52,968 nucleotides of DNA from a virus. Positions 1-52,968 of this stretch are shown piece after piece; position 1 is the stretch's first letter, and each line of letters starts with the position of its first letter. Below the pieces are notes generated by a model. That model was not told where the DNA came from, did no database searches, and was given only the letters and a program-made list of their open reading frames with translations. A program made the position numbers and the translations under genes. Location: positions 1 to 52,968 of IMG/VR virus record IMGVR_UViG_3300030118_000298; one strand, written 5' to 3'.

Positions 1-136
1 CAGGTGAACCTATCTTACCTTTATACACACATCCCCTACATCCGTTTGGTCTATCTATTTCAAACTTACCACAAGTTGTTGGGCCACTAGCTGAATCTTT
101 CCAGTGGTTAAGTTTACTTATGGTAGCTTGGTAATC
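1..136. repeat. Left copy of 136-bp terminal direct repeat (assembly closure)
   Basis: The first 136 bases recur at 52833-52968 with two differences, at positions 26 (C here, T at the other end) and 59 (T here, C there). Both are third-codon-position changes inside the minus-strand primase-helicase gene and leave Val and Glu unchanged. An overlap inside a gene that is rebuilt in frame by joining the ends indicates a circular or circularly permuted molecule rather than a biological terminal repeat. The two differences suggest population variation. Confidence 0.93.
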
Positions 137-985
137 AAACTTTGGATGACGTTGACTCCACTCTACTGCTGTCTTCTCTGCATCATTACAGAAAGCGGCT
201 ACACCTATAAGGTCATACCATAATGGTTCGTCAACCTTGTCTTGATTGTCTACTGCCCAGTCAATCTGCTTACATTTAGATTTAACTATTGAACCAACAG
301 CAAGTGGGAACTCTTGTTTAGACACAAGGTTTTCGAGCAATGTGTTGTCACGAGTGTGACTTTCAGTGCCCCGGGGCGTATCACGATAGAAATAAGATAA
401 AGATTCAGTCAGAGCAGAAACCTCTACTGGTTCTGCATCTACTAAAAGTTTTACTTCATTACCATTCTTCGGGTTGTGTGTACCAACAGGTCTTAATACT
501 AATGCACTGTTAGCTGTAAGTCCTGCATCTATCTTAAACTCTTTATCCAATGCCGCTTGTTTCATAGCATTGGCTAGTGGCTTCCAATCTTTTGGTTCTA
601 GTTCTTCTGTTAGTACCCAATATACATGTAACCCATTACCCGAATATACTATCATCGGTTTGGGTAAACTCATTGTGTGTACAAATTTACCTAGTTCTTG
701 TAATCCTTCTTTCCAAGATGCGTATGGTTTTCCTTCACCACAATCTACATCTATAGCTATAACCTTAGTTGCTCTAACGTTATCTTGTTTTCTATTACCT
801 TTAACGTTGAAAGAAGATATAGCGAAATAAGTGTTGTTACCTGTGCTATCCAATCTTTCACATGTCTGTGCAAGTTCTTCTACCGACTCAAAGAAACCCT
901 GTTTACGACCATCTTGGTTGATAACAGTGGTTACATAAAACCCTTCTATCGGTAGGACTCGCTGAAGAAACTCTAGCGTGTTCAT
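1..985 (-). CDS. AEP-type primase-helicase, N-terminal part (continues from 52832)
   Basis: This is the primase half of a protein that crosses the circular junction. Translated from the ATG at 985, it shows the archaeo-eukaryotic primase signature: an hhhDhD motif (D79, D81 in IAIDVDCGEGK) and a motif II histidine (H120 in SGNGLHVYW). A cysteine cluster (CGK...GCRGC) lies near residues 310-326 and could bind zinc. Joined to 52832-50962 the reading frame is exactly 2,856 bases, or 951 residues. The C-terminal half is an ATPase. The start follows AGGTAGGTAG on the minus strand. The protein would prime and unwind DNA at the replication fork. It is the last large gene of the leftward replication block. 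Confidence in the primase call rests on the motif pair; no search was run. Confidence 0.85.
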   Translation of the reverse strand, partial: MNTLEFLQRVLPIEGFYVTTVINQDGRKQGFFESVEELAQTCERLDSTGNNTYFAISSFNVKGNRKQDNVRATKVIAIDVDCGEGKPYASWKEGLQELGKFVHTMSLPKPMIVYSGNGLHVYWVLTEELEPKDWKPLANAMKQAALDKEFKIDAGLTANSALVLRPVGTHNPKNGNEVKLLVDAEPVEVSALTESLSYFYRDTPRGTESHTRDNTLLENLVSKQEFPLAVGSIVKSKCKQIDWAVDNQDKVDEPLWYDLIGVAAFCNDAEKTAVEWSQRHPKFDYQATISKLNHWKDSASGPTTCGKFEIDRPNGCRGCVYKGKIGSP

Positions 986-1005
986 ATCTACCTACCTATG
1001 TTATA

Positions 1006-1041
1006 GGGGAGAGCATTAATGCAGTCTCAACTACTCTCCCC
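1006..1041 (-). other. Intergenic hairpin before primase-helicase
   Basis: An 8-bp perfect stem (1006-1013 with 1034-1041) encloses a loop containing the palindrome GCATTAATGC. It lies in the gap between the HTH gene and the primase-helicase start. No U-run follows on the minus strand, so it looks more like an mRNA processing or stability hairpin than an intrinsic terminator. Confidence 0.5.
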
Positions 1042-1052
1042 ATATTATCATC

Positions 1053-1337
1053 TTACTCTGTTTTGTTGATAACCTCAAGAAGCCTTTGGAATCTATACTT
1101 TTGTTCCATAGCTATAACCTCGGGTGCGGGCCACCCATCAGTCATAATATCGAGTAAATCCTTGAGTGTGCTTCGTACTTTCTTATCGTTATTCTTACGG
1201 ATTTTGTTACCTTTCACCCATCCATAATAAGTCATACGAGACACACCAAGAAGTTCTGACATATTGCTTGTGGTTAAAAGCATATGCTTTCGTAAGGCTT
1301 CCACTTTCTTGAAATCAAGAGGTGGTATGTTAGCCAT
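1053..1337 (-). CDS. Small helix-turn-helix DNA-binding protein
   Basis: A 94-residue protein with a recognisable helix-turn-helix around residues 21-45: a helix with TTSNMSELLGVSRMTYYGWVKG, typical of phage Cro/transcriptional regulators or replication-associated wHTH proteins. The second ATG at 1337 is preferred over one at 1346, because the AGGAG at about 1347-1351 abuts the first ATG with no spacing and sits nine bases from the second. It overlaps the end of the ssDNA-binding protein gene by 8 bases and precedes the primase-helicase, so it is co-transcribed with replication genes. It could be a regulator of the early-to-late switch or an accessory replication factor. The DNA target is unknown. 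Confidence 0.65.
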   Translation of the reverse strand: MANIPPLDFKKVEALRKHMLLTTSNMSELLGVSRMTYYGWVKGNKIRKNNDKKVRSTLKDLLDIMTDGWPAPEVIAMEQKYRFQRLLEVINKTE

Positions 1338-2076
1338 TGTCCACATCTCCTACTAGCTGTGCAATCTCTGCGGCTAGGTCATCAGCACCACTGACAGTCT
1401 TTGCCGCCTTTGGTTCTTCAACAGGCTTCTGTACTTCAACAGGCTTTACTTGTTGAGCAGGTTTGATAGCTTGTACGACCTTCGGCTTTGCAGGAGCAGG
1501 AGTTGGTTCTTCCGCTGCAGCTGCAGCCGGAGAGGTCTCACTCACAGAAACATCTTCTTCTATGGTGAATCCTTCTACTTCTTCAAAGCCAAACTTAGTA
1601 GCACCACTTGCACCCTCTACATACTGGATGATTTGTACTGCTCTAAGTCTGAGTGATACACCTGCACCAAGCATAGCTGTATGATAGAAAGCACATGAGC
1701 CATTTACCTTTATCTCTGACCCACCATAAATATTAGAGTTGGTCATCATATTACCTTTACTATCAAAGACAGCAGGTTTATATGCGGCTTTAGATTTGAA
1801 TTTGATAATCACATTACCTGTAGGATTACCATCCTCATCCACTTCTTTACTAAATGGAAGTGGTGCTTGCTTGATTTCTGTATTAGGTTTGTCTTTCTTC
1901 AAAGCCTTAATACCTTCAACAACACTCTGTTTGATTAGTTCAATCACTGGCTGAGCATCTTCTTCAGACAAACAAAGGTTGACCTTGTAATGTCCTTGCT
2001 CATCAAACTTAGTGTCGGGCGCACTTATGTAAGGGTAGTACGCAATCCCTTTAGCGGTTGTAAAAGTTTTATTCAT
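1330..2076 (-). CDS. T7 gp2.5-like ssDNA-binding protein
   Basis: 248 residues. The N-terminal 165 residues resemble the T7 gp2.5/DUF2815 ssDNA-binding family: an opening GIAYYPYISAPDTKF strand, a charged KxNLCLSEEDA segment, and a conserved IYGGSEIKVNGSCAFYH core before GAGVSLRLRAVQI. A long Ala/Pro/Lys-rich linker (about residues 180-225) leads to an acidic C-terminal tail (DDLAAEIAQLVGDVDNG) of the kind single-strand binding proteins use to recruit polymerase and helicase. An AGGAGGTTC Shine-Dalgarno precedes the ATG. It sits in the replication operon, overlapping the next gene upstream by 8 bases. The family call is from memory of the pattern. Confidence 0.75.
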   Translation of the reverse strand: MNKTFTTAKGIAYYPYISAPDTKFDEQGHYKVNLCLSEEDAQPVIELIKQSVVEGIKALKKDKPNTEIKQAPLPFSKEVDEDGNPTGNVIIKFKSKAAYKPAVFDSKGNMMTNSNIYGGSEIKVNGSCAFYHTAMLGAGVSLRLRAVQIIQYVEGASGATKFGFEEVEGFTIEEDVSVSETSPAAAAAEEPTPAPAKPKVVQAIKPAQQVKPVEVQKPVEEPKAAKTVSGADDLAAEIAQLVGDVDNG

Positions 2077-2761
2077 AGTCTGAACCTCCTAGTTCATTGG
2101 TTAAATTAAATCCATCTTCTTCGACAAAACCGAAATCATCGAATGAATGGGTGGACTGTCCTGTTTCAACAGCAAGTTCTCCTGTGACAATCCTAGTCTG
2201 TTTAGTCCCCAAATGCTCATCGACATGCTTTTGGTTTGCATCACTATTGAATCCACGAAAACTAAATCTTAGTTTTGGGAAAGTCGCTAGTGTATCAAAC
2301 TCTATCCTTGTCCTTACTATCTCGGGTGCAATACCACGCATGGACAATTCTTTTTGATAAGCGTTCAAGTTCTTCAAAGACGCAGGAGTAACTTGTAGTA
2401 AGTATGCTTCACTAAATGGGGCCTTTGCTAAGACAACTGCCAATCGTTTCTGATCGACACAAGCCTTAACCTTAGACCCTGTTGGTGTAGTCCTAGAACC
2501 CCAAGCGTTCTGTGGGCAAGAAACACACATGTCATTCTGTATGGCATGACTGTTCTTATTCGGATATACACCATCTAGTGAATAGCAATCGGGAGTAGAA
2601 GACTGGCTATCTTCAGACCATTCCTCTGCATACCAAGATTTGGATAGCTTTGGATTCGCACCGACAATGACAACATCTATACTCTTGTCGAGTACAGTCT
2701 CCTCGTCACCACTGACAACACGAAACTCTTGTCCTTTGATAGATATCTTCGGTGCAATCAT
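2069..2761 (-). CDS. Cys-rich phage replication-region protein, unknown
   Basis: 230 residues, not assigned. The visible feature is a run of cysteines, C59 (DCYSLDG), C79 and C82 (MCVSCPQNAWGS) and C102 (KACVDQKR), spaced like a structural zinc site. The middle (about 105-170) has alternating strands and a FPKLRFSFRGF motif. The C-terminus is acidic and aromatic (DDFGFVEEDGFNLTNEL), like the tail of an ssDNA-binding protein. It lies directly upstream of the gp2.5-like gene with overlapping ends (start 2761 overlaps the previous stop). Context and the acidic tail suggest a DNA-binding or recombination accessory protein, but that is inference. Confidence 0.6.
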   Translation of the reverse strand: MIAPKISIKGQEFRVVSGDEETVLDKSIDVVIVGANPKLSKSWYAEEWSEDSQSSTPDCYSLDGVYPNKNSHAIQNDMCVSCPQNAWGSRTTPTGSKVKACVDQKRLAVVLAKAPFSEAYLLQVTPASLKNLNAYQKELSMRGIAPEIVRTRIEFDTLATFPKLRFSFRGFNSDANQKHVDEHLGTKQTRIVTGELAVETGQSTHSFDDFGFVEEDGFNLTNELGGSDYE

Positions 2762-3165
2762 TTATCGTCTGCCTTATTAACAGGCTTACGAACATTGACA
2801 TCTATTCGTGTGCCATAATTAACACCATCGGGAACAGCTTTGTTGGCATCAATATAGCCACGCACTGCTGTCTTACTGACTCTTTTCTCTAGCATATCCC
2901 ATGCTTCATTAGTCTTAATAAAACCTAGGACTGCATCCCAATCTCCCACTTGGGCAAAGTCGGTAGTCGTTATGAACGCTGTACCGAATGGTGTCTTCTT
3001 AGAAGTTTCACCATCAGCATCCATCTTTTCTTTTAGCCACGCTTCAAGTTTGAGAAGATTAGCTTTTATATCTGCAACCTTTTCTTTGGCTTCAGCTTCT
3101 ATAGCTTCCTTCTGTCCTCTCAACTTGAGGTATGTGGCAATAACTTTATCTGTAGTTAGTTCCAT
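2758..3165 (-). CDS. Small replication-region protein with N-terminal coiled coil
   Basis: 135 residues, not assigned. Residues 8-50 are a strongly helical, charged segment (KLRGQKEAIEAEAKEKVADI) likely to form a coiled coil. The rest contains TPFGTAFITTTDFAQVGDWDAVL and a basic C-terminus. Similar short proteins commonly sit beside ssDNA-binding and helicase genes in podoviruses, but I cannot name the family. The start is preceded by GAGGTAACT, the same initiation signal used by several genes in the 8-13 kb cassette. It overlaps the downstream gene by 4 bases and follows the SNF2 helicase stop by 2 bases, so it is part of one operon. Confidence 0.6.
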   Translation of the reverse strand: MELTTDKVIATYLKLRGQKEAIEAEAKEKVADIKANLLKLEAWLKEKMDADGETSKKTPFGTAFITTTDFAQVGDWDAVLGFIKTNEAWDMLEKRVSKTAVRGYIDANKAVPDGVNYGTRIDVNVRKPVNKADDK

Positions 3166-3167
3166 AG

Positions 3168-4718
3168 TTACCTCGTTTCCTTCTGTATAAGGTCTAGTAA
3201 AAGACCTTGTAGTTTTTGTTTATTTTTTAATCTCTCATACATCTTATACTCTAGGTCTGTTGACTCTATGTGTATGACGTTTGAGACATGTTTCTTACCT
3301 ATCCTTTCAATGCGACCATTCGCTTGAATGTATTGCTCGTTGCTTGTCACTGGCCCATACCACACCACAGTAGATGCGGCGGTAAGAGTTAGACCATGTG
3401 CCATAGTTGCAGGGTGAGCAATCAATACATGTGGATTCTTTTCATTCTGAAAGTTATGAAAGATAGTGTTTCGTTTTGAAGAAGATACTTCTCCATTAAC
3501 AACAGCTACATCCCATGCCTTTGAGAGTTCTCTTTCCAACATGTTTAATGTTCCTGTAAGGGGAACAAAAACTATAACCTTACCTCCAACTTCCTCTATA
3601 ATTTCTTTAACAACTTTAACTCTTGGCGAACAATCAAGTTCAATGTGTCTGCCATCATCTCCGTACACTACACCACAACTTATCTGCACAAGTTTCTGTA
3701 GTTTTACGGCTTCATTGACAGCAGTGATTGTTCCTTCTTCTTCAAGCTGTGTTACAAAATGTTTCAACATTATTGCATAATGTCTCTTCTGTTCGGGGGT
3801 GAGGTCTATCTTCCTTGTTTGATAGACTGTATCGGGTAGGTCAAAGCATTCATCTCTTGTGTATCTAACAGCAGGATATAAAATATGTCTTACTGTTTCT
3901 ATTGATTCGGGTCTTGGTATCCACTTCCATTGTCCTATCTTCATCATTACAGCTTCTCTAAAAGCAGTATAAGTTTTGGTGCAGTAAGGACTATCTACTA
4001 GTTTAGCTAATGCCCAAGCATCAGTAGGATCATTCGGTGTGGGTGTACCTGTCATCAACCACAAACGAGTTCTTGGATGTTTGTCCATGAACTTCCTGAG
4101 CGTTCGAAATCTATTTGTTGATGGGTTTCTAAGAACAGCGGCTTCATCTACAATAACAAGGTCAAACATATTGACAGCATCATCGGATATAATATTGAAA
4201 CCATCGTGGTTTATAATATAAAAGTCTGCTTCTGTCTTGAGTAGCTTCTTTCTTCTTGCACTTGTTCCATGTAAAGTTAGTGATGTACGATGAGGAAAGT
4301 TCATAAAGATACCATCACCCCATACTCTCTCAAGTGTAGATAGTGGTGATATAATTAGTACCTTCTTAACTTCTCCTATCTCCATAAGATAATCTGATGC
4401 CCACAATGCTGACTGTGTTTTACCAGTTCCTATCTCGTTAAGTACCAATGCTTTCTTGTGCATGGTAAGAAAAGCAGAAGTCATGCGTTGATGTTCGTAA
4501 GGTGTATAACGACCTGTCCAGTTATAATAATGTAGTATGGGGGATGGTACTTGAAATCCTAGATTGCGTAACACCTTCACTTCGTCAAGTTTGTGTGGTG
4601 CTACAACAAGTTCTGCTCCGTCATACTTCAGCATGCGGGCCGTAGGAATCGTTTGTAAAATTTGATTTGGGTGCTTTGGGTTAAGAGCAATAGCTTTTGC
4701 TTGTTCAATAACAATCAT
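3168..4718 (-). CDS. SNF2-type superfamily II DNA helicase/translocase
   Basis: 516 residues with complete SF2 motifs: Walker A LNEIGTGKT (residues 93-101), motif II DEAA (191-194), motif III LMTGTPTPN (about 221-229), and a C-terminal helicase lobe ending in QANGRIERIG (motif VI). The short length and DEAA/GTPTPN spelling match the phage SNF2-like helicases found in marine podoviruses. It would move on duplex or forked DNA using ATP and may replace a hexameric helicase or assist recombination-dependent replication. The start overlaps the VRR-NUC stop (ATGA). It lies between two nuclease genes and the ssDNA-binding protein, so a role in replication or recombination is likely. Confidence 0.88.
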   Translation of the reverse strand: MIVIEQAKAIALNPKHPNQILQTIPTARMLKYDGAELVVAPHKLDEVKVLRNLGFQVPSPILHYYNWTGRYTPYEHQRMTSAFLTMHKKALVLNEIGTGKTQSALWASDYLMEIGEVKKVLIISPLSTLERVWGDGIFMNFPHRTSLTLHGTSARRKKLLKTEADFYIINHDGFNIISDDAVNMFDLVIVDEAAVLRNPSTNRFRTLRKFMDKHPRTRLWLMTGTPTPNDPTDAWALAKLVDSPYCTKTYTAFREAVMMKIGQWKWIPRPESIETVRHILYPAVRYTRDECFDLPDTVYQTRKIDLTPEQKRHYAIMLKHFVTQLEEEGTITAVNEAVKLQKLVQISCGVVYGDDGRHIELDCSPRVKVVKEIIEEVGGKVIVFVPLTGTLNMLERELSKAWDVAVVNGEVSSSKRNTIFHNFQNEKNPHVLIAHPATMAHGLTLTAASTVVWYGPVTSNEQYIQANGRIERIGKKHVSNVIHIESTDLEYKMYERLKNKQKLQGLLLDLIQKETR

Positions 4719-5014
4719 TGTTCGCCCTTAATATAAGTAATAACTTCTTGTATAGTTTCTTTGTCGTAAACTAAAAAACATTTGCCACCATTCATTTCTA
4801 TCTCCTTCATTGTTTTGGTCTGCAATGCAGTCGGCTTCTTTGTTTTATCAGCCTTGCATTCTATACCTACAAATCTACCCTTCACTATGGCTACCCTATC
4901 GGGTATACCTGCTTTACCGAAAGGCCCACTCTGTGGACTGTAAAACCAAACGTCAAGTTCTTTCAGTGACTTATCTAACCAACGTTTAATTTTTCCCTCG
5001 GGGGTATTACTCAT
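4715..5014 (-). CDS. VRR-NUC domain nuclease
   Basis: 99 residues from the internal ATG at 5014; the open frame extends to 5089, but that stretch overlaps the previous gene and reads as hydrophobic non-family sequence. The compact VRR-NUC fold is evident: GIPDR (D39), then GIECKADKTKKPTALQ with E52 and K54 forming the PD-(D/E)XK site and Q65 in the following helix. Family members act as Holliday-junction or flap nucleases. The gene lies immediately upstream of the SNF2 helicase with overlapping ends; VRR-NUC domains are commonly paired with SNF2 helicases, so the two probably work on the same branched DNA. Confidence 0.88.
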   Translation of the reverse strand: MSNTPEGKIKRWLDKSLKELDVWFYSPQSGPFGKAGIPDRVAIVKGRFVGIECKADKTKKPTALQTKTMKEIEMNGGKCFLVYDKETIQEVITYIKGEQ

Positions 5015-5036
5015 ATTATTATTCTTTACATAAATG

Positions 5037-5687
5037 TCAAGTAGCAAAATCACAAATATTTTTTGCAGGACAAAACCTACATAAACCACTAGGTTTAGGT
5101 GGCCATTTATTATTTATGAATGATTGATTAATCCGTTCTGTTTTACTCAATAACTTTACCCACATGTCATCTGACTCTGTTCTATCATATGTATGTGAGT
5201 CTAGTGCCATATCCTTCAGCCATACAAAAGTTGACTGGACTTGTTTTATATTTGGAAAATGTTGGAACACCTGCAATGCAAACATCTCTAGCTGTGAGAA
5301 GTCGGGTCTACGTTTGCCAGTCTTCCAATCCATAACGATAGCCTTATCATCAAACAAAACTAGAACATCAAGTATGGATCGTAACCAAGCGTCTTTCTCC
5401 CACCAAGTTGTTGGTGTAAGGTTTTCATTTAGTGTAAGCTTCTGCTCTACTTGTAAAGTTCCACCCATACCCTCTATGCTTTTACATAGAGGTTCATAGG
5501 CTTCTGACTCAGTAGGCAATGCCACCTGTTTATCTAGTCGATGTTCGAGTGCTTCGTGTATTCGCTCACCATAGATAGTGGCATCGCTACCTGTATCCTT
5601 TACTTCTTTGGTTACCCTTTGATGGTAATATCGTTTAGGGCAGTTCTCATACATCTTAATAGATGAGAACGAATGTGATAATGTCAT
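5037..5687 (-). CDS. Cas4/RecB-like PD-(D/E)XK exonuclease with Fe-S cysteines
   Basis: 216 residues. The nuclease site is complete: H44 (GERIHEALEHR), D107 (SILDVLV), D120 and K122 (VMDWKTGK), and Q132 in the following helix. Four cysteines, C16 (NCPKRYY) near the N-terminus and C203, C206 and C212 at the C-terminus (LCRFCPAKNIC), match the iron-sulfur clasp of Cas4/AddB-type nucleases. Such proteins resect double-strand ends for recombination-dependent replication. The start follows GAGGATG eight bases upstream and overlaps the previous gene by 4 bases. There is no CRISPR array in the genome, so I do not read this as an adaptation nuclease. Confidence 0.88.
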   Translation of the reverse strand: MTLSHSFSSIKMYENCPKRYYHQRVTKEVKDTGSDATIYGERIHEALEHRLDKQVALPTESEAYEPLCKSIEGMGGTLQVEQKLTLNENLTPTTWWEKDAWLRSILDVLVLFDDKAIVMDWKTGKRRPDFSQLEMFALQVFQHFPNIKQVQSTFVWLKDMALDSHTYDRTESDDMWVKLLSKTERINQSFINNKWPPKPSGLCRFCPAKNICDFAT

Positions 5688-5929
5688 GTAGACATCCTCT
5701 TCATTATGTCATACTTCAGCATTTCAAGTATAGCTACGGTTTCTGTACTATTCTCTAGTATACTAGAAAACCTTACATACTCCCCACCTAACTTTACCAT
5801 AACAAGTAGTTCTTCTGCTGAAGGGTCTTCCTTTACAGCAGTGGATACCTTGTCAAGTATCTCAAGTATTCTTTGTTTCTTATTACTATGTGCCTTAAAT
5901 TCATTAGGCAGTTCTTCTTCATTAATCAT
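5684..5929 (-). CDS. Small acidic protein between polymerase and nuclease, unknown
   Basis: 81 residues, acidic N-terminal half (INEEELPNEFKAHSNKK) and mostly helical prediction, ending MLKYDIMKRMST. I do not recognise a family. It overlaps both neighbours by 4 bases (DNA polymerase upstream, Cas4/RecB-like nuclease downstream), so translation is probably coupled and its product is likely an accessory of replication. AT-rich like its neighbours. Confidence 0.55.
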   Translation of the reverse strand: MINEEELPNEFKAHSNKKQRILEILDKVSTAVKEDPSAEELLVMVKLGGEYVRFSSILENSTETVAILEMLKYDIMKRMST

Positions 5930-7800
5930 TTAGCTTCTCCATAATTATAACCTACACCCGATTCACATGCAACAGGCAAGTCCTTTGCCCAGCGTGGTGG
6001 TGTAGACATTTTTCTCTCAACAAGTTGACGTGCGTGTGTCTTGTCGTTTTCCCGGGCCGTGATAATAACTTCATCATGTACTTGAAAAGCAACATGATAT
6101 GACTGTCCGATTGATGCCATTTGCTCTGCGACTACAATCCTAGCCAAAGCCTGTACCACATTCTCTGTAACTTTACCTCCGTAAATCCTAGTCCAGTCAA
6201 TCTTCTGCTGTTCACCAGTCATCAGTCTTTTCTGTGTAAGTTTACGGAAAGTCCTAGCGTCAGATATATATTCAAAACCATCAGCCGTATTACGCAACGC
6301 ATTGTATTTTATCTTCAATCCATTAGGTAAAGTTATGCCATCCTTATCATAAGGAAGTAACTCACATATCTTACCCGATGCACCCGACACCATACCATTC
6401 AGAGCATGACCACAGCTATGCCACAGTGATACTATCTTATGGTTCTTCTGTCGGTATAAGTTTACAATACGTTTGGCTTCGTTTTCATCTATGTCTACAG
6501 CGATACCACCTTGCCCAAGAGCAAGAGTGGTTCTAAACTTTACATGACCCATACCATACCCGAGTCCTAAGATACAAGTTTTCCCTACAAACCTTTGAAT
6601 CTTATCGTCTTTTGTAACTTTCCTACCATATACTTCAGTAGCAAATTCACTATAGACATCACGACCTTCACGGAATGCTTGCACAAGATCATCTTGTCCT
6701 GCGATGTACGCAACCATACGGGCTTCTATCTGTGACGAGTCACAAGCAATCAAGCTATGACCTTTAGGCACAGTGATAGCTTTACGGATAGCACCATTTC
6801 TAGGTAGGTTCTGTAAGTTTAGTTTATCACCACCACTAAACCTACCTGTATGTGCGCCATAGTAGTTGAGCATTATAGGTAACGCTCCCCTGTCTGCTAC
6901 CTTCATAAGGTTCTCGGTTCTAGTCTCTTCGATGGTAGACTTTGTACCAAGTCTTGCCGCCACTAAAGATTGCACCTTTGGGTTAGGGTGTTCTAATAAA
7001 GCAGTAAACTCTTTATCTGTCTTTGCAAACGCATAGGTTTCTTTACCAGTGCGTAGGCTAGTCTTCATCGGTGGTTCTACACCAACAGTTTCTAGTATCT
7101 TTGCAAAGATTTGATTAGACATCAGAGCCTTTTTAACTTTCTCCTCACTCAAACCTTTAAGTGCTAGTGATTCGATCAGTTGTCGTTTGCTATCTCTAAC
7201 CTTTTGAAGATGGTCAGCTAGAACTCCCTTATCTAATATAATAGTAGGTTCAGTATACATACGGATTGTTTGGTCTATAATCATAAGTTCAGATACAGGT
7301 ACTTTACTTCTTAACTTTTGATACAGTTTGTATGTCAAGTTTATATCCTGCAAACAATAGTCAGCATACCTGTCAAGTTCTTGTGGTGAGAAGTCATTGC
7401 GTTTCTTACCAAGACCTTGTATAATCTCATCCCCTTTTTGACCAAGGTTATAGAAGTTTGCTAGAGCCTTGAGAGAACCTCCCACATTTGCATGATGAAA
7501 TGGTCTAGCCATAGACAAAGTATCAAACCAAAACTTAGGCTTAATACCATACAACCAAGATAGAATAGCACCATCGAACACAGTATTGTGTGCAAGGATA
7601 GCATCTTCCGAATAGTCTAGTGAGTTCAAAAACCTACCGACATCCCCCCCACTATACCAGTCGGGTGGGTTGTCATCTACCTTTATACCTACACCAATAA
7701 CCTCAAACCTTGGGTCTCTGATGTAAGCTTCAGTTGTCATTTTGGATAGGGAATACTCACGACTATAGTATGTTTCAAAGTCAATCGTGATTACTCTCAT
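5926..7800 (-). CDS. polA: Family A DNA polymerase with 3'-5' exonuclease
   Basis: 624 residues. The proofreading domain is intact: exo I D7-F-E9, exo II HNTVFD (D76), exo III with YADYCLQD near residue 150. The polymerase domain shows GRFSGGDKLNLQNLPR, motif A CDSSQIEARM, motif B QRFVGKTCILGLGYG and motif C QVHDEV. The residue four after the motif B lysine, equivalent to E. coli Phe762, is leucine. Motif A has Ala where most polymerases have Leu/Arg after Glu (QIEAR). There is no 5' nuclease domain and no DnaJ-type zinc insert. The start follows GGAGGGTTAG. It is the replicative polymerase and lies at the centre of the leftward replication block. Confidence 0.97.
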   Translation of the reverse strand: MRVITIDFETYYSREYSLSKMTTEAYIRDPRFEVIGVGIKVDDNPPDWYSGGDVGRFLNSLDYSEDAILAHNTVFDGAILSWLYGIKPKFWFDTLSMARPFHHANVGGSLKALANFYNLGQKGDEIIQGLGKKRNDFSPQELDRYADYCLQDINLTYKLYQKLRSKVPVSELMIIDQTIRMYTEPTIILDKGVLADHLQKVRDSKRQLIESLALKGLSEEKVKKALMSNQIFAKILETVGVEPPMKTSLRTGKETYAFAKTDKEFTALLEHPNPKVQSLVAARLGTKSTIEETRTENLMKVADRGALPIMLNYYGAHTGRFSGGDKLNLQNLPRNGAIRKAITVPKGHSLIACDSSQIEARMVAYIAGQDDLVQAFREGRDVYSEFATEVYGRKVTKDDKIQRFVGKTCILGLGYGMGHVKFRTTLALGQGGIAVDIDENEAKRIVNLYRQKNHKIVSLWHSCGHALNGMVSGASGKICELLPYDKDGITLPNGLKIKYNALRNTADGFEYISDARTFRKLTQKRLMTGEQQKIDWTRIYGGKVTENVVQALARIVVAEQMASIGQSYHVAFQVHDEVIITARENDKTHARQLVERKMSTPPRWAKDLPVACESGVGYNYGEAK

Positions 7801-8123
7801 CTAACCCTCCTAGTAAACCTAGGTTCTTTAACCTCATTGATTGTGGGAACTTGTTCTCCTGCCAATGCACCATAGCCACATGTGTCTACATAGTTATCTA
7901 CATTGGTAGGGTTCTCAGTAGTCCTAGCAATCTTGTACAATACCATCATCATAGGTACTTCATGGGGGAAGATATCCACCCCCAAGTATGTACTCCACAA
8001 ATCTGCTACCATCTCAAAGTTTTTACTAGCATCACCATGTTCTACTTCTCTATCTGATGATGTTAGTTTGTCTGCTAACTGTAGTATGTTACTACGTTTA
8101 TACTTAGCATTCTTTCTGCTCAT
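7797..8123 (-). CDS. DUF6378-like phage protein
   Basis: 108 residues from the ATG at 8123, chosen because GGAGGTAACG sits directly before it; an open frame extends to 8183 without a ribosome site. The core reads EHGDASKNFEMVADLWSTYL, then VPMMMVLYKIAR and DNYVDTCGYGALAGE. That histidine/aspartate-containing helical pattern is typical of the phage DUF6378 family, which I know only as uncharacterised and possibly related to all-alpha NTP pyrophosphohydrolase folds. It overlaps the polymerase start by 4 bases and the Ntn hydrolase gene by 20 bases. A nucleotide-pool role is a guess. Confidence 0.7.
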   Translation of the reverse strand: MSRKNAKYKRSNILQLADKLTSSDREVEHGDASKNFEMVADLWSTYLGVDIFPHEVPMMMVLYKIARTTENPTNVDNYVDTCGYGALAGEQVPTINEVKEPRFTRRVR

Positions 8124-15401: not shown

Positions 15402-15602
15402 CTAGTCTGGTCTGTGTCCGAGTGATATACATACATATCCAAGTATCAATCCACATACTGATCCGAACATAATGATGGTCATTGCTAGTATACTATTAGC
15501 ATTTTCCATACAGTCTCCATCGCAATCACCAGCAGCGCCGCTTGCTGATATCAATGCTAGTACGATTAGTGTGTAACCGAACCATCTCATAAATGTTTTC
15601 AT
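15402..15602 (-). CDS. Small membrane protein with N-terminal signal-like segment
   Basis: 66 residues. An N-terminal hydrophobic stretch (residues 8-22, WFGYTLIVLALISASGAA) looks like a signal or first helix, then a short acidic, two-cysteine loop (CDGDC), and a second hydrophobic helix (residues 38-60). A GGAGATGTT site precedes the ATG. It is the last gene of the first early operon and precedes the terminator at 15383. Possible inner-membrane or lysis-timing role; not recognised. Confidence 0.55.
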   Translation of the reverse strand: MKTFMRWFGYTLIVLALISASGAAGDCDGDCMENANSILAMTIIMFGSVCGLILGYVCISLGHRPD

Positions 15603-15619
15603 AACATCTCCATAGTTGT

Positions 15620-15639
15620 GAGGGAGCCGAAGCTCCCTC
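15620..15639 (-). other. UUCG hairpin between small early genes
   Basis: An 8-bp stem (GAGGGAGC/GCTCCCTC) with a UUCG loop on the minus strand, with no U-run after it. It belongs to the set of UUCG hairpins seen at 15383, 15859 and 23767, and probably stabilises mRNA ends or slows readthrough. Confidence 0.6.
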
Positions 15640-15647
15640 GGTTGTTG

Positions 15648-15839
15648 TTATTTGACACAGTGTATCTGTATCTGATTTGCATAACAGACATTCTTGTCTA
15701 TTAAGTGTTTCCAAGCCCAATTCTCAGCTGCTTTGTGAGTTTTGAACCATCTGAAGTAATATGAATAATCTTCAATCCATGTTAACTTCACTGTGCGTAC
15801 GTTTTCGCGTACTGTCTTCGCGCCATGTGTTCTAGGCAT
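15648..15839 (-). CDS. Small basic protein, unknown
   Basis: 63 residues from the ATG at 15839 (MPRTHGAKTVRENVRTVKL); the open frame to 15878 is not used. It contains aromatic clusters (YSYYFRWFKTHKAAENWAWK) and a C-terminal Cys. No family recognised. It sits between two UUCG hairpins, in the first early operon. Confidence 0.45.
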   Translation of the reverse strand: MPRTHGAKTVRENVRTVKLTWIEDYSYYFRWFKTHKAAENWAWKHLIDKNVCYANQIQIHCVK

Positions 15840-15858
15840 ATTACACTCCGTTAGTTGT

Positions 15859-15880
15859 GAGTGGGGCCGAAGCCCCACTC
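15859..15880 (-). other. UUCG hairpin between small early genes
   Basis: A 9-bp stem (GAGTGGGGC/GCCCCACTC) with a UUCG loop on the minus strand, in the gap before the gene ending at 15890. There is no U-run. It shares architecture and the flanking ttgtga with the hairpin at 15620. Confidence 0.6.
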
Positions 15881-15889
15881 GGGTTGATG

Positions 15890-16249
15890 TTAGACAATCC
15901 AGTCAAACTGTTCTGTCTTTGGCCTTGGAGCCTTGAACTTCTTTGGTGAAAGAAGCCTCAAAGTTGGCTTGCCGTAGTTGTCAGCCTGCAAGACTGGTTC
16001 TACTTTGCCGTCAGCAACCAACTTGGCGTCAGATTGCTTGATAGCTCGCTCCTCAGCTGGGTAATAAAACGACCAGCTGAACAATGGACGCTTCTGCTTC
16101 TTAGAAGCCTCCAAAGCTATTTTGAAAATGTCCATCGCATTTTCAGCGTTGAACGGCCCGTCCGACAATCTCTTAAGGCGGATTGTCACGTTGCCATCAT
16201 CACCCTTGACAGGCTTGATACCAACATTACCTCTAAAGAGTTTACTCAT
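15890..16249 (-). CDS. Small protein, paralogue of the 14467-14787 gene
   Basis: 119 residues from the ATG at 16249, preceded by GGAGGTG; the upstream open frame to 16333 is not used. It begins MSKLFRGNVGIKPVKG and shares several motif positions with the 106-aa protein at 14467. It is the first leftward gene next to the divergent promoter region, so it is probably among the first genes expressed. Function not recognised; a host-takeover or regulatory role is a guess. Confidence 0.6.
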   Translation of the reverse strand: MSKLFRGNVGIKPVKGDDGNVTIRLKRLSDGPFNAENAMDIFKIALEASKKQKRPLFSWSFYYPAEERAIKQSDAKLVADGKVEPVLQADNYGKPTLRLLSPKKFKAPRPKTEQFDWIV

Positions 16250-16323
16250 GTAAACACCTCCGTAATGTGTGCATTGACTAGATGCACGGGTTATGTCAAT
16301 CGGTCTGTGTTGCCGATGATTTA

Positions 16324-16352
16324 AAGCTATCAAAACAATACATGTTTGTCAA
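16324..16352 (-). promoter_or_regulatory. Candidate leftward promoter
   Basis: A perfect TTGACA on the minus strand (16352-16347) with a 17-bp spacer to TAGCTT (16329-16324). The -10 is weak (3/6). It would drive the first early operon that begins at 16249. Confidence 0.5.
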
Positions 16353-16516
16353 GTTTGAGGCTATACAAGGGTTTCAGAGCCTATATTTTTATAGTCTGTA
16401 AATGTTTCGCAAATAGTCAAAAGGGGGGGCACATGGATTTGTTGCGCGAGCCTACCCCCCATATAAGTAAACCTCTCATAACAAGACCCAAAAAATCGAA
16501 GTGTAAAGTTTACTGC

Positions 16517-16544
16517 TTGACATAGTTCCGGTTTACGGTATGCT
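16517..16544 (+). promoter_or_regulatory. Candidate rightward promoter (leaderless start)
   Basis: TTGACA (16517-16522), a 16-bp spacer, then TATGCT (16539-16544). The expected transcription start is at about 16551, which is the A of the terminase small subunit ATG. The first late gene may therefore be translated from a leaderless mRNA, and no Shine-Dalgarno lies ahead of it. The -35 box is perfect, the -10 is 4/6. Confidence 0.6.
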
Positions 16545-16550
16545 CTACTT

Positions 16551-17027
16551 ATGGATACGCTACCATTGAAACATACTAAGTGGTCTGACCGTTTAGCTTT
16601 TGATGTTGCTCTTATGTTAGAGGGCAGCGGAGAGTCTTTGGATGAAGTAATCGAAAGACATAAAATCAAAGCTGAGGATATAATCACTTACAATAAAGAT
16701 CAGGTCTTTTTGAAGAAGGTCGAGTCTTACAGGAATGAAATCCGCGATAAAGGAATGACGTTCAAAGTTAAGGCCCGTGCACAGGCAGAAGAACTCCTGA
16801 CAACTTCTTGGACTTTGATACATAGTCCTGATGTGTCGGCTGCAGTAAAAGCAGACCTCATCAAGTCTACTGTTAAGTGGGGCGGGCTAGAACCAAAGAA
16901 TGATGTTCTGGCAGAAGGAGGATCAGGTGGAGTTAAAATTACAATTAACCTCGGAGATCAAGAACACCGAGCAACTATCATTGATGCAGAGCCAGATGAC
17001 GAACCAGTTGCCATCGGAACTTCTTGA
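16551..17027 (+). CDS. terS: Terminase small subunit
   Basis: 158 residues. A helical N-terminal DNA-recognition region (DRLAFDVALMLEGSGESLDEV, residues 13-33, with a helix-turn-helix-like turn) is followed by an oligomerisation helix and a C-terminal acidic/Gly tail. It would form a ring that recognises phage DNA and stimulates the large subunit. It lies two genes upstream of the large subunit at the start of the late arm. The ATG coincides with the predicted transcription start, so no ribosome site is visible. An overlapping frame starts inside it at 16927. The small-subunit call rests mainly on position and form. Confidence 0.7.
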   Translation: MDTLPLKHTKWSDRLAFDVALMLEGSGESLDEVIERHKIKAEDIITYNKDQVFLKKVESYRNEIRDKGMTFKVKARAQAEELLTTSWTLIHSPDVSAAVKADLIKSTVKWGGLEPKNDVLAEGGSGGVKITINLGDQEHRATIIDAEPDDEPVAIGTS

Positions 17028-17313
17028 GAAGTTTAATACAGTCTACGAAGGTACAAAGGCTTGTAAGCTAACTAGTATGTTAGACCATGATACATTAGTA
17101 GCACACTTAAATAATTTAGGTGTACCTTATAAAACAAAAATTTTACGAAAACCATCCACAGTGTATTATGTATTACTTGTGGAAAACCTGTGTATAGATC
17201 ACGGAAACTGTGACAGATGCGGGGACAAGCTTGTGGACATCTCGTGGTGCAAACATTGTGGAGATATGGGTTGGTTTGAAGAATGGACTACAATGCAGGG
17301 ATATTGGGGTTAG
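16927..17313 (+). CDS. Small zinc-binding protein between terminase subunits
   Basis: 128 residues starting at GTG 16927. An AAGGAGG (16915-16921) five bases upstream sits inside the small terminase gene and selects this start over ATGs at 16900, 16984 or 16996. The last quarter has four or five cysteines (CIDHGNCDRCGDKL...WCKHCG) spaced like a zinc ribbon. It overlaps the terminase small gene by 101 bases in another frame and ends directly before the large subunit's ATG. A DNA-packaging accessory role is plausible; the function is not known. Confidence 0.6.
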   Translation: MELKLQLTSEIKNTEQLSLMQSQMTNQLPSELLEKFNTVYEGTKACKLTSMLDHDTLVAHLNNLGVPYKTKILRKPSTVYYVLLVENLCIDHGNCDRCGDKLVDISWCKHCGDMGWFEEWTTMQGYWG

Positions 17314-18693
17314 ATGGATATAGATTATACGCCAACTAAAACCTGTAAAGATTTTATGATGTCAGACGCAAAGATGCGTGTGCTCATGGGGCCAGTTGGT
17401 TCTGGTAAATCAGTAGCAAGTTGTTTTGAAGTTATCAGACGAGCTACAATGCAAAAGCCAAACAAACAAGGGATTCGCAAATCACGAGTAGCTATTGTTC
17501 GTGAAACTGCCAGACAGTTGCAGGATACAACTATAAAAACTTTCCATGATTGGTTTCCGCCCGGAATATGCGGAGACTATATGCGTACTACCAAAACATA
17601 TTTTTTCAAAGTCGGAGATGTAGAGTGTGAGATTATGTTTCGTGCTCTCGATGATTCTGACGATGTTGCAAACTTGAACTCATTAGAATTAACGTTTGCA
17701 TGGTTCAACGAGTGCAGGGATATCAACCCTGACATTGTTGATGCTATGTCAAAACGTATAGGGCGATTCCCGTCATCTAAAGATGGTGGCCCTTCTTGGT
17801 TTGGGATGTGGGGGGATACTAACCCTCCAACAATGGATACATGGTGGTATTATCAGATGGAGGGTTTAGACTCTTCAGATGGTGTAAGTCTTAATGATAA
17901 CGGGTGGGATGTATTCAAACAACCTTCGGGCAGAAGCTCCTTGGCAGAAAATGTTGATAACCTGCCCGAAGGCTACTACGATACCCAAGGTAGATCAGAA
18001 GAATACATTCGTGTATACATAGATGGTGAGTATGGATTAAGTTCTGCAGGTCAGCCTGTATATAAATACTTCAAACCAGACTATCATATGGCTAATGAAA
18101 AACTACGGCCAATCATAAATGGTGTACGCCCAGTTGTAGTTGGAATAGATTTAGGCTTGACACCAGCAGCAGTTATAGGGCAACAAGACCCTCGCGGGCG
18201 AGTCCTTGTTTTGGATGAAGCTGTATCATTTGATATGGGCATACAAAGATTCGTCCGCACCATCCTGCGCCCGATGTTGACCGAAAGGTTTTCGGGCGCA
18301 CCAATACTTATCGTTACAGACCCAGCAGGAGTGCAACGTGCACAGACTGACGAGAGGTCTGCCGTAGATATCATAAAAGCAGAAGGTTTTAGAGTTCTCC
18401 CAGCTAAGACCAACAATGTATCTGCACGACTATCTGCGGTAGACGACTTCCTTATGAGGCAAGTCGATGGGGACTCAGCGTTTTTAGTTGATCCTAGATG
18501 TACGCAGCTCAAGGCTGCAATGATGGGAGGATACAGATTCCATTATAAGAATGGCAATATTGATAAGAACAAACACTCACATGTAGCAGAAGCGTTGCAA
18601 TATTTAATGTTGCATGTTGGCTCTGCAGGTGAAGGAGGGTTTGTTGTACAGAGAAGAGAAATAAAAAGGGTTGCGGCAGGAGGATGGACTTGA
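17314..18693 (+). CDS. terL: Terminase large subunit
   Basis: 459 residues. ATPase domain: Walker A GPVGSGKS (residues 26-33), a FRALDDSDDVANLNS coupling segment, Walker B-like LTFAWFNECRD with the catalytic Glu. Nuclease domain: VVGIDLGLTPAAV (first Asp), ILIVTDPAG (second Asp) and HVAEALQYLML at the C-terminal acidic site. This is the motor and headful or site-specific cutter for DNA packaging. It starts directly after the previous gene's stop. A terminator follows at 18732, so the terminase operon is partly separate from the structural operon. Confidence 0.95.
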   Translation: MDIDYTPTKTCKDFMMSDAKMRVLMGPVGSGKSVASCFEVIRRATMQKPNKQGIRKSRVAIVRETARQLQDTTIKTFHDWFPPGICGDYMRTTKTYFFKVGDVECEIMFRALDDSDDVANLNSLELTFAWFNECRDINPDIVDAMSKRIGRFPSSKDGGPSWFGMWGDTNPPTMDTWWYYQMEGLDSSDGVSLNDNGWDVFKQPSGRSSLAENVDNLPEGYYDTQGRSEEYIRVYIDGEYGLSSAGQPVYKYFKPDYHMANEKLRPIINGVRPVVVGIDLGLTPAAVIGQQDPRGRVLVLDEAVSFDMGIQRFVRTILRPMLTERFSGAPILIVTDPAGVQRAQTDERSAVDIIKAEGFRVLPAKTNNVSARLSAVDDFLMRQVDGDSAFLVDPRCTQLKAAMMGGYRFHYKNGNIDKNKHSHVAEALQYLMLHVGSAGEGGFVVQRREIKRVAAGGWT

Positions 18694-18731
18694 TACAATC
18701 ACCAAATAGTTACCTTCCTATGGTTACCTTC

Positions 18732-18772
18732 AAGCCCACCTGTTCTCCTTTCTGGCAGGTGGGCTTTTCTTT
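18732..18772 (+). terminator. Intrinsic terminator after terminase genes
   Basis: An 11-bp stem (AAGCCCACCTG/CAGGTGGGCTT, 18732-18742 with 18756-18766) closed by a 13-base loop, followed by a short T-rich stretch (TTCTTT). It separates the terminase genes from the structural operon. Confidence 0.85.
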
Positions 18773-18785
18773 GAATTTAAAATAC

Positions 18786-18814
18786 TTGCATATATACTTG
18801 TTCCTATGTATATT
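18786..18814 (+). promoter_or_regulatory. Candidate promoter for structural operon
   Basis: TTGCAT (18786-18791), 17 bp, TATATT (18809-18814), just after the terminator and 27 bp before the first structural gene. The -10 is 5/6, the -35 3/6. Its position after a terminator and before the portal operon makes it plausible. Confidence 0.5.
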
Positions 18815-18841
18815 TAATTGTAAACTTATTGGAGGTTATTT

Positions 18842-19060
18842 ATGAAAGGCAAATGTGGGCATAAGAAATCCATCATTTACTCAGATAATCCAAAAATGGA
18901 CACGAGTGGAATGTCTAGTGTAATGACTATAGAGATGATGGAAGGTGGGCCTGTAGAAGTAAAAGATATGGGCGCAGTTGTAAAGTATAGATCAGGTGGT
19001 AAAGTTTATACAGATAAGAATGACGAAGACACCGTAGAAGACATGAAGGACATGGCATAA
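18842..19060 (+). CDS. Small protein before portal, unknown
   Basis: 72 residues, rich in Met, Lys and Asp, with a two-part layout: KGKCGHKKSIIYSDNP then a C-terminal KYRSGGKVYTDKNDEDT. A GGAGGTTATTT precedes the ATG. No family recognised. It is the first gene of the structural operon, one base before the portal ORF, as small head-linked genes often are. Confidence 0.5.
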   Translation: MKGKCGHKKSIIYSDNPKMDTSGMSSVMTIEMMEGGPVEVKDMGAVVKYRSGGKVYTDKNDEDTVEDMKDMA

Positions 19061-19061
19061 C

Positions 19062-21095
19062 ATGGTACTGCAAGTCGTAGGAAATGAAGAACTAGTAAAG
19101 CAAGAAGAAGCTCTTACTAAACAACAGCTAGCTGAAAGGCAGAACCAGCCTATTATATTAGGCTTGGCTGACCACCTACGAACTTGTTGGGATGCAGCAA
19201 GGCAGGCAAAGAAACCTATCGAAAACATTATGTTGAAAGCACTCCGTCAAAGAAACGGAGAGTACGAGGCAGATAAACTAGCACAGATTAACCAGCAAGG
19301 TGGGTCTGACGTTTACATGATGGTTACAGAAGTTAAATGTCGTGCAGCAGAAAGTTGGTTGCGTGATATTCTTCTTGATCAGGGTTCACCCCCGTGGGGT
19401 CTTGAGCCTACACCTATACCAGACTTGTCACCACAACAGACAGTAGAGATAGAGAATTCGTTTGCTGAGCAAGTTGTAAAACTTGTCGAGCTAAACGGGC
19501 AAGCACCAACACAAGAAGAAATGATAGAATTGAAAGAAATGGTAACACAAGATTATCGTTTCAAACTATTGCAAGGTGCAGATAACCGTGCAAAGAAAAT
19601 GGATATTAAGATTCGTGATCAGTTTACACAAGGTGGTTGGGGCGAATCATTTAATGAATTTATCACCGATTTGGTTACATACCCATGTGCTTTTATCAAA
19701 GGCCCTGTGGTTCGTAGGCAAAGAAAACTTGGCTGGAAATATGAAAATGGTAGAACTACTGTAGAAGCAGATGAGATTATTGCTCCAGAGTTTGAACGTG
19801 TTGATCCATTTAGAATATATCCTGAGCCGGGTATAACTAATCTTAATGATGGTTATTTGTTTCAGCATCATCCGCTAAGTCGTTCAGAACTTGCAGACCT
19901 TATAGGTGTGCCGGGTTATGATGAGGATGCCATCAGGGAAGTTCTTGATATTGGTAATGGTACATCTTGGTTTAGTGAAGATGTAGAGCTTACTAAAGAG
20001 AACGAAGAAAGAAAGTTTCATACGTTTAACAAACCAACTACGACTTATGATGCCTTAGAGTTTTGGGGTAAAGTAAGTGGTAAGATGTTGAAAGAGTGGG
20101 GACTTACTGAAGAAGAGATACCTGATGAAGCAAAAGAGTATGATGCTAACGTTTGGGCCGTAGGTAACTACATCATTAAAGCAGTATTAAACTACGACCC
20201 GTTAGGAGAAAAACCATATGCTAAGACATCGTTTATTAAATGCCCCGGTGCGTTTTGGGGTAAAGGTATACCAGAAATTATTGAAGATTTGCAGAACATT
20301 TGTAATGCAGCTGCAAGGGCTTTGGTCAACAATATGGGGATATCTTCCGGCCCGCAAGTCGAAGTTAACCTCGAAAGAATCCCGCCCAACGAAGACATCA
20401 CGCAGCTCCACCCGTGGAAAATCTGGCAAGTCACGAACGACCCGTTAGGTTCTAGTGCACCTGCTGTTAGATTTACACAACCGGATGACAACGCAAACAC
20501 GTTGTTAGGTGTTTATGATAAATTTTCTAAACTAGCTGATGACCAATCAGGCATACCATCTTATGTTTACGGTGACCTAAATGTACAGGGAGCTGGTAGA
20601 ACATCTTCTGGTTTGTCTATGTTGATGGGCGCAGCTGGTAAAGGTATTCGTCAAGTTGTTATGCACATAGATAACGAAATCATCAAACCTATTGTCCACA
20701 GACAGTTTGTGTACAACATGCGTTATGATGAAGATGAATCAATTAAAGGCGATGTTAACATTGTACCAAAAGGTGCAGTTAACCTTGCAGTCAAAGAGAC
20801 TGTAAATGTTCGCCGTATCGAGTTTCTTAATGCAACCGCCAACGAGGTTGATATGCAAATTGTTGGTAAGGAAGGCCGTGCAGCGATTCTTCGCGAAGTG
20901 GCTAAAGGGTTGCAAATGCCTGTGGATGACATTGTTCCGTCTAGGGAAAAAGAACGATTCCAAGATAAGGTTAAGGCGCAGATGCAAGCTCAACAGCAAG
21001 CTCAGCAACCTACACCGACTCAGCCGGATGGTTCTCCCAAAGGAGGAATGGATGGCAACACAGTGAGTAACCGTGACACTGGAGGTGCTGGATGA
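19062..21095 (+). CDS. Portal protein
   Basis: 677 residues. It is the large gene between the terminase and scaffold/capsid genes, the usual portal position. Recognisable segments are GSDVYMMVTEVKCRAAESWL near residue 90, a conserved VDPFRIYPEPG clip-region segment (about 247), and the long helical C-terminal region with IPSYVYGDLNVQGAGRTSSG and a Gln-rich tail (QMQAQQQAQQPTPTQPDG). Twelve copies form the DNA-entry ring at a head vertex. The size and form suit podovirus portals. It overlaps the next gene by 4 bases. Confidence 0.85.
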   Translation: MVLQVVGNEELVKQEEALTKQQLAERQNQPIILGLADHLRTCWDAARQAKKPIENIMLKALRQRNGEYEADKLAQINQQGGSDVYMMVTEVKCRAAESWLRDILLDQGSPPWGLEPTPIPDLSPQQTVEIENSFAEQVVKLVELNGQAPTQEEMIELKEMVTQDYRFKLLQGADNRAKKMDIKIRDQFTQGGWGESFNEFITDLVTYPCAFIKGPVVRRQRKLGWKYENGRTTVEADEIIAPEFERVDPFRIYPEPGITNLNDGYLFQHHPLSRSELADLIGVPGYDEDAIREVLDIGNGTSWFSEDVELTKENEERKFHTFNKPTTTYDALEFWGKVSGKMLKEWGLTEEEIPDEAKEYDANVWAVGNYIIKAVLNYDPLGEKPYAKTSFIKCPGAFWGKGIPEIIEDLQNICNAAARALVNNMGISSGPQVEVNLERIPPNEDITQLHPWKIWQVTNDPLGSSAPAVRFTQPDDNANTLLGVYDKFSKLADDQSGIPSYVYGDLNVQGAGRTSSGLSMLMGAAGKGIRQVVMHIDNEIIKPIVHRQFVYNMRYDEDESIKGDVNIVPKGAVNLAVKETVNVRRIEFLNATANEVDMQIVGKEGRAAILREVAKGLQMPVDDIVPSREKERFQDKVKAQMQAQQQAQQPTPTQPDGSPKGGMDGNTVSNRDTGGAG

Positions 21096-21313
21096 TAAAT
21101 CCAAAACCAGAGGTTATTCAATCTTTAGCAACCGTGTGTCGTCAATATCCTGAAGTGCTTAATTGGCTAAAGGAATGGCGTGATCACGAGCTACAGAAGC
21201 TACCGAGTGTCTTGCAAAACACGGCGCTTGCACAGGGGCGGTGTCAAGTTTTGTCAGAAGTTACTAAACTAATAGAACAGTCCCCTGAAACGTTTTCAGC
21301 AAAGTCAAAATGA
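21092..21313 (+). CDS. Small protein after portal, unknown
   Basis: 73 residues, mostly helical (PEVIQSLATVCRQYPEVLNWL), one RCQV motif. No known domain. It overlaps the portal stop by 4 bases, so it is translationally coupled. Possibly a head-assembly accessory by location only. Confidence 0.5.
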   Translation: MINPKPEVIQSLATVCRQYPEVLNWLKEWRDHELQKLPSVLQNTALAQGRCQVLSEVTKLIEQSPETFSAKSK

Positions 21314-21347
21314 CAGCTGTTAATTACGCACACCGATAGGAGCGATT

Positions 21348-22355
21348 ATGTCAATACCAAAGCAAGTTCAGAAACAATCAGAGGAAGTACAAGAGTTGTA
21401 CAAGCAGATTAAAGGAGAAACAGAAGAAGCACAGGCAACTGCCGAGGCTGCTCCTGAAGAAACTGTTAATAATGTGGCAGAACCTACAACTTCCGACAGT
21501 GTAGAAGAACAAGCACCTCAGTCTGAGCCGCAAGAGCAAACGGAGTCAGGCGACCAAGAACCGAAACAAGATGACTGGCAACAGAAATACAGATCGTTGC
21601 AAGGGATGTACAATGCCGATGTTCCTAGGCTCAATGCCGAGAACAGAGACCTTGCCGCCCGTGTGTCTCAACTAGAAGGATTGCTTAGCAATATGAATGA
21701 GCCTGCTCAACAAACACCAGTTCAGTCTGAAAAATTAATTACAGATGACGATGTTAAAGAGTACGGCGACTCCATTGCTGTTATGCGAAAAGCAGCTCGT
21801 GAGGAAGTTTCTCAAGAGATTGCACAGTTGAAACAACAACTAGGACAACTTCAAGGTGTTTTACCTCAAGTACAGCAGGTACAAGCACAACAAAAGAAGT
21901 CCGGTGAGCAAACGTTCTGGAATACTATTGCTAGCGAAGTACCGAATTGGAGTGATATCAACAACGATCCTGACTTTCAGTCATGGTTGTTAGAGATTGA
22001 CCCACTAACTGGTATTAGCCGCCAAACATATTTGGAAGATGCTCAAAAAAATCTTGATGCAAATAGGGTGGTCACTTTTTTTAGAACTTGGGAAGGGGCA
22101 ACTGGTAAGACAAATACTGCTCAAGTTGACCGTACAACTCAACAGTCTCAGTTACAGAAACAAGTTGCTCCGGGACGAAGCCGGAACAATGGCGTAAAAG
22201 CTTCTGGACAAAACCGAACATATACCCCGAATGATATTCAAGAATTTTATTCTGATGTCAGGAAAGGTAAATATAAGGGACGAGATGATGAGCGAGGTCG
22301 AATCGAACGTGACATTTTTGCTGCACAGCAAGAAGGTCGCATTAACGTTGCTTAA
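21348..22355 (+). CDS. Scaffold-like capsid assembly protein
   Basis: 335 residues directly before the major capsid gene. An acidic, Glu/Gln/Pro-rich disordered N-terminus (residues 14-85), coiled-coil stretches near residues 85-125 and 150-185 (NRDLAARVSQLEGLLSNMNE; QEIAQLKQQLGQLQGVL), and a basic C-terminal end (RKGKYKGRDDERGRIERD) are the usual layout of phage scaffolding proteins, which bind coat protein through a basic C-terminus and leave the procapsid. A well-formed ribosome site (TAGGAGCG) precedes the ATG. Confidence 0.75.
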   Translation: MSIPKQVQKQSEEVQELYKQIKGETEEAQATAEAAPEETVNNVAEPTTSDSVEEQAPQSEPQEQTESGDQEPKQDDWQQKYRSLQGMYNADVPRLNAENRDLAARVSQLEGLLSNMNEPAQQTPVQSEKLITDDDVKEYGDSIAVMRKAAREEVSQEIAQLKQQLGQLQGVLPQVQQVQAQQKKSGEQTFWNTIASEVPNWSDINNDPDFQSWLLEIDPLTGISRQTYLEDAQKNLDANRVVTFFRTWEGATGKTNTAQVDRTTQQSQLQKQVAPGRSRNNGVKASGQNRTYTPNDIQEFYSDVRKGKYKGRDDERGRIERDIFAAQQEGRINVA

Positions 22356-22375
22356 TTAACAAAGAGGAGGTCATT

Positions 22376-23284
22376 ATGGCTTTTGCAACATCATCCGGGC
22401 ATCCGCAGTATACCGGGAATTTTATTCCTGAGATATGGTCGGGTAAGCTCATTGAGAATTTCTACGATGCTACGGTATTGTCAGCAATCTCAAACACTGA
22501 TTACGAGGGTGAAATTAGAAATATGGGCGATACTGTCAATATTCGAACCACTCCCGAAATCACAATCCAAACCTATGTTAAGGGTCAAACTCTATCCGTA
22601 GAGAATCCTGACAAGGCTAAACTACAACTCGTAATTGATAAAGGTGAATACTTTGCCTGCGTTGAAGACGATGTTGACCAAGTGCAGACAGACATGAACT
22701 TAATGGACATGTGGTCTAAAGACGCTTCCGAGCGAATGAAGATCAAAATTGACCAAAGAGTTCTGGCTGATATCTTGACTGGTGTATCCGCAAATAACAA
22801 AGGCACAGCAGCTGGCGCTATTTCCGGTAATATTGGTCTTGGTGCAACAGGTAGCGCTGTAAGTCTAACAAAGACTAACGTTATCGAGAAAATCGTAGAC
22901 ATGGGCACAGTTCTTGACGAAGCTAACTGTCCTGAGCAGAATCGTTATCTTGTGATTCCTGCTAAGATGGCTGGTCTAATCAAGCAATCAGACCTTAAAG
23001 ATGCGTCTATCACTGGTGACGGAAGTACACCATTGAGAAATGGTCGTCTTGGTATGATTGACAGGTTCACTGTTTACGTTTCTCACAACCTAGTCAAAGA
23101 TAGCAATGGCGACTTTAGTGTTATCGGTGGTCATACAATGGGCTTCACATTTGCATCTCAGATGACAAATATGGAAACCATTCGTTCTGAAACAACTTTT
23201 GGAAACATCATTCGTGGTCTTCAAGTATACGGCTATAAAGTCGTTAAGCCTGAAGCTCTTGCGACAATGATCGTTTCAGTATAA
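22376..23284 (+). CDS. Major capsid protein
   Basis: 302 residues after the scaffold gene, preceded by AGAGGAGGT. It has the HK97-fold-like layout of marine-phage coat proteins: an N-terminal NFIPEIWSGKLIENFYDATVL start, conserved segments such as GDTVNIRTTPEITIQTY, then VIDKGEYFACVEDDVDQV and IDQRVLADIL, and a C-terminal RLGMIDRFTVYVSHNLV/GLQVYGYKVVKPEALA. The family call is by position and pattern. It is followed by the decoration-like gene. Confidence 0.85.
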   Translation: MAFATSSGHPQYTGNFIPEIWSGKLIENFYDATVLSAISNTDYEGEIRNMGDTVNIRTTPEITIQTYVKGQTLSVENPDKAKLQLVIDKGEYFACVEDDVDQVQTDMNLMDMWSKDASERMKIKIDQRVLADILTGVSANNKGTAAGAISGNIGLGATGSAVSLTKTNVIEKIVDMGTVLDEANCPEQNRYLVIPAKMAGLIKQSDLKDASITGDGSTPLRNGRLGMIDRFTVYVSHNLVKDSNGDFSVIGGHTMGFTFASQMTNMETIRSETTFGNIIRGLQVYGYKVVKPEALATMIVSV

Positions 23285-23295
23285 GGGGGTAAATT

Positions 23296-23754
23296 ATGGC
23301 TACTTATAACGATGGTAAAGGATACAAACTTGGTACTGGTGCAGCACACGTTGCTAAAGGCATCAACAAAGTTTCATCCATTAGCGTGGACTTGAACTTT
23401 GCGACTATCACTACTGAGAGGGCAGCAGCTGGTCTGACTGCACTTACAAGTGCTGATGTTCTTGAAGTAATCAGGATTCCTGCAAACACATACGTCACTA
23501 GCGTGGCTCTGAATGTGACAACTGCCGAAGGCGGAACATTGACTGTTGATGTTGGCGATGGCGATAACCCGGATGGATATCTTGACGGTGTTAACGCTAA
23601 TGCTACAGCAGCATATCTAACCGTTGCAGGTACAGACGCTTATGAGTCTGGTAAGTTTTACACAGCAGCCGATACGATTGACATTGTTCTTAACAATGCT
23701 GCAGACGCAGCGGTTATGACTTTGACAGCCGTAATGGTTGACTGCTCAGAGTAA
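23296..23754 (+). CDS. Head decoration or structural protein
   Basis: 152 residues, beta-rich, with Ala/Thr-rich composition and an IPANTYVTSVALNVTT segment. The form (GTLTVDVGDGDNPDGYLDG) is common in marine-phage capsid-linked proteins. It comes 11 bases after the major capsid gene with a good GGGGG ribosome-site region. A head-stabilising or decoration role is likely from position. A UUCG hairpin follows. Confidence 0.6.
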   Translation: MATYNDGKGYKLGTGAAHVAKGINKVSSISVDLNFATITTERAAAGLTALTSADVLEVIRIPANTYVTSVALNVTTAEGGTLTVDVGDGDNPDGYLDGVNANATAAYLTVAGTDAYESGKFYTAADTIDIVLNNAADAAVMTLTAVMVDCSE

Positions 23755-23766
23755 TCTAAATTAGTC

Positions 23767-23784
23767 GGGGGGCTTCGGCCCCCC
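23767..23784 (+). other. UUCG hairpin after capsid-linked genes
   Basis: A 7-bp G/C stem (GGGGGGC/GCCCCCC) with a UUCG loop. There is no U-run. It may protect upstream capsid mRNA from exonucleases or reduce readthrough into the small-gene cassette. The same UUCG form appears on the minus strand at 15383, 15620 and 15859. Confidence 0.7.
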
Positions 23785-23803
23785 TACTTACAAAGGAGAT
23801 GTT

Positions 23804-23974
23804 ATGGGTAAAGGAATGAAACATTATTTCCGTGATGGGACTGAACACAAAGGTGGCACACACAAGATGCCTAATGGTCAGTTACACTCTGGAAAGACAC
23901 ATGGTAAGACTAGTAAACGTTTATTTCATTTTAAAGAATTGAGTAAAACAGCCCAAAAAAAGGCTAAGGCATAA
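23804..23974 (+). CDS. 56-aa basic protein (KGMKHYFRDGT type)
   Basis: 56 residues, highly basic (Lys/His rich), opening GKGMKHYFRDGTEHKGGTHK. An AAAGGAGATGTT precedes the ATG. Similar tiny proteins recur in marine phages beside the capsid genes (recalled, not searched). It starts a run of four basic mini-genes. Probably binds nucleic acid or capsid surface; unknown. Confidence 0.65.
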   Translation: MGKGMKHYFRDGTEHKGGTHKMPNGQLHSGKTHGKTSKRLFHFKELSKTAQKKAKA

Positions 23975-24219
23975 TGGCTAAAATCGACAAATCTAAAATG
24001 GCATGCAATAAACCGAAACGTCAAGTTTCTGGTGGTAAGAAGTTTGTTGTAAAAGCATGCCAAAATGGTAAAGAAAAAATTATTAGGTTTGGCGATGCGA
24101 ATATGAAGATCAAAAAGAATCAACCGGGCAGGCGCAAGAATTTTCGTGCAAGGCATGGGTGTGATACACGACCACCCTCCAAAATGACTGCTCGTTATTG
24201 GTCGTGTAAGAAATGGTAA
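23974..24219 (+). CDS. 81-aa basic Cys-containing protein
   Basis: 81 residues starting at the ATG that overlaps the previous stop by one base (TAATG). Lys/Arg-rich, with MACNKPKRQVSGGKKFVVKAC, RRKNFRARHGC and a C-terminal KMTARYWSCKKW. These recall a small protein type, often Cys/Arg-rich, found in phages and large viruses. Possibly DNA-condensing or capsid-associated. Confidence 0.65.
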   Translation: MAKIDKSKMACNKPKRQVSGGKKFVVKACQNGKEKIIRFGDANMKIKKNQPGRRKNFRARHGCDTRPPSKMTARYWSCKKW

Positions 24220-24223
24220 TATT

Positions 24224-24379
24224 ATGGCAGCACCAAAAGTAAAATCTAAGAAAGATGCTTGTTACTATAAAGTAAAAGCTCGCTACAAAGTTTGGCCATC
24301 AGCATATGCTTCAGGCGCGTTGGCTAAATGTAGAAAGGTTGGTGCAGCTAATTGGGGCAACAGTAAAAAGAAGAAATAG
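24224..24379 (+). CDS. 51-aa basic protein (RYKVWPSAYASGAL type)
   Basis: 51 residues. The motif DACYYKVKARYKVWPSAYAS then KCRKVGAANWGN is distinctive: I recall very similar short sequences in many phage and giant-virus proteins of unknown function. Basic tail (SKKKK). It lies 4 bases after the previous stop. Not named with confidence. Confidence 0.65.
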   Translation: MAAPKVKSKKDACYYKVKARYKVWPSAYASGALAKCRKVGAANWGNSKKKK

Positions 24380-24380
24380 T

Positions 24381-24620
24381 ATGGGTAATGTAAGAAAAAC
24401 TGCAAAAGGTGCATCACTCCGCAAATGGTTTGCTCAGAATAAAGGTAAAGGATGGGTAGATTGTAAAACAGGTAAACCCTGTGGCCGAAGTGGTTCAAAA
24501 AAAGATAGCAAAAGGGGATACCCTGCTTGCCGCCCTACTATGGCACAATGTAAAACTGCAGCAGCAAAGACAGCAATGAGGAAGAAAACTTCATCTAGTC
24601 GTGTAAGTTGGAGGTCATAA
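24381..24620 (+). CDS. 79-aa basic protein with PCGR/YPACRP motif
   Basis: 79 residues from the ATG at 24381. WFAQNKGKGWVDCKTGKPCG is followed by RGYPACRPTMAQCK, a DUF5872-like pattern as I recall it. Lys/Arg-rich with four cysteines. Fourth and last member of the tandem basic mini-gene run; a 68-base gap follows. Possibly binds nucleic acid in the virion. Confidence 0.6.
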   Translation: MGNVRKTAKGASLRKWFAQNKGKGWVDCKTGKPCGRSGSKKDSKRGYPACRPTMAQCKTAAAKTAMRKKTSSSRVSWRS

Positions 24621-24688
24621 AGAAAAATTCGAAGAAAGTTGAAAGATTTACAAGAAAAACGTAATATAAAAAATGAAAGGCGGTAAAA

Positions 24689-25003
24689 ATGACAAGATGG
24701 TTAAGAAACATTAAAGATGGTGAAATTTATGGTTGGAATGCAATTCTAGCTGAAAATCCACTAACTGAAGAAGTTACTGAGGAAGAAGCATTTCCTGAAA
24801 AACATATACCTAAAAAACAACGTGGTCGTTCAGCAAAAGTAGATTTGAAAACTGAAAAGATTCCTGATCCGAAAGGTGAAACTCCTCCTGAGTTGGCTGA
24901 AGAAGCTAGTAAAGGTTTAGAGCGAGCTAGAAATGATCAAGGACATTATATTGCAGATGACCCAAATACACCAGAAAACGAAGCATGGGTTGAAAAGAAG
25001 TGA
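24689..25003 (+). CDS. Small head-region protein, unknown
   Basis: 104 residues, acidic. The opening TRWLRNIKDGEIYGWNAILA and the later KGETPPELAEEASKGLERA are typical of a phage head-region protein whose function I cannot name. Followed directly by the adaptor gene, whose GTG start overlaps its stop. Confidence 0.55.
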   Translation: MTRWLRNIKDGEIYGWNAILAENPLTEEVTEEEAFPEKHIPKKQRGRSAKVDLKTEKIPDPKGETPPELAEEASKGLERARNDQGHYIADDPNTPENEAWVEKK

Positions 25004-25644
25004 TATTAAACGATGTAATAACAGAAGCGAGACGAATACTACAAGATACTGTATCTCCACAAAGATATAGTGATACTGTAATGTTAGGTTTTGCAAACCA
25101 AGCGTTAAAACGTATTGCTGTTTTGCGACCTGATCTGTTTGCTATTATTGCAGATATACCTACTACACAGAACGAAGTGGTACAGTCAATGCCTGCTGAT
25201 TCAATTCGTTTATTAGAAATTTATTCTGTAAAAGGTGGTGATGGAGTTATTGAAACTAATAGAGAAATACTAGACCAATCTCTGCCTACTTGGATGAATA
25301 CTACAGCTGGCCCTGCTATTAACTTTATGCGTCATGTTAGAAATGCAAACAAATTTTTTATATATCCAAAAGCTCCTGCTAACCAAACATTGATAGGTGA
25401 GTATGCACAGACTCCTCCTGTTTATGCTGGAGATGCAACTGTAGCTTTACTACCTGATGCTTATTTTCCTGTTGTTATAGATGCAACTGTGTTTTTAGCT
25501 GAGTCAGTAGATAATGAGCATGTTAATTCTAATAGAGCACAATTATTCCAAACTTCGTTTACCCAAGCTCTAGGGGTGGCTGCACAAAGCAGAGCTATTA
25601 CTGATACAGAACGAGGCGGATTAGATGAGGAGGATGTTGCATAA
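25000..25644 (+). CDS. Head-tail adaptor-like protein
   Basis: 214 residues starting at GTG 25000, overlapping the previous stop. Position after the capsid block and before a second adaptor-sized protein, together with an LQDTVSPQRYSDTVMLGFANQ segment and a GEYAQTPPVYAGDATVALLP segment, suggests a connector/adaptor (a DUF6682-type from memory, unverified). The mostly helical N-terminus and beta C-terminus fit head-completion proteins. Function inferred mainly from position. Confidence 0.55.
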   Translation: MILNDVITEARRILQDTVSPQRYSDTVMLGFANQALKRIAVLRPDLFAIIADIPTTQNEVVQSMPADSIRLLEIYSVKGGDGVIETNREILDQSLPTWMNTTAGPAINFMRHVRNANKFFIYPKAPANQTLIGEYAQTPPVYAGDATVALLPDAYFPVVIDATVFLAESVDNEHVNSNRAQLFQTSFTQALGVAAQSRAITDTERGGLDEEDVA

Positions 25645-26306
25645 TGCCTACATATACAACTAGAACCTTCCTCGACATTGTTAATCGGCTTTCTCCTAGT
25701 GTGCCCGGATGTCCTACTCCTGTTATAGAGCAGTATGTTCGTGATGCTGCTATTGAAGCATGTGAACGTACTTTAGCTTGGCGTTACGAGCAACCTAAAA
25801 TAAGATTAGTACCCGGTGCACATGACTATGCGTATGAGACACCCGATGATGCCGAGGTTCATGCGTTTCTTACTGCCACAGTAAATGGAAGAGTTTTAAA
25901 ACCAATTACTATTGAACAGTTGTATGATATATACCCTAAATGGCCTAACCAAGATGCTAACGAACGAGCAGAACCATGCTATGTAACACAGCTTGATCCT
26001 GACAATTTTTCTGTTGCACCTATTCCGGATAACAGTACAACATATGATGTAAGGATGATTGTTTGTCTAAAACCTTTGCGAACAGCAACTAAGATGGACA
26101 AAAAGTTTTTAGATGAATTAGAGAATGTTATAATGCACGGAGCGTTACAACATCTCTTGGTGCTGCCTGATAGAACATTTAGTGATAGGGAGTTAGCTTC
26201 TTATCACGCTAAGCAGTTTGCATTTAAGTTATCTGAGCGTAGAGCTAGAACCAACTTAGGTGCTGCAAAAGCATCTATGCGGGTGCAAGCACAGAAATTT
26301 GCGTGA
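25644..26306 (+). CDS. Neck/tail adaptor protein
   Basis: 220 residues, overlapping the previous stop by one base. It contains an ACERTLAWRYEQ helix near residue 38, a central VNGRVLKPITIEQLYDIYPKW segment, and a C-terminal RARTNLGAAKASMRVQAQKFA helix. The layout resembles the T7 gp11/tail-adaptor and other neck proteins that join portal and nozzle. Position before the fibre-anchoring proteins supports this. Confidence 0.6.
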   Translation: MPTYTTRTFLDIVNRLSPSVPGCPTPVIEQYVRDAAIEACERTLAWRYEQPKIRLVPGAHDYAYETPDDAEVHAFLTATVNGRVLKPITIEQLYDIYPKWPNQDANERAEPCYVTQLDPDNFSVAPIPDNSTTYDVRMIVCLKPLRTATKMDKKFLDELENVIMHGALQHLLVLPDRTFSDRELASYHAKQFAFKLSERRARTNLGAAKASMRVQAQKFA

Positions 26307-26314
26307 GGTGATTT

Positions 26315-26647
26315 ATGGCTGAGGTTATTAGATTAGTAAAAGGAGACGAGCTTCCGAACATTATAGTTACTCTTACAGATGACGTTGCTAACGCACCATT
26401 TAATGTATCTGCTGCTTCTACTGTAGTAAAAGTAAAGTTTAAAGCTGTAGGTGGTACAACTACTCTTAGCACAATTACTTGTACTAACCTTACAGATGGT
26501 ACAGATGGTAAAGTACAATTTAACTTTGCTAATGGTGTTCTTGATGTAGACCCCGGTGAGTATGAAGGTGAAATAGTTGTAGACCAAAATGGTAGTCTTC
26601 AAACAGTTTATGATGTATTAAGGTTTAGAGTAAGGTCTAATTTTTAA
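26315..26647 (+). CDS. BppU-N-like structural protein
   Basis: 110 residues, all beta. The opening VIRLVKGDELPNIIVTLTDD and the following strand pattern match the N-terminal domain of phage baseplate upper protein BppU and other Ig-like virion domains. It is probably a tail or fibre attachment component. Overlaps the next gene by one base. Confidence 0.55.
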   Translation: MAEVIRLVKGDELPNIIVTLTDDVANAPFNVSAASTVVKVKFKAVGGTTTLSTITCTNLTDGTDGKVQFNFANGVLDVDPGEYEGEIVVDQNGSLQTVYDVLRFRVRSNF

Positions 26648-27984
26648 TGGCTAATGTAAAAGTATCTAGCTATGTTGCAGCTACTATTATATCCGCTACT
26701 GTATCAGTAGGTAGTGTAAGTGCTTCTTACGATTATAAAACTGAAGCAATTTCTGTAGCTGCTAGAGCTTCTTCTATTAGTTTTACAACAGAGCTTGTGC
26801 CCATGAGGGCGATGGCTCCAGAGTCTCTAAGTATAACTGACGCATCTCCTATTTTTGAAATAGATCAAGTTTCTGGTGATACTGTTACTGTATCTGAATC
26901 TCCTGTTATGGCTGTTGATTTAGTTAAAACTGATTCAGTTACTATGCAGGATGTTCCAAATAAAATTATAAATTCTAGTATAGACTTTGATTTATCTGAT
27001 CCTGATGTTGACCCAGACCCTATAAATATAACTGATGCACCTGCACTAACTGTGACAACAAGTAGAGCAGACTCTATAACAATAAGTGATTCACCATCTA
27101 AACAACCAAACAAATTTCCTACAGATAGTGTAACAATGGCTCAATCTTTTGGGCCATTTAACATTGGTAAGAACCCATCTGATTCTATAACTGTTTCCGA
27201 AAGTGATGTAAAAACTTTAACTACAACTAGAACAGACTCAGCATCTATAACAGATTCTCCTGCAAAAACTATGACACCAGCAGGTAAAACTGATTCTATA
27301 TCAGTGGCTGATGTGCCAGTTAAAAACATTACACCAGCAGGTAAAACTGATAGCGTTACAATGGCAGATAGTTTTGGGCCGTTTACTATAGGTGTAAACC
27401 CTACAGATACTGTAAATGCTACAGAAAGTATTGCTACGCAACTAATATTAGGTGAGTCTACTTATCTTTACCCAACTAGATTTTCTGTGTTTGATGGTGC
27501 AGAAACAGGTCAAGTTAAAGGATTTCATATAGGCAACAGTGATGTAGCATCTCGTGTCGCTGATACAAACTATTTAATGAATGGTGAGTTTAATGGGATG
27601 TTTAACAACCACTATTTAGGTGGTGAAAATAGAGATGGTATAAGATTTAATAACAGAGTATTTGAGCAGGACAGATTTAGAAGTAGAGTTACTGATTATT
27701 CTGCACAGATAGCAAATGGTGATAGTTTACTAAATAGCACAGTAATATGGGATTCTGCTACTGATGGCGCAGGAGTTAAAGAGTTTACAGGTGTTATTGG
27801 ATCGTCAGGTTTAATTGGACAACCTATTGTAAACTCTGATACAATAACTTACGGTGAATTAGTAAATGCTGGACTATTAGTTAATTTTATATATACTGAT
27901 ACTAGTGATTCACCAACAACAGGTTCTCATGCGGTGAACGGGCATTTCTTAAATGAAACACCAATGGGAGCTGGATCACATTAA
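26647..27984 (+). CDS. Repeat-containing structural protein
   Basis: 445 residues. The N-terminal two-thirds (residues about 45-265) is built of Ser/Thr/Asp-rich repeats of the form KTDSVTMxDS..., with a 19-residue unit (TPAGKTDSISVADVPVKNI) repeated in tandem. The C-terminal third (about 270-445) is unlike the repeats and looks like a folded tip domain. Repeats are typical of fibre shafts or adhesins. The gene is AT-rich and sits with the fibre genes. No family assigned. Confidence 0.6.
   Translation: MANVKVSSYVAATIISATVSVGSVSASYDYKTEAISVAARASSISFTTELVPMRAMAPESLSITDASPIFEIDQVSGDTVTVSESPVMAVDLVKTDSVTMQDVPNKIINSSIDFDLSDPDVDPDPINITDAPALTVTTSRADSITISDSPSKQPNKFPTDSVTMAQSFGPFNIGKNPSDSITVSESDVKTLTTTRTDSASITDSPAKTMTPAGKTDSISVADVPVKNITPAGKTDSVTMADSFGPFTIGVNPTDTVNATESIATQLILGESTYLYPTRFSVFDGAETGQVKGFHIGNSDVASRVADTNYLMNGEFNGMFNNHYLGGENRDGIRFNNRVFEQDRFRSRVTDYSAQIANGDSLLNSTVIWDSATDGAGVKEFTGVIGSSGLIGQPIVNSDTITYGELVNAGLLVNFIYTDTSDSPTTGSHAVNGHFLNETPMGAGSH
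27274..27350 (+). repeat. 57-bp period repeat in the repeat-containing structural gene
   Basis: The 20-base string acaccagcaggtaaaactga occurs at 27274-27293 and 27331-27350, a 57-base (19-codon) spacing, and a similar pair tttgggccatttaacattgg / tttgggccgtttactatagg occurs at about 27149 and 27379. These are recent in-frame duplications within the repeat domain. Confidence 0.75.
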
Positions 27985-27998
27985 AAGGAGATGGATAC

Positions 27999-28439
27999 AT
28001 GATAAATGATTCTATAAAGGTTACGGGTGAATTAAAACTTACCCTTACACGACCTGACGGACATGTAAAACATGAGGTAATTATACCCAATCTTGTTGTT
28101 ACAACAGGTAAAAATTACATAGCGTCACGGATGAAAGATGCAAGCGCTACGGCTATGAGCCACATGGCTATCGGAACTGGTAGTACAGCAGCGGCTGCAG
28201 GGGATACAGCTTTAGGTAGTGAAGCAGGTAGAGTAGCTCTTACTTCTACAACTGTTTCTACTAGTAATGTAGCTTATGTTGCTACGTTCCCAGCGGGGAC
28301 AGGCACAGGAGCAATTACAGAAGCTGGAATATTAAACGCAAGTTCAAGCGGTACACTATTATGCAGGACTGTTTTCAACGTTATTAACAAAGCAGCAGCT
28401 GATACACTAGGTATTACTTGGACAGTAACAGTAAGCTAA
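27999..28439 (+). CDS. Virion structural protein, fibre region
   Basis: 146 residues with LTLTRPDGHVKHEVIIPNLVV then GKNYIASRMKD, and a beta-rich C-terminal half. I recall this layout as a small structural protein of tail-fibre regions. The start follows AAAAGGAGATGGATAC. It is located between the repeat protein and the first fibre-module protein. Confidence 0.55.
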   Translation: MINDSIKVTGELKLTLTRPDGHVKHEVIIPNLVVTTGKNYIASRMKDASATAMSHMAIGTGSTAAAAGDTALGSEAGRVALTSTTVSTSNVAYVATFPAGTGTGAITEAGILNASSSGTLLCRTVFNVINKAAADTLGITWTVTVS

Positions 28440-28449
28440 GGAGTTAGAT

Positions 28450-29316
28450 ATGAGTGTCAAGTTTGCAAATAATGCCCATTCAACCTTAGCCTCTAGTATT
28501 TCTACTAGTGCAACTAGCATTACTGTTGCTAGTGGTCAAGGCGCTCGTTTTCCATCCCTTTCGAGTGGCGAATATTTTTACGCAACCTTGATTGATACAT
28601 CTAACAACCTTGAAATTGTAAAAGTTACGGCTAGAAGTACAGATGTTCTTACTGCTACTAGAGCACAAGAAAGTACAACAGCTAGAGCTTTTTCTAGTGG
28701 TGATCGAATAGAACTTCGTGTTACAGCACAAGGTCTTATAGACGCTACTACTATTCAAGCTGATCAAATTGTAAATTCTATGATTGCTACTGATGCTGTT
28801 AACTCAGACTCTATTCTAGCTAATGCAATTACAGCTTCCGAGTTAAATATTACTGGTAATGGTACAGCAGGTCAGGTTTTAGTGACAGACGGCGATGGGT
28901 CATTTAGTTATGGTACAGGCGGCGGATTAATTAGAACTGAACAAACACATAAAACAAATGTGCATCAACGAACAAGCAGTAGTTTTGGTGACATTCCTGA
29001 TTTAACTTTATCATTTGCCCCAGCGAGTGCATCTAACAAAGTATTATTGATGCTTTCAGGTATGGCTGAAATGTCATCAGGTAATGATGGTTATTACACA
29101 TTTGCTAGAGATGGAACCAATTTAGGAAATAGTAATGGCTTTAGTAATAAACAGGGTGAAAGTATTAGACATACATTGCATTTCTCTTTTCTTGACCAGC
29201 CAAACACAACTAGCACTGTATCATATACAGTACAACATAGAGTTAATGGAGGAACATCCTCTTTTAATAATGGTACTGTTAAGGCAAATTTTATAGCGTT
29301 GGAGGTAGCAGTATAA
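28450..29316 (+). CDS. Tail fibre-like protein 1 (shared anchor module)
   Basis: 288 residues. The N-terminal 90 residues are nearly the same as those of the 530-aa glycine-rich protein at 29622-31214, including SGQGARFP, FATLIDTSNNLEI and KVTARSTD. The middle (about 90-160) is Thr/Asp-rich. The C-terminal 130 residues (TEQTHKTNVHQRTSSSFGDI onward) form a beta-rich knob-like domain with HRVNGGTSSFNNG. The shared module probably attaches both to the same virion site. Confidence 0.65.
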   Translation: MSVKFANNAHSTLASSISTSATSITVASGQGARFPSLSSGEYFYATLIDTSNNLEIVKVTARSTDVLTATRAQESTTARAFSSGDRIELRVTAQGLIDATTIQADQIVNSMIATDAVNSDSILANAITASELNITGNGTAGQVLVTDGDGSFSYGTGGGLIRTEQTHKTNVHQRTSSSFGDIPDLTLSFAPASASNKVLLMLSGMAEMSSGNDGYYTFARDGTNLGNSNGFSNKQGESIRHTLHFSFLDQPNTTSTVSYTVQHRVNGGTSSFNNGTVKANFIALEVAV

Positions 29317-29612
29317 TGGCAAAACACGATGGTAAAAATCTTAAAACAAATATTCTTGCAGCTATTACGGCAATAGACCCTACAAGAGAATGCAGTCAAA
29401 CGGTAGCGGAAGATGGCACTGAAAAATTTTCAGATGTTGTTTTTGAAAATGGTAACCCAAACAAGATAACAAGCGCACAAGTAGAAGATAAAAGAAAAGA
29501 ATTGATTGCAGCAGAGGATAAAAAGAAATCGGATAAAGTATCTGCATATCGAAAGATGGGTATGACGGATGATGAAATTAATGCTCTTGACCCAACACTA
29601 CTTCAAGAATAG
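29316..29612 (+). CDS. Small lysine-rich protein between fibre genes
   Basis: 98 residues, basic and helical in its second half (VEDKRKELIAAEDKKKSDKV), ending MTDDEINALDPTLLQE. No known domain. It overlaps the first fibre gene stop by one base. It may be a chaperone or assembly factor for fibre protein; position only. Confidence 0.5.
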   Translation: MAKHDGKNLKTNILAAITAIDPTRECSQTVAEDGTEKFSDVVFENGNPNKITSAQVEDKRKELIAAEDKKKSDKVSAYRKMGMTDDEINALDPTLLQE

Positions 29613-29621
29613 GAGTCTAGC

Positions 29622-31214
29622 ATGGGAGTTAAAGTAACAAATAACGGGTTCGGAACTCTTTCAGCAGGAATTAATAGTACTGCTACTACAGTTACTGTTG
29701 ACTCCGGACAAGGTGCTCGATTTCCAACTTTAGGTAGTGGTGATTTTTTCTTTGCTACTCTTATTGATACATCCAACAACCTTGAAATTATAAAAGTTAC
29801 AGCTCGTTCTACTGATTCTATGACAGTTCTACGAGCACAAGATAATACTACAGCTCGTTCTTTTTCTATTGGTGATAGAATAGAACTTAGACCTACCGCT
29901 GCATTATTTGAGAATGCACACTTAGACAATACTCCTACATCCACGGGGTCTTTTGGTCTACCAAAAGGCACTACAGCACAACGACCTACAGCAAGTGCTA
30001 CCGAAGGGCATATTAGGTATAACACAGATAATAATCTTGTTTATTACTCTGATGGTACAAGCTGGTTAAAAATTTCAGCTACACCAGTGGTACTTAGTAG
30101 CGTCTCAGGAGATATAATTAATGGTATTGCAACTAATTTAACACTAGCAGGAACAGGTTTTTTATCGACAGGTTTAGTTGTATCTTTTACTCCTAGTGGA
30201 GGCTCTGCTTCAACTGTAACAGTTACGCCTACTTCTGATACGGCTGCTACTGTAGCAGTCCCATCAGCTATTTATGGGCAGTCGGCAAGTACAGTTATTT
30301 CTATTTTTGTTACTAATAATGATAGTATGGTATCTACTAGCACTAATAAAACTGTAGTAGCAGCACCATCAGGAGGAACAGTAACCACCTCTGGAGGCGA
30401 GAGAATACATGTATTTAATACGTCTGGCACATTTGTTAACACTGTAGCTTTAACTAATGTTGCGTATTTAATTGTTGCTGGTGGCGGTGGCGGAGGTGTT
30501 GCAAACGGCGGCGGTGGCGGCGGAGGAGCTGGAGGATATAGAAACTCTTTTGGTTCTGAAACTTCTGGCCGTAACTCATCTACTGAGTCTAAAGTGTCAT
30601 CATTAGCTGCAGGCAGTTACACAATAACAGTTGGCGGCGGAGGCGCTGGTAACGTACATGGCGGTGGTAGTGGTAGTGTAGGGGTTCAAGGTTCTAACTC
30701 TAGTTTTAATTCTATTGTTTCCATCGGCGGTGGGTTCGGTGCTGGTGATGATAGTAGAGTTGGCGGAGGCGGCGGCTCTGGTGGCGGTAATGCTCGTACT
30801 ACTCAAAGCAGCGTTGGTGCTGGAACAAGTGGGCAAGGATTTGACGGCGGAAATGCTGGCTCAAACGCTGGTGGCGGAGGCGGTGGAGCTGGAGCAGCAG
30901 GAACAAATGGAACAGGAGGTACAATTGGGGGTAATGGTGGCAACGGTTTATCATCATCAATAACAGGTTCAGCAGTCACACGAGCAGGAGGCGGCGGTGG
31001 CGGTGCAGAAAGTCCAAATAACAACAACGGTGGTGTAGGTGGTACTGGCGGAGGCGGTAAAGGCGGTCAAGCAGGTTCTGTAGGATCAACACCAACAACA
31101 GGCGACCCAAATTCGGGTGGCGGCGGTGGAGCATCAGGTGACTATAATACTGGTGGAAGCCATAATGGCCAAAATGGTGGGTCTGGAGTTGTTATAATAA
31201 GGTACGCACTATAG
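29622..31214 (+). CDS. Glycine-rich adhesin/tail fibre protein 2
   Basis: 530 residues in three parts: the anchor module (1-95) shared with the protein at 28450, a Thr/Ser-rich region with IPT/Ig-like repeats (about 150-250: DIINGIATNLTLAGTGFLST), and a C-terminal 270-residue domain dominated by Gly runs (AGGGGGGVANGGGGGG and many similar), ending GGSGVVIIRYAL. The ordered glycine runs alternate with variable Ser/Asn loops, like the polyglycine sandwich of T-even gp38 adhesins. This is a strong receptor-binding candidate. Confidence 0.8.
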   Translation: MGVKVTNNGFGTLSAGINSTATTVTVDSGQGARFPTLGSGDFFFATLIDTSNNLEIIKVTARSTDSMTVLRAQDNTTARSFSIGDRIELRPTAALFENAHLDNTPTSTGSFGLPKGTTAQRPTASATEGHIRYNTDNNLVYYSDGTSWLKISATPVVLSSVSGDIINGIATNLTLAGTGFLSTGLVVSFTPSGGSASTVTVTPTSDTAATVAVPSAIYGQSASTVISIFVTNNDSMVSTSTNKTVVAAPSGGTVTTSGGERIHVFNTSGTFVNTVALTNVAYLIVAGGGGGGVANGGGGGGGAGGYRNSFGSETSGRNSSTESKVSSLAAGSYTITVGGGGAGNVHGGGSGSVGVQGSNSSFNSIVSIGGGFGAGDDSRVGGGGGSGGGNARTTQSSVGAGTSGQGFDGGNAGSNAGGGGGGAGAAGTNGTGGTIGGNGGNGLSSSITGSAVTRAGGGGGGAESPNNNNGGVGGTGGGGKGGQAGSVGSTPTTGDPNSGGGGGASGDYNTGGSHNGQNGGSGVVIIRYAL

Positions 31215-31223
31215 GGGGATATT

Positions 31224-31568
31224 ATGGCTCATTATGCAAAAGTATTAGATGGAAAAGTATTAAAAGTCATAGTGGCTGAAAAAGAATTTTTTGATAATTT
31301 TATTGATGATTCCCCCGGGCAATGGGTACAAACATCCTATAATACTCGAGGTGGCAAACATCTAAAAGGTGGTACACCACTAAGGAAAAATTATGCAGGA
31401 ACGAATCATAATTATGATGGAGTAGGGTTTTATGAACCACAACCTTACCCTTCATGGACTTTAAATAAAGATACATATTTTTGGGAACCACCATCTCCTC
31501 ACCCAAATGACGGGAAAAAATATACTTGGGATGAATCAGCAGGAGGGTGGCAAGAAGTTGATGAGTAA
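31224..31568 (+). CDS. Conserved phage structural/hypothetical protein
   Basis: 114 residues with VLDGKVLKVIVAE, PGQWVQTSYNTRGG, LRKNYAGTNHNYD and YPSWTLNKDTYFWEPPSPHP, a layout I know from several marine cyanophage and pelagiphage proteins near fibre genes. Function unknown. Aromatic and beta-rich. Possibly a fibre or spike accessory. Confidence 0.6.
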   Translation: MAHYAKVLDGKVLKVIVAEKEFFDNFIDDSPGQWVQTSYNTRGGKHLKGGTPLRKNYAGTNHNYDGVGFYEPQPYPSWTLNKDTYFWEPPSPHPNDGKKYTWDESAGGWQEVDE

Positions 31569-31728
31569 AGAAATAAGAAGAACACCTCTTGTTATGATGC
31601 CTGATGGTAGGTTTTTACGGGGTGACGAGTTTGTAGCAGAAGGAGTGGTCGTTGACGAACCACCTCTCTACGAAAAACCGCCAGTGGTTGAAGACCAAAC
31701 AGCTGCGGTGAAAGGTGAAAATGAGTAA
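31561..31728 (+). CDS. Small protein, unknown
   Basis: 55 residues from the ATG at 31561, overlapping the previous gene's end by 8 bases. Acidic/hydrophobic mix (RTPLVMMPDGRFLRGDEFV). Not recognised. Overlaps the next membrane gene by 8 bases at its end. Confidence 0.45.
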   Translation: MSKEIRRTPLVMMPDGRFLRGDEFVAEGVVVDEPPLYEKPPVVEDQTAAVKGENE

Positions 31729-31903
31729 GAAACGTATGACGACAGCAGAAATTAATACTGAGTTACTACAGCATGAAGCTGTATGTGCTGAAAGGTATGA
31801 AATGATTCTGTTTAGAATTAACAGATTAGAGCGTGTGTTACTAGGATCAGCAGGTGCTATCATAGTAATTTTACTTTCTATAATTGTAACATTAACAACA
31901 TAA
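31721..31903 (+). CDS. Small membrane protein, XhlA-like topology
   Basis: 60 residues from the ATG at 31721 (AAAGGTGAAA upstream). A helical N-terminal part (TTAEINTELLQHEAVCAERY) and one C-terminal transmembrane helix (LLGSAGAIIVILLSIIVTLT). The layout resembles small hemolysin XhlA-type lysis accessories, though no motif is diagnostic. It sits near the lysis block. Confidence 0.5.
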   Translation: MSKKRMTTAEINTELLQHEAVCAERYEMILFRINRLERVLLGSAGAIIVILLSIIVTLTT

Positions 31904-31915
31904 GGAGGTGATCAA

Positions 31916-32128
31916 ATGCCGGGCAATATGACTTACAAAATGAAGAAAAAGAAAAAAGATATGTATGGCTATGGTGGCGAAGTGGGCATGAAGAAGAAAA
32001 AGAAAATCATGTATAAGACTGGTGAAGAAGTACCAGAACTTACTAAAGCCCAAATGTCATTACCAAAAAATCTAAGGGATCAGATTATCCGATCAAAGAA
32101 AAAGAATATGGATAAGAAGAAAGGTTAG
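31916..32128 (+). CDS. Small lysine-rich protein
   Basis: 70 residues, with Lys runs (KMKKKKKDMYG, GMKKKKKIMYKTG, SKKKNMDKKKG), preceded by AAGGAGGTGATCAA. No known domain. Likely binds nucleic acid or an acidic surface. Similar in style to the small basic genes at 23804-24620. Confidence 0.5.
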   Translation: MPGNMTYKMKKKKKDMYGYGGEVGMKKKKKIMYKTGEEVPELTKAQMSLPKNLRDQIIRSKKKNMDKKKG

Positions 32129-32137
32129 GTATGTCCT

Positions 32138-32608
32138 GTGTTAGAATATGTAGCAGCAGCAAACGCGGCATACGCCGTAATCCGCAAAGCAGTCGAAAAT
32201 GGTCGCGAACTAACTTCTGTTGGTAAACAGATTGCGGCTTTTACACATGCTACAGATGATCTATCCAAACATGCACATAAGAAAAAGAACAGTATATGGT
32301 CAAACTTTACTGGTAAAGATGAAAGTGATTTAGAAGAATTTATGGCTCTGGAGGAGCTAAAACAAAAAGAAAATGAGTTAAAACAAATGATGATATATCT
32401 AGGCAGACCCGGTTTACATAGTGATTATGTAAGGTTTTGCGTAGAAGCTAGAAAGAAAAGACAGGAGGCAGCAAAAGAAAAAGAAAGAAGATGGGCTGCA
32501 TTTATAGAAGGTCTTCAAACATGGTTCTTAGTAAGCTTGTTCATTTTGATAGGATTAGGAATTTTAGTAGGTGGTGTTTGGATGCTAAGGTATAAAGGAA
32601 TTATTTGA
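32138..32608 (+). CDS. Helical protein with C-terminal membrane segment
   Basis: 156 residues starting at GTG 32138. Long charged helices (EEFMALEELKQKENELKQMM), a central GRPGLHSDYVRF segment, then a Lys-rich stretch before one C-terminal transmembrane span (TWFLVSLFILIGLGILVGGV). The pattern recurs in marine podoviruses; I do not know its role. It could be a virion or lysis-associated membrane protein. Its stop overlaps the next start. Confidence 0.55.
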   Translation: MLEYVAAANAAYAVIRKAVENGRELTSVGKQIAAFTHATDDLSKHAHKKKNSIWSNFTGKDESDLEEFMALEELKQKENELKQMMIYLGRPGLHSDYVRFCVEARKKRQEAAKEKERRWAAFIEGLQTWFLVSLFILIGLGILVGGVWMLRYKGII

Positions 32609-32931
32609 TGCCAAAGAAACTACAAAAACAATCTATATATGCTGAGTATGACCAAGACGGCGATGGTATCATTACTGATAAAGAACTTGGTAGTATTAAA
32701 CAAATAAAACAAACAGAAGATGCTTCACGAAAAAACCTAGCTCAACTTCGGATGGCTAGGTTTTCTTTAATTGCAATGGGTATATTTACTGTTGCTATGT
32801 TTTTTATTCCAATAGAAAGAGTAAATGCTTTAGCTGATATTAGTAATTTGTTTTATATTACAGGTGGTGGTATAGTTGCAACATATATGGGGACTACTGC
32901 TTGGACACAACGTAGTGCGAATGGAAAATGA
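32608..32931 (+). CDS. EF-hand membrane protein
   Basis: 107 residues. A canonical EF-hand loop, DQDGDGIITDKE (residues 15-26), carries calcium ligands at positions 1, 3, 5 and 12 plus the conserved Gly. Two transmembrane helices follow (about 51-68 and 77-95). The ATG overlaps the previous stop (TGATG). A calcium-binding module on a phage membrane protein could time lysis or interact with seawater-exposed membranes. Family not identified. Confidence 0.7.
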   Translation: MPKKLQKQSIYAEYDQDGDGIITDKELGSIKQIKQTEDASRKNLAQLRMARFSLIAMGIFTVAMFFIPIERVNALADISNLFYITGGGIVATYMGTTAWTQRSANGK

Positions 32932-33128
32932 TAACAGTGTTTGCTTTATACATATATACCGGAACTGCTTTACAACCACCAATAACATATTGGTATGATG
33001 TAAATAGATGTAGGTATTTTGCTAGTAAGATTATGAATCAACCACCTGTACCGGGTGAGAAGAAACAAAAGATTACAGCTGTATGTAAACTGCAAAAAGT
33101 AAGAAATGGTACTGAAATATACCATTGA
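32928..33128 (+). CDS. Small Cys-containing protein, possible secreted or membrane
   Basis: 66 residues overlapping the previous stop by 4 bases. A hydrophobic N-terminus (residues 2-14, ITVFALYIYTGTA) is followed by WYDVNRCRYFASKIMNQ and a C-terminal CKLQKV, giving two cysteines. It may be exported or membrane-tethered, like spanin components, but there is no lipobox. Located just before the holin. Confidence 0.5.
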   Translation: MITVFALYIYTGTALQPPITYWYDVNRCRYFASKIMNQPPVPGEKKQKITAVCKLQKVRNGTEIYH

Positions 33129-33139
33129 AAGGAGAGTAT

Positions 33140-33535
33140 ATGCTACAAGCATTAATAGGGCCAGTAACTGGGTTACTTGATAAGTTCATAGAGGACAAAG
33201 ATCAAAAAGCAAAGTTGGCTCACGAAATAGCTACCATGTCTGAAAAACATGCACAAGCTATTGCATTGGCTCAAATCGAAGTAAATAAAGCTGAGGCAGC
33301 AAGTGGGTCAATATTCAAGGGCGGCTGGCGTCCAGCTGTTGGGTGGGTCTGCGCGATTGCTTTTGCCTATCATTTTATCGTAAAAGATTTAGTTGTATTT
33401 GTATGTGCAGCATCTGGTGTAGAGCTACCAGATTTGCCGGAATTTGATATGGGTACACTTTTAACCGTTCTCGGCGGCATGCTCGGAATCGGATCACTCA
33501 GAACATATGAAAAGCAGAAAGGATTAACTAAGTAA
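33140..33535 (+). CDS. Holin, three-transmembrane type
   Basis: 131 residues from the ATG at 33140, preceded by AAAGGAGAG; the open frame from 33125 is a TTG without support. An N-terminal amphipathic segment and helix is followed by the conserved SGSIFKGGWRPAVGWVCAIAFAYHF region, a second hydrophobic span, and a C-terminal GGMLGIGSLRTYEKQKGL, as in the holin_3TMs/GTA holin family. It forms lesions in the inner membrane to release endolysin, which is encoded two genes downstream. Confidence 0.85.
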   Translation: MLQALIGPVTGLLDKFIEDKDQKAKLAHEIATMSEKHAQAIALAQIEVNKAEAASGSIFKGGWRPAVGWVCAIAFAYHFIVKDLVVFVCAASGVELPDLPEFDMGTLLTVLGGMLGIGSLRTYEKQKGLTK

Positions 33536-33539
33536 CTAT

Positions 33540-33719
33540 ATGAAAAATAATAAGTGGCTAGTTCCTTTTTTAGGTACTGTTTTACTAGGTTTATCGACAT
33601 GGGTCTTAGTCACTGTAGTAGAGTTGCAAGCACTGGTGAGTATGATGCAAAACGAATTATTAAATCTTGATAAAGTTATAGGTAGGATTTATGCACACAT
33701 GGATAGGTTAGCTAAATGA
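33540..33719 (+). CDS. 59-aa membrane/coiled-coil protein, spanin-like candidate
   Basis: 59 residues. One N-terminal transmembrane helix (WLVPFLGTVLLGLSTWVLVTV) followed by a helical, probably coiled-coil tail. It lies between holin and endolysin and overlaps the endolysin ATG by 4 bases. In this setting an inner-membrane spanin is a reasonable suggestion, but the topology alone does not prove it. Confidence 0.55.
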   Translation: MKNNKWLVPFLGTVLLGLSTWVLVTVVELQALVSMMQNELLNLDKVIGRIYAHMDRLAK

Positions 33720-34231
33720 GAGAAAATTTTGATAAATCATTACAACTAATGTTGAAACACGAAGGAGGTTTCGTAAATCACGAACGTGATCCGGGGGGTA
33801 TGACAAACCTTGGAGTTACTAAAAAAGTTTATGAAGATTGGTTAGGATACGAAGTTAACAAACAAGATATGATGAAGCTTACACCAGAAGATGTTGCTCC
33901 AATATATCTTAATAACTACTGGATAAAAGCAGGATGCGATGAATTACCTTCCGGTTTGGACTATGTTACGTTTGATTGGGCTGTTAATAGTGGAGTTAGT
34001 AGAAGTTCTAAAGGTATACAAAAATGTTGTGGCGCTGAGCCGGACGGTGTGATAGGGCCAAAGACACTGAAACTTGTTGCAGGACAAGATACAAAATTTA
34101 TGATAGAAAAGTTTAAAGAAATAAGGCAAACTTTCTATGAGGGTCTAAATCACTTTGACACATTTGGCAAAGGTTGGACTAGAAGGAATGACGAAGCAAC
34201 AGAAGTTGCATTAAAAATGGTTGAGGAATAA
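33716..34231 (+). CDS. GH108-type endolysin
   Basis: 171 residues. The catalytic opening LKHEGGFVNHERDPGGMTNLGVT (Glu15 as expected general acid, then the DxGG motif) is diagnostic of glycosyl hydrolase family 108 N-acetylmuramidases. FDWAVNSGV and AEPDGVIGPKT follow, the latter of the PG-binding_3 kind. No signal peptide, so release would need the holin. The start overlaps the 59-aa gene and the end overlaps the next gene by one base. Confidence 0.93.
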   Translation: MRENFDKSLQLMLKHEGGFVNHERDPGGMTNLGVTKKVYEDWLGYEVNKQDMMKLTPEDVAPIYLNNYWIKAGCDELPSGLDYVTFDWAVNSGVSRSSKGIQKCCGAEPDGVIGPKTLKLVAGQDTKFMIEKFKEIRQTFYEGLNHFDTFGKGWTRRNDEATEVALKMVEE

Positions 34232-36636
34232 TGGGATCAGTAAAGCTAACAAAGTTTTTAGGCGAAGCTCCAAAAGTATCTTCAGAGTTACTTCCTGATG
34301 GAGCTGCCCAAAATGCTTTCAATGTTAAACTGTATTCTGGTGATCTTATACCTTATAGGACTCCGAAGCTTGTTGAGAATGTCGGGCGAACGGGCACAAT
34401 TCAAACACTATATAAGCTTACTAATCCTACTAACGGTAACAATGTATTCCTTACATACCTCAATGATGTAGATATTGCTACTGCGTCTGCACCTTGGACA
34501 ACTACCTCTAACACAGAAGATACTGAACAAAGATTTTACTATACAGGTGATGGTACACCTAAAGTATCTAATTATGATTTAGCTACTGACGGAAGCGCAC
34601 CATATCCGGTAACTAATGGTTATTATGATCTTGGCTTGCCACTACCTGAAACAACTCCAACAGCTACTGCTGTAACATTTAATGTTGTAAGCTCGACACA
34701 CTATGAAAGAGATAGTGGTAATACTGCAACATTTTACGGGGGATCATCTCACAACTTACGCTCAGGTAATGTTGTGTCAGTTAGAGATTTTGGTACGTCA
34801 GACGAAGCTAAAGGTTTTAATGCTACTAACGTAGAGGTTACAGTTATAAATGCTACCGACTTTACATACTTTAGCCCCGGTGATCAGGTATCTAAAACTG
34901 CAAACACAACAGGTCGTTCTGAACTTGCAGGTAATACACAGATTAGAACATATGTTTATACATGGGTTACACCTTGGGATGAAGAAGCTATACCATCTCT
35001 ACCATCAAACGAGGTATATATAAAAGAAGGTCAAACTGTAAATGTAACTAACTTACCTACTGCAAAACCTTCTGTGCCTGCACAAAATTTTATACGGGGT
35101 ATACGGCTATACCGAACTGTTGTTTCTTCAGCAGCAACAGAATATTTTTTATTGTCTACTTTATGGTTTCCAACAACTACTACCAAAGTAAAACGAGCTG
35201 GTAGTGTAGTTACACTAACTTTAGCAGAGCCACATAATTTTATTGTAGATGATAGATTTAAGTTGTCTGGTATGACTACAGATAGTGGCAGTATGAATGG
35301 TGAGTTTTCCGTAGCTTCTATTGTTGATAAATATTCATTTACGTTTTCTGATAGCGGTAATGCTATATCTGAAACTGCCGATACCAACGGTACTGTGTTC
35401 CATGATGTTTCTGAAAATTTAGATTTATCTCCACGTTATTGGGGTGATGGAGGTAGTTTTACTTTTGTAGATGATTTTCTTATATCCGGTTTATCTAGGA
35501 TATTAGATTCTGAAGATAATGACCCACCACCTTCCGGTATGAAAGGGATTCGTGCAGCACACAATAATATTCTCGTTGGGTTTTTTGATAATCAGTTATG
35601 TTTTTCTTTTCCTGATAAACCTCATGCTTGGCCTGAACGTTTTAGATTAACGTTTGATTCTGACATTGTATCTGTAGAACCTATACAAGGTTTTATTCTT
35701 GTACTTACAAAAGAGTATCCATATCAAGTCTCAGGTAACGACCCTGCTACTATGGTGTCTGCTCGTATTGATACATTATATCCATGCCTTGCTAAAAAAT
35801 CTGTTGTTAATATGGGTTATGCAGTTGTGTGGGCTACGCATGGTGGTCTTGCTAGTTATGCACCCTCACAAGGTATAGACCTTGTTACTAAACTTATTCA
35901 CGATTGGGATACTTGGAATGAAGAACTCAACCCTGCTACTCTTATTGGCCACTATTACAACGGCAAGTATTTTGGTTCTCACTCTAGTGAATCATTTATC
36001 TTTGAACGAGATGATAAAGTAGGCGGATTTTTTGTAAGTATAAACTATACATTTACTGCTGCCTGTACTGATTATGAAACAGGAATTATGTATTACATTG
36101 GTGATAACCAAGGTAATCTTTTTGAGTGGGATAATAAACAACAAGTTCTTTCTCCACTAGAATGGAAGTCAAAAACTATTGTAACTAAAGATTTTATGAA
36201 TCTTGGTGCTGCTAGAGTTATTGCAGATTTTGAAACACCTAATGCTGAGGCTGAGAATATACAAGCTTTTAACAATACATTACCTGCTTTTAATAATGGT
36301 GTATGGTCTAAAAGTATACAGCTAGGTACATTAAATGGGCCTACAGACTATACAGATGCAGGTACAGCTGTAAATAATATTGGTACTTTAAACGCTTACC
36401 CTATAAATGCTGATGGGCAAACTAGATTTCCACTAGACTTGACAGGTGTGCTGCCAGTAACTTTTAAATTGTTCGTTGACAAACAATTGATATTTCAAGG
36501 AACAGTAAGTTCTGACGAAGTATTTAGATTGCCAAGCGGGTACAGAAGTGATACATTTGAAGTGGGGGTATCTGGTTCGTCAAGAATACGGGCGATACAT
36601 ATAGGTGAGACCCCATATGGATTGAGGACAGCATGA
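34231..36636 (+). CDS. Tail nozzle-like protein (T7 gp12-type size and layout)
   Basis: 801 residues, almost the length of T7 gp12 (794). The opening VKLTKFLGEAPKVSSELLPD then DLIPYRTPKLVENVG is like the gp12/P22 gp10 family start, with a repeating beta-rich pattern and a central NNILVGFFDNQLCFSFPDKPHAW. I call it a nozzle because it is followed by internal virion proteins as in T7, but the motif match is limited. It would form the tail tip tube. Confidence 0.6.
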   Translation: MGSVKLTKFLGEAPKVSSELLPDGAAQNAFNVKLYSGDLIPYRTPKLVENVGRTGTIQTLYKLTNPTNGNNVFLTYLNDVDIATASAPWTTTSNTEDTEQRFYYTGDGTPKVSNYDLATDGSAPYPVTNGYYDLGLPLPETTPTATAVTFNVVSSTHYERDSGNTATFYGGSSHNLRSGNVVSVRDFGTSDEAKGFNATNVEVTVINATDFTYFSPGDQVSKTANTTGRSELAGNTQIRTYVYTWVTPWDEEAIPSLPSNEVYIKEGQTVNVTNLPTAKPSVPAQNFIRGIRLYRTVVSSAATEYFLLSTLWFPTTTTKVKRAGSVVTLTLAEPHNFIVDDRFKLSGMTTDSGSMNGEFSVASIVDKYSFTFSDSGNAISETADTNGTVFHDVSENLDLSPRYWGDGGSFTFVDDFLISGLSRILDSEDNDPPPSGMKGIRAAHNNILVGFFDNQLCFSFPDKPHAWPERFRLTFDSDIVSVEPIQGFILVLTKEYPYQVSGNDPATMVSARIDTLYPCLAKKSVVNMGYAVVWATHGGLASYAPSQGIDLVTKLIHDWDTWNEELNPATLIGHYYNGKYFGSHSSESFIFERDDKVGGFFVSINYTFTAACTDYETGIMYYIGDNQGNLFEWDNKQQVLSPLEWKSKTIVTKDFMNLGAARVIADFETPNAEAENIQAFNNTLPAFNNGVWSKSIQLGTLNGPTDYTDAGTAVNNIGTLNAYPINADGQTRFPLDLTGVLPVTFKLFVDKQLIFQGTVSSDEVFRLPSGYRSDTFEVGVSGSSRIRAIHIGETPYGLRTA

Positions 36637-36992
36637 GTGTAGCAAACAGATTTACAGGTGTGCCAGCAGTGCCACAAGGGGGTTTTACAGATTATCAAAC
36701 TGTACTTATTGGTGCAGTAAAAGAAAATGTAGAATTATTAACTGGACTCCGTGGTGAAGTTGACACTGTAAGTAAAGCTGTAACTCAAGGTCAAGTAACA
36801 GTAAATGAATTAGGCCAACAAAAAATGCAGCAAGTATCTGCTAAAGGTACTGGCTTTACAATTAGTGGGCAAGAAGTTGCGGCTTTGGATGACGTAACTA
36901 AGCTTATACTTGATGTACAAACATTAGCTGCTGATGTGGCTGATATGAGAGCTACCCTTAATTTTTTAATTAAACAACTGAAAGGACGGTAA
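36633..36992 (+). CDS. Small virion protein with central coiled coil
   Basis: 119 residues, helical, with KENVELLTGLRGEVDTVSKAV and a C-terminal LILDVQTLAADVADMRATLN coiled-coil region. It overlaps the previous gene by 4 bases. Typical of a small accessory at the nozzle/internal-protein junction in marine podoviruses. Function unknown. Confidence 0.5.
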   Translation: MSVANRFTGVPAVPQGGFTDYQTVLIGAVKENVELLTGLRGEVDTVSKAVTQGQVTVNELGQQKMQQVSAKGTGFTISGQEVAALDDVTKLILDVQTLAADVADMRATLNFLIKQLKGR

Positions 36993-36994
36993 TT

Positions 36995-37825
36995 ATGGTA
37001 ATGAAACCTACAACTGATCCTATGATGCAAGCTCAAGCTCCTGATTTGGTAAGTCCGGCTGTGCCTGACTCTGTGTCATTGGATTTACCACCAGCAATCG
37101 AAACACTAATAACAATGCCTGCACCTCCCGTTACGACAGCAGGGTTAGGTGAAATAGCTACAGGTGTAACTCAAGGAGGCAACCCTAATTTTCCAGCTAT
37201 GGATTTTAGAATGCAACCTATGATGATGCAAGAAGGCGGAATGGTTCCATCTCCACCAGCAGGACTACAACCACAAATGGCAGCAGGGCCTACAAATCCA
37301 GCTATGATGGACGGACAAATAAATCAAACAATGTCACAAAATCCAGAGATGGTAGCTAGAATACGAGCAGCTATTGAGGCAGGTATTCAATCAGGTGAAC
37401 TTGATACTGCTGAGCTTAATATGATTATACAGCTTGCTAAAACAGTACAACAGAATCCAGCGATGTACCCTCAGATTAGACAGATGGCTATTCAAAGAGG
37501 GTTAATTCCAGCAGAGGAGATTCCTGAGCAATACGATGAGGGATTAATTACTGCTATTATTATGGCGGCAAAAGCTATGGAGGCTGATGTACAGATTGAA
37601 GGTGCAGAAATGATGCAACCTCAACCACCACAAATGATGAATGAAGGTGGTATACTCATTGGGCCATCACATGCTCAAGGTGGGATACCTACTAAAATAG
37701 CAGGTGTCAATAACGCTGAGATGGAAGGCGGAGAGTATGTCATTCCTAAAAATGTTGTGAAAGCAAAAGGTACAGAATTTTTTGATAAAATGCTTAAACA
37801 ATATGAAGAAGGTGGTGAAACTTAA
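36995..37825 (+). CDS. Pro/Met-rich virion protein
   Basis: 276 residues. Pro/Met-rich N-terminus (residues 1-105), a central helical domain, then a conserved C-terminal region with NEGGILIGPSHAQGGIPTKI and YVIPKNVVKAKGTEFFDKML. The last segment recurs in many marine-phage structural proteins (recalled). Located between the nozzle and GNAT-like genes, so an internal virion component. Function unknown. Confidence 0.6.
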   Translation: MVMKPTTDPMMQAQAPDLVSPAVPDSVSLDLPPAIETLITMPAPPVTTAGLGEIATGVTQGGNPNFPAMDFRMQPMMMQEGGMVPSPPAGLQPQMAAGPTNPAMMDGQINQTMSQNPEMVARIRAAIEAGIQSGELDTAELNMIIQLAKTVQQNPAMYPQIRQMAIQRGLIPAEEIPEQYDEGLITAIIMAAKAMEADVQIEGAEMMQPQPPQMMNEGGILIGPSHAQGGIPTKIAGVNNAEMEGGEYVIPKNVVKAKGTEFFDKMLKQYEEGGET

Positions 37826-38307
37826 TGACGTTACAAGTGGTGCAACAAGAACAGGAACAAAAACAATACAACGCTCAACTACTGTCTACTAAAGAACTAT
37901 TTGATAAGTATTGGGGTGGATGTATCCCATTATTTCAAGAGTGTATTGATAGAGCTATGCACGGTGAAATGACTGTAGAAGATATATATGATCGAGGTCT
38001 TAAAGGTCAGTTATATGTTATTGCAGTCAAAAACGATGATGGTGAAGTACCTGACGTAAAATTGGCATTAGCACTAGAACTTGTTTACTACCCTCAGTTT
38101 ACTGCTATGAATGTACTAGCTTTAGGCGGAAAAGATTTACGTCATAATATGAAAAGATTTTGGAAACAAGTTTGTGGTTGGGCACAGATTTGTGGAGTTA
38201 CTAAAATAGAATGCTTAGTCGCACCAGCTATGGAGAAAATTTTGCAAGCACAGGGCTTTGAACGAAAGTATTCACTACTAAGACAGGATTTAACGAAGGA
38301 GGTCTAA
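37825..38307 (+). CDS. GNAT-like internal virion protein (T7 gp13-like)
   Basis: 160 residues. The GNAT-like core is visible: TAMNVLALGG (strand and turn), FWKQVCGWAQICGVTKIECL, VAPAMEKILQAQGFERKYSL. The T7 internal core protein gp13 has the same fold, and this gene has the same position, between nozzle and gp14/16-like proteins. No acetyltransferase activity need be assumed. ATG overlaps the previous TAA. Confidence 0.6.
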   Translation: MTLQVVQQEQEQKQYNAQLLSTKELFDKYWGGCIPLFQECIDRAMHGEMTVEDIYDRGLKGQLYVIAVKNDDGEVPDVKLALALELVYYPQFTAMNVLALGGKDLRHNMKRFWKQVCGWAQICGVTKIECLVAPAMEKILQAQGFERKYSLLRQDLTKEV

Positions 38308-39720
38308 ATGCAAACTATAATTAATCCTTTAGTAGTTTCGGTAGGCCCTACTAACGAGGCTACTATTACTCCCGTTCCTATGACACATCATGGTGGCGGG
38401 GTCAAAAAAGTAATTGCTGTTGTTGCAGCAGTTGCTATTCCTATTGCCGCCCCTGCGATTGCAAGTTCTATTGCAGCATCTTCGCTTGTTAGTGCAAGTG
38501 TTGCAGCAGCTATGACTACTACAGCTGGAGCTGTTGTTAGTTCAGCGATTGTTGGTGCAGGACTTGGTGCTATTACAGCTAAAGTTACAGGTGGTGATGT
38601 AAAAGCAGGTGCTATCTCAGGACTTATTGGAGGTGGTATCGGTGGTTACTCAGCAGCTAGCAGACCGGGAATGTTTGGTAATCCAGCGGCACAAACATCG
38701 ACTGCAACGGCGGGCACAGCTACTAATTTAAGTGGCGGTAATGTAGCTGGTTCAGGTGCTACTACTACACCAGATGGTCTCACGAACGTTGCTTACTCAC
38801 CAGATGGTAGCGTAACAGCTTCAAATGCAAGTTTTGCTGGTAGTTCTGGCGCTAATGCTGTAGGAGATGCAGCAACTGCATTATCTAACAAAGCTGTTGA
38901 GTCTACAGGTTTTGTAGCAAGCATGAAACAAGGTTTATCTAGCGCTGGTGAACTAGCGCTGGACAGACTTACTAATCCAGAAGCGTTGGCTAATGCTGCA
39001 CTTCAAGTTGGTGGTGCTGTAGCTGCAGAAGCTATTGTTGGTACACCGGGTATGACTGCTGAAGAAACTGCAGCTATTGAGCAATACAAACAAGAGTTAC
39101 AGGTTCTTAAACAAAGAGATGAAGCAGCATTTAATCAAAAGCTAGATGCAGCTAAACAGTATATGGTACAAGCTGGGTACTATGATCCAAATTATTTTGC
39201 TCTACAATCAGCTAACAAAGCAGCTATTTCAGAAGCTCGTAAACTACGAGAGTTTGAGCGTAAAGCAGGTTTAACTATGGGTGGTGTATCTCAAGGTGAT
39301 CGTAGACGAGCAGCGTTATCAGGTGGTGCAAACATACAATCTGCATTTGATAGAGGTTTCTTAACAGGTACTGATCTTCAAAACCGTGCTATGAGCACTG
39401 GTGTTGGGCTTATTCCTAACGCTCCTACATCTGGAGCGCAAGGTGCTTACAACTTAGCTGTATTAGCAGGTAATCAAGGTGCTGCTGAACGTGCTGATGC
39501 TCGGGCTAAGAAAGATAACATACAAAAATTCTTTGGAGCTTTTTCAGTTAACAGAGGTAAAACCAATGCAGAAAAAGAAAGAGATAAACAGTTAGCTGCA
39601 GGTCTTGATACAGGTAGCATGCCTAGTTTAGACCAAAAGAAAAACATACCCGAAAACATACCCGGCATCATAAAACCTGAAGATTTAAAGAAAAACGAAC
39701 CACAGTTTCGATATACATAG
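38308..39720 (+). CDS. Ejection/internal virion protein (T7 gp14-like position)
   Basis: 470 residues. Residues 30-110 are Ala/Gly-rich and hydrophobic (VIAVVAAVAIPIAAPAIASS), followed by Ser/Gly/Thr-rich linker to about 190, a helical region (AEETAAIEQYKQELQVLKQR), and a basic C-terminal part. A hydrophobic N-terminus is usual for proteins that enter the host membrane during DNA ejection. The adjacent gene carries a transglycosylase. Function inferred from composition and position. Confidence 0.65.
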   Translation: MQTIINPLVVSVGPTNEATITPVPMTHHGGGVKKVIAVVAAVAIPIAAPAIASSIAASSLVSASVAAAMTTTAGAVVSSAIVGAGLGAITAKVTGGDVKAGAISGLIGGGIGGYSAASRPGMFGNPAAQTSTATAGTATNLSGGNVAGSGATTTPDGLTNVAYSPDGSVTASNASFAGSSGANAVGDAATALSNKAVESTGFVASMKQGLSSAGELALDRLTNPEALANAALQVGGAVAAEAIVGTPGMTAEETAAIEQYKQELQVLKQRDEAAFNQKLDAAKQYMVQAGYYDPNYFALQSANKAAISEARKLREFERKAGLTMGGVSQGDRRRAALSGGANIQSAFDRGFLTGTDLQNRAMSTGVGLIPNAPTSGAQGAYNLAVLAGNQGAAERADARAKKDNIQKFFGAFSVNRGKTNAEKERDKQLAAGLDTGSMPSLDQKKNIPENIPGIIKPEDLKKNEPQFRYT

Positions 39721-39729
39721 GAGTTTAGT

Positions 39730-42183
39730 ATGGTATTAGGACTCATCGGAAATGTAGTAGGAAATCTAAATCAGGATAAGTTTCTTGAGGGCGCAGAAGC
39801 TGAAAACAGACTACAAGAGTTACAACGAGCAAACTTTACTCGTGATCAAGAAAGGTTCGCTTTACAAAATCTTCAAAAGCCTCAGCTTCCTGTTGCCACA
39901 GATGTAAGTCAAGGTATGGCAGGGCTGAACGTTGATAGGTTCGGTGGTACATTTATTGATGTAAAACCGATGCCTGATGCTGATTCTGTCTATCAAGACA
40001 AAATACTTAGAGATCAAGAAAGGATGCAGCAAGGTCAGCTAGGAACTGCTCCTCCTGTTGTAGTTGATCCTAACGCAGACCCTAATCAGTTAAAACCTAC
40101 TGATCCTGTTATTATAGAAGAACCCGATTTAAGTTTTCCTAAAGTTGATCCTAACCAAACCGAGTTACCTCCAGCTCCTAGAGGTAGGAATCAAACTAAT
40201 CCTGAACGTTCAGCCGAAATAGTTAGACGACAGACTATTGATAATAATACTAATGCTATTTTAAAACAGTTTGGTATTAAGCGTAAAGGTGGACAAGGAA
40301 CTCAAAACGTTACTAAAGACCAAGGAGATGCTTTTAAATTCTATAATAGTAAAGAGTTCAAAGATTTTATTTACCAATACCCACAATATCTAACTGATGT
40401 TTCTGAAGATCCTATCGGGTTTATGAAAAAATATAAGGGTGAAAAAGACGATAGAACTACAAGCACAGTCATTGAACAAACTTCAGAAAGAACTAAAAAA
40501 TTAATCAGTGGTCGTATACAGGCTATAGATAATGATATTCTTAACAGCACTAATTCTAAAAAACTTATAGAGTTAGCAAACTCTATGGGTGTAGACCCTA
40601 TTGCAGCATTGGCTATCTTTGGTATTGAGTCTGACTTTGGGCGTAATGTAAAGAAAAGCCAACGGGCAGCATTTGGTAGTATGCAAGTTACCAATGCTCA
40701 GTTTAACAATCTAAAAAAATGGTTTGCTGACCCAGCCAATAGATCACAAATAGAAGCTATATACCCTAACAATCCCGGCATGGTGGACAAAGTTATTGGT
40801 ATGGTTGCTAGAATGCAAAGAGCTAAAGCTAGGTCTACTCCTGCTGGTAACGAAGGAGAGCTTGTAGCTGGTCTTGCTCAGCTTATTTATAACAAAGCTA
40901 TAGGTCTGGACAAAAGTTTATGGGGTGCAGGTTATCAAGGTAATGCAAATGATGTATTAAAAAATAAAGGCCCACTAGCTGTAGATGATGGAAATATATC
41001 TAACAGTGATTATAACTCAGCTTATGTAAGTCTTTATAATTATATTGCTGGTAAGATGGGTGGGTCTGCAATGACTACCTCTACCGCTGCAGCTGCCAAT
41101 CAGAACACACAAACCACAACAAGTTCTGCTGCAACAAACAATCAAGCTGCAGGCCAATCAGCTGACCAACAAATAGCAGGTCTAAATATACAAGATGTAC
41201 AAATAGATACAACAGGTCAGTCAACAAACACTGGAAATCAAGGCACAGCAAGCACTGATGTTAGTTCACTTAAAGAACAAACAGCAGGAGTGGATGATGG
41301 TACTAAAGCACCACCTGAAATTAAAAAGACTGATGAAAGAGTTGAGTCTCCTGCATTTTATACAAAAGACCCTTCAAGACTTGGTTTTGATTTGCGTAAT
41401 TATCTTGAAGAGCGAGAGATAGTTATTAATCAAACTAATGCTAATATAAAATATCAAAATCAATTAGCAGATTATTATAGAAGGTTTGCTCAAATTATGA
41501 CAACAGGTGGTACTAATTTAGATCGTGCCAGAGAGCTTAATAATCTTGCTTTACAAGCAGAAATAGCAGCTACCGACACTCGTACTAAAGGTATGCTTGA
41601 AGCTAAGAAAGCTGAGAATAAAATTATGTACCTACAAGGTATGCAAGGACTACAAGATTTAGCTAATGGTAGCGTTAACAGAGCTGCAGCTGTGTGGTCA
41701 GAATATTCAGGTATGGATATTCGTATTAATCCACGATCTGATGGTAAATATGACATAACTTTAAATGGTGAGCCATATAAGACTATGGATTTTTCAACGC
41801 TTAGTAATACATTACAACTTGCGTTTGACCAAGGTTATAGAAAAACACAACAAGAAGCTTCTGCTACAAGAGCGTTGAAAACTTTTGAAGCTCAGCTTGA
41901 GATAACTAAAGAGAATATGAAAGCATATAATGAGAGACAGAAAGCTGTACTACAAGGCAGAATTGATATTATCAAAAAACGAGAAGAGCAGCAAGGTGAT
42001 GTAAAACTAGAGTTTGATAGTAATGGTGTACCTTATAAAATTATAGGCGATCAAATTTTTATCTTAGAAACATTTATATATGAAGGCCCAAATGGTGAAG
42101 AAGCAGTTGGTTACCGAGAAATACCAGTGATACGAGGTGCAACTGCATCAGCTAATCAGTATAAGCGTGAAAAGAAGGGATAG
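39730..42183 (+). CDS. Virion protein with lytic transglycosylase-like domain
   Basis: 817 residues. Residues about 285-400 resemble a soluble lytic transglycosylase domain: IELANSMGVDPIAALAIFG then IESDFGRN with the likely catalytic Glu, a later AAFGSMQVTN, and an AGLAQLIYNKAIG helix. The rest is linker-rich (Gln/Thr/Asn region about 445-540) and coiled-coil (about 690-770). It would open peptidoglycan locally during DNA entry, as T7 gp16 does. Distinct from the endolysin at 33716. Confidence 0.75.
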   Translation: MVLGLIGNVVGNLNQDKFLEGAEAENRLQELQRANFTRDQERFALQNLQKPQLPVATDVSQGMAGLNVDRFGGTFIDVKPMPDADSVYQDKILRDQERMQQGQLGTAPPVVVDPNADPNQLKPTDPVIIEEPDLSFPKVDPNQTELPPAPRGRNQTNPERSAEIVRRQTIDNNTNAILKQFGIKRKGGQGTQNVTKDQGDAFKFYNSKEFKDFIYQYPQYLTDVSEDPIGFMKKYKGEKDDRTTSTVIEQTSERTKKLISGRIQAIDNDILNSTNSKKLIELANSMGVDPIAALAIFGIESDFGRNVKKSQRAAFGSMQVTNAQFNNLKKWFADPANRSQIEAIYPNNPGMVDKVIGMVARMQRAKARSTPAGNEGELVAGLAQLIYNKAIGLDKSLWGAGYQGNANDVLKNKGPLAVDDGNISNSDYNSAYVSLYNYIAGKMGGSAMTTSTAAAANQNTQTTTSSAATNNQAAGQSADQQIAGLNIQDVQIDTTGQSTNTGNQGTASTDVSSLKEQTAGVDDGTKAPPEIKKTDERVESPAFYTKDPSRLGFDLRNYLEEREIVINQTNANIKYQNQLADYYRRFAQIMTTGGTNLDRARELNNLALQAEIAATDTRTKGMLEAKKAENKIMYLQGMQGLQDLANGSVNRAAAVWSEYSGMDIRINPRSDGKYDITLNGEPYKTMDFSTLSNTLQLAFDQGYRKTQQEASATRALKTFEAQLEITKENMKAYNERQKAVLQGRIDIIKKREEQQGDVKLEFDSNGVPYKIIGDQIFILETFIYEGPNGEEAVGYREIPVIRGATASANQYKREKKG

Positions 42184-42185
42184 TT

Positions 42186-45100
42186 ATGGCCCCGAAAAAG
42201 GCAGGATTAAAAGCATTTGAGAGTTCTTACTATGATGCTACTACTGCGCCCGGAGCTGGAAACCCATTCGTAGCGCAAACAGGTTCATCAGGATTAGGAC
42301 AGTTAAATGCACAACTAACTGATCAGTTAGTTCAAGAACAAGCAGAGTTTGAAAACTTAGAAACAGTCCTTGGTGGAGGATTTAATAAACCACCGGAGAC
42401 TGGGCCTCGTGTATTGTTTAGTCCTTCAACTAATCAGATGTTTGTTAATGGTGCATTGTATGATGCTGATGACAAACAATCAGCATTAGATGCAGAGTCT
42501 CGTGGATTTTTAGACAGACCAAGAGCAGCACAGCCTGAAGGCGCAGACTGGCAAACTGTATCACCTGAATCTTATAAAACATTTATGAATAACATAGAAG
42601 ACCCCGGCTTGGGGACTCTTATGGCTAGAAACTTTGAGATTGGTGGTAGTAATCTAAAACTACTTGCTGGTCGAGGTATGCAATTTCTTGGTGCTGAAGA
42701 AACAGGACAAAGTATAGTTGATAATGCAGTACGAGAACTCTATTACAACCAACCATTTCAAAGAGAATTTACTGAGATAGAAGTAGGTAGTAGCTCAAAC
42801 GGAGCTATTGATTGGTTTGTAGCTAACTTAGCACAGCAAGGGCCAAACTTAATAGAATCTATTGCTGTTGCTTTGCTTGGTGCAGGAGCAGGTGCAGTTG
42901 CAGGTGGTGGTGCTAACCCATTTACTGCAGCAGGTGGTGCTATATATGCGTTACTAGGTAAAGAAGCAGTAAAAAAATCTGTACTAAAAGCTGCTACAAA
43001 ATATACAAAAGGTCAGGCTCTTACCAAAGGTGAGAAAAAACTACTTCGTGAGTTTTCAGGTCTAACAGCTGCAGCAAAACTTAAAAACCCTAATGCTTTT
43101 TTTGTAACTTCTAGCGGCACAACTATGACTGGATCACAACTTCTCAAGAAAGAAGCTAAGAAAGGATTGTTTCAACCTGATGATACTTATTTGGCAGGCG
43201 CACTAAAAGCAAACAGATTAGGTAGAAACCAAGCTATTGCAGGTGGTGCTGCAGGTGCATCTGTAATTGGTTCTTATGGTATGGGTGTTGCCGATATCTA
43301 TGGTGAAGTAAGAGATACAGGCGTAGGTGATAGAGGTACAGCAGCTTTAGGTGCTATACCATATGCAGCACTAGAAACACTTCCAGAATTTTTCTTAGCA
43401 GGTCGTATCTTTGGTCTTGGCCCTGATATTATTAAATCAGGTGGTGTAGCCAAACGTGCAGGTAAAGGATTGTTTGTAGGTGGTACGTTAGAAGGTCTAA
43501 CTGAACTTGGACAAGAAGCTATTATACTTACAGGTACAGATCAACTTGGTGATGCCGAAACAACTAAACGATTAATTAATTCTTTTGCAGCTGGTTTTGC
43601 TATTGGTGGCCCACTTGGTGGTGGTGCTAACTTACTTAAACGAGGTGAACCTACTGATTTAATAAATGAAGAAAATCCACAGGCTGATCAAAAGTTATTG
43701 CCCGCCCCTCCTGAAGGGACTCCTCCTCCTCAAGGTCAAGGGCAGTTACCCCCACCTGCAGGGCCTGCTGCTTTACTTACTGGGCCTCCTAGTCAAGACC
43801 CTGCTTTCCCCGGGCCGCAGTTCGTTGCAGGTGAACAAGGGGTACAACAAGTAACACAGCAAGGTGAGTTATTCCCACAACAAGATTTAGGGCAGCAAAG
43901 CGTTCAAGCGCAAGATACTGTGCCACAAGAAGTACCAGACGTTACAACTGAGAGAACTCCTCAAGTTATTGCTGCAGAAGCTGCAGCACAACCACAGCCT
44001 ACACAAGCTGAACTAGAAGCAGCTGGTCAGTTACCTTTAGCATCTACAGACCCTACAGGTTTTGGTGTTCAAGCTGCTGTTACCCCGGAAACAGAACAGA
44101 CAGCCATAGGACAACAACTTCTACAAGCTGCTAATAACAGAATACGAGAACAACAAAACCAAATCGCTGAAGAACAAAGGATTAGACAAGAAGCTGAAGA
44201 AAGAGCGCAAAGACAAAGAGAGTTTGATTTAGCTGAACAGCAAAGATTAAATCAGCAAGTGGCTCAGTTAGAAAATGCTAGGGTAGAACAGATACTAAAA
44301 GAAAACGAAAGGCTTACTCAAGAAGTTGAGGAGCGTAAAGCTCGTGAACAAGCACAGATTGCTATACCACAAAGACAACCTCGACAGTTAAGTTTGCCGG
44401 GAATGGCAGTACCATATAGTGCAAGACGACAAGCACTACGAAGAGGTGCAGCTGCAGCACCTGTTGTTGCAGAGCCTACTGCTGCTGAGCTAGAGCAAGC
44501 AGGTCAGATGACATTACCATTTCCTGAGCCTCCTGCTTCTGAGATAGCTCCACTTGTAGAGCGTATGCTAGCTGATGGTATACCCATTCAAAACATACAA
44601 GAATATATAGATGACTTCCAAGCTGCTATAGACAACAACGACTTGGTAGAACAAGACAATATTATTGCGGAGATGGAAGGGGTTGTAGAAAGTTTTAACA
44701 GACCTCGTAGAAGAGCTACTGCTTTGTCTGCTCCTGCTCAAAATCTTGTTAATGAATTAACTAGAGGGCCGGGAGAAGTAATATCTCAAGTACAAGATAC
44801 TGTTACCACAGAAGATGGTAGGGTTTTACCTATTACTAGAACCAGTTTTCAACAACCAGCAATACCAACACAAAGGAGGACAGATGCCGTTCAGGAGCAA
44901 AGCACAGATGAAGTGGATGTACGCCAACAAACCGAACCTAGCAGCGAAGTTCGCAGAGGAGACGCCGCAAGACGCCAAACTGCCAGAGAGAATAAGCTCC
45001 AAGAGCAACTCAGAAAAGCGACAGCTCGCCAGACAGAGAACTTTACGAAAGAAGAACAACGAGCGATTCGGGAAGCTAACCAAGAAGCTCGCCGTCAACA

Positions 45101-48100
45101 AGTTCAGAAATCAACCTCTTTAGAAGCTATTCTTGAAAAGCCAATGATACCTGTACAAGGTAGAACACCCCAAGAAATGTGGGATGAATTATCTTCAGGT
45201 ATAGCTGTTGCTTATACAAGACTACCTAAAGAATTTAGGGATACATGGAATCAATATGTAGCAGGTGATACTGTTAATGGTGATCTGGCTGCTCTAATAA
45301 GTCAAAATGCTTATTTAGAATTAGATAGTAGAAATGAAAGAGAAGGTGGTCTTACCGATTTAGATAGGGTCGATGAATATATAGCAGCATTTGATGCCAC
45401 TACTGATTTTAGTAGGCATGGCACAGCTTGGTCTTATTCTAATCAACTTGTATCTCTTGCATTTTTTGATCCGGCAGGAGGTGTAAATAAAGAAGCAAGA
45501 GCAAAAGCTATTAGATATTTGAAAGATACTACCTTTAGCCCACAACAGCAGAATGCTTTAGATACAGCATTTATTAATACTATAAATACAGGTGATCCTC
45601 AGACTGGTATTGTTCAGGGTAAAAACCAACCTTGGCTTGAGTATGCTACACGAAGAAGCTTAGAAGGTGAGATAACAGTTGCTCTCAATAATATGCCAGC
45701 GTGGTTTACTTCTCCACAAGCTGCTGTAATCAGACAAACTGTAGCTGATACACAGCAACAAGGTGAAGTGCTTGGGCAAGAAACTGCAGATACCATGATT
45801 AAATTACTCCGTAGACGACAAGCTCTCGGAGAAACTATTGACTTCTCAACTCTTAGTGAAGCTTACGATGAAGCATTGGGTAAGTCCGGTAGAAAAAAAG
45901 CAAGAGAAGTACAAAAAGAATTTAATCGTGAGAATGCCCAACAACTAGAAATTATATTGGACTCTCATCTTGAGAAGGTTGAGACTAGAGATTTACGAAT
46001 GGTGTATAATCCAGTCGTAGAGATAAGGTCTGACCTTCCGGGCAAACCCGATCCTGCTACAAATAAGATGAACGTTCTTTTTGCCAATTCAAACAAAGAT
46101 TATATTATGGCAAATGGATACAGACTAAGAGATTTCTTTGATAGTGCAGGCGTACTTAAAACAAAACGTTTATATAATGGTCGTATGGTTCCTGATCCTA
46201 CTCCTCAGAACCAGCAAGAAACAAGACGATTGATTACTGATGCACAGAAACTTTTACAAAGAGGTAGACGTACTCAAGCAGAAAATACTAGGCTTGATAG
46301 ACTTGAACCATTTGCTGAACAAGCAAGACAAGCTGATTCAAAAACTGACGAGTCAGGAAACTTTCTTAGGTTTACAGATGAAAAGCCTGTAAAACCTATG
46401 GGTCGAGGTGAAATTGACCTTGTAGTAAAACAAGTTCTCAAAAAACTAAAAGTAAAACCTACTGTTACTATTGTAGAAAATGTACGAGACCTAGCTCAAA
46501 AAAATCCAGCCTTATACAAACGAGCTGCAGATGGCAGACCTCTTGGTGATTTTGATAGTGTTCAAGCAGTTGGCTATTCTGTTGGTGATCAAGTCATAAT
46601 CTTTAGTGATTATGCAAAAACCAAAGAACAGATACGACTAGTTGTAGCTCACGAAGCACTGGGTCACTTCGGTTTCCGTGCCTTTATGCCTCGTGATAGA
46701 ATGAATGCTATCTTCCGTGAGATATATAGAACAGATGGACATGTAAAAGCTGCTGCTGATATTAAAATGCGTTCTAATCCTCGTATGGATATGATGGAAG
46801 CAGTAGAAGAAGTTCTTGCTGATAAAGCTGCGGCGTTTGATAGTCACCTAATATACCGTGTTAGAAACCTAGTTCAGGCTGTGTTAGATGCTATAGGTTT
46901 AGGTGATCTTATAAACTTTGGCGATACAGATATCACGCGCTACTTCCTAAGACAATCTCGTAGGAACTTAATGACAGGTGGCAGAGGTGTTGTAGGTGTG
47001 CAACAGCTAGCTCAAAACATGAAAGACCTAGAAGCAGAAAGTGTTAATGGTAGGTTTTCTATTGAGAATATAACAAGCACTCATGCTACTAACTTTATGA
47101 ATTTGTATTCTTCCAATAAGAAAGCAGGATCGTTTGGTTCTTTTGATAAAATTCAAGAGTTACTTAAAAAGATACCGAAACAAAAAGGTAAAGCAGCATC
47201 TAGGGTCTTTGCTTCTGCAGCTGAAACTGTTCAGACTCTTGATAACAAAGCACAACGTAGTTCAGGACTACAGGAAATATTTAGAATATTCCAAAAGTCT
47301 GGTGGTAAAACTAGACGAGCCATGTCTGAATACGAAAGGCTTACATCATTTACACACACTCCAAATTGGTTTGGATTTGGTAAAGGGCCAACAGATCAAG
47401 AGTTAAAACTAGGAGGTGAGATGCTTGCCTATGGTGCTGTTTTCAAAGCAAGACAAGTGACACCAGCAGATATTAAACAAGCAGGTATGGAGCAAGGTGA
47501 TTTACTATCAGGTAAAGGTTCAGGTACTGAAAGAGTTAATAATGATGTGCGTAAGCAACTAGAAGAACAAGGTATTGTATCTAAAGAAGAGTTTAGAAAT
47601 GGTATACCTTATGTCTTAGCTGATAACACACAAGGCACAAAAGTTTTTCGAAATGATGATGGTTCTGCTTTAGATGAGCAGACGTTTGAAAATGCGTACA
47701 GAGTCTATATAGAAAACAGAAGAGCTGTAAATCAAGCTGCTATTGATAATCTTAATGCAAACATAGAAGCTGTTGCAGGACAGCGAGATCAAACACTAAA
47801 AAGATTTGCAAAGTTTAAAACAGATGAAGGATTCATTGGAGATGATGCAACCAATATAACAGCTCTTGAAAGAATCATAGAAGAATACTCTAACCTTATT
47901 ACAGAAAATGCAGATGCTGAAGGTAATATTAATCCTGCGTCTGTAGAAAAAGCACAAAGATTTATACGAGCTATCAACAGAGCTTTTTGGGAAGATAAAA
48001 AAGTAGATGATTGGCAGAATAGTAGAGAAGATACTGCTGAGTTTCAAGGTGGTGCTTATTCAGATATCATAGCTAAAATACCAGACCTACGAGCATTAGG

Positions 48101-52968: not shown

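Follow-up and report, generated by a model that had tools for sequence, protein, structure and literature searches.

A small PHROG_1375-family gene nested out of frame in a giant phage virion-protein gene, at a site of apparent gene exchange

The window (the whole 52,968-nucleotide stretch of viral DNA that was analysed) contains a 79-codon frame within a much longer gene. Its sequence points to a genuine, separately translated gene of the PHROG_1375 family, lying in an exchangeable slot within a fast-evolving linker of a giant virion protein, a reading to which we assign a probability of about 0.86. The sequence-based support consists of the family assignment, a conserved start and Shine–Dalgarno (SD) sequence, selection acting on the small frame, a fixed phase relative to the giant gene, and the replacement or absence of the small gene at the same site in related giants. 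The features concerned are the following.

42186..50750, + strand: host giant gene, encoding a 2,854-aa polyvalent-type virion protein
44872..44879, + strand: Shine–Dalgarno sequence AAAGGAGG of the nested gene, unchanged in 7/7 closest relatives
44884..45123, + strand: nested small gene, PHROG_1375-like (family A), 79 codons plus TAG, in the +1 frame inside the giant gene
46353..47045, + strand: putative zincin-like metallopeptidase block (HEALGH) of the giant, downstream of the nested gene; domain type according to PMC5512222

The nested frame, its product and the surrounding giant

The initial annotation had described a 79-codon frame, +1 relative to a 2,854-codon giant gene and with an SD sequence four bases before its ATG, and this description was exact. 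The frame opens at codon 900 of the giant ORF, and the order at its start is AAAGGAGG, ACAG and then ATG. The reported composition was also reproduced: the GC content of the frame is 50.2%, compared with 39.3% and 36.7% in its two 300-base flanks, and its third positions are 67.1% GC. The greater age that had been read from this third-position GC did not hold up, however. Each third position of the nested frame is also the first position of a giant codon; T makes up only 15% of these positions (against 37% at giant third positions) and is barred there before AA, AG and GA. The high third-position GC thus follows from the overprinting and the rarity of T at giant first positions, and we rejected it as a sign of age. 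The openness of the frame is by itself unremarkable and constitutes weak evidence; ∼10% of synonymous shuffles of the giant gene leave all 79 codons open.

More informative is the family match. The nested product matches the PHROG_1375 profile (E 1.2e-4, residues 3–37), in agreement with the initial annotation, which had likened it to a small phage family found as separate genes in other phages, and a search of the genome with this profile matched the nested frame and no other place (E 3.8e-7). A profile built on a 41-row alignment, in which the window's own sequence is one row, scored the nested frame at 76 bits, whereas 300 synonymous shuffles of the giant reached at most 27 bits; the PHROG_1375 hit is independent of this profile. 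From these comparisons, the 79-codon frame is almost certainly a real gene of the PHROG_1375 family.

The N-terminus is conserved among members of family A, with the pattern MPF[KR]S[KE]AQxxWMYANxPxxAxxW...TP...LP, and the tail is basic. The starting Met-Pro-Phe together with S5, A7, Q8, P17, T27, L33 and P34 is common to nested and free-standing members (41–42 aligned sequences). The PHROG_1375 profile has a length of 70, whereas the window's member is 79 aa long, has an extra long helix and lies out of frame inside another gene. An AF2 model of the 79-aa product (pLDDT 86) placed helices at residues 6–15, 17–26 and 42–75, so that the product is predicted to be a small basic helical protein with two short helices and a long one. 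Searches for a function by sequence and fold (Pfam, NCBIfam, PDB and BFVD) returned uncharacterised phage proteins only; the family matched no Pfam or NCBIfam family and no PDB relative by sequence or fold.

The family A motif was also seen outside small genes. At L034:6001 it is read in frame, close to the N-terminus of a long protein (at least 2,141 aa) that also has a ddrB-ParB domain (PF18763), and the module therefore appears to serve also as a domain of a polyvalent protein. At L027:6001, L053:6001, L059:3716 and L069:6001 it forms the N-terminus of otherwise differing proteins of 192–361 aa. As the N-terminus of such varied proteins, it is possibly a targeting or packaging module.

The C-terminal part of the surrounding giant (about residues 2317–2845) matches phrog_11358 and F116/8P-type giants, which are annotated as structural or PLxRFG. 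The HEALGH block is conserved in seven group I giants, and comparison of profiles relates the zincin block of group I to that of group II (E 2e-6, probability 89.5%), the zincin assignment being based on the motif and the literature (PMC5512222), with no family matched in Pfam. The nested gene sits between the N-terminal region of the giant and this block, in a poorly conserved linker. Polyvalent proteins are giant multidomain late phage proteins with a zincin-like HExxH domain, and members of the class are packaged in phages N4 (virion RNAP) and P1 (DdrB) (PMC5512222). The window's giant resembles them in all these respects, with HEALGH as its zincin-like block, and related giants bear the annotations structural, DarB-like or PLxRFG. 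Its sequence fits membership of the polyvalent-protein class with a zincin-like peptidase domain and, by analogy, it is probably packaged and injected into the host. In contrast, nested genes are absent from the architecture described for the class, and the word ‘overlap’ is absent from the main text of that paper (PMC5512222).

Selection in the overlap and occurrence in other genomes

All seven of the closest relatives in IMG/VR (71–97% identical) keep the small frame, AAAGGAGG and the surrounding giant ORF. Downstream of the overlap, these seven genomes have 928, 666 and 1365 substitutions at giant codon positions 1, 2 and 3, respectively; inside the overlap, the counts are 432, 275 and 202 and the order is reversed. 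The same was seen in 31 disjoint pairs of more divergent giants. Position 3 of the giant changes fastest downstream (0.264, 0.208 and 0.425 substitutions per site at positions 1, 2 and 3) and slowest inside the overlap (0.274, 0.176 and 0.151). It is the most changed position downstream in 30/31 pairs and the least changed inside the overlap in 23/31, although the pairs share deeper ancestry and the chi-square value is not a strict probability. The reversed pattern is that of the small frame's codons, which indicates selection on the nested frame and supports the view that selection in the overlap is dominated by the small frame rather than the giant frame.

A profile search of IMG/VR for family A gave at least 319 related places, of which the best 80 were read. 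By a strict count, family A lies wholly inside an ORF of at least 300 codons at 28 viral loci, always in phase +1, and is free at 40. One further locus (L029), at which the two ORFs simply share their starting point, was set apart from the strict nested count.

Giants were also sampled independently of the small gene, with the zincin block (groups I and II) as the probe. This gave a non-redundant set of 97 giants whose own 5′ end is present: 61 have a nested family A gene, four have a member of a second family (family B, see below) and 32 have neither. Since about a third of the giants carry neither, the family A gene appears to be dispensable for the giant. Every one of the 61 nested family A genes is in phase +1, and at 50 of their starts (82%) the SD match covers 5 nt or more, compared with 383 of 6538 (5.9%) other ATGs in the +1 phase. 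The fixed phase is partly mechanical because the +1 frames of these giants are generally more open (mean 20 versus 11 codons between stops), and the loci also share ancestry.

Nesting of the small gene is more general than the initial annotation supposed. At five loci (L061, L070, L076, L082 and L092), family A is nested in +1 near the start of a ∼400-aa acidic gene (group V) that lies between portal and major capsid genes, flanked by the portal (phrog_6547) and a virion structural protein (phrog_13704), the usual position of a scaffold; this host gene itself had no PHROG match. The window's giant has short giant-frame similarities to the group V genes (e.g. 59% over 32 aa). These similarities between otherwise unrelated proteins are shadows of the common nested gene. 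Family A is also nested in giants without detectable overall similarity to the window's giant (L051, L054 and GenBank MW202828), and in the bacterial genome of Paraburkholderia dinghuensis DHOA04 (NZ_RQIS01000007) it lies within a 2,393-aa ORF adjoining a transglycosylase-like gene.

The GenBank case is a spring-water phage (MW202828.1; L013:5001-5129), in which a 3,859-aa CDS encloses the member; this CDS is called ‘reticulocyte binding/rhoptry protein’, a name that is probably wrong. The record annotates the giant alone and leaves the nested gene unannotated, so small nested genes are probably missed systematically by annotation.

Family A also occurs as a free-standing gene: in L026 its neighbours are portal and capsid genes, in L022 and L023 it lies near terminase, and phage 023Pt_psg01 has it between the portal and head genes. 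This last phage was considered as an unfused relative and rejected; among the proteins compared, only the polymerase and the small protein match the window. A short-query tblastn against isolate phages, a weak test, gave mostly free-standing or partial family A matches, and no nested A or B was found in the cultured phages with related giants (8P, Y11, Y7, Mel-JY34 and F116).

Occupied, empty and split states of the site

The site of the nested gene can be compared directly in five related giants whose flanking DNA is mostly 80–98% identical. One has family A (L126), three have family B (L128, L132 and L134) and one has neither (L137). Across most 50-base blocks, L132 and the empty L137 are 94–100% identical. 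Where L132 reads AAAAAAAGGAGCACC, L137 reads AAGAAAGAAGCACC, and therefore the SD sequence is missing as well. Because closely related giants have A, B or nothing at one site, the continuity of the giant is independent of the small gene.

Family B (PHROG_2423, DUF6496-like) is small and basic like family A and fills the same nested slot, with an MPLK start, but is assigned to another PHROG family and does not look related to family A in sequence; the match to DUF6496 is below Pfam's cut-off. Its members (MPLKKGSSNKVVSANV...) are nested in +1 at L128:8601-8783, L132:8544-8729 and L134:8613-8795, and also at L142:8727-8906, L160:9252-9428 and L161:9111-9293. Wherever both families were compared, nested B is at the same site as nested A. 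Contigs with nested A are without full-length B and contigs with nested B are without A, some of the contigs being incomplete.

Of 80 family B loci read, nine are strictly nested; a count of 42/80 was rejected, 33 of these loci only overlapping an upstream stop by a few bases. When free-standing, family B frequently begins where a preceding gene of ∼790 codons stops, a portal in the case tested, overlapping the portal stop by ∼10 bases in the same relative phase as in the nested cases. In the window, a 73-aa ORF (21092-21313) overlaps the portal stop by four bases, the place that A or B occupies in other phages. By eye, it is unlike both families.

In one contig (L153:2900-14272), the giant is split exactly at the slot into an 862-aa N-terminal part and a 1,888-aa C-terminal part. 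Three unrelated genes (133, 245 and 539 aa) lie between the halves and family A is absent. The related L157 has a nested gene of its own in the corresponding gap. L153 falls inside a clade of unsplit giants, being 64% identical to L157 and 35–41% identical to the others. Given this placement, the three unrelated genes and the lack of a family A member, the split reads as secondary and derived.

Some other giants without A have further SD-led +1 ORFs, which form candidate families C and D. A third candidate nested family (PGxExxQSKxEQ...), with an SD sequence and in phase +1, was seen in giants without A and B at L212:7553, L224:8394 and L232:8535, and matched no PHROG or Pfam family. More candidate SD-led +1 ORFs of 53–117 aa occur in giants without A or B at L222:7842, L223:8493, L226:9606, L228:9666 and L243:8439.

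Origin, expression and significance

The initial annotation had proposed a fusion of two virion genes, by way of a frame in antiphase to a small gene that lay between them, with the nested gene as the survivor. Its first part, a real embedded gene, was borne out, with the small frame dominating selection; the fusion origin was not, and we regard it as unlikely. In its favour are L153, where the giant is present as two genes divided exactly at the slot, and the free family B starts, whose ∼10-base overlap with the portal stop, in the same relative phase, means that loss of a single stop could begin a fusion. However, the giant is unbroken in close relatives that have family B or nothing at the site, and L153 lies within an unsplit clade with genes other than family A between its halves. 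Relatives with separate upstream and downstream genes flanking a free small gene, which the annotation had proposed to look for, were absent among the loci examined. Fusion is therefore not favoured: one close relative has an unbroken giant but no nested gene, and the single relative with a split giant appears to be derived. Insertion and exchange within an existing linker explain the data better. The earliest nested copy may have been inserted, or may have arisen when a stop codon in front of a free small gene was lost.

Three other readings do without a separate nested-gene product. Ribosomal frameshifting from the giant into the small frame would give the giant an alternative C-terminus and no separate protein; the small frame is +1 to the giant and in several loci stays open over some codons ahead of its ATG. 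We consider this very improbable, as conservation begins at the Met common to the free-standing members, the SD sequence and start are conserved, and the open in-frame stretch ahead of the start has no constant length, ranging from 0 to 43 codons in the nested loci. Just as improbable is a decaying, untranslated remnant of an inserted gene through which the giant reads. Although the gene is replaceable, is missing from about a third of giants and may be useless, its frame is under purifying selection across the 31 pairs and its SD sequence is retained. Negligible weight is left for an open frame that is simply a by-product of giant codon usage. Such frames do stay open in about one shuffle in ten, and +1 frames are generally open in these giants, but the shuffles do not approach the family score, the start and SD sequence are shared, and the family is elsewhere free-standing or nested in an unrelated gene.

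For the separately translated gene in an exchangeable slot, expression would proceed as follows. Ribosomes would start internally at AAAGGAGG-ACAG-ATG on late mRNA and produce a 79-aa basic protein (two short helices and a long helix) timed with the virion proteins, while other ribosomes would read the giant frame, the linker of which would accept any sequence dictated by the small gene. The slot would be filled by recombination, the survivors being arrivals that leave the giant frame open. We think it reasonably probable that new genes enter the slot in this way and that only those keeping the giant frame open survive. More tentatively, the small protein might act in the head, whether in assembly, in packaging or as a protein that is internal or injected, because its free-standing relatives adjoin portal, scaffold-position and capsid genes and the replacement family B lies directly after the portal. 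On balance, we lean slightly towards the giants holding a dedicated slot, in which ready-made, unrelated small genes are swapped inside the frame, always in +1 and internally initiated, as a variable cargo or head protein travelling with the giant.

Classical nested or overprinted phage genes include phiX174 E in D and lambda Rz1 in Rz. These are likewise complete genes in another frame of a longer gene, with their own start. In contrast to the window's gene, which belongs to a widespread family and can be swapped or absent, they were born by overprinting and are tied to one locus. A literature search, partial in coverage, found no description of the nested gene or the slot.

Out-of-frame nested genes are usually viewed as born by overprinting and fixed in place. 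Here, a pre-existing family appears to have been nested repeatedly, in unrelated hosts and in one phase. The states of the slot, which may hold a different gene or none or be broken by three genes, form a natural experiment on the origin and exchange of nested genes, and the slot also informs how much the linker of a virion protein tolerates. If the giants do hold a dedicated slot, the modular exchange of phage genes would operate inside ORFs, hidden from gene callers that forbid long overlaps.
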